Assembly (NCBI GenBank): GCA_001692895.1
Contig: KV748253.1
Span: 124,001 to 188,000 of the forward strand
From: Cenococcum geophilum 1.58
Lineage: Eukaryota > Ascomycota > Dothideomycetes > Gloniales > Gloniaceae
Direction of reading: 5' to 3'
DNA: 64,000 bases
This document shows, in pieces, positions 1-64,000 of the stretch (positions within the stretch are counted from its first letter, which is position 1; each line of letters opens with the position of its first letter). The notes under the pieces were generated by a model. That model ran no database searches and had not been told where the DNA came from. It was given only the letters and a program-made list of their open reading frames with translations. The position numbers were made by a program, and so were the translations under genes.

Positions 1-845
1 ATCTGAGATGGGCATACCATTAGATTAGAATTAAGGAAGGCGATAAATAGAAGGCAGTTTTTAGGTTAAAGGAAGGACTATATAAACTATTAGTTATGCA
101 ATTCGGGCTTATAAACGCACTAGCAACGTTTTAAAAGCGTATTAACAATATATTAAGAGAATACTTAGATGAATTTATTATGGTATACCTTAATAATATT
201 ATTATCTACTTAATAAACAAAAAAGAATATGGAGAACACGTTAAATGGGTCTTAAAGAGACTATAAGAAGAATAGATACTAGTAGCAATTAAGAAATGCA
301 AATTCTTTACTAGGAAAATAGATTTTATTAAATTTATTATTGGATTAAGCTAACTTAGTATAGATCCAAAAAAGATCAAGGCTATTGTAAATTGGCAAGA
401 ACTAGAGAATGTAACGCAGTTAAGGTTATTTTTAGGGTTTTGCAATTACTATAGAAGGTTTATAGCTTAATAGTTAAAGGATATTAAGTTGTTTATAAGG
501 TTACATCGGGAAAATATAGTACCCTTTCAATGGCCTCAATGGCTGGTGGTTGACGCAATTGGCGCGCAGTTGAGGTCATTTGGCAACTCGACCGACTAGC
601 CTATGTCGTGTTTTTTTGACACACAGCCTGCGCGTAGCCTACGCGCAACCTACGCGCAACCTGCTAGCAATCTGCGTATTTGGCAACCATAATTATATTT
701 ACCTCTTTTATATTAATAGTATATTTTAAATAAATAAAAGCTATTTTAAAGCTATTTATAAGGCTAGCAAAATAAATATTATTATTTTAGATAATTTAAT
801 ATAATATAGCAATAGTTCTCTTCTACCTATTTACCTATTAACTTA

Positions 846-2674
846 TGTAAGCTTTGCAGTGTGAAGGATTGAATAAACGACTTGATTGTAAATCTATGGA
901 AATCAAGTGGTATAAATACATAAAAGTAGACCCCGAACTCCGAAGCCTATAACTTATTTCCAACGTATCTAAGACATACGAGGGTAGTGCTAACGCAGGT
1001 GAAACAGGGTAATATGCAAGGTCCGGTAGTCGGTTACATACCCCCCCAGATTTGACGGCGTAGTCAAAGCTATAGAAAGAAAAATAAAGGTAGAGACTAT
1101 ACCAAAAATAGGAAATTTGGGTACAAATTAGGAATGGTAAAGCTTAATTCGATTCGCCAATAGGCCGATATCGATGCTCTGGTGACGTTGTAGACGTCGT
1201 ATTTAGTAACGTTGCGGTCGTCGCAACTAGTGCCGATGTAGGCTTAACTGGTGCCGATATAGGCTGGACAGGAATTGCTTTAATTATATCCAAGATATCG
1301 TCTTAAAGTCCTTGTGGTGTTTGACGCTAGTAGATCTAGAGGTACTATTCTACTAGGAGTTGGTAACTATTCAGCATCCTTTATAGGAGGCTCTTCTAAA
1401 TCGTTTAATTTAGGGGATACCATTTTAATAGAAGTCGGTAACTGTTCAGCATCCTTTATAGGAGGCTCTTCTGAATATTTTAATTCAGGGGATACTATTT
1501 TAATCTGCATTTAAGGCAGTCAATCAATCCGTGCTCGCGGTAGATCTTTTTGATCTATAGTCGAGGTAGATGTTTGATCTGTGTTCAAGGTAGTCATTTA
1601 AGCTATAGCTATATAAGCTGTAATCGAGGTAGATCTGGAAGTAGTCACTTAGTGACTCTGGTGACGTTAAGACGTCGAATTTAGTAATATTGCGGTCGTC
1701 ACAACTGGTGCCAATAAGGCTGGTGCCAATGCAGGCTGGTGCCGGTAAGGCTGGTACCAATATAGGCTGGCGTTTCGGAAGGGCGTCTACAGCGTAATGG
1801 CTGCGACTAATTATAGTGTTGGTGCCTCCCCAGGAGGCCTTGATTTGATTTGGTAACAGGCCTATATTAAGGCTCTGGTGTTCGCTAGCTAGTCGTTTAA
1901 ACGGTTGTCTGGTTTTGGCGACGGTCCTCTACTAGCTGCCGTCGGTCTAGTGCCTTCCTTATGTCTACCCAATATCCTTGTCTCTCACCATCAGTATATC
2001 CAAGCTAGCTTATGCATCTGGCTTTTACTGGCTTCGTGCTCTGGCGTATTGCACTGGCTTCCGTGCTCTTTTAACTCCGTGCTCTGGCATCTCGCACTAG
2101 CTCCGTGCCCTGGTTATTGCGCTGGCTGGGCTCTCACTTGGACGCCATATGAGGTTGTTACGCTGTGGTGGATAGGTCGACTCTGTTGAATGGTTGTGTA
2201 TCTGGGTTAAAGGAGGTTGGGGTTCATACGGTCGGGTTCGTACGGTTAGGTTCGGTTCGGTTCGATTGATATTCAATGCGATGTTCGATGCGATGTTTGA
2301 TCGTCCGTCCGTTTAGTAAATAAAGGTAATCACAAGTACAAGAGAGGTACCCGGAAGAGGCTCAAAACACTTGCAAAGGTGAAAGAAGTAGTGACTTCTT
2401 GAACGAGGTAGCAATTAATTGCTTAGTAAGCGCTAAATGTACAGATCAGATGCAGTACGGTAGGCAGGCCGGGCTTATAACTGTAAGCTTTGCAGTGTAA
2501 AGGATTGAATAAACGACTTAATTGTAAATCTATGGAAATCAAGTGGTATAAATACATGAAAGTAGACCCCGAACTCCGAAGCCTATAACTCATTTCCAAC
2601 GTATCTAAGACATATGAGGGTAGTGCTGACGTAGGTGAAATAGGGTAATATGCAAGGTCCGGTAGTCGGTTACA
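846..2674 (+). mobile_element. J: compact non-coding LTR element with 193-bp LTRs
   Basis: Direct repeats at 846-1038 and 2482-2674 are nearly identical, start TGTAAGC, end GGTTACA, and are flanked by the 5-bp duplication ACTTA (841-845 and 2675-2679). The 1.44-kb interior holds no recognisable gag or pol, so this is a TRIM/LARD-like non-autonomous element. The interior has a duplicated ~62-bp unit near 1361-1495 (containing cagcatcctttataggaggc), four ~16-bp CTGGTGCCAATAAGG-like units at about 1700-1770, and at 1881-1958 a segment matching the borders plus one unit of the 20-bp satellite. RIP-type change is mild, so it is young relative to its surroundings. Confidence 0.85.
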
Positions 2675-3028
2675 ACTTACCTACCTGCCTATATTGCCTA
2701 CCTATCTACATTGCCTACCTATCTGCATTACCTACCTATCTGCATCTACTTGCCTATTTGCATCTACTTACCTATTTATATCTACTTACCTATCTATATC
2801 TACCTACCTATCTATATTTACTTATTTATATCTACCTACCTATTTATATTTACCTACCTATTAGCATCTACCTACCTATCTATATCTGCTTGCCTATCTA
2901 TATCTACTTACCTATCTATATCTACCTACCTATCTATATTACTTACCCGTCTATATCGCCTACCTATTTATATCTACTTACCTATCTATATCTACTTACC
3001 TATTTATATCTACTTACCTATCTATATC
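2675..3028. repeat. CTAC-rich microsatellite module of S1 (left part)
   Basis: Irregular repeats of the type ctacctacctatctatat over about 350 bp. They continue at 6587-6727 after insertion of element I. Open frames here (poly YL/PT/IY) are products of the repeat and not genes. Confidence 0.9.
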
Positions 3029-6000
3029 TGTTAGATAATCTGTATTCTCAAAGGCGTAGGTCACGTGCACGAGTCACGTATACGGTGCACGTACATTGTA
3101 AATCTCTTCATAGAGCCCCAGGGGCCCCAGGTCAAGACACGATCAAAATCATCAATCAATCAACCCATTTCATCAATAAATAGCTCAATACGAGTTACGT
3201 GACAGTTATAAGCCTGGTCCGCCAAGACAAGAAGCTATTTAGCTATTATTCAATCATTTAAAGAAATTCTACCTTATTGTTAGACTCTGACACCTTATCG
3301 TCAAGACGCAGACTCTAACAGAAATCCTACCTCAATTGTCACAGGACGATCCTAACGAGAGATTCGACCTTATCATCACAGGACGATCCTGACGAGAGAT
3401 TCGACCTCATCGTCAAAGGACGATCCTGACGAGAGATTCGACCTCATCGTCAAAGGACGATCCTGACACAAGATTCCACGAGATTCCACGAGATTCCATC
3501 TCAATCGTCACAGGACAATCCTGACGACAGGACGATCCTAACGACAAGAACGATCCTGACAACAAGGACGATCCTAACAACAAGGACAATCCTAACAACA
3601 AAATACCATCTCAATTCATCCTTTGCCTATCAGTCAAATAACTCCACCGCCAAGTTCGTCAACGACGATCATCCTCAATAAGCCAGAAGACTGGGAACAA
3701 TGGCTATAGCAACTACAAGCCCTCATAGATCAGCGAATTTGGGCCCACGTTAACCCAGACAATGCAGCACCTCAATAAGGTCTACTACAAGAACCAGCCT
3801 ATCCAGAAGTTACAGATTTTAATAAGAATGCGACCTTATATACATAGCTCTTAATAAATTAATAAAGAGCGTATAAGAACAGCAGACGATACTATAACTA
3901 AGATATAAAGTACTTCCTAAAACAGGAAGAGCATTTATAACAGATACGCACCCAGATTACGTCTACAGTATTAATTTAGAAGAAGCTACTACTTAACCCT
4001 TCCTTAACCGTTAAAGAATAGCTATCCCGGCTAAAAGAGAATATAGAACCTACCTTGTCGTTTATTAGGAAGAAGGTATAACACCAATACATAAAAGCCC
4101 TTAAGGGGTTTAAATACTTATTAAAATTAAACTAATAGCTAGATTAATAGGAACACGTAATAGTACTAGGAGAGAAGTATAAGATCCCTTAAATGTCCGA
4201 TAGAATCTAGCTTTAAGATTTAGCAGAAGTTATTTAACCGTTTAGCGACGCCTACTATATAAAGTACACTACTAAGTTAAATAACCTTTAGAAGTTAAGA
4301 TCTTCTAAATACCGTAGAGTAGCAAAGGAGCTGCAAGAAGGACTTAGAAGACCCTTAAAAAAAGCCAATACTACTATAAGTAGGAGTACCTTTAACACAG
4401 ACTTCGTAGAGTAAGCCATTAAGGATCACTCTAATACTACTAAAGGTTTATAAAAAGAGGCCTTAGCACGTACTAGCCGCTTAAAGAGAGCCGGGTCACT
4501 AGTTAAGGAGACGTCCCAAAAAAAGCTAACACCTAAGTGCTTAGCGTGCGAAAGACGAGGACATTTACTTTAGGACTATTAGTGTTTATTTAAAGATAAG
4601 AGACCTATAGGAGTTACAATTAGAGGTAATCGCATTAATAGGGCACTAAAGAAGGTAGAATAAAATAAGGATTTTGCTAATCTAGTTACTAAAATCAGAC
4701 TTAAAGAATAAGAAGACGAAGCTTAATAACAATAGGACGAGAGTTAGGAGACAGTTAAGAAGAGCAAGGAAATCCTACATCTTAAGAACGTTGCCTTTTA
4801 TACGGACTTTAACACAAATCTAGTGTTGTTCCGTCTACTTTAAAAATAAGGGTACTACTAGAATAATAGACTATTAAATACGTCTAACTAGGAAGTCTAT
4901 TAGCGTTTAATATAAGCTAACTGCCACGCCGCCAACGGAAGCGCAGAATATTGTTAAGAGATATTTATCTAGATTTAAAAGGTAATATAAGACTATAGCA
5001 TCTACGTCTAGGGCATCTAGGACCTATAAGCCATTCTCGCCAAAATTAAACATAAGGTCTTACGAAGGTTCTCGGAACGGAATATTGATAAACCCTATCT
5101 CGACCTCCTAACTAGACTAACCTCAAGGAAGCGCCAAGGGATTATATTTAAGCCTTCAGCGCCATATACCTAAGCTCAAAACGGTACCGCTAAACGCTTA
5201 GGGGGTGTAATTATTGAAAAAGCACGCAAAGGGACAGTAGATCCTTAGCTTAATAAGACCTACCTATAAAAGCTAATGCATTAGCGAGTACGACCTATAG
5301 CGATCACCGTAAAATTCGACCTAAAGATAATATAGAAAGATATAGTCAACGCGCATATCCAGTACGATCTTAATAAAGTCGTTTATTAATAACATTGTTT
5401 TCTACTACCAAAAGATAGAGAAGAAAGCTTAAGAAGTAATTAAGGAGCTAAGCAAGGAATACCAGATAAGTACCCTTAGCGAGCTAAAATAGTTCCTAGA
5501 AATTTATATACTATACAATTATAGCTAGAGGCTCCTATAGCTATCCTAGGAAGCCTATATTAAGAAGATAGCTAACTAGTATAAGATAGATCTTAAAAGG
5601 GCATCTTCTAAACACTCCTATGGCAGAATCTAAACTCCTCCCTATTAATTACCGATCGATCCGTCTAACGCGTCCGTCCCCTAATACAGACCTACTAGTC
5701 CGTTCTATATCCCTACTAAGAGAAGCAGCTTCTATAATGCTATATTAGAGTATTCTAGTACCTATATAGCACGAGGAGCAGAGCAATCTACTATAGAGGA
5801 GATAAGGAACGAACGAACGGTAGAGGGAGAGATAAAGGAATACGCGATAAAGGACGAGACGATGGAAGAGATGGTAGAGGACCGATCGCATAAAGAGCAA
5901 ATAAGCAGCAGAATATAGTGACTACGTCAAGCACAGAAGCCAAGTTATTAGCCCTATCTTAGATAGCAAAAGAAGCTATCTTCACTAGCAGGATATTCAA

Positions 6001-6586
6001 AGCAACTAAAAAAGCCCTTAATTATTAAATATAACAACACGCAAACACTCTAAATAATCTTAAAAGATATAGCAAAGCTGATTACGAAGCTCCAACACGT
6101 TAATATCTATTAACACTAGCTACGTTAGGAATACGTAATAAAATAAGTATAATTTCAATAGACAGCGATAAAGGAGATAATCGCTAATAGACCTATAAAG
6201 GCCCTGCCTAAGTAAAGGTTTCAGAACTTCGTTAACCTAGTCGGAAAGGTGGATATTAAGGAGCGGCTAGATAAGGAGAAGCAACTAAAAAACCTAAGGG
6301 AGAAGGTTAGGGTAAGAAGGATTTAGATAAGATTATAGTTTATTTAACGCATTAACGGACATAAGAAGGTGGCTAGCTTTAACCTTAAAGAGCTCGAAGC
6401 TAAGGGGGTGTGTTAGATAATCTGTATTCTCAAAGGCGTAGGTCACGTGCACGAGTTACGTGCATAGTGCACGTATATTGTAAATCTCTTTATAGAGCCC
6501 TAGGGGCCCCAGGTCAAGACACGATCAAGATTATTAATCAATCAACCCATTTTATCAATAAATAGCTCAATATGAGTTATGTGATA
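3029..6586 (+). mobile_element. I: short Ty1/Copia-type LTR element, broken
   Basis: LTRs of 176 bp at 3029-3204 and 6411-6586 start TGTTAGATAATC. The target duplication is ATATC (3024-3028 and 6587-6591). A purine tract aagctaaggggg precedes the right LTR. On the plus strand there is a fungal Copia gag-like region at about 3640-4150 (LNKPEDWEQWL is readable), a CCHC-like knuckle near 4535-4590, integrase-like sequence at about 4900-5300 (PSAPYT, GGVIIEKAR) and an RNase H/3'-end-like region at about 6080-6300. At 3.56 kb it is short for a Copia element and carries many breaks. It sits inside the CTAC repeats of S1. Confidence 0.8.
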
Positions 6587-6727
6587 ATATCTACCTACCT
6601 ATTTATATCTACTTACCTATTTATATCTACTTACCTATTTATATCTACTTACCTATCTATATCTACCTACCTATCTATATCTACCTACCTATTAGTATCT
6701 CCCTGTTTATACCTACCTATCTATACT
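6587..6727. repeat. CTAC-rich microsatellite module of S1 (right part)
   Basis: Continuation of the ctaccta/tctatat repeats interrupted by element I. Followed by an AT-rich spacer (taattaattaattaaattg) and tttactggctagttat, which matches the entry to the 20-bp array in S2 and the related segment in J. Confidence 0.85.
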
Positions 6728-6782
6728 ACCTTAATTTAATTAATTAATTAAATTGTTTATAGTGTTTACTGGCTAGTTATTA

Positions 6783-7299
6783 TTATCTAGCTCTAGCAAC
6801 AGTTGTCTAGTTCTAGCGATAGTTATCTAACTTTAGAGACGGTTATCTGGTTCTAGCAACAGTTATTTAGTTTTAGCAATAGTTATCTAGCTCTGGCGAC
6901 AGTTATCTAGTTTTAGCGACAGTTATCTAACTCTAGAGACGATTGTCTAGTTTTAGCAACGATTATCTAGTTCTAGTAACGGTCGTCTAGTTCTAGTAAC
7001 GGTTGTTTAGTTTTAGCGACGGTTATCTAGTTCTAGCGATAGTTGTCTAGCTCTAGCAATAGTTGTCTAGTTCTAGCGACGGTTATCTAGTTTTAGCGAC
7101 GGTTATCTAGTTCTAGCGATAGTTATCTAGCTCTAGTAATAGTTGTCTAGCTTTAATAACGATCGTCTAGTTCTAGCGACGGTTATTTAGCTCTGGCAAC
7201 GGTTATCTAATTCTAGTAATAGTTATTTAGTTCTAGTAACGGTCGTCTAGTTCTAGCAACAGTTGTCTAGTTTTAGCGATAGTTATCTAGTTCTAGTAA
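6783..7299. repeat. 20-bp tandem array in S1
   Basis: About 26 units of a 20-bp repeat with consensus near gttatctagttctagcgacg. Variation sits at fixed positions (gac/gat/aac/aat and C/T alternation), consistent with C-to-T decay. Flanked left by a ggctagtta-type entry and right by ctttactagctgctgttcta and tgccttcc, the same flanks as in S2. Confidence 0.9.
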
Positions 7300-7430
7300 C
7301 GGTTCTTTACTAGCTGCTGTTCTAGTGCCTTCCTAAGTAGAGAGGATATAAGAAAGGAAGAAAGGGTAAAAAATAAGGCGGCTATATAGGCAGAGATACG
7401 TATAGACGCTATTAGGAATATAGCGGGGAC

Positions 7431-7920
7431 CTAATATAGAGCTTCGTGTAGAGCCTCTGTACGCAGAGCTTTACGTAGAGCTTCGCGCAGAGCCTTATGC
7501 AGAGCCTCTATACGTAGAGCTTTATATAGAGCTTTGTATAGAGCTTTATATAGAGCCTCTATATACAGAGCTTTGCGTAGAGCCTCGTGCAGAGCTTTGT
7601 GTAGAGCCTCTATACGTAAAGCTTCGCGTAGAGCCTTGTGCAGAGCTTTATGTAGAGCTTCGTGCAGAGCCTCTATACGTAGAGCCTCGCGTAGAGCCTC
7701 GTGCAGAGCCTCTATACGTAGAGCTTTGTATAAAGCTTTGTGTAGAGCTTTATATAGAGCTTTATACAGAGCTTCGTGCAGAGCTTTATGCAGAGCCTCT
7801 ATGCGCAGAGCTTCGTATAGAGCCTTTATGCGCAGAGCTTTATACAAAGCCTCTATACGTAAAGCTTTGTATAGAGCTTCGTGTAGAGCCTTATACAGAG
7901 CCTTATGCAGAGCCTCTAAG
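7431..7920. repeat. 12/15-bp tandem array in S1
   Basis: Units such as agagctttatat and gagcctctatacgta repeat across 490 bp. Unit lengths are multiples of three, so long frames stay open on both strands (138 aa minus, 129 aa plus). These are low-complexity translations and not genes. The preceding ~130 bp (7300-7430) is non-repetitive and is conserved at 16361-16496. Confidence 0.9.
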
Positions 7921-8077
7921 TAATAAGACTATATAAGATTGTATAAGATTATATTAGATAATATATAATAGTTAAATATATAGCATATAACTTTACCTTA
8001 ATTGCATGTTAAGAAATATACAGTTACCTTTTAAAGTTGCTAAGTAGGTCAACTGCGTATTATTTAACTATTAAATA

Positions 8078-8240
8078 TATTAAGTTAGTTAATTACGTAT
8101 TAATTGCGTGTTAAGTTAGTTAAATTGCGTGTTAAGTTAGTTAAATTGCGTGTTAAGTTGGTTAAATTGCGTATTAAGTTAGTCAAATGCGTATCAAGTT
8201 GGTTAATTGCGTGTCGAGTTGGTTAAATTGCATGTTAATT
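8078..8240. repeat. 21-bp tandem array near right end of S1
   Basis: About seven degenerate units of ttaagttagttaaattgcgtg. Not found in S2, so it is specific to this copy in the window. It lies between the 12-bp array and the right inverted terminus of S1. Confidence 0.8.
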
Positions 8241-10289
8241 ACGCGAAACGCGAAAATCAAAGTCTACTTAAATCTTATCCTGCGAATATTTTCCCGATGT
8301 AATAAAAAAGGAAGAACTATAGGTATAGGGAAAGGAATAAAGAAAACTATTTAAAAGAGTTAAATAGTTATTTACCTAAGAGCTAGTTCTTAAAATCTAC
8401 TAACTAAAGTTAGAGATAGTGGTTAAGACAGATATATTAGACTATACACTAGGAGCGTACTTTCTATAAAAATATAAGGATGGATGGCACCTAGTAGCAT
8501 ACTATAGTTAGAAGATAACACTACTAAAACTAAACTATAACATCTATAATAAGGAGTTATTAGGTATAGTTATAGCACTTAAGGAATAAAGAGCATTCTT
8601 ATAAGGTATAGAGAAACTATTTTTAGTTAAAATAGATTATAAGAACCTAACGGGGTTCCTAATAATAAAAGAACTTAATTATAGACAAGTTAGATGAGTA
8701 GAGATGCTTATAGAATATTATTTTAAGATTTAATATACCAAGGGTACAGAAAATACATAAGCAGATGCTTTAAGTAAAAGGGCTAAACTATAAAATAATA
8801 AGAAGCTATTAGGGGCTTTATTACAAAAAGATATAGACGGATTAATTAGATATAATTATCTAAAGATTACAGTAATATAAGAAGAATAGATCTATAAATT
8901 ACCTAAGAGTAATTAAATATAAAAGATCTAAGATATATAGGCAGAGGATCTAAACTTAAAGTAGTATAAAATTAAGAAGTAATATACGTGCTAATGTCTA
9001 TCGCAAAAGAGTTTATTAAGTTATTTTACGAAGGACTAACTTAAGGATATAATGGAGCTATAGGCTTAGTAATAAGACTCTAGGAGGAGTATATTATTAA
9101 TAAAATCTAGGGACTAGCGAGATAAGTTATAAAGGAATATCTAAATTGCTAAAGAAATAAACTAATAAGGCATAAGCTATATAGAGAGCTATAACCTATT
9201 AAAATACCAAAGAGACTATAGGAGGTTATATTATGGGACTTTATTGTTAAGTTACTAAAGTTAAGAGATCCTATTACCGGACGAGATTATAACGCGATTT
9301 TAGTGATAATAGACAAGCTAATAAAGTGGGGATACTTTATAGCATATTTAAAAGAAATATCAGCGGAAGATATTGCTAGAATCTATGTTAAGGAAGTGTT
9401 TATAAGACATAGAGCACTAAATAAGATTATATTAGACAGAGATCTAAGATTTATAGCAGTATTTTAGGAAGTATTCTTAGTAGAGTAAAGAGTTTAAGCA
9501 GCAACTTTTACCGCATATTATCCACAGACAGACGGTTAAACGGAAAGATTAAATTAGATACTAGAGCAGTATCTAAAATACTATATTAACCACGCATAGA
9601 ATAATTAGGTATCGTTATTACTAGTTATATAGTTTATATATAATGCAACACTATAAGAAGGAATGGGTACGTTACTATTTAAGGCGAATTATAGATATAA
9701 GCTAAGGACCTTATTATTGCTATATTAAGTAAAGAAAACAAATAGTATAGCTAAGTAAAGAATGGAGAATTTAATAAATCTTTATACAAACCTTATAGAA
9801 ATAGCTAAGGTGGTATAGTAAAGGATAAAAAAGTACTACGATACTAAGAGATCTAAGGGACTAGATCTTAAGGAGGGAGATAAAGTATAGCTACTATATA
9901 AAAATTTCAAGAGTTGACAACTAAGTAAGAAGTTAGACTATATCAGACTAGGACCTTTTAAAATTACGTAGAAAATTTTATTAGTTATATTTAAGTTAAA
10001 TCTACCAGCTAAGATAAAGATCTACCCTATACAGCATATCGCAATGCTAGAGCCAGCATATAGGAATATTAAGCTACTAGTTTATAAAGCAAATATATAT
10101 AGAGGACAAGAAGAAGATAAATAGCAAGTTTTAAAGATTATTAGTTACGAGGACATTAATAATAAAACATAGTATAAAGTAAAGTAAATAGGCTATAATA
10201 AGACTACCTAGGAACCACTAGAAAACCTAAAAAATGCTATAGAAAAGGTATAGGAGTATTAAAAGAAAATAGGTTAGGTAGAGAGAAAT

Positions 10290-10987
10290 TACTAAAGAAA
10301 GAACTACCTAAGGAGGACCTAAGAGGAACGATTGCTAAACTACTTGGAGTTGTTTCCTTCTCTATTAGAGAAGAATCCGTTCTTTTATTACTAAGTTCCT
10401 GTAAACCTTATTTTATAAGTTTCTACTCCTTAAAATAAACCTTTTTACAAACTTTCTTAAGACGAATTAACTAAGTAAACGCAGTAAGGCGAAAGTCTAG
10501 GGCCCGTTATTAAGCATTAGTAGCCTTGCGCTTAGCGTCCTAAGAATAATAAAGTTCCACTAGGGCAACGGACAGTTTATTATTAAGCTTCGCAACAGCA
10601 AATTAAATATAAGACTCTATAATAAATTACTTAGGGAATTTAAAGACTATTAAGGGTTATAGGACGCGTATACTTAGCGTTAGATATAGAGCGAACATCG
10701 CAGGACAAACAAACGTTTGCTTTAGTGCACTTTAAATAGGAAAAGGGTTATTAAAATAAAGGGCTCACCAACGCAATATAAACTAACCCCTCTTTAACAC
10801 AACGAGAATATGGAGACGGCATTATTTTACTAAGCGACAGTATAGACGAAACTATACGCGCATAATAAAGAGTCGAAAAAGAAGAAGATGCTTTAGGTAT
10901 AATAAGTAACAATATTAACTAAATTGATTAGATGGATATTACACCTCTAGTATACGACTTAGAGATATTAGGAATCTTTAAGAACAA
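10290..10987 (+). other. 3' non-coding part of Gypsy-A
   Basis: About 700 bp between the chromodomain and the purine tract. No domain was recognised in any frame. Probably the 3' tail of the element. Confidence 0.5.
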
Positions 10988-11008
10988 AGATAGAGAGGAG
11001 GGAGATAG

Positions 11009-11428
11009 TGTTACGGACGCTTTAAGTACGATATTATAACTACTTAGAGAGAAGTTAGAAGAAGCTAGTTAGTTAATATAAGTACGGTTTAGGATAGAAC
11101 CTATGGAACTATATAACAAGGAATAGTAAGCAGAGTCACGTGACGTAATCTATATAATCTATATAATCTGCGAGATCTATAATAGAGTAAATAGAGTAGA
11201 CAGAGTAGACAGAGTAACGACTTTCTTAGGAGTACAGTTGTGTATTTAAGGACCCTTAGTCCCTACCTAAATAGTTCCTTCCTTATAGTGATTCTTAGAA
11301 TATAATTAGAGTTAATCTATTAGGCAACCACTCCACCAGTTATTATTACGTTGTTGACTTATTATAATACCTATATACCTAGCCCATTAACGAGCCTACC
11401 ATAATAACTACTACAAGGTTCCGTTACA
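11009..11428 (+). repeat. 3' LTR of Gypsy-A
   Basis: Starts TGTTACGG and ends CCGTTACA, directly after the purine-rich tract gagaggagggagatag, which fits an LTR of 420 bp. Its right two thirds match, in reverse complement, about 40310-40510, showing a second family member there. The 5' LTR and one target duplication lie outside the window. Confidence 0.75.
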
Positions 11429-13843
11429 ATTTTAGTTTAGCCGTCTGTTTTTAGGTACTAGGCTAAGCTAAGGTTGTCTTAAGGCATTTACTTAGTTATT
11501 GCTAGAAGTCGCTAATAAATTATATACTATAATTAGAGATAATTATACTTAGTATACTATAGAGCTTATATACATTATTAATAAAGCTGTTAACTAGCTC
11601 CTTTATTAAGAGTCCTATTACTAGAATAAGGTATTATATTTTAGTTAGGCGGTCTATAATAACAAGGATATATATATATACCTTACCATAGTATTAGTAT
11701 ACCAGCAGCGTTATAATATAGTTAATTAAAATATTAGTCTATAGGCGAGCGGGTAGTTTTAATAGCTTTAAAAAACTAGGCGGGGTAAAACGGGGGGTCT
11801 TAGTACGAAAGTATAGGGCATAGTCTTTAATAAAGGTAGCCATAAATTAGGAGATTCCTAGCTACCAGTATATTTATTTTAAGAGGTTAAGGGTCTTAAC
11901 CTAGCTAGGATAACTAGTAGGGCCGCTACTATAAGAGTAATAGATAACTTCTAGGTAAAGGTCTAAGGCGTTAGGGATAAAGAGACATTAGCAGAAGTAG
12001 ATCTATCTGTTAATAATACTGCATTCTAACTTATTGCAATAAAGTAATTTCCTAATCTTCTTTAGCTACTAGTAAGCTTTCTAATTATATAAAGCCGCTA
12101 CTATATTTTTTATAAGTTTGTTCTCCTAGTATTCTAATAAAATTAACTTATCTAGTAACTTTTTAGCTATTTTAGGGTCTAGAGCGGCTATAAACTCCAC
12201 ATCGTTAAAGTTATAAGACTCGTATAGTAATTCTTTTAAAATTATAGGGTTAACTTTTAGGGTAGTATAACGACTTAGGCTTAGTAGCGGAGGCGTTTAT
12301 TATTGGCGTTCTTAGGCCTTATTCCTAGTAGCTAGCTTAGGGCGTTAGGGAGCGTGGCTTTACTATTAGGTCTATATATAATTATAAAGTTAAACTATAA
12401 AAGGAACTCTACCTACTAGACTTAGCGCTAATTTAGCTGCTTAGTAGTTATAAACATCTATAGGCTTTTATAGTTGGTAATAATTTTAAACGGCTCCTTA
12501 GTCCCTTATAGCTTAGGACGCCATTCCTTTAAAGCCTTAATAATAGTTAAGAGTTCTTTATTATAGATTTTATAGTTATACTTTAGCGCAGAGTGCTTTA
12601 CGGAGAAGAATGTAACCGGTTTTAATTTACTATTATTATTATACTAGAAAAGGACTCCGCTAAAAGCCTAATTTAATACGTCTATCTCTACCACTGTTTT
12701 CTTTATATAGTTATAGTATACTAATACTAGTGCTAAGGTAAAGGCTCCCTTAAGGGCCTTAAACGATTTAGCTTATTATAGTCCCTATAACTATCTAATA
12801 TCCTTTTTTAGGAGTTTTATTATAGGTGTAGCGATAACAGAGTAGCCTTAGATAAATTGTTAGTAGAAGTTTATAAAGCTAAGAAATTATTATAGTTCTT
12901 TAATTAATATTAGGTCCTTCTATTTCTATAAGGCCTATACCTTTTTAGGGTTTATAGTTATGCTATTAGTTAAGATAATTAAGCTAAGGTATTTCGTTTT
13001 AGTAGAATAAAACTTAAACTTATTAATATTAATCTAAAGTCCAGTATTACTAAGTTTTTAGATAACTTTATTTATATACTTAGTATACTTAACGCGTGTT
13101 TTAGAAAAGATAAGGACGTTATTAAGGTAGGCGGTATAGTAGTTATTAAGGGCGTTATATAAAATATAATTAATATAGTTTTAAAACGTGGCGGGTATGT
13201 TATAAAGGCCAAATAGTATAGCTAGCATCTTATAGAGTCCGAACCAGGTAATAAATACTATAAGCTACTTATAGCCCTTTATAATTTAGATCCGGTTAAA
13301 CGTAGTAATTATATTAAGTTTAGTAAAGTACTTAGCACTATAAAGTGCGTTAAGTATCTTGCGGATTAGTGGCAGTAGGTACCGATTTTTAATAGTAACT
13401 ATATTTAGGCCTTAGTAGTTATAGTAGATTTATATACCGCCACTAGGCTTAATAGCGAGAAGGAGTAATACGGTAGCTAGTAAGGTTAATTCGTGGATAA
13501 AACCCTTCTCTAGCATTTTATTAATCCATTTCTTTATATACCTAAGTTTAGCAAGTAAGAGTGGTCTATTTTTATAGTATAGGGCCTAGTTTCTAGGGAT
13601 AATCTTAATTTTATAGTCCTATAGTTAGTAAGGGGGCAGCTTATCTATATTTTTAGGAAGGAAGTACTTAAAATATTTATAAAACTTCTTTAGTAGGCGT
13701 TATAGAATATCTCTACGGGTTAATCCTAGTTTGCCTTTAAGAATTTTTTAATATTAGTATTGACTATCTTTTAGTATAAAAGCTCGGGCTTGGTTTTTAG
13801 ATTTATTTTAAAAAAGTTATAAAAATAGGGGGGTAGTACTTTA

Positions 13844-14070
13844 TGTTAGCGACTCAGTCAATCGAGACATAAGTACGGCAAAATGGTCGCGCAAGCCTAT
13901 ACGATTGGATTGTCTATAAACGAGAATCTAAAGCTAAAGAAAGGAAAGGAGAAGAAGGGGAGCGCCGCTTGAAGCTATATACGATCTTCGCGTTACGTAA
14001 CCGTAATATACGGCAATCTATAGCAACTTGCTGGTGTGTAGTTCTGCTAAGTTCTGCTAGTGCCGTAACA
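13844..14070 (-). repeat. 3' LTR of Gypsy-B
   Basis: 227 bp, TGTTAGCGACTC to TGCCGTAACA on the plus strand, followed by the complement of a purine tract (ttacccccccctctaaaaaa). Pairs with 22794-23020. Confidence 0.9.
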
Positions 14071-14130
14071 TTACCCCCCCCTCTAAAAAAGCCTGCCCTT
14101 AGGCTTTGCCGCTAAAAGTCTTAGTAAGAG

Positions 14131-14213
14131 AATCTAACCAATTAGATAACTTTAACCGCTGGTTAAAGTTCCTAAATATCTTAACACCTTATATGACTAA
14201 GAAATTTCTAGGG
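14131..14213 (-). repeat. Shared 3'-end palindromic segment (in Gypsy-B)
   Basis: 83 bp containing the inverted repeat aactttaacc/ggttaaagtt. The same 83-bp segment occurs in Copia G (55504-55586) and a ~55-bp part in Gypsy E (58274-58328), each time near the element's 3' end and in the same orientation relative to it. Confidence 0.8.
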
Positions 14214-15177
14214 CGTTTTTGTCCTTATATTCTTCTGGTAGCTTATCGTTTTTATTATACTAGCACTCTATCTACTTATCTAGGTACTTTAGCGGTCTGG
14301 GTTTATTAGGGTAATAGCTATAGAACTTCTAAAGCTTATAGGGGCTACCTATAAAGTTTTATATAGGGTACTAAGTAGGGTCCGGGTTATATCCTTTCCA
14401 ACTAATATAATACTTTAATGTTCCCTTTACAAGTTTATAGGCTAGTATTTCTTTAATTTCCTATTTATTATTGTTATTAACTTAAATTAGCAGGGGAGGT
14501 TTATTCTTTTATCTGGGTAGTAGGTTATTTATAGCTTTTTATAGTTTATCTAGTAAGAAAATAGGGTGGACTTTAATTAAGTTTGGGAGCTTAACCTTGT
14601 ATAAGTTGCCTACTTTATTAAGAATCTTATACGGTCCTACTATCTTATAGTCTAGCTTACGGCTAGGCCGTTCTATTTTTTAGTTCTTTGTTATAACCTA
14701 GACTATATTACCTATAGTAAAGTTAGGCTCGCGCCTATATTAGGATTTTTTTTTTAGGCGTATTGTTACAGTTTGCGGCAAGTTGCGCAAACTGTATAAT
14801 CGCGGCAGTGGTATATGGTCGTTAGCGGTTTGTACGTTTTGCGGCAACCTACGTAGAGCTGCGCAGAGCCTATATGTTTTATAGTAACCTACGCAGAGCT
14901 ACGCAGAGCCTATAGCACCTCGCGTAGAGCCTATGCGTTTTACAGCACCTTACGTAGAGCCTATGCGTTTCGCACGTTTTATAATAAAAAAACACCTTAA
15001 TAAATATTTTCTAAATTTATTAAATAATTATATATTTTTATAGATTGCTATAATATACTTTTAAATATATTTATATTATAACTATATAAAATATAGAGCT
15101 ATTTACTTAGGTAAAGGGAAAGCCTCTTATAGAGGCTCCAAATTGTTAATTAACGGTATTCCTAATAATCTGCTAAG

Positions 15178-15322
15178 GCCTACCTACCTACCTACTTACC
15201 TACCTGCCTATCTACCTATCTACTTACCTACCTACCTACCTGCCTACCTGCCTACCTATTTATCTATCTATCTATCTGTCTATTTATCTATTTATTTATT
15301 TATACCTACCTATCTATATTAC
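15178..15322. repeat. CTAC-rich microsatellite module of S2
   Basis: Repeats of ctacctac and tatctatctatctgt over about 145 bp, followed by the AT-rich spacer ccttaatttaatctattaat, which corresponds to the spacer at 6728-6760 in S1. Confidence 0.9.
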
Positions 15323-15377
15323 CTTAATTTAATCTATTAATTAAATCGTTTATAGTATTCGCTAGCTAGTTATTTAA

Positions 15378-16361
15378 ACGGTTATTATCTGGCTCTAGTA
15401 GCGGTTATATAGCTCTGGCGAGGTTATATAGCTCTAGTAATAGTTATATAGTTTTAGTAACGGTTATCTAGCTTTAACAACGGTTATCTAGCTCTAACGA
15501 CGGTTGTCTAGTTCTAGCGACGGTTATTTAGTTCTGGCAACGGTGACGGTTATCTAGTTCTAGCGACGGTTGTCTAGTTATCTAGTTCTGGCAATAGTTA
15601 ATAGTCGTCTAGTTCTAGCAACGGTCGTCTAGCTCTAGCGACGGTTATTTAGCTCTAGTGACGGTTGACGGTTATTTGGTTTTAGTAACGGTTGTCTAGC
15701 TCTGGCGACGGTTGTCTAGCTCTAATAACGGTCGTCTGGCTCTAGCGATGGTTAATAGTTATCTAGCTCTGGCAACGGTTATCTGGCTCTAGCTCTAGTA
15801 ACAGTTATCTAGTTCTAGCGATAGTTGTCTGGTTTTAGCGATGGTTGTCTAGTTCTAGCGATAGTTGTCTAGTCGTCTAGTTCTAGCGATGGTTGTCTGG
15901 CTCTGGCGACGGTTGTTTAGCTCTAATAACGGTTATCTAACTTTGGCGATGGTCGACGGTTGTCTGGCTCTAGTGATGGTCGACGGTTATCTAGCTCTAG
16001 CGACGGTCGTCTAGCTCTGGCTCTGGCGACGGTTGTCTAATTCTAGCAACAGTTGTCTAGTTCTGGCGACGGTTGTCTGGTTATCTAGTTCTAGCGACGG
16101 TTATTTAGCTCTAGCAATAATCGTCTAGCTCTAATAACGGTTGTTTAGCTCTAGCGATGGTTAACGGTTGTCTAGCTCTGGTAATAGTTATCTGGCTCTA
16201 GTAACGGTTAACAATCGTCTAGTTTTAGCAACGGTTGTTTAGCTCCGGCAACGGTTATTTAACTCTAGCGACGATTATCTGGCTCTAATAATGGTCGTCT
16301 AGCTCTAGCAATAGTTAATAGTTGTCTAGTTCTGGCGACGGTCGTCTAGTTTTAGTGACGG
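15378..16361. repeat. 20-bp tandem array in S2
   Basis: Close to 49 units of the same 20-bp repeat as in S1 (gttatctagctctagcgacg type), with occasional partial units such as an extra gacggt or ggctct. About twice as long as the S1 array. Flanks (ttcgctagctagt on the left, ccttagctagctgct on the right) match S1 and J. Confidence 0.9.
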
Positions 16362-16496
16362 TCCTTAGCTAGCTGCTATTTTAGTGCCTCCCTAAGTAGA
16401 AAGGATATAAGAAAAAAAGGGTAAAAAATAAGGTGGCTACCTAGGTGTATATGTAGAGGCTATTAGGAATATAGTAGGGACCCGATAGTAATATAT

Positions 16497-17660
16497 TATG
16501 CGGAGCTTTATGCAGAGCTTCTATATGTAAAGCTTCGCGCAGAGCCTTGTATAGAGCCTCTATATATAGAGCTTTATATAGAGCTTTATATAGAGCTTTA
16601 TAGAGAGCTTTTAAGTAGAGCTTTATATAAAGCCTCTATATATAGAGCTTCGTGTAAAGCCTTATATAGAGCTTTATATAAAGCTTTATATAGAGCTTTA
16701 TATAGAGCTTTAAGTAGAGCTTCGCGTAGAGCTTTGAGTAGAGCCTTATATAGGCTTTAAGCAGAGCTTTAAGTAGAGCTTTATATAGAGCTTTGAGTAG
16801 AGCTTTATATAAAGCTTTAAGTAGAGCTTCGTGCAAAGCTTTGTATAGAGCTTTGTATAAAGCTTTAAGCGGAGCTTTATATAGAGCTTTAAGCGGAGCT
16901 TTGTATAGAGCTTCGTGCGGAGCTTCGTGCGGAGCTTTGTATAGAGCTTTAAGTAGAGCTTTAAGCAGAGCTTTGTGCGGAGCTTTATATAGAGCTTTAA
17001 GTAGAGCTTCGAGCAGAGCTTTAAGCAGAGCTTTAAGCAGAGCTTTAAGCAAAGCTTTGTGTAGAGCTTTGAGTAGAGCTTTATATAGAGCTTTAAGCAG
17101 AGCTTTATATAGAGCTTTAAGCAGAGCTTTATGTAGAGCTTTAAGCAGAGCTTTGTATAGAGCTTTAAGCGGAGCTTTGTGTAAAGCTTCGTGTAGAGTT
17201 TTATATAAAGCTTTAAGCGAAGCTTTGCGTAGAGCTTTAAGCGGAGCTTTGTATAGAGCTTTGTGCGGAGCTTTATACAGAGCTTTATATAGAGCTTTAA
17301 GTAGAGCTTCGTATAGAGCTTTGTATAGAGCTTTATATAGAGCTTTAAGCAGAGCTTTAAGTAGAGCTTTATATAGAGCTTTATATAGAGCTTTGTGTAG
17401 AGCTTCGAGCAGAGCTTTAAGCAGAGCTTTATATAAAGCTTTAAGCAGAGCTTCGTATAAAGCTTCGTGTAGAGTTTTATATAGAGCTTTGTATAGAGCT
17501 TTATATAAAGCTTTATATAGAGCTTTAAGCAAAGCTTTAAGCAGAGCTTTATATAGAGCTTTAAGCAGAGCTTTATATAAAGCTTTATACAGAACCTTAT
17601 ATAGAGCTTCGTATAGAGCCTCGTGTAGAGCTTCGTGCAGAGCTTTATATAGAGCTTTAT
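16497..17660. repeat. 12-bp tandem array in S2
   Basis: 1.16 kb of agagctttatat/agagctttaagc units. Several long frames remain open on both strands (298 and 386 aa minus, 289 aa plus), giving KALYKALL-, KLYIKLYT- and RALYRALS-type peptides. This is expected for a 12-bp unit without stop triplets and is not evidence of a gene. Confidence 0.9.
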
Positions 17661-17668
17661 AGTTATAG

Positions 17669-17932
17669 TATTAGGATTTTTTTTAGGCGCGTTATTNCAG
17701 CTAAAAATTAGGGTCTGCAAAACCTGTATAAGCCGCGATTTCAGTAATTTATAGTAATTTGCACGAGTAGCCTGTATATTTATAGTAATTTGTAGTAATT
17801 TGCACGAGTAGCCTATATGTTTATAGCAAATTGCCGTAAGTTGCCGCAAATCGCTAAAATTGCGACTTACGCAGGTTTTGCAGACCCTGATTTTCGCTTG
17901 CGACAACGTGCCTAAAAAAAAATTTCCTAATA
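17669..17932. mobile_element. Inverted-repeat unit at right end of S2 (MITE-like)
   Basis: The two ends are complementary over roughly 80 bp: tattagga, T tract, aggcgcgtta, then gggtctgcaaaacctg on the left, and the complement of the same on the right. A related copy of the left arm starts at 14738. The middle holds a direct repeat of aatttgcacgagtagcct. It could be a separate MITE that jumped into the array end, or the true terminus of S2 duplicated. Confidence 0.55.
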
Positions 17933-20900
17933 TATGCTTATTTACCTACTATTCTATTAATTTTTGGGCCTTTTTTAGGTTTATATAGGCTACTTTCTAG
18001 GCTTCTTCTAAGCGCTTAGCGTACTGCTAGGCTTCCTTATAAGATAGTTTTTCGCGTATAGTTTAGGGCCCTTTTAGTCTTTTCTAGTTAAAGCTTATAT
18101 GGGGTAGGTAACCCATTTCTAGTTAAATAGGGGCAAATCCGGTAGAGTTATAGGGTAGGGTCGCTTAGGCGTAGTTTATTAAGGGCAACAGTTTGGCCTA
18201 GTTATCCTAGAAGTAGTTAACGAAAGGCTAAAGTCTCTAGTCTAAGTATTAATTCACAATCTCCGTTTAACCATCTGTCTAGGGGTAATATGCCATAAAA
18301 AGCTTTAGCTTAATGCTTAGGATCTAGGTAAACTTGTTCTAAAAGGCTAATATAAACTACGGCCTATAGTTAGATATAATAGTGTCTAATAGTCCATAAA
18401 TTTAGTAGACGTAGTAGATATACAGTTGGGCTGCCTCTTTAGTATTAATATTCTTATAATAGGGAATTAAAAACGGGCGCTTGCTAAAGCGGTTAACTAG
18501 GATTATAACTATATTATATCTATTACGGTCTAGAGGTAGCTTATAAAAGTTTATAGAGACATATTACTAAGGGCGGTTAGGTATTAGGAGGGGTTTTAAT
18601 AGTCCTAAGGTCTTATCTCGTAGGATTATAGACCTATAGCAGTTATTATAGTTCCGTACATAGCGGTTAATATCTATAACCATTCTAGGCTAGTAGTAGC
18701 GGTTGCCAATAATCCTACGGGTCTTATTCTTTCTGGGGTAGGCCGTAGAGACCTAGGTATATGCTTTAGTAATAAGCTAAGTCTATAAGTTCTATTCCTC
18801 TACCACTACCAGCTGTTTCTAATACTTAAGTAATCTATTTTTGAGGGACTATAGGCTAGTAACATTCTTTGCCTTTTTACGGTACTCCTATAGAGAAGGG
18901 GCCGTATAGTTTGTTTATAGCAATTTATTAATTAAGTTAAGTCCTAAAGGGTTAATAGGATACATCTCGGCGCCTAAGGGGTTTGTACTTAGTTCTGCTT
19001 ATATCCAGGGGTTAAGGTGCTTTAGTTATAGTAGCGTCTAGGTCTATAATAAGATCTTTATAGCCGTATAGTTACCTAGGTCTTATTTACGCCTAGTAAG
19101 AGTATCTACACGGTTTGTAGCGCCTGGTCTATATATAATTAAGAAGTTAAACTAAGATAGGACGTCCGCCTAGCGTGCCTACCGGGCCATAAGGGCCTTA
19201 GTTATTATAAAGTATTCTAGGGCCTTATAATCTAACACTACTTTAATAGGTTTAGGGGTCCCCTTTAGCTATACACACTAATACTAAAAGCTAAAAATAA
19301 TAGCCAGCATTTCTTTATTATAGATATGGTAGTTTAGTTTAGTATCTATTATAGTCTTTAAATAGTATATAATAGGGTACTATTCTCCGTCTAGTTAATT
19401 CTGGGAAAAAACACCGGCTATTACGCTATTTAAGGCATTAGTTTCTAGTATTAAGGGCCGTTTTAGGTTAAAGTAGGTAAGTAGGGGGGCTAATACTAGC
19501 CGTTTTTTAAGCTTATTAAAGGCCTGTATATATATAGCGTTAAAGTAAAAGGGCTGGTCTTTCCTAGTAAGGCGGTTAAGAGGCTAGGTAATCCTGCTAT
19601 AGTTCTTAATAAAGTATTAGTAGAAGTTACAGAAACCTAAAAACAATTATACCCCCTTTACGGTCCGAGGGGGCGTCTACTAGTTAATTACGGTTATTTT
19701 CTCTAGGTCGGCCTTAATTCCGTTTATACTAATAATAAAACCTAGGTACTTTATATGCTTAATACTAAATTCTAACTTCTTAATATCGGCCTAAAGGCTA
19801 GCTTTATAAAGCTGTTATAGGACTTTATAGACGTGCTCCTTATATTCCAGTTCGTTCTCTAAATAGATTATAATATTATCTAAATAGGCCGTATAGAAGT
19901 TGTTAAGGTAGTTAAAGAGTATATTATTTATATACCGCTAGTACGTAGCTAGTCTGTTAGTTAATTTAAAAGGAAGTACCTTATATTTATATGTCCTGTA
20001 ATGGGTCCGGAATATAGTAAGATCCTTAAACCTAGGGTCTATCCTAATTCGGTAAAAGGCCTAGCGGATATTAAGCTTTATAAAAACCTTAGCTCTACTT
20101 ATTTAGGTAAAAGTCTTATTAAGTAAGGGTAGTAGGTAGCGGTCCTTATAGGTTATATTATTTAGCTTACGGTAGTTAATATAGAAGCGCAGTCCTCTAT
20201 TTAGCTTTTTAATAAAAAGAATAGGTAAGTTAAAAGGGGCTTAGCTAGGCTTAATAAAGCCCTTATTTAGGTTATTAATAAGGTACTACTTTATAGCCTA
20301 TAATTTAGTAATAGATTATAGGTAGAGAGGGCTAAAGCTAAGGGTACTTCCCTTATCTTACTTAATCTTAATCTTATAGTTATATAGTTAGTGGGGTAAA
20401 AGTATATTAGACGCTGCCTTAGAGAATACGTCCTTAAATTTCCGGTATTAATTAGGCAGTTTTTACTCTACTAGTTCTTTATCTATAAGCCCACTTTTTT
20501 ATCTACTAAGCTCACTTTCCTTTTCCTTAATTATTTAATTAATTTTGTATAGGCTAGTCGTAAAGGTAATAGTATTAGGCTAAACTAGGTTTTAGTAGAA
20601 TCCTACAGCGCTAATATAGTAGATATTAACTGGTAGGAGGTCTATAGGTTTCTTTAGCGTCTATTAGGCTGTGGTTTATAGTATAGGGTTTATAGTCTTT
20701 CTTAGCTTACATTCTATTTTCCGTAAGTTATCCTTCCTATTTATTAGTTTAGTATAGCGTCTAATATCCCTAGCTTTCCTTTATAGCTTTATAGGGTTCT
20801 CCATAGGGAACTTAGCTAGGTTATTACTAACTTCCTAGGTCTTTAGTGCGGGTGGCGTAATATAGGTAGTCTGGGGGCGGTGTAGTATATAAATCCGTTA

Positions 20901-22793
20901 TAGGTTAAGCTATACATCCTTCTTAAAGGCCTAGTCTCTGCACATAGCATTGGCCTAGTAAATAGTATTAATCTAGGGCTGTATAAGGTTTTTTATTATA
21001 ATGCTAATTTCTTTTATAAAGGAAGGGGTTAGGGGTAGAGTTTTAGGCTAGATAAGCCGTCTACTCTATACTTTAAGCTATAAGCCTAAATAGGCTAGCC
21101 ATTTTCTTCCTAAGATTATATTATGGCTTCCTAAGTCTATAATAAGAAAGGGGATATTATACTACCTTTATCTATTAACGCGGAGGTAGATCCGTAAGAT
21201 AATTATAATAAATAGCCCTATCCGTCCGTTATAACCGCGAATAGGAATTAGTTTAGGCAGTTCTTTAAGGGGTATATTTAAAAAGTTAGCCAGTTTTACA
21301 GCGCACTTTATATTAATTAAGGTAAAGGTATTTACTCCTAAGTTAGCTAAAGCAGAGGTTAAAACTTAATATCTATTACGAAATAAAGTATAAGGGATAG
21401 TGCAGCTTCTTCTACTAACTAGCTAACCTAGATTAATATATGATATATTAATCCCTTTTAACCCTAGAGAGGAGTTTTCCTCTAGGGTTCCTCTTTTTCT
21501 AGCTCTATACTATCCTCCTAAATTAATAGGACCTTATTTATCCTTGCCTTTATTAAGCAGTTCCTTATAGGGTGGCCTATTTAACTATATAAGAAGTAAG
21601 CTCCTTAATCGCTAAGGGCCTATATACGGGGGTCGCTATATATAGGCCAGGTGTATACTAGGCCTATAGTAGGGGTAGCTACGCGGCTAGTTACTGGGTT
21701 AGCTATAGGAGTTACTAATTATACTAGGGCACTATAGGCCGTACTTATAGTACTTATAGCCTAGTTTATAAGGTTTCTAGTTTTTAGCTAGTTAGCGCAT
21801 ACCTTAATTTAATAGAGGCCTTAGTTAATAGCTAGGTAATAGTCTATAAGTTCCTTTAACGTCTATGCTATAGTATAAGCTAGTAATACGGCCCGTTATA
21901 GGTTTAGGGTAAGCTTATCAAAGAGGTCTAGCAGTAGGTCTTTTTAGGAGATCTAGACCTGTTTAGCTAGGTGTAAAAAGCGGGTTTAGAAGGCCGAAAA
22001 GGTCTCTATTGTTTTTATATTTAGGCTTTTATAGCTAAGGCGGGCGTTTTATACTTTAAAAGGGTCCTTATAAATAGAAGACAAGTATTTAATTATTTCT
22101 TTTTTAGAGATAAAGGGGTTTACTAAGTCTTTAGTATATTGCGGGCGTAAATACGTCTGGGCGTCTCCGCCAGTATAGCTAAAGACATAGGCCATTCTAG
22201 CTTAGGCGTTAGGGAAGTGGTCTATATTAACTTTAAGCTTATTCTATAATTAGAGCTTTTAATTATTAAATATAGGGTCGGTTCCGTCTATAAGTAGTAG
22301 GGGGTCTATAACCTTTACTAACCGCTTTGGTGCTATATAGGTCTTAGTGGATCCATTAAGGCGCTAGAATAGGGCCTAAAGGACTATAGTAAGTCTTTAG
22401 TTATCTAATAATAACTCATTATTAGATATAGGGGTATCTTTAGCTTTAAGCAGCTCTCATAATTATTTAATTTTAGTATTAGCAGCCGCAAGCTCCGCCT
22501 AGGGGGTTAAAACGTTAATTATTTCTTCGTATAAAGTATTTAAGGGTCCTACAGCTGCTTTACCTACTGCTGTAGTTCGTGGCATAGTAGTAGGGGTATT
22601 AGGTAATTCTAGGTAATTTCTTTAGGGGTTCTGGTCTATGTATGTCTTATAGGTCCTTTTCTTAGGGTTTTATTCTTTTCTTTTAGGTCCTGTCCTTGTA
22701 GTCCTAGTAATATCCTTAGGGTCCTATTCTATATTCTTGTAGATATATTTAAGTTCCTTCTTAGGAAGAAAGAGTAGAGTAAGCTTTAGATAA

Positions 22794-23020
22794 TGTTAGT
22801 AACTTAGTTAATCGAGATATAAGTACGGCAAAATGGTCGCGTAAGCCTATATAATTGGATTATCTATAAACAAGAATCTAAAGCTAAAGAAAGGAAAGGA
22901 GAAGAAGGGGAGCGCCGCTCGAAGCTATATACGATCTTCGCGTCACGTGACCGCAATATGCGGCAATCTATGGCAACTTACCGGTGCGTAGTTTTGCCAA
23001 GTTCTGCTAGTGCCGTAATA
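22794..23020 (-). repeat. 5' LTR of Gypsy-B
   Basis: 227 bp, TGTTAGTAACTT to GCCGTAATA, a RIP-diverged copy of 13844-14070, followed by the target duplication CTTTA. Confidence 0.9.
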
Positions 23021-26000
23021 CTTTACGGGCTTCCTCTATTATATAGTTGCCTTTTACTAGCTAGCGAAAAGACCTTTCTAATAGGTTTAGTACTTCTATT
23101 AGGCCTATAGGCAGCTTCTTAAATAGCTATTAATGCTCTTCTTATTTAACTAGTTCTACTAGCTCCGCTATATAAATCCTTATTACTATTACATCTTTTT
23201 ATTTATAGAACTAGGTAAAATTAATAGCATAAGCGTATTTAATATTGTCTAGGTTAGGGCGTATCTAGTTCTTTAGTGCTATGGCTAAGCTAGTATAGCT
23301 TAGTTAGCCCAGGGATGCGGAAATAAGACGGCGGCCCTATATAGTACGCGCGGGAGATAGGTATAAGGCTAGGCGTTATAGTGGCGCGGTTTCTATTATC
23401 TAAGTCTTAGTAGTTCTATAGCCAGTCCTTACTATAACGCGAGCTATAGTGTACGTATATAGCATATGGCTTAGTTTTAGGTATTAGGCTAGGCGGCTAG
23501 GGTTTAAATAGTGTTTAGGTTAGGGTTGGATTTTTAATAGTAGCGGTATAAAGCGGACCTTCTTTTTTAGTCTTAGTAGGGCTAGCTAGCCTATTATTTT
23601 AGTCTTAAGTACTAGGGTAGTCCAGTCTTCTACTATTTTATTACTTTGCAGCTATATAGGCTCCCCTTTATTAAAAACGTCTTTTACTATTAGGGCTTTA
23701 TATATAGTTTTAGGTACTAGGCTTAATAGTGCCAAGTATCTATATAGGGCGTCCCTACTACTATTAGTTATCCCCTACGGGAGGTAGTGCCTAAAGTAGT
23801 AGTCTAAGTTAAAGCGGATTTTAAGCTTCCTAAAGCTAGGGCGGAGCTTATACTTCTAAAGCTAAGGTATACCTAAAATAATTAGGGTAGTAGATAAGAG
23901 TTTAGTAATAAAAAAGAGTATAGCTTTAGTGTAGAGGCCAATTAATATTTAGGCGGTAAAGTAGTCTATATAAGTAAAGTTAGAATATTATTTATAAGGC
24001 GTAATAGCCTAGGTACTAGTAGCTTCTTAATTATAATATTATACTTTCTTATAATAAACTCTACATTAGTAACTGCTATTATAGTGCTACTAGAGTCCAC
24101 TAGGCTTACTATATTAATATAAATTTAGGGGTATAGGTTACGTAATAAGAAAAGTTAGGTTTAAATAAGGATTAATTTCTTATTATTATTTACTAATTTA
24201 AAATTAAGTAGCAGCTTATTAATAGAAAGGATTAATTAATCTAGTAATAGGGACCTAATCTTCTCATCTTCCTTCTTATATAGTTTAGACCCTTAAACGC
24301 AACTTAGTTTAAAGGTTTACCTTTTAATAACTAGGGTATAAAGCTGTCTTAATAGGGCGGCCTAGTGTCCGTCTAGCTAGCGGTGTTAGTTTTAGTTAAA
24401 GTTAAAGTATAGAAAGACAATACCTCGCTAATAATATAGCTATATTTGTATTTGCTAGCGCGGAGTCGCTAATACTAGGCGTTATTAACGGGTTAGGCTC
24501 CTATATAGGGTATTATTTAGAGTAACTAAGCCATAGGGTTAAAGGGGAGGAGGTTATCCGCTGCGGCTATAATAGGCTTCGCGGTTACCGCGTTTATAAT
24601 AGACTCTATAGTTACCACATCTACAGTTATTAGTTCGCGTTATTTAATAGAGTGGCATTAGGACTAGGTTTACTATCTTAGTAGGGTTATAGACGTCCTT
24701 TTAATGGCTAGGCAGGCTATAGGCAAGGCACAATCTATTATTAACGCGGCGCTTATACTCTATATCTAAGATTCTATTAAGGTTTATAGGTTCTTTAGTT
24801 ATTACTAGGGTTAGGGTTAATATAGGGGCAGGGGCTTAAGTAGGTAGGCGGTGGTTATCGTTCTTTTTAAGGTTAGCTCGGTATATATAGTTTATAAGGT
24901 TCTTAGCAAATATATTTATTTGCTTACTCTAACCTATATAGTCGCTATTATTAATTTTATAGGTAAGTTTAAGTACCAGCTCTTCTATCTTTAGAAAAAT
25001 AAACTTTTAAAGTAGGTCTACCTTCTATTCGTCTATCTTCTTAGCGCGGACTATTAGCTTATTAAGCTCTCCCTTTTAAGACTAATAATTACGCTCGCCT
25101 TAGGGGAAATAGTTAAGCTTATTCTTTATAACCTAGGTTTTATTAAGGACCTTATAGTAGGTAGTAAGGTCTTTAAGTATATCTTTCTTAGTAGGCCATT
25201 TCTACGTAGATATATTATTTAGGTTCTTATATATAAGCTCTAGGCCCTACTTAATAAACTTATAGGCCTTATTCTCTAGTATATCCGAGATATAAAGGAT
25301 TTAGGACTAAACTATATTAAAGTAGTCCTAGTCGCGGTTAAAGACTCCCTTAATCTTAATATGCTAGGTCTTAAAATTAGCTTATTATTTTAGCGGGGTG
25401 CCTTTTTCGCTAAATATTAGCGGGTCTTTAGACCTCTATTTTTTCTACTAGGTTACTACCGTTATTATAGGGGTTAATTATTTTAAAACGGCGATAGTCT
25501 CTATTTAGAAGTTAATAGTTCCTATCTAGGAAGCAATAAGGGTACTAAGGTTTTTATTAGCTTTCTTATTAGCGGTGTTTATATTATATATATACTATAG
25601 TCCTACTTTAATATTATTAAGGAACTTATTAGTATAGTTAATAAGAGTAAGGTAAGCTTTACTAGGCTTAAAGGTCTTAGGGTACGGTAGAAAGCGGTAG
25701 ATTATCTATATAATATTAGGGTATATTTATATAAAGAGGTCTATAAAAACGTCGCAGGGGTTCTAGGTTTCGGCTATTTTAGCGTTATTAGTATCGCCTA
25801 TTTAGGCGCTAGGTAAAAACTAAAGATTATTCTAAAACTGTGCTAGGGACGTATTAGTTTTAGCAGAGGCACGTATAGGTTGCGATTACTCTAGGGTAGA
25901 GGTTAATTAGCTAGGGTATGGGGAATCAGTAATCGCGATAGGGCGTAAATTAAAGATACTATAAACTGTTATAGTGCTGTAATAAAGTAGACTAAATAAC

Positions 26001-26043
26001 TACGTTGTGGTATGAAGAGGAGAAGAAGGTGGAAAGGGGGTAT

Positions 26044-26153
26044 TGTATACAAACAGTAGTGCCGGCCACCGAGGCACTAGTGGTGGGCTAGCCAACAGTA
26101 GGAAATAGTACAAGATAGTATGAAACAGTATGCGTCAGGTCAGTGCCGTGATA
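26044..26153 (-). repeat. LTR-like end of Gypsy-C
   Basis: TGTATACAAACAG to GTGCCGTGATA, just outside the start of the gag-like region. It shares blocks (gggctagccaacagtaggaa type) with the LTR of Gypsy D at 56554-56832. Boundaries are approximate because the partner LTR is outside the window. Confidence 0.45.
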
Positions 26154-26690
26154 AGAAGCCTGCGAAGAGGGTGCGCGTAGCGAGGCAAAAAAGGATATAA
26201 TTCCCGCACTTATATAGTAGAAATTAAGGACGTAGATAATAGCGATACTTCTAAAGAATAATATTCTATTGCTAAATTAATAATATTTTATTGTTGTGTT
26301 AAGTAATTTAAGTATGCATTAAGTCGCCAGCGTTTTGATTTCGCTTGGTAGTAAAACACGTTAGCCCTATATATAAAATACTAAGGAGTAAGATATATTA
26401 TTGTAGAACATAAATTATATTTTAAAACGTATCTTTATAGATTTTAAACTAAAACTAACTAACTGCCTATATCCTACTTCTTATAGAATAGAGTTATAAT
26501 ATTACTATAATATAGAGGCAATAGAGAAGAAAAAGAGCTTTTAGCTTATAGTGTTTTAGGGATAGTTAGACGTAGAGAAGTATATAAGGTATAATAGTAA
26601 GACAAGATTATAATAAAAATTATAATAATAACTAACTGCCTATATCTAATATTTAATAGAATATAACTATAGGATAAGATATTCAATTAC
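26154..26690. other. AT-rich mutated DNA, no gene recognised
   Basis: Contains a direct repeat beginning aactaactgcctatatc near 26455 and 26630. A weaker match to 26490-26560 (caatagagaaga, aagagctttt) occurs at about 28020-28090, on the other side of the GC-rich block, hinting that the block at 26.7-27.98 kb lies between diverged repeat copies. Confidence 0.4.
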
Positions 26691-26696
26691 GCTGTT

Positions 26697-27985
26697 GCGG
26701 TTCCCGTTAGGGTCTATGCAGCGGGTCTATATAGGTGTATATATATACATGAAAGGGAAACCGTGCTGCTGTCTAGAGCCGGGTAAAACCTTTCCTTCTA
26801 CTGTTATGTGGCCTATGTAGCCTCTCTTCTAATTAGTAGCTATTAAGTACGAGTAGTCGTCTCCTTGAGGCGCTATAGAAAAACCATCTTGATGCGTACT
26901 CCTGAGTCCGTCCGGTAGGGTGTATAGCTAGGGCCTGGGTTCCGTTCCTTGCCACGGTTAACGCAGTAGCTGGTAGCCAAGCCAGCTCCTACCCGTGTGC
27001 ACCTGATTTACTCCATAAGCCTATCCTTACAGCCTGCCCCTGCCTAGATAGACCGACACGCGCATTCGTCCTTTCGGGCTATACAGACAGTGTCGTCGAC
27101 GAGGTGTTGATCCTTCCTCCGAGACAGGTCCACCAGGAGTCAGAGCCCAGTAAAAGGGTGAGGTTCCTGGAGTCGTCCGTTGCTGCCATTGTATACCATG
27201 CCCCACAGCCGTTGCCAGCTACTTCGCGTTACCTGTGACGCTCTCGCGACAACAGGCCGACCGTGTCTTGCAGGCATGGGCGCATAATAACTCGACGCCG
27301 CGCAGCTATCGTCCCCTACGCCTACTAACTAAACTTGTTGTCCTCCCATCTTAACCAACATCTGCATCTAAGTCCGTTCCGGCCTGCCTACACAAGTTCG
27401 TCCTACCTCTTTCTTGGTCCGTTCCAAAGGATTAACGTCGCCGCCCAGAGAGGTCGCCCTAGCTCTTTCTTAGTCAGTTCCAAAGGATTAACGTCGCCGC
27501 CTAGAGAAAGGTTAACGCCGCTGCGTAGAAAGGGAGGATTAACGTCGCTAAATGTGGTTGACGGTGTTGAGATTCTTCCTGTGCCCTCGCTGTTTTTCCC
27601 TAACAGTCTCAGAGCGGAACAAGTACAGAGGTGCCCTGTCGTCCCCTTAGACCTATCGCTTCTACCAGCAAGTGCAAGCGCGGGCTTATAGCCCTAGATC
27701 GGTCGTCTAGGTAAAGAGACGTCGGGTAGTTTTTAAGACCATTCCTCTGTTCTGATAAGTTGTCTGTGTTGTTTAGGTCTTAACACCCAAGAGCGCCATG
27801 ACCCACGAAAACTCCGCTGTTCTGGCGTCAAGGACGACGCATTCGAAAGCGCCCTCTAGCCACGACGTAACGCCGCTGCATCAGTAACAGACAAGATCCT
27901 CACTCTCAGCTTGACCGTACGGACAAGATAAGACGGAAAGAAACCCCCATAGGATAGTATGGGTCGGATCTCGCCTTTGGTGTTC
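26697..27985. other. GC-rich block of unknown nature at island edge
   Basis: Base composition changes abruptly from the AT-rich flanks to ordinary fungal composition. A plus-strand frame of 118 aa (27335-27691, Ser/Pro/Arg-rich) and a shorter open stretch at about 27050-27240 exist, but no domain, intron pattern or repeated terminal structure convinced me of a gene. Possible explanations are a transposon tail, a non-coding transcript, or a degraded gene. Confidence 0.35.
27407..27560 (+). repeat. Short 56-bp tandem duplication
   Basis: The segment ctctttcttggtccgttcca... (27407-27450) recurs at 27463-27508 with a 56-bp period. Two shorter partial copies around ggttaacgccgc and ggattaacgtcgc follow. 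It lies inside the 118-aa frame. Confidence 0.75.
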
Positions 27986-28176
27986 CTTGTATAATATAAC
28001 TATAATATTATTATTTAATGCAATAAATAGAGAAACTAAAGAGCTCCTACCTTATAGTATTTTTATAATAGCTAGACATTATAAAATAGTTGAGATACGG
28101 TAGTAAAAAAGATAATTTTTAGTATATTTTAATGCTTCGTTACTACTAAAACGGGGCCCATAAGCTCCTTAACTCT

Positions 28177-28292
28177 CGGGGAGAAATACCTCTCAGTGTA
28201 ATGTAATTGGTGCGAGACTTAGCAGGACTAGGGTATAGTGATTTAATTGGCTTAGGAGTCTTAGCGTCACGCCGTGGCGGAATTTCTCCCCG
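28177..28292. promoter_or_regulatory. 11-bp inverted repeat upstream of the glycosyltransferase gene
   Basis: cggggagaaat (28177-28187) and its exact complement atttctccccg (28282-28292) are separated by 94 bp and lie 160-270 bp upstream of the predicted start codon. They mark the point where the sequence changes from AT-rich to normal composition. Could be a paired transcription-factor site or remains of a small inverted-repeat element. Confidence 0.35.
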
Positions 28293-28448
28293 GGGTCTGA
28301 TTTATGAGATAACCCGAACCCCGAGCAGGCAATACCGCCACTTCGGTTCTACATCTCGGCTCTCTGGCCTTGAATTTACCAGGATAACCTTTGATGCTTC
28401 ACCGCTCGAGTGTTTTCTTAGCTGTCTCTGAAACCCGTTCTGGTCAAT

Positions 28449-30436
28449 ATGTCGCCGAACCACGTCCTTCTCTCGTGCAAAGCGAACTGGAGTAGGCAAA
28501 CACTTCACACTTCACACCTCGCCAAGTTGATCGGAAATCATAGGTCACCTTCGCTCCCTATGTATCTTGGCTGCTCGCATAGCTTCGTCTCGCGCAATTA
28601 TCATCACCGTCCTGGTAGCTAATGTAGAGAGTGCCGTGGAGAGAGTTATCCAAGAAGTCGCTAGGAGCATGAATGAGGAAACCGTAGCAGATGAGGTCGA
28701 CATTAGGTGTGTGAATGCTTATCTCACTAGTCTAATTGATGTGACCCATGAACAACCTTTATCTTGCTGAAATCACACGTAGAATTGTCGGTCTACCGAT
28801 GGACGCGACGAACAATGCAGTTCTAGACGATGCCTTCCGTCTCACCTGGAAAGCCCTTATGAGCCATAAAGCTATCCAATGCGCTCACAAATCAACTCAA
28901 GTGGCAGCGGTGTCAAAACCCTCGCTTGTCATTCTGGATGCAAGTCGTTCCAAAGCCAGCCGCGTGAGCATATTCAGGTGCACTTGTCTAATCTGCTCTG
29001 TTGAAGGGTTTCCAATTGTCTTGGCTGGAAATCATTCGCTCCGCGCCATCGCCTCCGCCTATCTTCCAATGGATGATGGCCTTCTCTGGCGGTTTCATGT
29101 ACATGTGTGGTCCCGCTGACCAGGGCGGAAGAGCCGGCCAGCCTGCGTCTCATTATGGACACGATTGCAACGACCTTATTCGAATTCCCGGGATGCCTCC
29201 AATGACATGCAGGGAGCTAAACCCACAGGATCTGGAGGACAAGGCAATCAAGATCCAAATAGCTGAGGCGACTATGGTGAGGTAAGACCATTGTGACATC
29301 GAATGTGGCCGGGTTCAGGCTGTTCAAGTTTGCAGATTCCTGGAGAAGGCGGATGGCCTTTTGACGGCGTGTGCCCCCGAGTATGATAGTCAAGAATGTC
29401 TGGACAGCATCTCCAACTGGGTTGCTCGTCGAAACAAACGCATGACGTTTCATATTGGGCCCATGGTACCTCTGATTCCGGGCACTCAACGTTTCTCTCC
29501 CAAAGCAATTGAGGCCGAGGTCGCCAACGTACCGGGTGGCTGTGGCAGCGTTGCTCTGGACTTCCTAGATAGATCAACGAGATCTCATGGGCAACGAAGC
29601 GTTTTTTACATCAGCTTCGGGACAGAGCACTGGTAAGTTACTTTCCCATCTGCTTTTCTGTGCTCAAAACGACTCTTCTGACTCTTCTGATGTAGGCCTT
29701 CGTCGCTGGAACACATCCAGATCCTACTCACGGTCTTAAAGAAAAGAGGATATCCTTTTGTAAGACGAGCCTATATATTATCGGTTCTTCTATCGCCATC
29801 TGACTATGTGACGCTCAAGATATTTTCCCATGCGCATCTAAACGCCAAAATCCCTAAGAATATGATGATTGAATTCGAGACTTTGGGACCAGGGATTTTT
29901 CTACCATTCGCACCACAACAGGCAATTCTAGCTCACAAGGTTTGTCAACATGCTGAAAAGCTGCTTCTCTTCTAATAACACCGCTGACTGATAAGGCTTG
30001 TGGCTGGTTTATAACGCATGGAGGAGCCAACGGAACAATGGAGGCCCTTAGTCAAGGTATTCCATTGTAAGTAGAAATTCAGGTGGATTCATCAACGCAG
30101 ATGCTGAGCGCTACTAGGATCGGGTTGCCTTTCGCAGTGGATCAGCCGCTTAATGTTGCCTATATGGCGCGAACACTTGACGTAGGGTTTGAGCTAACGG
30201 CAATGCGCACTGGGTCTTGCCCCCTAGCGAATAGTAACTTTTCAGAGCCACCAAATAACCTTACTCAGTATGAAGTCGAACTTGAATACGTACTTGATGT
30301 GGCACGAGAGAAGATCGGGCAAAGAAAGCGGGAGAATGCCGAGCGAATTGGAGGTAATCTAGCACTCGCTTGGTCAAAAAGCGGAGGTAGAGCAAGACAG
30401 GAGCTATCGAGGCTCTTGGATTACTACAGAATCTGA
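28449..30436 (+). CDS. UDP-glycosyltransferase (GT1 family), 8 exons, 534 aa
   Basis: Predicted GT-B fold glycosyltransferase that moves a sugar from a UDP-sugar to a small lipophilic acceptor; cytosolic or membrane-associated. My exon model is 28449-28491, 28544-28706, 28783-28963, 29007-29276, 29319-29632, 29696-29939, 29996-30066 and 30118-30436. All seven introns (42-76 bp) are GT...AG and the phases join to 1605 nt. The N-terminus reads MSPNHVLLSCKANW then SHLRSLCILAAR, the family's acceptor-side loop. His16 and Asp121 (VILD) are in the places of the usual catalytic pair. The donor-binding signature runs FAPQQAILAHK (about 394-405), GWFITHGGANGTMEALSQG (408-426) and LPFAVDQPLN (432-441). 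Length is normal for fungal family members. Odd: Ser15 replaces the usual Gly before His, which depends on intron 1 being right. No signal peptide or C-terminal membrane helix seen. Acceptor unknown. The neighbour 2 kb downstream is sulfotransferase-like. Confidence 0.85.
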
Positions 30437-30470
30437 CGGGATTGACTTCTGAATAATCATGTCCTTACCA

Positions 30471-30608
30471 ATCAAGCAAGTCAAGTCCAAGTCCAAGTCC
30501 TCCATTTTTCCATCTTTATTAATCTCCATTTCAATTCCTCGACAGATTTTAGTACGTTTTAGGAAGTAAGTCCAACCCCGAGGGCAGACTTAACTCGACT
30601 TGCTTGAT
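30471..30608. mobile_element. Small inverted-repeat element (MITE-like) downstream of the glycosyltransferase
   Basis: 12-bp perfect inverted ends, atcaagcaagtc (30471-30482) and gacttgcttgat (30597-30608). The left arm continues as aagtccaagtccaagtcc. No clear target duplication. It starts 34 bp after the stop codon and so may lie in the 3' UTR or act as a terminator-side hairpin. Confidence 0.4.
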
Positions 30609-31655
30609 AGATTTGGTAGGTTTCACTAGGCGTAGGAGGCGTAGGTGGCGCCAGGCGTGACGTAGGAGGGCCGATGCCTATATCCAGAGATTAGCAGGAT
30701 ATACCTACAGCTATCTCCTGTCTGCGGAGCTGGGGTAAAAGCACAACTCATCAAGTGGTGAGATTATGGGACAAGGAATCAGGCAGCAAGGCAGTTAACG
30801 TTTATTTAGGCACCTATCATGCAATTTTACTGTTTACAGCCTCAAAAACGTGTCAAGAAACATCGCAATTCTATCAAGTAATCCAATTCCAACTACAATT
30901 CTAGGCCAAGAATCGGCTAACTTGCTTGTTGGGAAGTCTAATGACTACATTAATTTGGAATCCAGGAGAGCTGGACTGTCTATATAAACACACTCATTCA
31001 TCCTTAGATGAACAAGCAGGCAGCAATTCACTCGATGGTTAGTTTCCTATAATCCGCAAGCCAACATGTCATGTATCAGCCGCAGTGGGAGTAGGATCTG
31101 CCGTACACTAGATGTAGGAATTAACTAAGTGAACAACATGGTGTGTGTATTTATTCCCGTAGCCTAATGATGCTATGGAAAGTGCCTTGGACCGTGGCCA
31201 TAATCCCAATTAAAGTATGTACCCTGTAGACACTGCTAACAGACAGTCTGAAGGGATGTGAGACGGAGCAAAGTCGATACGCAGCTAAGAGTGGGGCGAC
31301 GTGAGTGACGGCAGTTTGCGTGGCTCTAGTTGCGGCCTATGAGAGACTGGGGACTCCATAGGCATTACTGACAACCGTTGACCCATTGAAAGAGGTGGCA
31401 TAGAAGTTCGACATGTGTCGGATTGGAGCGATGCCCGCCGCGGAAGATTTGTGGTAGTACAATATGCCTTCTGAACCATACGATACGGAAGGGTGTGGAA
31501 TCCTCTGCGGAGGCGTCCGCTTCTACGCGTGTCTCGTTTCACCGTCGAATACATTATCCCGTTTTGGCCGTGATGTTGATCCCTAAAAAATACCAAGGTC
31601 TGTGCGGTACAAGCGAAATTCCATTTCATGAGTTTTGGCTTTGGACTGGGCAACA
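30609..31655. other. Intergenic DNA with a possible orphan promoter
   Basis: No gene recognised on either strand. A TATA-like box (ctgtctatataaacac, about 30977-30992) is followed by short frames only. A 141-aa minus-strand frame (31285-31710) shows no recognisable domain and runs into the foldback arm, so I do not call it a gene. Confidence 0.4.
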
Positions 31656-32256
31656 CTACAGCTTGTACGGGCTTCGGTGTCCCCCCCTGTGCGCGCGCAA
31701 CACCACACATCGAATTTCGCTACGTCTGCAGCTAAATTAGTATGTAGAGCTAGCAGGAAGGGGTGTAGTACGTGGCCAGGGCTTGAGCCACGGCCCACAT
31801 CGAATTCGGAGTTCGAATTTGAAGCTGTTCTAAACTTCTCTCCCTCACTAAAAGTGGCAATATCTATTCCAGATTGCGGTGTTGTACTTCTTTCTCTCAT
31901 TAACATAAGCTCTAAACGCCCTGCTCCTGCTTCTGCAGGTAGTCTCTTTAGTAGCCTACCTATTCAGCGATTTTAATAAAGGCGTGCTGCTAGTTACCTA
32001 TATTTGGAGCCATATTAAGGAGGGCATTAAAACACCAAGATCTAGGGGTAGTATTATAATTTGGTGAGGGAGAGAAGTTTAGAACAGCTTCAAATTCGAG
32101 CCCTAAATTCGAGGTGGATCGTAGCTCAAGCCCTAATCACGTACTATACCCCTTCCTGCTAGCTCTACATACTAATTTAGCTGCAGACGTAGCGAAATTC
32201 GATGTGTGGTGTTGCGCGCGCACAGGGGGGGACATCGAAGCCCGTACAAGCTGTAG
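31656..32256. mobile_element. Foldback-type element with ~195-bp inverted arms
   Basis: Left arm 31656-31849 and right arm 32061-32256 are inverted copies with limited divergence. The outer termini are ctacagcttgtacgggc and its exact complement; the inner part contains ctgttctaaacttctctccc and its complement. The ~210-bp loop has no recognised content. No target duplication is obvious. The open frames in the arms (107 aa minus, 109 aa plus) share HTNLAADVAKFDVWCCARTG only because the arms are inverted copies. It ends 222 bp before the sulfotransferase-like start codon. Confidence 0.75.
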
Positions 32257-32478
32257 ACCGTGCGGTCCTCCTACCACCTCAAAAGGCGGAACGAGAAACT
32301 TACATGAGCTTAATACAATGGCGCTAATGCACGATATCCCACTAAAGACCCACAAATTTGCGAAAGCTGAGAATTCAAAAACAGACGCAGCTCCTCATTT
32401 GCCTCGAATTCTTACCCACATTCTGACACTTCTCGAACTCTAGTCGCAACTTTGACAGCTAAAAGTCGAACGGACATC

Positions 32479-33516
32479 ATGAGTTCGGGGCAAAGCCACC
32501 GTTTGGTCTTGATCTCGCACCCCCGTACCGCTTCCAATTTACTCATTAAGATCCTCAACATAGACGAGCAACACGAAATCCTCCCATCCTCCCGAAGGAC
32601 AGGACATATCTTCTACCCAGCAATCAAAGTGAAGTTTGAGCATGGACTCCAAGCCAAAAGAGTATGCGATTGGTCAGAGGAGGAGAGAAGCACCATGATT
32701 CAGACCAACCAGGAAAGACTCAATGAGCTTGACGAGTATGCCACCCGTGCGAAAAACGAGGGAAAGATCGCTTTCTTCAGGGACCATAGTATTTCATTGG
32801 CGGACCCGGTTGCACAAACTCGATTCTACGTTGGTGAGGACTCGGTTCAGGAAATACCTTGGCCAGTAAAAGGCGCCGGAAGTCACGGTGCTCTACGTAC
32901 TTCGCTAAACAATACGTTGCTACCAGACGAGTTTTTAAAGAGCTGGCGACCAACATTTGTTATCAGGCATCCTGCGTTGGTTTTTCCGTCTTACTGTCGT
33001 GTTCTGGATGCTGCAGATAGTAGCGAGGACGAGATGGTCCGGGAAGGAGCGCTCGTCAACACCTACCACTGGACCCGTTCTCTGTACGATTGTTACAAGA
33101 ACGCCTTCGCTATCGACGGCATAATTCTGGATGCCGAAGATATCATCTCAAAGCCCGAGGTGCTTTTCCACTATTGCGAAAAAGTAGGAATAGACTCTTC
33201 GAAATTGAGGTTCACGTGGGACGCCAAGTCAACGATTGAGGAGCTTGCGCAAAATAAGGTCCGAGACCTACAGCATCGGCCATTCATGGCAACCATGGAC
33301 GCATCATCCGGAATTTTACAAGATAAAGCGCCTTCTCATATTGATATTGATCTTGAAGCAAAGAAGTGGCGAGAAGAGTTTGGCGAGCGGGCTGGCGCAA
33401 AGCTGGAAGAATGGGTTAGAGCGGCGATTCCGGACTACGAATATTTAAGCAGCAGGAGGTTGAGAGCTAAGGGTGAAGGAGATTACTCGGGGATTAAACT
33501 GGGGGGCCTCCCGTGA
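32479..33516 (+). CDS. Sulfotransferase-like P-loop protein, 345 aa, intronless
   Basis: Probably transfers sulfate from PAPS to a small molecule, or is a P-loop relative with another role. The frame is open from 32452, but the first ATG is 32479 (MSSGQSHRLVLISHPRTAS). Residues 10-20 (VLISHPRTASN) are in the position of the 5'-phosphosulfate-binding loop. Residues 163-172 (RHPALVFPSY) match the 3'-phosphate-binding motif. Residues 219-238 (DAEDIISKPEVLFHYCEKVG) match the conserved YEDL..P...v...FlG block of sulfotransferases. No signal peptide or transmembrane segment, so likely cytosolic. Length fits the family. Base composition is normal, without RIP decay, unlike everything beyond 35.3 kb. 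It lies in the same direction as the glycosyltransferase, with a foldback element between them. Substrate unknown; I am confident of the fold, less of the reaction. Confidence 0.75.
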   Translation: MSSGQSHRLVLISHPRTASNLLIKILNIDEQHEILPSSRRTGHIFYPAIKVKFEHGLQAKRVCDWSEEERSTMIQTNQERLNELDEYATRAKNEGKIAFFRDHSISLADPVAQTRFYVGEDSVQEIPWPVKGAGSHGALRTSLNNTLLPDEFLKSWRPTFVIRHPALVFPSYCRVLDAADSSEDEMVREGALVNTYHWTRSLYDCYKNAFAIDGIILDAEDIISKPEVLFHYCEKVGIDSSKLRFTWDAKSTIEELAQNKVRDLQHRPFMATMDASSGILQDKAPSHIDIDLEAKKWREEFGERAGAKLEEWVRAAIPDYEYLSSRRLRAKGEGDYSGIKLGGLP

Positions 33517-34217
33517 TTAGATACAGCAGCATATCCCAAGAAACAATACAATGTCGTATTTGGTTGTTTTCCTTTAAGGATCATCCACACAGTTCGCATT
33601 GCCACCATCTGCGCCTTCAAAGTACGCTAGTTGATGAGCGTCATTCAGGCTCTCGCACTTCTTCATACCATCGATCACTTGCCCTGCATCGCCATATTTG
33701 GGCCGACATCGGTGTCTCGAAAAGAGCGGATAAAGATACTCTTTTCTGGCTTTACAAACACAAACTGTGGTTCATGGACCACGAGAGGCTACGCGTCACG
33801 AAGGCTTGCCGGGCTTTCTCTTTGGTCGCAGCCACATCCGTGTGAACAACATGGCCGGCGCCGCCATCAGTCCGGCTGCCGCCTGGAATGTCAGTCCTAA
33901 GACTGGCGGGTGAAAGGTGGTCGTCGCTTGTGTGCGACACAACCAAGGGCTGGTTATTTTTATAGAGTTTCCAACCTCGGAAGCGGGAGAGGTTTGGATC
34001 TTGGACCTTCTCCTTCTTAACTCGTTCGCAAAACTATGTGATTTTCGTGTCGATATACCCTTTCCACGTAAGGATGTGACCGCTGCGGTCAGCCGCCCTC
34101 TCTGTGAATAGTAGTGACATTAAGTGCTCAGGTATCTATATTATTGTTTCTGTGCGTAACCTTTCATGCTGCTAACGGCGCAGCCTTTCTAGGCGCAGCT
34201 AGTAACAAGCTTTCTAA
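33517..34217. other. Intergenic DNA of normal composition, no gene recognised
   Basis: Several short overlapping frames exist on both strands (64-110 aa). None shows a domain or a consistent exon chain. It could hold remains of a gene on the minus strand (a basic, Pro-rich frame at 33752-33946), but I cannot support one. Confidence 0.35.
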
Positions 34218-34396
34218 CAGAGATTTAGTGGAAGGTGCAGGCAAGAGCAAGGTAGGATTTGCAAGCTTACCTTCTGTGGCAGGTAAACTGTAAACGACGG
34301 CTTACAGTTCTTCTGGGTGGACACCTGCTGCATCGACAAATGGAATAGCGCAGAGCTTTCAGAAGCCATCAACTCCACGTTTTAGTGGTATCATAG
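34218..34396 (+). pseudogene. HET-domain gene remnant (heterokaryon incompatibility family)
   Basis: The frame around 34260-34371 reads LTFCGR and then DGLQFFWVDTCCIDKWNSAE and LSEAINSTF, the hallmark of the fungal HET domain (consensus WIDTCCIDK.SSAELSEAINSM). Only about 60 residues of this central block are recognisable. The usual N-terminal SHTWG block and the rest of the protein are absent, and the frame is interrupted, so this is a decayed fragment. HET genes are abundant in Pezizomycotina and act in allorecognition. Confidence 0.8.
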
Positions 34397-34599
34397 CCGA
34401 GTCCATGACAAAGGCCTGTCAAAGAAAGCAGCATTCTAGCTGAATTACAAACCGGAAGGCGTCGTCTGAAAGATATAGCAAAAATCAATACATCTCCTTC
34501 CGAATTCTGCGCCTGCGATCCTCATTAGATGCCCGAGATAGCCGATGGAAAGAGAGTAGCTGAAACACTTAGCAGGCGACGGTGGAATGCTTGCTATAC

Positions 34600-35019
34600 C
34601 TACGTAGTTTGCTGTTCCGCTTTGATCGTTGCGAGGTCGGTTTTAACGCTCTCGATGATGCTGTTCTGGCTAGCAATGATACTGCTCTGCTGTGCTATAG
34701 TCTCTTTCAGGCCCGCAATGAGCTTCGCTACCTCCTCTAGCTTGGCACTTCCACGTTCATGTTCGGGATAGATGGCGGCGCGGGCGGTGGGGAATGGTGG
34801 TAGTTCATCCTGCGTAGGTTGCGGTGCGTCTGGGGGTGGTTCGTCTTGCGTCGAGCGTACTACGATTGTCTCTGCTTCGTTTTGCGCCGACCGCTGTGCT
34901 TTGGTACGTGTTTCTAGTGACTGCTGGATCTCTAGCACCTTCGCACTTGGTTTTCTTGTCCATCGTGGGGCGGCTGGCGGAGCTTGAGGTGATTTGCGTC
35001 TAGGAGTTGAAGTCGCCAT
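34600..35019 (-). CDS. Coiled-coil protein fragment, possibly LINE ORF1 N-terminus
   Basis: 139 aa from MATSTPRRKSPQAPPAAPRW (an upstream in-frame Met at 35052 would add 11 residues). A basic, Pro-rich start (1-35) is followed by a Gln/Glu/Pro-rich middle and a C-terminal heptad-like stretch (about 90-137, including IAQQSSIIASQNSIIESVK). This resembles the N-terminus of ORF1 in fungal Tad-type LINEs, where a zinc-knuckle part and a long RT ORF would follow; here nothing recognisable follows, so it would be a 5' stub. It could also be a small host gene. Composition is GC-rich, without RIP. Confidence 0.4.
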   Translation of the reverse strand: MATSTPRRKSPQAPPAAPRWTRKPSAKVLEIQQSLETRTKAQRSAQNEAETIVVRSTQDEPPPDAPQPTQDELPPFPTARAAIYPEHERGSAKLEEVAKLIAGLKETIAQQSSIIASQNSIIESVKTDLATIKAEQQTT

Positions 35020-35158
35020 CGGGGCTCCAGCACAAGTTTCGGTGGGCTGCACGGGCCAGCTCGTAGCGGGAACTAGCTAAGCGAAAGACCGGGGTTCGAT
35101 TAAAAGAATGTCCGCGATGAATAGTTACATGGTCAGGGAGGGGTAGGTGACCGAGTCA

Positions 35159-35184
35159 ATGACTGACTCAATGACTGACTCAAT
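35159..35184. repeat. 12-bp repeat with two TGACTCA sites
   Basis: atgactgactca is repeated with a 12-bp period, giving TGACTCA at 35164-35170 and 35176-35182 (the bZIP Gcn4/AP-1 core). Related gaccgagtca and tgagtcggtgac lie on either side. About 110 bp upstream of the piggyBac-like coding start, so it may be a subterminal repeat of that transposon. Confidence 0.5.
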
Positions 35185-35289
35185 GGGAGGTAGCTGAGTC
35201 GGTGACAAGATAACCCGATTCAGGTCGACATCTCCTCATCGACGATTGGGACGACCATGGCCTACCAAACCTCCCCCCTAGCGTCGATA

Positions 35290-37145
35290 CTCACGATCCT
35301 TTTAAGATATTTAGTCTCTTCTTTACAGATGAGATCATGGATAAGCTTATAGCTTGGACGAACGAGCACGCAGAGCTCTATCCACCAGATTGGGAGAAGG
35401 AGCACCCGCGTGCTTAGCAGCTTATATACAAGCAGGAACTTTACGCGTACTTTACTATACTAATTTATATAGGCATTACCATAGAATTAAGCATTAAGGA
35501 TTACTGGAGTAATTTAAAAGCACATGGAACTAAGCATATCGTTAAATAGTATATAGGAATTGTTAGATTCCAGTAACTTAATCGACACTTTTAAGCCTTA
35601 CCACCCTGACCAAATCTAACAAAACGCCTAGAACTATATTTAATAGAGTTAATAAGCTTACTAAGCATACCGGCTTACTTATAGAATGCTCTACACACCT
35701 AGAACTTACCTTACTATTAACGAGACAATTTAACGCTTTATAGGCCGTGCTCCTAAAGTTATTAATATTCCATCTAAACTAACACCACAAGGCTTTAAAA
35801 TATAGGTGCTGGCGAATAAGGGCTATATATTAAACTAGTTATAGCATACTAAAGGCGAGAAGAAAGGCCTGGTTAATCTAGATATAAGCTTTACCAAAGA
35901 TAAAGGCTTTTCAAAGACACAGGCAGTAGTGCTTAATTTGCTTACTTAGGAAGACGACAACGGGCAGCGCCTCTATCCACTATATAAACACATTATTTGG
36001 CTTAATAATCTATTTATAAGTATTAAGCTTCTTATACAACTACAAGGCCTTAATACTAGAGGCGTAGGAACCGTTTAAATAACTAAAACAAAGCGTAAGG
36101 AATAGGGGGACCTTAAAGGCGATATTAAGGAGGATTTTACTATAGCAGGAAAGAAAAAAAAAGGTACCTACTAAGCAGATTAACCAGAGGCTTGCAGAGC
36201 TTAAATTAACCCACGCAGCTTAAATTCCATAGGGTAAATTGTATAGAGAAGTTTCTAAGAACGGGCAGGTAATAAAATTTGCGTAAAAGGATGCCAATAT
36301 TATGCTTTTTATAAGTACTGTTAATAATAGTGAGTTTTCTTATCCTAATTTAAGGTTTAAAAACTAATAACGTTATACATTGCTAGGTTGCTATATAATT
36401 AAAACAAAGCGGAAACGTCCTCCCTTTATTACTAGCGGTGCCAGACAGACTTAGAAGGCCTTTAGCGATAAAGCTAAGAAGGAATTACCTATTCCTACCT
36501 TTATTTTTTACTACAATCACTATATAGGCGGTGTGGATATTACTAATTAATTACGCTCGTACTTTAACACGTAGAGGACGCATATACGTACCTAGAAGCC
36601 TCTTCTTTACTTCCTACTTAATACAGTGCTTAGCAACTACTTTCTACTATCCTTTTACACTCCTACTAACCGTTAGGTAAGCCGTTATAATAGTTATAAG
36701 CAGTTTTAAAAGGACCTCCGCAACGCCTTATTTAAACGGTTAGTTTATAAACAAAAGGCACCTACACTAGAGCAGCCTCCTCAATATTCTACAAGTTAAA
36801 TTATATAGGTGCCTTCGGCACTATATAAGCTAGAAAAGGGTTCTACAAAGCAGCAATACTGCTTAGCTTATATTAAGGCTGGCAAGAAGACTTAGGTAAA
36901 GCATATAGGAGCTAGGAAATCCTTAGGAGAGCTATTACCAAATACAACAAAAAAGCCTCGCGATAGTAAATAATAGAAGAGACTGGAGCGTGCTCTAAGG
37001 ACTCTATTTAGCTATAGTATTTATAAGATACCGTTCTATAAAAAGGACAAATGCTAGCTATCTTATATTAAGCGACTTAACTCCAAAGAATAAGCGTATA
37101 TATTAAAATACTATAGCACTTAGCCAATATTTAAAGCTTAGAATT
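35290..37145 (+). pseudogene. piggyBac-like transposase, decayed
   Basis: DDE transposase of the piggyBac family (DDE_Tnp_1_7 type). The N-terminal part reads IFSLFFTDEIMDKLIAWTNE at about 35306-35370 and IGITIELSIKDYWSN at about 35470-35515. The late catalytic block YIGGVDITN (third Asp) is at about 36518-36550, followed by RTHIRTWKPLLYF and SRYNSYKQF. A C-terminal basic, Cys-containing stretch is near 37010-37090. Numerous in-frame stops, many TAA/TAG, and frame changes make it inactive. Terminal inverted repeats with TTAA flanks were not identified. It sits at the point where normal composition gives way to AT-rich DNA. Confidence 0.75.
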
Positions 37146-37149
37146 TCTG

Positions 37150-40100
37150 AGTACAGGTACTAAATTCAGCTCCTCTAATTGGCCAGTTCTTATTAATACC
37201 GGTAGGACGCGAAATACCGTACTAAGGGATAGGTGCTTTTTCTATCTATACGGTAGCCCTATCCTATTTACTACTACTAATAAGATATAGTTTTTTATTA
37301 CTCCACTATCTATTAGTGCCTTAAACTATTAATCTTACTAATTAACTTATAAATTTAGGTGTTATCCTTAAATTCCTTTAAAGGTCTAAGGCTCTACTAC
37401 TAGCTCCCTTTAGTTCTATAGGCCTCTACTTTTCCTAACTATTAGCTGCTTAATCCTTATATACTTGGCTTACTCTTTAGCTAATACCTAGTTCGCTTTT
37501 TATTCTTAATATACTATAAATACGTATTCTTTAGGTATTCCTACCACTATTATCTATTTAAGTATTCTTCTATAAGGAATCTTTTTAGTTAAAGTATTAA
37601 GTTATCTAACTCTTAAACTTTTACTAGATACCAGCTATATATATACTTAGTATTTCTATACTATTGCTTATTTAGCGCCTAATATATCCTTATTAGGTAC
37701 TTTTAATTCTCTTCTTTAGGTTCTTATATATATTATATATATTATCTATATATGCAATCTATACCAATATATAATATACTAGGTGTCTTAGGTTAACTCT
37801 TAGCTTATCTTTATCCTTAAGTTTAAACCTCTATCTAGTTAATTTAAATCTTAGTCTTTTATTTATAGGTGCTAAGATCTATCTTTTTTTATCTCTAGTC
37901 CTTTAATTCTTTTTTTAGGATTTTAGACGTTATAATTAATGCTTCCTTAATATAACTTATGCGTCTTTCCGTAATTACTTAATCTTAAATAACTCTTTAG
38001 TCTAGCTATAGGTAGAAATCTTCCTAACTATTATTATATTGCTGCCTATACTACTTTTAATATAGCTCTATAAGCGTATATAATCCATTTATAAGGAAAT
38101 ATCTTATTATTACTGCTTTATAACAGCCCTTTATGTACCATTATTTAAATCTAGTTAAAGCCCCTAGGTTCTCTTCTTATTCTAGTTCTTTAAGCCACTT
38201 TACTCTTAGCGTGCCTACTCTAGGCCTATTAGTAACCTTTCTTAAGGCTATTTTTAACTTACCTAGCATTCTTAATCCGTAGTATCCTCTTTACTCTTAC
38301 CACGCTTCGATTTAATTCTTAAATCCTTTTTAGTCTTCTTCTAGTTTATATCTAGCTATTAAATCCTCTAAATCCTAAGGTCTCGTTATTTCTATATTAA
38401 TTATTTAACCTTAAGGCTAAATATCTTATTTACCTATAGTGGGTACTTCTAACCCTAAGCTTGCCTCTTTTCTAAGCTATACTCCTACCTTAGTCTATCT
38501 AGACTTTTATAGTGCCCTTATCTCTTCTTAAAAATCTTAGTACCCTAAAAACCTTCGTCCTATACTTGTTTGTTTATTATTAAACTAAGCTACTACTCTA
38601 CTTTATTAGGTTTTATTTATTATAGGTCCTTAAGCTTATCTTATCCCATCTTAGGAATCTTGAGCATCTCTTATCTCTTCTTAAGAATCTTAAGCCTTTA
38701 GCCTTTTACCTTTATTAAGTGCCGAGGTAGCTTACTATCCTCCCTCTCTTGTATCTTATAAAGCGATAGATATTGTATTTAATAGAGTCCTAATCCCTAT
38801 TAATATTTCCTATTCTATAGTAGAATTATCCTCTATCTCTATTACGTATCTAAGCTTTATATACTCCTAGTTAGTTGCTTATTTTTTCTTATAATTACTG
38901 CTAATAGTCTAATTATTTTAATTTTTAGATTCTATTGCCTAATAGAACTGGTACGTAAGAACTTTCTCTGCTAACTATTAGCTTATTATACCGTTCTAGT
39001 CCTAATCTAGTTTATAAAGTTAATCTAGTTCTTTATTTAACTCTCTTATACCCCGGAGTCCTCTTAACTTAAGCTCTTATAGCTAATAGCTTACGCCGTA
39101 CTTAGCGTCCTTATAAACTTAGTATACGTTATTATAACAAAACGCGAAACTCTTAATTAAATATTATTTTATTCCTCGCAGTATATTGTCGTCTACTAGT
39201 CTTATTCCCTTTACTACGTAATTATACTAACTACTCCTATAGCCTCTAGCAAAATAACCCTATTTTCCGCAGTTTATATAAGCTCTATTTTTAAACTACT
39301 TATCTTGCTATAGAATCCGCCTAAACATCTTTTACTGCTAAGATCCCTAGTTTGGCTTTTACTCCTTAGACCTTTAATTACTTACTCCTTATCTTTTAGG
39401 TTTCTATAGTTTCTTATTCTATTTCCGGTTTTCTTTAATACTACCTAGGTCTATTAGCTCTGCGCTATACTATAGTTTAGATACCTACTATGGTATTCTC
39501 TTAATATATATCGGTCCCTAATATATTCTATACTCCTTATCGCTCTAGTATAATCGGTTATTAATCTTAATAGCTTATTTAATCAGCTCCCTTATATTAC
39601 TTAAATTGTCTATTAGTATTATTACGTTTTAAACCTTAGTCTTTAACCCTTATTAGTATTAAGCCATTAACGCCTTTTAATCCTACTTGGTCTACGCCGT
39701 AGTGTCTAAAATTACATTATATAGTCTATTGCTAATCCCTTTTATATAAGTTAGAAGATCTTTCCTTTTACTACTACTACTAATTCTAGATTTCTATATA
39801 TTTACGTAAGTCTACTAGTAAATCCCTTTTAGCTTAAGAATATATACCATGCTTCTAAATTAGTAGTAGCTACCTTATTAGCTTATATCTCCGTAAAATA
39901 GGGTTTAAACTACTCTAATACATAACTCGTTAGAAATAACCCTATATACGCAACCTAGTCTACGGCCTATTCTAACTTTGTTCCTTTATATTAGATTTTT
40001 AGCCTTACCTAAATAAGGAATCCCTTTAGCTTACACTTCTCTTCTAAGAATCTTTTAATTAATAGCATCTTAATCTTTTCTCTCTTTATATCTTATATCT

Positions 40101-40660
40101 ATAGAAGTAGTGCCTAATTATTAGCATTATTCTATTTAGTAACGCTCCTTAACTAATTTATTATAACTACCTATAAGTTATTATCGTGCATGCTAGTATC
40201 TCCTCCTAATCCTAAAGTAGTTACTACCGTAGATAGCATTATAGTTGCTACTTTAGGTGGCATATTATTTAACTTCTTTTACTATAGCTTTAGTAGTAAA
40301 CGTATAACAAAGCCTTATAGGAAATACTACGATAGACTTGTTAATAAGCTAAGTATATAGGTTAAGGGATAGTTAAATGTAAATATAATTAGTAGAGTAG
40401 GTTGCCTAATAGATTAACTCTAATTATATTCCGAGATTTACTATAAAAAAGAGAACTATCTAGGTAGGGACTATAGTCCTTTAAATATATAATACTGCGC
40501 CTAAGAAATATACTAAGTACGTTAGTACGTTAGTATATTACGTTCCCACGTTTCTATATTCTTACGTTCCGAACTTATAATGTAACTAGCTATATAACTT
40601 AGCTACCCCTTATCCTATAGCTTAATTGGTCCTAGTGCCTTCCGTACTATCTTAACTCTA
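37150..40660 (-). mobile_element. Gypsy-A relative: LTR and gag part, broken
   Basis: Minus strand. An LTR-like segment at about 40310-40660 matches the LTR of Gypsy-A over the stretch corresponding to about 11240-11390. A gag-like start is near 40262 (MPPKVATIMLSTVVTTLGLG). A CCHC-like knuckle is at about 39300-39235 (NCGKIGYFARGY). Below about 38.9 kb I recognise nothing; no RT or integrase was seen before the piggyBac fossil. Heavily mutated, with many breaks. Confidence 0.6.
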
Positions 40661-40769
40661 ACTTAATATATCTTAATAAGCTTAATAATAAGGGAGTCTA
40701 CTAGAATAACAAAGAGAACACTCTCTTCTATGGCGACGACGAGACGTACGCCTACTATGGCCGCCACTG

Positions 40770-43700
40770 TGGTTAAAACACCATTAAATATAATAAGCCA
40801 AAAAGTAACTTATCTGAGGCTTTATTTGCGACTTAATTAAAGCCAATAAAGTATTTATTAAAGCCTCTGCTGAATTAGGCAGAAGGCCATATATAGCACT
40901 AGCAAATGGGCCATGCAGGAAAAGACGCGATTAAGTAACTACCTTAGTTAGTAACGGGCGCGATTGTAAAAGGCCTAATGATGGTAGAATGTGAATTGTG
41001 TGGAGTAAGTAAAGCTTATAAGGTGGTATCTAGAAGACCTCCAACTCGGTCGCTGGTTCCTTTCTATAGAATCTACCTTAATTTAATACCCGGAATAGTC
41101 GTATTTAATAGCGATAAGTATGTGGTATACTTCCTTAACGACGCAACACGAATAAATAAGGTAGAGATAATGGCTAAGAAGTCGTCCCTTACCTAAATTG
41201 TTATTAAATATTGCAATGTCATCGAACGACGATATGGCTTTAAGGTAGCCATTATCCACATAGATGGAGAGACGTCTCTTATAGGCGAATTTAAGGAATG
41301 GGTAGCTGAACGAGGAATTAGTATCGAAAGATTAGCACCTAATACTCAATTATAGAACGGTCTAGCGGAATAATCTGGGGGGGTAATTATACAGAAGGCT
41401 TGGTGTATAAGAATTGAGGCTTATCTACTAGAGGAGCTATATCCTAAAGTTTATAAAGCAGCTGCCTATCTACTTAATTAAACGCCCAGTAGAAGACTTG
41501 GGTGGTAAACGCCTTTTAAAAGAATCCAGTCAGCTATGGGTATATTACCACTAAAACCAAATATAGGCCACCTACGAGTCTACGGCTGTAGGGCCTACCC
41601 TCTTAAGTATAATATTCTACGCCTAAACAAGCTCGCGCTAAGGGCCCATATAGGATATCTAGTAGGATATAATTTAACGAATATATTCCGAATCTACATT
41701 CCTAGTTAAAAGAAGGTTATAAGAACTAGAGACATAAAGTTTAATAAGCGGTTACTTTATAATAACTTACAGCCAGATCTGGTAAATATACTCCGAGTTA
41801 GAACTGACCAAATATTAGAAATTATTAATGTCTATTAAATATAGGATCTCTAAGACGAATTGGAATTGTTGTCTAATAAAAGTAATAAGACTTAAGACGA
41901 GATTCGAGTTAACACCGAAGGGAGACGATAGGTAGAATTTAGTGGAAATAAGGAAAAGCCTAATATTGAGAGTAGTGAGTAATAAGATTTAAGCTCTAAA
42001 GACGACTTAGCTTTAGGGCTTCCTACCCTAGATAAGATACTAGAACCTGACTTACCGGAGCCTCCACTACCGTCCTTAAATACCTTAGTAAAGAAGCCGC
42101 ACTATGTCCTAGTTCCGATTGATAAAGCTAAGCTAAAGAAGATGATTAATGGCGATATAGGAGAGTAAAATGTGGTTAAAGGAAAGAGACTTAAAGGACG
42201 ATTAAAGATCTACGTAGGCTTTCTTGCTGACGTCACCGACTAGAGCCTTCTAGCTTAAAGATTAGCCTTTAATATAGGGCTTACATTTTATAAAAAGCTA
42301 TACCGCGATTAGCTCCTACCGCTGCCTAGGAATTAGAAGGAGCTTTAAAGACATTAATATAAGGAAGAGTTCGCGGCTGCTGCTTAGAAGGAGTATACAG
42401 ACCTTTAAAATTAAGGAATGTTTTAAGTCGTTAACGAGATAATCTATATTAAAACCGTACCTATTATCTAGGTATTTATATATAAGACTAATATTAACGG
42501 ATATTTAACGAGATTTAAAGCTTGTCTTTGCGCATAAGGTAATCTGCAAGAGTTAGTTTATAAGGACACCTATGCCGCAACTTTAGTAGTAAGATTGTTT
42601 AGAGCCTTAATGGCTATTATCGCAATATTTAACCTAGACTGCTGGTAAGGCGACGCTGTTAATATATTCGCAAATAGCATAATTAATAAGGTTATATACG
42701 TTAAGTATTTAGATGGATTTCTAGTTAAGGGCAAGTGCCTACTTCTCTAAAGAGCGCTTTACGGATTAAGGCGATTACCTCTACTATGGCATAGTGACTT
42801 AATAATAATGCTAAAAAAGGAAGGCTTAAAGCTAGTAGCGGAGGAACCTTACCTATATCACAACAATTAGCTAATAGTCTTCTTTTACGTCGATAATATT
42901 ATAGCTGCATTTAGGAAGAAAGATCTACTTAAGCTCTAAACCTTTAAGGAGTACCTTATAAGAAAGTATAAGATAAAGGACCTAGGTAACCTTACCTAGT
43001 TCTTAGGAATTTAAATTATCCGCAATAGAAAGAATAGGAAGCTCTGGCTTAGCTAGGATTCCTATATTAACAAAATTGCGATAAGCTTTAAAGTTAAAGA
43101 TTATCGCAAGATATATATACTAATAGGTATTAAGGAACTTAAGCCTAATTCGGAGCAAGCCTCTAAGTAGGATACCTATGCCTATTAGAGGAAAGTCGGA
43201 TCTATGCTCTATGTAGCTAATATTACTCGTCCAGATATGGCGAGAACAGCAAGTAAGCTGTCAGAATTCTCACAAAATCCGTCACCAATTCACGACGCAG
43301 CTGCTACGAGGGCAATTACCTACCTTAATCAAACCAAGACTCTTGCGATTAAGTACTTAAAGGAGAATGTAATAAACTAGATCTTCGTAAGGGCCAGCGA
43401 CGCATTATTTAGCGATAACCTAGTAAGTAGAAAGAGCATAGAAGGTTATCTATTTACCTTATTTAGAGGGCCAATTAACTAGCAATTTATGAAGCAGAAG
43501 TTAGTAATAAAATTAAGCACGGAAGCAGAGCTCTTAGCTCTGTTGCATGCAGCTACCGAGTTAATTTGGTGGTAGTGATTCTTTAAAGAAATTGGATTTA
43601 ACCCCAATAAGAAGCAAATAATATATTGCAACAACCTACAGACGATTTAACTACTTACTAAAAGCGACGCGGAGCTTAACACTAAGCTTTAACACGTTAA

Positions 43701-44257
43701 TATCTATTACCACTAGCTCCGCCAGGAAGTTTATAAAGGAAGTATTAATATTAAATGGGTGCCTACTACGGACATAACAGCAGACGGCCTAATAAAGGCT
43801 CTGCCTCGTTAAAAGCACGAGACGTTCGTTTAGTAATTAAACCTCATTAATATTAAGGATCTAATTTAATTTAATTTAAATAATATTTGGGCAAGGTAAA
43901 TATATAGAGGATTTCCTTTAACTTAACACCAAATTGCTATCGTAACTTTTTAGTATTTTCTACAGCAGCCCAGAAGGCTCTGTGCAGCTAGGGGGGTGTA
44001 TCGACCTAAATCGAAGTTCCTTACTACCATCGTAATACTGTCTGACGACCTAGATCGTCTATACGAACTATGTCTTAGTTGTCTTGTATCTTGAGCTCGT
44101 ATGTCTTATCGAACGTCTCATTACCTGTTTCTCTTAACTATGACCTACTACATGACGACGTCGTTGTTATTGTATTTGGGACCTACCTAATGTATATAAG
44201 AGAGCTTCTAGAGCCCTCTTTAATAAAACAGAGTTCTTATTCCTAATCGTCCGTTTA
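40770..44257 (+). mobile_element. Copia-K: Ty1/Copia element, 5' part not seen, broken
   Basis: Plus strand. Gag/pre-integrase-like sequence from about 40770, integrase at about 41040-41760 (HIDGETSLIGEFKEWVAERG), RT at about 42440-43030 (FFYVDNIIAAF, RALYGLRRLP) and RNase H at about 43190-43870 (MLYVANITRPDMARTASKLS). A G-rich purine tract precedes a 3' LTR. No 5' LTR was found in the window. Moderately rather than heavily mutated compared with the Gypsy layers; tens of breaks. Confidence 0.85.
43997..44257 (+). repeat. 3' LTR of Copia-K
   Basis: Begins TGTATCGACC directly after agctagggggg. Contains a TATA-like gtatataagagagc. The right edge is set where similarity to element J begins (aatgcagatcaaa) and is approximate. 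Confidence 0.6.
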
Positions 44258-44825
44258 ATAAATGCAGATCAAAATACTACACCTAGATCAAACGATTCAG
44301 TAGAGCCTCCTATAAAGGATGCTAAACATCTACCTCGACTATAGATCAAAAAGATCTACCGCGAGTATAGATTAATTGACTGCCTCGAATGCAGATCAAA
44401 TCACTACACCTTTTTGAATATAGTCTCCTAAGAGATTAGGGAGGACATCTTTGTGAACATAGTCTTCTAAGAGGCTAAGGAGGATATCTCTTTAAATATA
44501 GCGTTATATCTAGAGATATAAAGCTAGGGAGATATATTCTAAAACGACCCTTTTTTTACTCCTATTTTGGTACAAATTTCTACCTTCATTTGTTTTCTAC
44601 AGCTTTGACTACACCGTTAAATCTAGGGGTGTGTGTAACCGACTACCGGACCCTACATATTGCCCTGTTTTACTAGCGTCAGTACTACCCTCATATGTCT
44701 TGGATATAGTTAAAATAAGTCATAGGCTTCGGAGTTCGGGGTCTACTTTTATATATTTATACCACTTGATTTCTATAGATTTACAATTAAGTTGCTCGTT
44801 TAATACCTACACTGCAAAGCTTACA
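44258..44825 (-). mobile_element. J2: second copy of compact LTR element J (partial)
   Basis: Minus-strand copy. The LTR at 44634-44825 (192 bp) matches the J LTR. The adjoining interior 44633 to about 44258 matches J near 1039-1120 (agtcaaagct block), 1370-1400 (cctttataggaggctct) and 1520-1570 (gcggtagatctttttgatct). The other LTR is not seen, and Copia-K sequence starts at the break. Confidence 0.75.
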
Positions 44826-45040
44826 AAAATATAATATGTACTAAAGGGTATAGATATTTAGGTATCGCCTATATAATAAGTATTAGTGTTACCTATTCTG
44901 CAGGGACTTATATTAGAATTAATAATAGAATTTATAATAGGCTTACCCCCTACTAAAATAAGAGCTAAAGAAGTTACTAACGCTATTTTAGTAATTATTA
45001 ATAGATATATAAAGTTTTTAGGGTACTTTACTATTATTAT

Positions 45041-45204
45041 TGTTACGGCACCGTTACAGACCCTAGTTAGGGGCTTGCTTAGAGACTTGGCGCCTGTATA
45101 TAGACTTATCCCTTCCTCGACCTTCTTCTGCTCCTTAGCTTAGTATCTTTATAAGATAGCATTCCACAAGCTTCGGTTTAGAGAAATTTATGCGAGCCGT
45201 TACA
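45041..45204 (-). repeat. Solo LTR-like insertion in Gypsy-F integrase
   Basis: 164 bp, TGTTACGGCACC to GAGCCGTTACA. In reverse complement its first ~110 bp match the LTR of Gypsy D (56554 onward: cggctcgca, ctctaaacc, aagcttgtgga). No convincing target duplication (attat left, ataat right). Integrase similarity flanks it on both sides. Confidence 0.65.
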
Positions 45205-45772
45205 ATAATAATAATTATAGTAATAGAACTAGCAGACCTATTTTTAAAATAGTAGCTCTTATTTAGCACGCTAAAGGGAATTATATCTAATAGAGGTACT
45301 GTATTTAATAGTATATTTTAGTTTTTATTTTATTATTTATTAAAAATACAGTAAAGGATAAGTATTGCCTTTTATCTATAAATAGACAGGTACACAGAGT
45401 ATTTAAATACATTATTAGAATACTACCTCCGCTACTATATTAATTATTAATAGGATAATTAAATATTATAGTTAGCTCTAGCGTAACACGTATATAACAT
45501 AAGCATCTATATTAGTATAAAAATAACCCCTAGAATGTTAAGGATATTATTCCTAAAAGAGAGGCACTAGTAGTGTCTAAAAGAATTAAGTAAATAAGAA
45601 TTCGCAGAAAAGAACTTAAAAAGCATTTACTAGACGCCCAGGCTATATAAAAAAGGTACTATAATAAAAAATATATACCTAAAGAATTTAAAATAGGAGA
45701 CGAAGTCTTACTATCTATAAAAAAAATCCAGATAAAATGTATTAAAAAGAAGCTGGACTACCAGCAGCTTAG

Positions 45773-46020
45773 TGTCACGGGACTCACACATTCTCACGTC
45801 CCTGCGCGTTTTAACGTTCTTGACCCGTGCTTACGTTCGTCCCGAGACACCTACGCACGTTCCCCTACAACCCCTATTTATACCCGTACCTAACCTGTTC
45901 TATTCTGTTCTGGATCTAAATATCTTTATATTAACCACGCATAGTTACGCGTACGTAGCCTTCTTTAATTACTACCCCGTTTAGTACATTGTATTCCAGC
46001 TCGTGCCCACTTCCGTGACA
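45773..46020 (+). repeat. Solo LTR with 5-bp duplication, little mutated
   Basis: 248 bp, TGTCACGGGACTC to CTTCCGTGACA, flanked on both sides by CTTAG (45768-45772 and 46021-46025). GC-richer than its host element and with few RIP-type changes, so it is a recent arrival. Orientation is not determined by coding sequence. A 70-aa frame inside is incidental. Confidence 0.85.
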
Positions 46021-46335
46021 CTTAGACCCCTTAAAATAGTTAGAAAAACCAAAGAAAATTAAGCCTATAAATTAGAATTGCCGAAATTATATCTAATATA
46101 CCCTATATTTTATGTTTCCTTATTAGAAGTATACCGGAGAAGAAATAATACAAAACCGCCCCTTCTTAGCGAAATTAATAGGGAACTAGAATAGAATATA
46201 GAAGATAATTTAGACTAAAGATAGCTTTAGAAGAAATGCAAATTTTTAGTTTATTAGGAAGAATACTCTTAAGCGTATAATAGTTAGGAACCTAAGGAGC
46301 ACCTTCGGCTAGAATATAATATAGCAATTAAAACC

Positions 46336-49300
46336 TTCCTAAAAACTATAAATTAAGATTTAGTAATAGTTTCGAATACGCTATAGATGGAATAATGAGG
46401 AAGACCCCGCAAATTATATAAGAACTACTAGAGATACTATTTAAAAAAGACGCTGTTTAGGAATAAGTAGCAGTACTAGAAGAAGAGACCCTAAATATTT
46501 AAAAGGATTCCCTAAGAATAAAAGGAGAATATCTAGTCTAGTATTAGAGATATATAGTAGAGTTAATAGTACGAAGAGGGGTAAAAAGACAGCCTATAAA
46601 GAATTAAAATTTTTAAGAAATTATAAAGCATCTATAGAAACACTATTGGCTTATTATATATAGGGACTATAGTAGTATACTGCTTCTATATAGACTATTA
46701 CTAAAGCTTAAAGTAAAAGTATCCCCAAAATATAAAGTTAATTTTTAGAACTAGACTATTATAAAGGCATTAGAGAGGTACTATATAAGGCTATTCTATA
46801 AGAAGGAAAAAATAAGATAATAGCTTAAATACTAAAAGTAGTAATAGGAGCCTCCTCTTCCATCTTAACGTTATTATTAGCACTCTTATCCCTAGAAGGA
46901 TTAGCACTCTTACTAATATTCTTCTTAGTATAATAGGAACTAGATAAATTACTATGGGCAAAGGACTAGCAAGAAGGACATTATCTCTACTTTTATTCCT
47001 GTTTTTAGTATTATCCCTAGGTTCTAAATTAGTATCTAAATAGAGATTAGAAAGCTATTAGCTAAAGAATTAGTACGGTTCCTAAACGTATTACTAGAGA
47101 AACTAACCTAGTTAAAAAAGCCCACGTAAGAGTATAAATATTATTATTTATAAGAGTAAGCTACTTGCAGATATACTCCTGGATATTATATATCTAAGAT
47201 CGCTATATTTCCATAACAGTAAAAACCATTATTAAATTAAAAAGTCCATAAGTAATAGAAGATACCTTCTATTCCTATCCGTTACTATTTAAATATAGGC
47301 GGAAATCCTAAATAGCGCGCTAAAGCTTATAACTCTTATATATATATGGCAGGGATTTAATATAATTAGCGAAGTTTAAAATAGAATAAAATAGAAAATA
47401 CTAGAAAATAGGTCTTTCTATAGCTACAATAATAGAAATACTTAGATTTATTTTTGCCGGAGCGCGGTATCTTATAGGCGTAGGGCGGGTTTAGCGTAAG
47501 GGCGTAAACGTAACAACGGTAGTACTTTAGAGATACTACTATAGGAGTAATAGAAGTAGTCTAAGGCGCTATTAAAAAAGGAATAATACCGCCGCTGGTT
47601 TAGGGACGCGTAGTATAACCACAAGCTATTATAAGAAAATACTATAGAAAGTTAATATTATTATAAAGGATAAAATGGGGATCCTATTACTTATAAATAT
47701 ATCGCAAGAAGAAAACAGAGTGGCGGTAAAAGAATAGCTAGAGATATAAAAGCTAAAAGACGAGATAAATAGTGTTGTTAATAGAATGACGTATAAGAGA
47801 CAACGGCTTATAAACAGGAAGAAATTAAAGAAAAGGTATTATTATTAAAACCCAATTTAGGTAAATAGGATAGTGGTTAGTTAACGCGTTATACTAAATA
47901 AGCTCCTATGATTAAAAAGGTAAATCCCACTAAAATTATTATTATTATTATTATTAAAATTCTATTATAAAAGCATTATAAAGAGCTAGGGTAGAAGAAG
48001 AGTAGAGAAATAAAAGATAAAGTAAGGTTCTACGTTAGTAAAGAGCTAGCGATAAGCCGTATTATAGAGTATCTTTTTACTAATAAGTTTCCCCTAAAAT
48101 AAGGGGTTTCCTTAGTAGTTTTAGTTAGAATCCTATAAAGCTTATTAAAGGCAAAGTCTTAAAGGACTAAAACCCTTAAAGGGAAGGTAATTATAATAGG
48201 CTCCCCTAGGAGGTATATATTAGATAAGACAGTAGGAGGTTTTATCTATATTCCATTTATATCCTAGAAAAGACACCATTAGATAAACAAGGAGTAAAAG
48301 GTTTTACTAGTGCCTTAGAAGGATTATATAGGGAGCTAGTTCTCCTCTAGAGAAGAACTAGCAATTAGTCTTTAAATAGAAGAGGTTAGAAAGTATTTAT
48401 CCTTTAATATATAAAGCCTATTCCATTCTTAACTTACCTTTTACTTACCTATAACTTCCACGCTACGCTATTAATTAGATAATTATGCATTTTAGTTAAA
48501 CTGGCCTCTTACAACTTAACAATATATTTTTATTATTTATTTATTACTTAACGTCTAATTTAGATATCTATTAGGCTTACGCGGACTATATCTTACATAT
48601 ATAGGGAGAAAACTCTATAATAAAACCCTGTATCCTATCTCTCTGCCTATAGGTCCCGCCTACCTATAAGTTACCTATAAGTCGCCTACGAGTCAGTATT
48701 AAAAAATAACGTTATAAACGTTTTATATAATTATATTATAGCTAAAGATACTATTATAAAGTAACCCTCCTATTTATTTGGCGGTAAGGCTACGCTAACT
48801 ATATAGTATAGAACTACTAGGTTTAGAAATATATATACTAAAAACTAACTAATTAATGTCTTAACTAAACCTAATAGCCTAAGGGTAAATAGGGGAGTAT
48901 ATTGCAGGACTACCCCATAATACCTTATATACGCCTACTTATTTCCAATACTAAATTCTACTAGATTTTACTAGGACTATAACTATAATACCTTATACGC
49001 GCCTACCTATTTCTATTACTAAGGTACTAGTTATTTAATATCTGTATTTCTACTAAACTTTACTAAATCCGCTAAATTCTACTAAATTCTACTAAAACCG
49101 AAATAGTGTATAGTACGTACCTATTAACCTAGTAATTAGGTTAACAATATATATATATCCTATCTTCCTATTACTTCTATATTTAAAGTAAAAGCCTAGC
49201 TTAATACGTTATTCTTATTTAGGGGACCCTAGTAGGGCGTACTTTAGGGTCTTAGAGTTAATATCTATAGCCTTAGGGTACTTAGGCTAAGGAGATAACT

Positions 49301-49457
49301 TAATAAGGACTTATAGGGCTGTTATATTATATTAAGGAGCGGGTTTTAGTATTAGACGTAGTATATTATTATACCGTTTATAAATAATATTTATATAGAT
49401 ATTAAGGGCTCCTGGTAGGTCTATACCTATTAAGGGGATTTTAGTTTAGGGCTTAGG
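46336..49457. other. AT-rich mutated repeat DNA, unassigned
   Basis: No domain was recognised on either strand. Probably the 3' part of Gypsy-F and the interior of another element. A direct repeat around ataataccttatacgcgcctacc occurs near 48930 and 48985. CTAAATTCTACT-type repeats lie around 48950-49090. Confidence 0.4.
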
Positions 49458-49630
49458 TGTCACGGATTCCGACCGTAGCACCGCCAAGGGCTCGCCTAGG
49501 CGAGCCTTGGCACCCACAGTATATAGAGCCACGGTGCCTTCGCACCTCTTTGCACCTTCGTGTAATATCCTGTCGTGTACCTAGTCAATACTACGACTTC
49601 TCAGAGCCTCCTTGACCTCGTCTCGTGACA
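49458..49630. repeat. Solo LTR-like unit with central palindrome
   Basis: 173 bp, TGTCACGGATTCC to TCGTCTCGTGACA. Flanked by TAGG on both sides (49454-49457 and 49631-49634; a 5-bp version has one mismatch). Contains the perfect 18-bp palindrome ggctcgcctaggcgagcc. GC-rich and little mutated. Termini resemble those of the solo LTR at 45773-46020. Confidence 0.65.
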
Positions 49631-49953
49631 TAGGGACTTAATAAGGCTGTTAATTAGTGCGGAGTTATTCTAGCCTATTTCCTCTTTATAGCGGTTAAAT
49701 TTAGAGAAGTATACTAGAAAACTTTTCTTTTCTTAAGCTATATAGTTTATCTTCCTTTTAAGCAGTAGCTTAGTGGTTTAAGTTACTATATATAGCTTTA
49801 AGAAGTATAACTAGGCTTTATACTAAGGTTAGCTACTTTTCCTCCTAGTTAACTTAGGGCGTAGTTAGCTTTAGTTAGGTAGCGATTAGTATTACTAGTT
49901 AGCTTATTTTAAGCCGGCTTAAAAATAACTAAAGCTCTTATTTATTTACTAAT
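49631..49953. other. AT-rich DNA between solo LTR and Copia-G, unassigned
   Basis: No clear domain. Presumably one side of the element entered by Copia-G, with the other side at 56062-56553. Confidence 0.35.
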
Positions 49954-50153
49954 TGTTAGAAATAAAGGCAAATGGTCACCATATAAGGCATATTGCCGTC
50001 ACATATAGCAAGTTACCATCACGTGCCGCCGCGGCACTAGCGTAGTAAGGAACCTTAAGTTCCTCACCCCTTTCTTCAAGAAGAAAAGAAGAATAATAAT
50101 TATTATACTATCTACGAACCGTAGCTACGTAATATCCCCTTATGTAACCAACA
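49954..50153 (+). repeat. 5' LTR of Copia-G
   Basis: 200 bp, TGTTAGAAATAAAGG to GTAACCAACA. Contains cgccgcggcactagcgt and a purine-rich tcttcaagaagaaaagaaga block. Nearly identical to 55862-56061 apart from C/T and G/A differences. Confidence 0.9.
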
Positions 50154-50453
50154 CTAATTAGTAGTTAACTTTACTATTATACCACAGAACAGCTAGGTAT
50201 TCTACTAAAAAGAGATAAGCTACTATACTAGTACTACTCGTGCTAGAGGAAGCTATCTTTTAAGGTTAGAACTAGTCCTAAACCTTAAATAGAACTCTTC
50301 TACAAATCTAAGGATCTAAAGGCTAGAACTGGTCCTAAGCCTTTCTAAGATTATAAATTCTTGCGTCTATTACGCAAAATAACACGCTTTATAAGTCTTT
50401 ATAATTTAAGGCTAGAACTAGTCCTAAGCCCTATAACCGCAAATATATATTAT

Positions 50454-50552
50454 AAACGCGTACTAAATAATAAACGCGTACTAAATAATAAACGCGTACT
50501 AAATAATAAACGCGTACTAAATAATAAATGCGTACTAAATAATAAATATATA
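50454..50552 (+). repeat. 18-bp tandem repeat in Copia-G leader
   Basis: About five to six units of gcgtactaaataataaac. The preceding leader also contains three spaced copies of ggctagaactagtcctaagc-like sequence (near 50255, 50320 and 50411). The 75-aa frame across them (LNNKRV repeats) is a repeat artefact. Confidence 0.85.
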
Positions 50553-53500
50553 TTACAAACGCGTACTAAACAACAATCCCTACACTAATAATACTTCCCT
50601 CCCTCTAAAAACATGGCTACGCCTACCTTAAATAACTAGAAAGACTTTTTACCACTAGGGGTAGCTAAGCACGCAAAACTTATTAATAAAGATTAGGACG
50701 AATTCACCTTTAATATAATAACTTATACCGTAAAACAAGTTAACAGCTTTCTCCTATACTATATTATATTCTACCAAAATAGATACTACGCCAACTTACA
50801 ACTATAGGAGTATTTTAGGGAGAATTTTATAGGATGGACTGCTAATACCTAGGCACTTAGTAACGTTAATATTATTTAGGACTTTTAAGACTTCCTCTAT
50901 AGAAATAGGGTATACGTTACTAAAAACGGTAACCTAATTACTAGCAATATTTAGGCCGTTATTACTAGTATAGAAGAACCAATATAGACAGAAGCTAAGA
51001 TTATACGTTAACTACAGAAACCTAAAAATAATCTATATTCTTTAGAAGGCAACTTTAATTCGTATTAAAACCCTTAGAACGCTAACCCCCTACCTAAAGC
51101 TGCTCTTCCACCTAGAGGTACTTTCCTACTTAGAGTTACTCCACCTCTACCTCCTCTACTCTAGCTAACTAGTAAGCCTTTACTATAAGAAGTTATAAAT
51201 CTAATAAAGGTATATTTAGACAAAGAGAAGAAGTTTAAAGGAAAACTATATAATATACTTAAAGCAAAACTATAGGTCTTTTATAACTNTTNTAATAANG
51301 TTANAATTTAACGCCACTAGTACTATTACGCTTTCTCTATTATATTAAAGGGACGGGCGGCAATATTTTATTATAACTATATTATAGGTAAAAACTATAA
51401 CTTTAATATAATGCTTTAGCTTACTAGAGCCCACTTTAAAACTAATAAGAATTATTAACTTTATATATTTAAATGGCGGGAGATTATATTCTAAAGAGTT
51501 ATTACTTCTAACCTAATAAAGACTTATTTAGAGTACCTTTAACTACTTTTTAATAAACTCTAGAAAATCTAATATAGCCTTACCAAAACTTACCAAAATA
51601 AGAACAGCCTAAGGGACTAGGTTATCTTAGTATACTATAGCGTTCCTAAGTATAACTTAGCGCTATATAAACCTGCGGATATATTTAAAGGAGTATATAC
51701 TAAGCTACGCTCTGCTATAGGTACTATAATATAAATATAAGAATTTTAATAGTTTTATACTAAAAACTCTACCTAACTAAGTATTTTTAACTAATACGAT
51801 TATAACTAGACTAATTAAATATATAGTGGCCGCGGTAGGGAATATAAAAGAGGGTATAATTAATATTAACTATAAGGTAATTATGGAGGTCCTTATAGAG
51901 GTTTATTTTAAAGTAATCGCTAGAAGAAGTGCTACGTTTATAAGAAACTAAATTGCTAGTTAATTAGACACTCCCTTAATAAGCAAAAAGAGGTATATAA
52001 TAAGTTCCATTAGAGTATAAGAAACGTTAGAAATTATAAGATTACTATAGCCTACTTCTAAAGCTTTCTAGTTTAATATAAAGGCGTAGAAGACCTTAAG
52101 GGTAAGGTTAATAAGACTGAATAGCTCCTTATAGATATAGAAATTAAGAACTACTTACCTAACCAATACTTTACTAAGTATAGTGAGGTAAATAGTATAT
52201 AAACTGTTGCTATCCTTAATAACTAATCTACGCTCCATTCTATTATAAAGTTAGATATCTTTAACGAGCTAAAGGAGAGCTCCGCGTTTTCCTTTAATAA
52301 TAGATATTTAGCAAATATCTTTTATAGTATTATACCGGATACTAGAGCCGTAGAAGTATCTATAGTAAGAGAACCTTAAATTTAAGCCCTTTAGCAGCTT
52401 AATAGCTCTGTTTAGATTAACTATTTAACAGCAGGCCAATATACAATTCGTTTTAGCAAAGGTACTATAATCTCTTTTAGTATAATTAGGGTTTAAACCC
52501 CCTTAGGGTATATTAGTTTTTATATTATTCCTATAAACACCCTATTTCTATTTTATATTAAAGATATAGATAAATTAGGCGTTAAGCTTAATAACCTTAA
52601 GAATATACTTATCTAAGGAGATAATTGGGTGCCCGTTATACGCAAGTAGGGTTACCCCTAGTTACTCCTTTATTAACTAGAAAAGAGTNTTNCTTAAAGC
52701 TACTTAACTAAGTTANAGTTACGCNAANTANACNATNNTTTTAGCCACCTATNCGTTTATTAATTNCTTAGGGTTCTTTAGTAANTAGGCTATAAAGTTA
52801 AGGTTAAGGCAATTAAGCATCTTATAAAGTATTACTATTACTACTAAATAAACCAGAAGTCCCCTAGCCGATTTAAGTTTACCCTTAAGGATAACTACGA
52901 CTTTAACTTCTATATTATTATTAACGTTATATATCTTAGCGGCAAGCTAGTGCTCTAAGTTATTAACTTTTTAACCTTCTTCTAAGCCGCGCGTTTCTTA
53001 AAAGATATATTAGCTAGAAACGCATAGGAGACCCTTTAGTTATACTAAATTAATATCTATTTAGGACCCCCTAATTAAATCGTCCATAATATAGGAAAGA
53101 ACTTTTTATCTATAGAGTTTTAACAATAAATAAAGGTAATGGTAATTAAGGTTAAGGAAGTCCCTATTAAGGCATATAATAGTATTAGAAAAGTAAAATA
53201 ATATTATGCGCCATTACGCCGCGTATATAAGATTATCTCTTTAGAACTAAAGNANNNTAGTAAAGAACTTANCTTATAAATAGCTGNTAAAGCTATTAAT
53301 AATTCCNCTNGCCNNGATANACTTATACCTATATTACTAGTCTTTAGCGCCTACCCTTAAATAACTAATAATTCTCTACTATTTCCCTTTATTATATAAC
53401 GAGCCGAGGCTATTTATAAGGCAATAAAGGAGGTATAACGTCTCTACGCTACACGTTAGGTTAACAATGTACTAGAAATAAGAAATAGCCTAAACACCTT

Positions 53501-55503
53501 AACTACACTTAACCTACTACTTTAGTCTAAGGTCCGCGTATAGCGTAAAAAGGGAGGATAGTTAGGCCTATACTAACTTATTACAATTAATAGTTAAACT
53601 TATACTATTTAGATGCCTTACGGACCTACTTAATTCCATTTAACTGTTATTAAGCCTTATTATAAAAATAATAATTCTAAGCCTTTATAGGATGCCTTAG
53701 AAGATGCCCTAGAAGAGAACCACAATTAATATACTCTAAAAGGCGACTATAATCCCAATATAATTGTAGTAGATGCGCTATAACTATAACGCGGTAGAGG
53801 TCGCCTAAAGGGATCACAAAATTGCTAATATTTTATTAATTTTAAAGAACAATTTATTACCGCTATTAAGAATAGAGTTAAGTTATTAATAGCCTTTTTA
53901 ATAGCTAAGGAGAAGGCTAACTTTAAACTCGTAAAATAGCTCCAAAAGGAAGGTTATATTATAACTTTAAGAGCTCCTTTCTAAGTATCCAATAAGTAGG
54001 AGATCAATGGTCTTATTATAAGAGGAGTCTTTAAATTTAANAAGTATNACCCTANTAAGTTNAATANAGTTNNNATCTTTAAGTTAAGAATNGTTAANNA
54101 GATTAANGGTAAAGCTACTAACGCCCTATTTAAGAAATTAAGGCTTATTATCTAAGGTTATAATAATAATAGTAAGGAGGTAATTCTTACGCAATCTTCT
54201 ATAATTTAATGAGCTAGTTAGCGAGTTATTATTACGCTAGCTCCCTCCTTAATAAAGAACAGAATAGCGGTTTATTTATAAGATATTACTTAAGCCTATA
54301 CTTAATTAGAGACGCCCCTTTAGCGCTTAATACTAGCATACCTTTTAGAGCAAATTCGCCACCAGTATCCTAAAGATATGATTATAGTTATGCTTAAGCC
54401 ATTATATAGAATCGCAGAGGTAGGAATTTACTAGTAGGCTACCTATAGCAAGCACTATAAAGAGAAGCTTTTAATAACTACTTTTATATTTAATCCCTAC
54501 TTCCTTATTATAACTACGGGAACCCTATTTAGAATTATTGGTATATAAACTAATAATACAATTATCTTAGGAGACGACCAATTCTTAGCTCTTAAAGAGG
54601 ATAAGCTAGTAAAGGCAAATCTTATAGTAAAGCCAAAGGAAAAGCTTAACTTAATAACACTATTACTCTTTAATAGATATATCCTCTCCCTAAATAAGAA
54701 TTCTATTGCTTTACGCCAGAAGGGTTAAGGCAAGAAGATTAATATTATTAATATTAATTCTCCAACGCAAGGATATGTGGAGTAACGTGCTCGCGAAGCT
54801 TATATTACTTCTATCTATTAACCTAAGGCTTTATTTAATCTCTCTGTTATAGCTTAATACTAAAAACTAACTAAGGATAATGTTCTTACCCTAAATAAGT
54901 GTCTTTTCTAGCAAATAAACCATCTTAATTGGGGACTACTCTATATGCCTATTAATCTTCCTACCGCTAAGCTCTTTATATTTATTAATAAATCGTTTAT
55001 AAATAATAAAGATTTTAGCTCCTAGTTAGGATATAAGATTATTATCGTAAATAAATTTACTAGAGAGAATAATTTTATAATCTATAGCAATCTTATTTAT
55101 TAGAGCTTAATTAAGAGTAAGTACATTACTTAAAGTATTTTAGCGTTAGAGATATATAGAATAGTTAGCGGAGTTAATATAGCAATTACAATTAAAACTA
55201 CCCTAAAGACAATTATAGATTAACTCAAACTTCCTGTTATCCCTATAATTGTATATACTAACTTATATTCCCTTTATAAGTATTTAGTTAAGCTTAGTAC
55301 CATAAAGAAGAAGCGCCTTATAATTAATATTATAGCACTTTAGCAATCCTACGAGCGTTAAGAACTCTTTAAGATTTAATAAATTAATAGCTAAGATAAC
55401 CCAGTAGATATAATAACAAAGGCGAACCTAAATAAGGCACTAGAGACGTTTGTTAATATAAATACTCTACGTATATAAGTTAAAGGTTAGGTTAAAAGAG
55501 AGT

Positions 55504-55586
55504 CCCTAGAAATTTCTTAGTTATATAAGGTCTTAAGATATCTAGGAACTTTAACCGGCGGTTAAAGTTATCTAATTAGTTAGATT
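55504..55586 (+). repeat. Shared 3'-end palindromic segment (in Copia-G)
   Basis: Same 83-bp segment as in Gypsy-B (reverse complement of 14131-14213), with core aactttaaccggcggttaaa followed by gtt. Lies just after the RNase H region and about 280 bp before the 3' LTR. Confidence 0.8.
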
Positions 55587-55861
55587 TTGTAGACCCTAAC
55601 TTAAACTAGCTAATTAGGATTTTCTATTCCCGGGATAGAAAATCGCTATTGGCTCGCTTACCGCTAGCGCCTTAGCGGCCCTACTAATAAGATACCTACC
55701 TATAACTTATAAGTAAGAAAGCACTACGTGTAAAGGGGCAAATTTTAGGACAGCGAGACTTATATTATAATGGCAATAGTAAGTAAGAAGGATTAATTTT
55801 TTATTCCGCTAGTTAAGCGGTATATATATATAAATAGTAACCATAAAAAAAGAGTTACCAG

Positions 55862-56061
55862 TATTAGGAATAAAGGCAAATAGTCACCATATAAGGTATA
55901 TTGCCGTTATATATAGCAAGTTACTATTATATGCCGCCGCGGCACTAGCGTGGTAAGGAACCTTAAGTTCCTCACCCCTTTCTTCAAGAAGAAAAGAAGA
56001 ATAATAATTATTATACTATCTACGAACCGTAGCTACGTGATATCCCCTTATGTAACTAACA
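55862..56061 (+). repeat. 3' LTR of Copia-G
   Basis: 200-bp partner of 49954-50153, followed by the duplication CTAAT. Confidence 0.9.
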
Positions 56062-56553
56062 CTAATAAATACTAAAGAATCTAGTAGTTTGTTAGACTAT
56101 TATAATATAGTAGTAGGTTTAGGGTAGATAATTACTACTAGTTTAGGGCCTATATTCCATATATTAGCCTTTAGGGATAGCGTTTGGTCTTAGGGCCCTA
56201 ATATAGGTATCTTAAGGTTACAGACTTCTTCTTAAAGAGCTTTACTTAATTATTAGTATTAGGCCTTTTATTAAATAAGGGTGTCTATAAACCTACTATA
56301 TACTCTTTAAGTATAGTAAGTATATTGGCTGCTATTATAGAAGCCTAGGGTTTATTCTATATTTTAATAATAGTATAAGTAGTTAAGGTAACGTAGTAGT
56401 ATAGAGTAAGTATAAGTAATAATAATATATAGCGAAGTAGATATTATTATAATACGTATATAAACTATATAATAAAGTTAAGACATTATATAAAGAAAAA
56501 TAGTAAAGAAATAGAAAGAAAGGGTATATATTAATGTAAGGTATATTACCTAG
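56062..56553. other. AT-rich mutated DNA, unassigned
   Basis: Right-hand flank of the Copia-G insertion. No domain recognised; the 61-aa minus-strand frame is Tyr/Leu-rich noise. Confidence 0.35.
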
Positions 56554-57934
56554 TATGACGGCTCGCACAAATTCCTCTAAACCAAAGCTTGTGGATTGCT
56601 ATTTAATAAAGATACTAAGCTAAGGAGAAGGAAAGGGGGTCGCGAGGGCTAGTATTAACAAATAGGTAGCGTAAGTCGCCAAGGCGCTAGCAGTAGACGA
56701 GCCAATAGTAGGCGAGCTAATAGTAAGAAATAGTACTAGACAGTATATAATAATACTAAATAGTATGTAATAGTATAACAGGTAGCAGAATATAGTAGAA
56801 CTTAGTAGGTAACGCGCTCTAGCACTATTATATTACCCCCCCCTTTTAAAAAAGCCTGCCCTTAGGCGTTATCTAAGCTCCTTATTATTGTTTAAATCGT
56901 TATAGTTATCTAACCCTTCTTCCTAGCACTTAATCCAGCTATCTAATTTGCGTAGTAGTCTAGGGAGGTTAGGGTAGGCTAGGTAGAAGTCCTATAGCTT
57001 ATAAGGGGAGTACTTAAAGTTAGATGCGGGATACCATTTTAGGTCTTCGTTGTGGCCTACCTAGCTTATATGGTATTTTAAGACCTTACGGTCCTTTTTA
57101 ACCGCTAGGATTTCTTTAACTTTCTATTTTTTATTCTCTACAATCTAGATTAGTAGTAGGGGGTTATTATATTGCCTAGGTAATAGATTATCTATAGCTT
57201 TTTATAGCCGGTCTGAGAAAAAGATAGGGTAGATCTTTATTAATTCTAGTAGCTTAACCTTAAAAAAGTGTTCTACTTTTTAAAGAATCTTATATAGGCC
57301 AGCTATTTAATAGTCTAGCTTATAGCTTGGCCTCTAGGTTTTCTAATTCTTTATTAATAGCTATACCTTATCTCCTACTTAAAAGTCTACCTCGCAACAA
57401 TGTTAATTTATATTAGACTCCTTTTTCTCTTACACCTTTTTTATAATTGTTTAGGCGGTCTCCTAGGCTCTATATATTCTCTTAGTAAATGCCTAGGCCT
57501 CTTTGCAGCTAAGGCGTTCGCGAGCTATCCCTTATACTAATAAAATGGTTCTCGGAGTTGTGGCACGTACGTTTTCGGCGGTCGGCGTTCTGCCAGAACA
57601 CTAAATATTAGGATATTTTAGTGTTCGCGCGCACGGGCCACACCTCCGAGAACCCTATCGGTGCAAGGGATAGTGGGTTTAGTAGGCCTATTCTAATTAA
57701 AGGACGTATAGGGTGTATACCCGTTAAGCAGTTTAAATAGCGACATCCCTATACTATTATAGGGGAGTATAAGCTGCGCGTAGTCTATTATAGGTAGTAA
57801 TTCTAACTAGTTGTCCTAATAGTAGTCTATAAAGGGGCGTAGTTGCTAGTTAAGATACTAGTTTATAATCTTAATCTAGCCGTCTATCTAAGAGTAGAAT
57901 ATAGTAGAGAGTTTAATTTTAATCCTAAGGATAT
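56554..57934 (-). mobile_element. Gypsy-D: 3' LTR, chromodomain and integrase part, broken
   Basis: Minus strand. An LTR at about 56554-56832 is followed by the complement of a purine tract (ttaccccccccttttaaaaa). A chromodomain is at about 57110-56950 (LKYHIS, NEDLKWYPASNFKYSPYKL) and the integrase C-terminal part at about 57120-57934. An inverted-repeat element (57528-57670) and Gypsy-E (from 57935) are inserted in it. The remainder lies beyond the window. Many breaks. Confidence 0.75.
57528..57670. mobile_element. MITE with TA duplication, 143 bp, full hairpin
   Basis: Termini TCCCTTATACTAATA and the complement of TATCGGTGCAAGGGA, flanked by TA (57526-57527 and 57671-57672). Inner arms ggttctcggagttgtggc and gccacacctccgagaacc pair, and the centre gaacactaaa/tttagtgttc also pairs, so nearly the whole unit folds on itself. 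Same TIR family as 59982-60315. TA duplication points to a Tc1/mariner-type source. Confidence 0.85.
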
Positions 57935-58127
57935 TGTTACGAGGCGGGGGCAGTGGCTATAGAGCGTATATATTTAAGGAGTCTACAAAACGTTGCGCAA
58001 TTAATTGTAAGGGTCGAGGGCGTAAGGAGGTAATATACCTACGCGTAGCTAATATAAGCTATACGCGAGGTGTACGTAAGAGCACGGGGTTCTCCTATGG
58101 AGGCCCCTACGGTAGGGTTCCGTAATA
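57935..58127 (-). repeat. 3' LTR of Gypsy-E
   Basis: 193 bp, TGTTACGAGGCGG to TTCCGTAATA. GC-richer than the internal region. The 63-aa frame across it is incidental. The partner LTR is outside the window. Confidence 0.7.
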
Positions 58128-58273
58128 CTACCCCCCTTCTATAGAGGTGGAGCTTCGGCAACGCTGTGGTTACTATATATATATAAAAGGGACACTTAAG
58201 GTATAGAAAAGAAAAAAGGGGGGTATCGCTAAAGGCTTAAAACAGCGTTATATAATAAGGCTTAGAGTCTAAG

Positions 58274-58328
58274 AATCTAACTAATTAGATAACTTTAACT
58301 ACTAGTTAAAGTTCCTAGACATCTTAAC
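58274..58328 (-). repeat. Shared 3'-end palindromic segment (in Gypsy-E)
   Basis: About 55 bp matching the segments in Gypsy-B and Copia-G (aatctaactaattagataac, then a decayed palindrome, then gttcctagacatctta). Lies about 150 bp inside the 3' LTR. The palindrome is less perfect here. Confidence 0.75.
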
Positions 58329-59981
58329 AATATTCCGGTCACGTAATCGCACTTTACCGCAATCTAACGGCAATTTAATAGCAATTTGCCCTTATATGGC
58401 AATATATAGCGGTTTAACTCTATAAGGGCTCCTATAGAGGATTAGGTATAAAATCTCTGCTTAAGCCCAGTTTCTGTAGGTTCGCGTAGTAAAAGTCGCT
58501 AATTAGATCCTTTGCATTTTTAAAGTTTTTTTATAGTTGCCATTCTGGCTAATCTATATTAAATCCTGTATATATAGCTTTATAGTAAAGCCGTCGTCAT
58601 CTACCTTTGCCAAAGTATTTAGAGTTAATAATTCGTTTAACGGTCCACTCCTTATGGTTCTTATCTTCGTTCTTATCTTAGATTAGTACTAGTAGGGGTT
58701 TAGGCTATATCTGCTTTAGTAAGGGGTTAGGCTAATAGAGGTATAGTAGCTATAGGTAAAATATAGGCTATATCCCACGGGTGGCTAGGGTAGGCGGGAG
58801 TTCTAGCTTATATGCGGCTCCCCTATTAATAACTCGTTTAATTAAATAGGGGCTGAGGTTCTTATAATCGAGTGACTTTATAGGCCTCTACGTAGAGATA
58901 TTGCGTGTATTTAGCCATACTTAGTCGCCAACACATATCTCTAGTAGTGGCGTTCTATAACAGTTAGCAAAGTAGGCCTACTTTACTTAAGCCTAGGCCA
59001 TTTCTCCCTTGTAATAGTTAAGTAGATTTTTTATATAGTCTGTATGCTAGTTAGTAAGTAGCATCTTAAGGCGTTTTCTATATAGTAGTTTCTAGTGGCT
59101 CTATGCTAGATTAGGGGTAATAACTCTTATTCGCGAAGAACGGGGTAAGTTCTATAGTAGTTAAGACGTAATTATTTACTGCGAATTTACCTAGTAGGAG
59201 GTAATTTACTTAGTTATTTTAACTATAGGCGACTATTTGTTGTAGGTACGCTTTTATGCTGGTATTAGCGTTTTCTGGTTGCCTAGTAGTTTTATAGTAG
59301 AAGGATATAGACATCTTAACGGAGATGCTAAGGCGTTAGCAGATTCGTCTCTATATATTGGAGTTAAATTATATACCTTAGTCGGACGTAATCGAGTTAG
59401 GTAACCTATATAGTTAGTAAACTTTATAAAGAAAGGCGTTAGTAACGTCGCTAATGGCTACGCCTTTAGTTGGGACGTAATAGCGCTCTTTTATAAGTCG
59501 GTATATTATTATAAGGATGTTCTTATAGGTACGGCCGTGTCGTTTATAGGGTAGTAGGTTAATAACGAAATCTATAGCGATATCTGCCTATCGTTATATA
59601 GGTACTAGTAGAAGGTGCAGTAGTCCTTAGTACTTTATATTAAAGGCCTTAGCGCGCTTATAACTATAGCAGGCGCCTATAGAGTATTTAACTAAGTCTA
59701 TTATTTTTGGCTAGAAGTAGTATTAGCTAAGGAGCTCGTAGGTTCCTCTTCTGCCTAGGTGGCCGCTTAATTAGAGGTTGTAGGCCATTTAAATTAGTTG
59801 CTGTTATAAATTTTCTAAGTTAGGGATAAATAGGCGGCCTCTATAATAGAGCCTATTCTCTTTTATTTCTAAGGCTGCTATATTAATCTAGCCTAAGCTT
59901 TAGAGGTTAGTAGGTAGTGTACGGGCGCTAGCGGTCTTTACGGCAATAAGTTAATATAGTAGTGGGTTAACAGAGGTGTTA

Positions 59982-60315
59982 TCCCTTGCATTGATAGAGT
60001 CCGTAGAGTTGTGGCCCGTGCGCGCGATCAAGAACACGAACTTCATCGCGTCAAGATGAAATAGATAACTTTATCAATTAAATACACCACTAAAATGGTG
60101 CGCAATGATATATCCAACGACATAGACCTTGTGCAGCCTACTTCGCATATTATTCTCAAAAATTGGGTCGCAAAAAAGCCACCGCCAGAGCCCGCACCAC
60201 TGCTTCATTTGAGAACTCTCGTGATGCGGCAAAACGATTGACCGCCTAAATCTATGGCTTATTGATTGGTGCGCACGGGCCATAACTCTACGGACGTTAT
60301 TATCAATGCAAGGGA
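59982..60315. mobile_element. MITE-like element with TA duplication, 334 bp, in Gypsy-E
   Basis: Terminal inverted repeats of about 45 bp begin TCCCTTGCATTGATA and end TATCAATGCAAGGGA, flanked by TA (59980-59981 and 60316-60317). Further inward agagttgtggcccgtgcgcg pairs with gtgcgcacgggccataactc. The interior is of normal composition and shows no RIP decay, in contrast to its host. It contains a 69-aa minus-strand frame with no known domain; too short for a transposase, so probably a deletion derivative of a longer DNA transposon. Confidence 0.85.
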
Positions 60316-63300
60316 TATACTATAGTAATAAGCTTATTAATTTTAGAAGGTAACTCTAGTTCTATAGTATAAAGCTAAGGTATAGTTAGCTCTATTATAG
60401 GTAGTATACCTAGGGCTAAATTTTATACTTTTAGAATTGTTTATTATTGGAACTAATTATAGGGGTTATCTTTAGACTAAGGAAGGTCTTGCAAGCGGCG
60501 TATTAGGCTATTAGGTTTAGTACCTTATACTCTTAGTCTATATATAATTTTAAAGTTAAAACTAAAGAGGAACTCGTTTTAACGTGCCTAGCGTTAGTTT
60601 AGCTACTTTGTGGTTATAAAGTACTTAAGGTTGCGATAGTCTATAAGGATTTTAGTTAGTTAGTTAGGCTCTACTAAAGAGAGTTCTAGTTAGAATTCTT
60701 TAAACGCTTATATAATTATAAGGAGTTCTTTATTATAGATCTTATAGTTACACTCTTATAGTATAAGCTTAGATAAGTAGAATGCGACTAGGTAAAGAAG
60801 ACTATTGTTACCTATTTAGGAAAGGACGCCTACGTTAATATAGTCTGAGGAGTTAGTTTTAAGATAGAGTTGTCGTCCTAGTGTAAAGTAAGCTAGAATA
60901 CGTGCTTTGGTAAAGGCATTTTTAAGGTTTTAAAACGCCTTCTCGTATTTAGACGTCTAGGTAAAGCATAGGTGCGTTTTACTTTCTTTTATAGAAAGGC
61001 CCTTTGTTTATATTATTGCTATAAGTGGTGCTACTACGCCTAAAAAGTTATATATAAATTTCTAATAGAAGTTAGCAAAACTAAGGAAGGCTTATATATC
61101 CTTAATGCAGTTAGGGGCTTACTATTTAGTAATTATATATACTTTCTTAGGGTCTATACGGATACCCTTAGTGGTAATAATTAGTCTAAGGTATTTTACT
61201 TCTGTAACTAAGAATTCGCATTTCTTTAAATTAATATAAAGTCCTACGTCCCTAAGGCGCTATAGGACCTTTTAAATGTGTTCGGTATGCTTAGAAGGGT
61301 TATTACTATAAATAAGTATGTCGTCTAGGTACGCAGAGCAGGAGTTATTAAGGTAGTCCTATAAGGCGTTATTAATATAGCTTTAAAAGGCGCCTGGGCC
61401 ATTATATATGCTAAAGGGCATAATGGTATATTTAAATTAGCTAAAGTGTAATGCGAATACGGTTTTCTATTTATTACCTTCCCGTATTTAGAGATAGTTA
61501 AAGGCGGCGATAATGTTAAGCTTAGTATAGATTTTGGCTTAATTAAGCCGCTTAAGGGTCTTATATATAAGCGGTACTAGGTATTAGTTTTTAATCGTAA
61601 TAGCNTTAAGTCCTNTATAGTTAACGTAGAATNAAATACCTNNTTCTNGNTTCTTAGCGAGAANNATAGGNGCNGNTGCTNNTAANATNCTAGGACGAAT
61701 AAATCCTTTATTAAGGTGCTCGTTAATATACTTTTTTATAATTAGAAGTTTATCTTTTAATATTAGGTAGGGTCTCTTATAAGGTAGCATTTTTCCTTAT
61801 TTAAATATTAATAGTATAGTTGTTAGGTTAATATAGGGGGAGTATATCTACGCCCTTTTGTAAGTATATATTGGTAAAGTTATAGTACCTTTTAGGGAGG
61901 AGCTTACGGAGTTCTTTGTTAATAAGTCCTTTTTTAAGCTTTATAAACTTCTTAAAGTTTAAAGGTAAAAGCCCGTAGAGTTCCATAGGGGCGTTGTCTT
62001 CTAAAAGGTTAACTATATCTATCCTATTACTATAGAGGACGTAGTCCTATTCTTTATTAAGCTTATATAGTTATAATTAGGAAGCTGCGGCAATAGTCTA
62101 GCCTTTCCTATATACTATATGGTAGAAGGCTAGGGCACTTATATAGTGGCAGTTAGTTATAGGTGGGGTAATAAGGGGTTCCATAGGTTAATATCCTAGG
62201 GAGTAAATAGAGGTAGCTAGGCTATGCCCTAAGCAAGTCTCTCTATAGTATTTAAAGTTAAAGGTTACTTCTCTCTTCTTCTAGTTAATGGCGGGGTTAT
62301 ATTATTTAAGCTAGTTCATTCTAAGGATAATAGGGTAGTCAGTAAGTGGTGTAATATAGGCCTAGAGTTCTTCCTGGTGCCCATTTATATTTAGGTAGAG
62401 TTATACTATATAGGTAATCTTCTATATAGTATAACTACCGTTAGTAAGTTATAGGGCGCGGGCTTTAGTAAGGGGTAAGGTAAGTAGGTTATAGGTACGC
62501 ATAAATTAGGTATCTATAAATTTTTTAGTAGCTCCGTAATTAATTATAGAACGGCTTTTATATTATTTTTTAGCAGTAGTTCCTATTATAGGTAAAACTA
62601 TCTATTTCCGTCTATTTATCTTTACTAAGTTATCTATTAAGTAAGCTAATATATAGATCCCTCTATTGTTAGGGTATCCTAACCTATAACTTAGAGCTAG
62701 GACTTAGCGTTTTCCGCTTCCGTATCTAACTCTACCGCTATTATTATATCTTTATCTTATATGGTGGTAGTATATAGTAACGTATTTAGTATTTGGGGTA
62801 TTAAGCTAGGTATTAGGCGGCGGCTACTAAACCTAGCTATTAGGTAGTTTAGGTTATTATAATAGCAGCCTTCTTAATGGTATTTATAGCAGTATCCTAG
62901 TTTCTAGAGTAGCTTACGCTCTCTATCTAGGAGTTTTTATGGGAAGGTTAGTATAGAGAAATTAATATTAGCTCTGGTAGCACTTAAGGTAGTAAGCGTT
63001 AGTAGCTTAGTATGTGTAGGTTTAGTGGGCCTAAAAGGCTTCTATAGAGAGGTCTTTAGGCAAGGGTTAGTAGTAGTAATCTAATTTAGTTATTGTTTAA
63101 TCTTCTATAGAGCTGCTACTATATTATAAATATCGTTATAGTTATAGCTAGCGGCTGCGTAACTAAGGCGATAAGTAACTTTTTTAAGGAGGTCCTCTTA
63201 GTCTTTAGTATTGTCTTAGGTAAGGGCTCTGGTATATTCCTAGAATTTAATATAGAATTCGTTAAATAATTTAGTAGGGTTTATCTTTAGGGCACGTAGT

Positions 63301-64000
63301 TTAGCTTAGCTGGTGGCTAATAGGTCGTAGTTATGGTATATTAGGTTAAGATTATTAAGGATTTCTTAGTAGGACTGCTACTTCTAGGGGCTATTAGTCT
63401 CTTATTAGGCGAAGAGTCTGTTAAATAGTGTACCCTTTATTTGCCTAATAATGTAACTAATCTTAGTATCTTCTATAGGAAAAAGGTAGGCGCTCTAAGT
63501 TAGTTTCTTACGGATTTATATCTTCTAGTGGCTGTATTCCTTGCGGTTTCCCTAGAAGACTAGAGGATTAGAGTAATGTATATTAAACCCTACGGTGGCA
63601 GCTTAGGTTTAATTATTATGGCTTTTATTATTGCTGCTTTAGTAGGGGTTCCTATTAAGTAAGGCTGCTTAGCGCTAATCCTCTATTAAGCGTTAAGTAG
63701 GTAAAGTTACTGGGGGCGTAGAGACTTAGGTGGCGTTATATATAGTAAAGAAGTATCTAGCGTTATTACGAATGTGCTCGTTAAGCTAAGATTATAGGTA
63801 TTTAATTATGCCGTCTTTTTTAGTAACCGTAGCAATAAATACAATCTTAGCCTTTTTTAACCGTTGGACGTCGCGTTTAGACACGTAGAGGTTATCTTTA
63901 GTCTCTTAGCGTGTGTTATTGGAGCGCCTTATAAGCTTGCAGGTCTTAGATAATATTGTAATCTTAGGCAGTATGCATTTTAGCTCGTATAAGCTTTAGG

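Follow-up and report, generated by a model that had tools for sequence, protein, structure and literature searches.

The window, 64,000 nucleotides of Cenococcum geophilum 1.58 (contig KV748253.1, positions 124,001 to 188,000), contains a repeat-rich block, S1, which with a probability of about 0.9 is a non-autonomous Plavaka-lineage DNA transposon (CACTA/EnSpm-like clade) descended from an element of about 20 kb in the same genome, P20. We filed S1 under Plavaka because of its P20-like ends, the P20 copy on C10, the spacing of left ends to Plavaka loci, and CATCG termini combined with 2-bp duplications. The first-pass annotation had found no named family to match the layout; one that fits is the Plavaka branch within the CACTA-like clade, and a Plavaka element of about 20 kb in the genome has the same ends.

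S1 in the window

The features of S1 are as follows.

502..503, no strand: left target-site duplication TA (flank comparison and empty-site search)
504..8299: S1 element, inverted-repeat-bounded block interrupting Gypsy-A
504..517, +: left terminal inverted repeat CATCGGGAAAATAT (pattern search, window and genome)
504..820, +: left end region, homologous to the left-hand end of P20
624..662, +: 11-bp subterminal tandem array (array detection, window and fetched copies)
846..2674, +: nested LTR element A, foreign to S1; target duplication ACTTA at 841-845 and 2675-2679
2680..3028, +: CTAC-rich 17/18-bp array, first part (array detection, window and fetched copies)
3029..6586, +: nested LTR element B, foreign to S1, within the CTAC array; target duplication ATATC at 3024-3028 and 6587-6591
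6587..6731, +: CTAC-rich 18-bp array, remainder (array detection, window)
6783..7304, +: 20-bp array, whose unit is GTCGTCTGGTTCTGGCGACG in copies with fewer mutations (array detection, window and fetched copies)
7305..7436, +: spacer between the 20-bp and 12-bp arrays (comparison of copies L066 and L080)
7437..7913, +: 12-bp array, whose unit is TGCAGAGCTTCG in copies with fewer mutations (array detection, window and fetched copies)
7923..7965, +: 10-bp A+T-rich array, close to where homology with the P20 right end runs out on the inner side
8102..8238, +: 20/21-bp subterminal array, resembling repeats at the right end of P20
8286..8299, -: right terminal inverted repeat CATCGGGAAAATAT (pattern search, window)
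8300..8301, no strand: right target-site duplication TA (flank comparison and empty-site search)

The perfect inverted repeat of 17 bp claimed for this block is present as an exact pair with one match per strand (501-517, +; 8286-8302, -) and no further match in the window at up to 3 mismatches. Yet the terminal repeat itself is 14 bp long, the remainder having taken in the TA duplication. Loosely scored, the pair alone is weak, because 4 of 100 window shuffles gave at least two 17-mer matches at up to 3 mismatches (mean 0.35). Genome-wide, the exact 17-mer occurred at 42 places versus 1 for the reversed control and the 14-bp core CATCGGGAAAATAT at 360 versus 10, with no enrichment of the 17-mer at up to 3 mismatches (1367 versus 5186). 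We accepted the inverted repeat as real since the exact genome-wide counts far exceed the controls.

The joined flanks of S1 were searched against the genome. All 40 scored matches, the best of 2976 candidates, crossed the junction gap-free with query length equal to target length; the search is biased to uninterrupted copies and proves that empty sites exist, giving no share of Gypsy-A copies with inserts. The proposed interruption of Gypsy-A is borne out: Gypsy-A copies without the block exist, so the block is not a part of every copy, and S1 is inserted in a Gypsy-A copy at a TA.

A bounded element had been placed at 503-8300; the limits are 504-8299, and the size of 7.8 kb is due to two later insertions of LTR elements. 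The LTRs of element A measure 193 bp (846-1038 and 2482-2674) and are 96% alike, the repeats of element B (3029-3202 and 6411-6584) 92%. Without these two retrotransposons S1 is about 2.4 kb long. Its left end region was at least 93% alike at 40 scored genomic places, the window copy included. In the window, neither Rfam nor tRNA scanning gave a match.

P20 and the probable derivation of S1

A 6-kb piece of P20 (L078) contains a Plavaka transposase domain, PF18759, with E=2.2e-36 and 126 bits (cut-off 26.3). The profile had 123 matches in the genome (67 assigned to a long class, 41 to the first half of a split class, and 15 second-half rows that were not used), with a silent control. All 123 are interrupted by in-frame stops, and no working enzyme was seen; the transposase in P20 is degraded. 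The CACTA/EnSpm transposase profile PF02992 had no match in the genome and none in 14 control genomes, and because the control was silent too this zero carries no weight as absence.

A complete P20 of 19,935 bp was found at C10:374438-394372, with S1-type ends on the left and right, TA on both sides and, 2,090 bp in from its right end, a long-class Plavaka domain. Among the listed left ends (100 of 185 places plus two further left-end searches, four GGG rows excluded), 10 of the 67 long-class Plavaka loci had an S1-type left end 16,855-16,980 bp upstream, versus none of the 41 split-class loci. Distances to a listed left end were scattered (9.7-38 kb) for nine other long-class loci and, a second time, for one of the ten. 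The exact right repeat stood at the expected place in only 3 of 22 long-class loci on C1-C9, with 97 of the 360 CATCGGGAAAATAT places used. Pfam had no match to four 304-aa pieces from the right end of P20; the Plavaka domain lies upstream of them.

The ends of P20 align to those of S1, the left ends being 85% identical over 311 aligned positions (S1 copy L066 versus L079). From P20, S1 retains roughly 300 bp at the left end and 330 bp at the right, both ends with subterminal tandem repeats, and a cassette of arrays takes the place of all P20 sequence in between, transposase included. If the cassette were itself a part of the P20 middle, S1 would be a simple internal deletion without captured sequence. 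Some 10.4 kb of the P20 copy that was sampled lies outside the pieces read and could hold it. On the other hand, the cassette had no match at E<=1e-3 in the pieces L078, L079, L011 and L015, and it also occurs in a second family, S2, whose ends are unrelated to those of S1. We therefore regard a simple deletion as unlikely.

Given the shared ends, S1 was probably mobilised by the Plavaka enzyme of P20. This transposase would recognise S1 by its subterminal repeats and its 14-bp inverted repeats, excise the element and reinsert it with a 2-bp stagger. The cassette may have entered P20-type ends via template switching or gap repair, and its arrays may grow and shrink via slippage or unequal exchange. 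The window copy would have inserted at the TA in Gypsy-A and then been hit by the two LTR elements; it also appears to have decayed by RIP-like C-to-T mutation.

The minisatellite cassette in S1 and S2

S1 is a high-copy family. Of 20 fetched copies, selected for intact ends or high similarity, 18 have both ends and measure 2.0-2.9 kb, while L059 and L062 showed no right end within the fetched stretch. Both terminal repeats were found by pattern in 17 of the 20, and 16 of these share 2 bp; the left repeat of L069 fails the pattern and its end was set by position. The distinct tandem arrays described by the first-pass annotation are real in the window, and the genome search for repeat pairs and module order returned many copies, with the same array order in all 20 fetched. 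No exact opposed right repeat was present within 15 kb of 44 of the 87 listed left ends on C1-C9 (53 + 34 from separate left-end searches), counted against 97 of the 360 CATCGGGAAAATAT matches, all on C1-C9, with three listed on C10 omitted. One of these three is the right end of the C10 P20 element.

In 18 copies the length of the 20-bp array ranged from 290 to 1111 bp and that of the 12-bp array from 178 to 778 bp. Of the claim that the element carries or builds satellites, carrying in a fixed order stands; for building, the evidence is this copy-to-copy variation in array length. Two relatives, L071 (515 bp) and L072 (542 bp), have similar ends without any match to the arrays. Thus the cassette is dispensable for insertion.

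The window also holds a copy of the second satellite-bearing family.

14738..17932, +: S2, ends TATTAGGA..TCCTAATA, TA on both sides

Another S2 copy (L080/L081) has the ends CATCAGGAA..TTCCTGATG, its termini being exactly CATCA..TGATG, and TA/TA flanks were seen in the window S2 and in one further S2 copy. S2 holds the same CTAC, 20-bp and 12-bp cassette as S1. Common to the two families are therefore three minisatellites (18, 20 and 12 bp) with spacers, and the spacers between the 20-bp and 12-bp arrays are 85% alike over 130 positions (L066 of S1 versus L080 of S2). We tentatively suggest, as a possibility with the odds against it, that the cassette is a portable module swapped between Plavaka families; it may be favoured if array-filled derivatives outdo coding copies under RIP-like defence, in which case the satellites would be the cost of continued mobility, or the way to it.

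The satellites might instead be functional themselves, with a repetitive protein or a regulatory or chromatin role that kept the cassette in two families. The similarity of the spacers (about 85%) would agree with this, as would the open frames that run through the arrays of less mutated copies (the longest, in L057, up to 298 aa). However, the open frames occur on both strands, as expected of stop-free tandem units, and a coding capacity of the arrays was dismissed on this ground. Together with the several-fold variation in array length and the insertion of L071 and L072 without an array match, this makes a function quite improbable.

Target sites and comparison with known elements

Flanks were compared for 26 elements with both ends, L069 not among them, and 24 show a matching 2-bp duplication; one of the 24 is 3 bp, L060 had none and L072 had 4 bp instead. 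Shuffled right flanks gave a mean of 9.3 and a maximum of 18 matches in 26. The first-pass annotation had described a transposase-less, inverted-repeat-bounded mobile element, which agrees with our data as S1 itself lacks a transposase, and insertion at TA, which is correct for the window copy but not specific to the family: 11 of the 24 matching duplications were AA, TC, CA, TT or TG.

Insertion at TA is the mark of Tc1/mariner elements, which are not known to duplicate any other target. A non-autonomous element of this type would account for the TA on both sides of 13 of the 26 elements, the window copy included, and for a DDE_3 (Tc1/mariner-group) domain in S1 copy L077 (E=1.1e-6). Yet 11 of the 13 elements without TA on both sides still have matching 2 bp, and eight of the 11 non-TA duplications belong to copies that share at least 95% identity with the window copy in the left end. 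The DDE_3 element of L077 has its own 117-bp inverted arms and TA on each side, and it sits within the S1 right end, which resumes beyond it; for these reasons it is a nested insert. Moreover, the transposase of the full-length element bounded by S1-type ends is Plavaka. As target duplications often differ from TA, we concluded that S1 is not Tc1/mariner, a reading that is now very improbable.

The long S1 copies L077, L076 and L074 were rejected as autonomous elements. In six-frame scans the sole transposase was the nested insert of L077; L076 had a weak RVT_1 reverse-transcriptase match (29.0 versus a cut-off of 29.6 bits) and L074 no domain match. S1 ends can enclose foreign transposase genes, and we take L010 to carry another nested Tc1-like element.

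That S1 and S2 are old, immobile satellite loci with inverted repeats arisen by chance or duplication would suit the tandem repeats that make up most of each element, but is barely credible in the face of uninterrupted target copies, 2-bp duplications, hundreds of dispersed copies of the S1 ends (185 and 360 exact matches) and ends common to a transposase-bearing element.

Helitrons are not known to have inverted repeats or target duplications; S1 has terminal inverted repeats and a target duplication, which speaks against them. The termini of CACTA/EnSpm proper are CACTA or CACTG, and S1, with CATCG, was not placed there. For some CACTA/EnSpm, CAC..GTG termini are given in the portion of PMC12730594 available to us. 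The same portion describes PlavakaB with 2- or 3-bp target duplications and termini CATCA..TGATG (Kojima 2025, PMC12730594). S1 resembles it in its CATC..GATG termini, its 2-bp duplication and the Plavaka transposase of its full-length relative P20, and the S2 copy L080/L081 has exactly the published termini. S1 itself, with CATCG..CGATG, agrees in 4 of 5 bases, the fifth being G instead of the published A. The Plavaka families described there are from Agaricomycotina, whereas the host of S1 is Cenococcum geophilum 1.58, and that portion of the paper mentions no satellite-filled non-autonomous derivative among them.

Other elements tied to satellites are outlined in the accessible part of a review (PMC9659126). 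Jozin of Chenopodium, a CACTA-like non-autonomous element linked to one satellite and a transposase region, shares with S1 the bond of a CACTA-superfamily element to tandem repeats; going by the review's description, it differs as a plant element with a single satellite, the S1 cassette consisting of different arrays shared between families. The Xenopus tropicalis MITE miDNA4, listed as Tc1/mariner, is like S1 non-autonomous and contains and multiplies one satellite, whereas in S1 several different arrays follow one another in a fixed order and the ends are of the CACTA clade. The Drosophila DINE elements, which are Helitrons, are likewise non-autonomous, and their central tandem repeats are tied to satellite arrays (PMC9659126). 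S1 stands apart from them by its inverted repeats and target duplications, which Helitrons are not known to have.

Taken together, two large tandem-repeat blocks of the window are explained as cargo of transposons, not as satellites in their own right. The little-described Plavaka lineage gains satellite-filled non-autonomous families, a full-length relative of about 20 kb, and insertions with empty sites. That one cassette is shared by two families whose ends differ makes transposon module swapping directly testable. A high-copy DNA transposon whose interior is mostly minisatellite offers a concrete route for satellite seeding at many sites.

Insertion of S1 into a Gypsy-A copy

The first-pass annotation had described S1, the satellite-bearing element in a Gypsy-A copy, as an element without transposase that inserts at TA and is bounded by a 17-bp inverted repeat. 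Its features in the window are as follows.

501-517, forward strand: 17-mer, left end
8286-8302, reverse strand: 17-mer, right end
504-8299: extent of S1, between TA at 502-503 and TA at 8300-8301
846-2674: LTR element A, inserted in S1; 193-bp LTRs, 96% alike; duplication ACTTA
3029-6586: LTR element B, splitting the CTAC array of S1; 92% identity between its repeats; duplication ATATC

No further 17-mer match with up to 3 mismatches was found in the window; shuffled windows contained a mean of 0.35 such matches, and two or more in 4 of 100. In the genome (177,193,698 bases, 162 contigs) the exact 17-mer occurred at 42 places compared to 1 for the reversed control, and the 14-bp core CATCGGGAAAATAT at 360 compared to 10. 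Because at up to 3 mismatches the control exceeded the pattern (5186 versus 1367 places), exact or near-exact matches alone were used. The bases preceding the core are host sequence. Thus the pair of repeats is real and exact, yet the repeat proper is the 14-bp core.

In a search that was biased toward uninterrupted copies and judged by span lengths with the letters unread, the Gypsy-A flanks joined around one TA gave 40 scored matches across the junction (the best 40 of 2976 candidates), each with a target span equal in length to the query span. These uninterrupted matches show that S1 is an insertion and not a part of Gypsy-A. The block is absent from some other Gypsy-A copies, and neither it nor the inverted repeat is Gypsy-A's own, which answers both objections that the annotation had raised against itself.

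Both nested pairs of direct repeats are LTRs of insertions later than S1. Open frames reaching 150 aa are absent from element A, and element B includes tandem repeats of 37 bp and 18 bp (3329-3601). Without both elements S1 has a length of about 2.4 kb, which is typical of family members. The window copy had the lowest G+C of 22 sequences compared (0.357; 0.39-0.51 in 20 other S1 copies, 0.382 in S2, the second satellite-bearing family), which we read as heavy RIP-like decay. Such decay, together with the genome size, suggests a filamentous fungus with a large genome rich in repeats. Elsewhere in the window, an open frame of 354 aa at 32452-33516 had no Pfam match at E<=0.01 and is possibly a host gene.

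The satellite cassette in S1 and S2

A genome search with the block's initial 345 bp yielded matches at least 93% alike, the window copy included, among the best 40 of 740 candidates. The next 20 copies in rank were fetched as the family sample. Left and right ends were present in 18 of these, spaced 1959-2877 bp (the left end of copy L069 was set by position), the left repeat usually being CATCGGCAAAATAT and the right one CATCGGGAAAATAT. The fixed order of tandem arrays noticed in the window copy turned out to be common to all 20: 11-bp subterminal, 18-bp CTAC-rich, 20-bp and 12-bp. A 20/41-bp subterminal array was additionally found in all 18 copies with a right end, where the 20-bp array measured 290-1111 bp and the 12-bp array 178-778 bp. 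The left 330 bp were 93.7-99.7% identical from copy to copy, and even in the closest pair (99.7%) the arrays taken together differed in length by 126 bp. Across the full set of pairs, which are not independent of one another, this difference grew with falling identity (Spearman -0.46). The order of the S1 arrays is fixed and their lengths are fluid.

Three copies (L073, L074, L075) form a diverged subfamily with left ends 75-79% alike to S1; they carry the cassette, i.e. the CTAC-rich 18-bp, 20-bp and 12-bp arrays with spacers, plus an extra CCTG and 20-bp unit. Two S1 relatives of 515 bp (L071, on contig C4) and 542 bp (L072, on contig C57) with similar ends had no match to the satellite arrays, so the cassette is not required for insertion. 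The right end of another S1 copy, L077, is interrupted at about 2474-5611 by a nested element some 3.1 kb long. This insert lies between TA and TA, has inverted arms of 117 bp and contains a DDE_3 domain (E=1.1e-6).

The block at 15179-17660 resembled a second S1 copy, a reading that we dismissed because its ends differ. It belongs to S2.

14738-17932: S2 window copy, ends TATTAGGA..TCCTAATA, between TA and TA
L080/L081: less mutated S2 copy of 3463 bp, ends CATCAGGAA..TTCCTGATG, between TA and TA

A search for S2 returned 40 scored places of 1344 candidates, including the window copy. At 11 of the 40 a single continuous match covered the left end, CCTA array and next spacer, a twelfth matched up to position 512 of 635, and the remaining 28 matched mainly from about 234-279 onward, some with a separate left-end piece. 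The array order in S2 is that of S1, and two spacers of the S1 copy L066 and the S2 copy L080 were 85% alike over 66 and 130 positions, while the S1 end regions had no match to L080. One cassette thus occurs in two families.

P20, a relative with a Plavaka transposase

The search with the exact 17-mer supplied 30 loci, and at four of them (L005, L011, L015, L027) an S1-type right end was followed by about 1 kb of common coding-like sequence. A genome search with this stretch gave 40 scored places of 304 candidates. In the 6-kb piece upstream of it in one of the copies (L078), scanned with stop codons written as X, we detected the Plavaka transposase domain PF18759 (E=2.2e-36, 126 bits, profile positions 37-317 of 325). 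Genome-wide there were 123 PF18759 matches, every one interrupted in frame by stop codons, for the most part TAA and TAG; 14 control genomes gave zero matches. We sorted the matches into a long class (n=67) and a split class (n=41 first halves).

Among the left ends listed, at least 10 of the 67 long-class loci had an S1-type left end 16,855-16,980 bp upstream on the same strand, compared to 0 of 41 split-class loci. Among the matches listed, ten more long-class pairings were scattered over 9.7-38 kb, including one in which a clustered locus was paired again; in the split class there was one pairing, at 36 kb. The L015-type stretch followed within 3 kb at 34 of 67 long-class and 0 of 41 split-class loci. 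On contigs C1-C9, 3 of 22 long-class and 0 of 9 split-class loci had an exact inward-facing right repeat at 2,138-2,199 bp downstream. Decay of the repeats is a candidate cause that would explain the loci missing them. One P20 element was complete.

C10:374438-394372: P20, 19,935 bp, S1-type left and right ends, TA on both sides, Plavaka domain of the long class 2,090 bp inward from the right end

The P20 left end (L079) was 85% alike to S1 over 300 bp, and P20 right ends matched the right 330 bp of S1 in pieces of 74-86% identity. Comparison of the cassette with L078, L079, L011 and L015, all pieces of P20, gave no match at E<=1e-3, roughly 10.4 kb of the copy sampled lying outside these. Upstream of the Plavaka gene in L078 (about 3970-4290) some three tandem copies of a unit of about 120 bp were seen by eye. 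The split class is a second Plavaka lineage, in which the domain is broken into two matches; in the pairs looked at these were separated by about 100 bp, perhaps an intron. This lineage might have supplied the transposase for S2.

Target sites, classification and proposed mechanism

Among 26 elements in which both repeats fit the pattern, window copy included, 24 had identical 2-bp flanks (13 TA, 6 AA, 2 TC, 1 CA, 1 TT, 1 TG); when the right flanks were shuffled 2000 times, 9.3 elements matched on average and never more than 18. Neither L060 nor L072 had a 2-bp duplication, L072 showing a 4-bp match instead (TAAG on both sides). Insertion at TA therefore holds for the window copy but not throughout the family, and as 11 of 13 elements without TA on both sides had matching flanks, the strict TA rule of Tc1/mariner is ruled out.

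In the available excerpts of Kojima 2025 (PMC12730594), PlavakaB has 2- or 3-bp duplications and termini CATCA..TGATG, and PlavakaA 2-bp duplications and termini TGT..ACA; for the CACTA-like clade as a whole they give mostly CA..TG termini with 2-5 bp duplications. Compared with the PlavakaB termini in these excerpts, those of S2 are exactly the same and those of S1 differ at one base. Section 3.3 names Helitron and IS3EU as the dioxygenase-bearing transposons of Ascomycota. Based on the termini, the shared ends and the transposase in P20, the best explanation is that S1 is a non-autonomous Plavaka element derived from P20, a reading to which the complete element on C10 raised our probability from 0.90 to 0.91. 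S2 was filed as Plavaka on termini and duplication alone.

S1 inserts with a 2-bp duplication, has its ends in common with the transposase-bearing element, and contains a replaced interior with variable arrays. The P20 transposase would have moved S1 in trans. In CACTA elements subterminal arrays serve as binding sites, and by analogy those of S1 are putative binding sites. The cassette may have been gained through template switching or gap repair, and slippage or unequal exchange may account for the change of the arrays.

That non-autonomous DNA transposons can contain satellites is a known theme, as passages of a review show (PMC9659126), and a limited literature search, partly of excerpts, returned no description of satellite-filled Plavaka derivatives; we thus regard S1 as a variant of this theme. 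The point we single out is that different families may have exchanged a single multi-satellite cassette.
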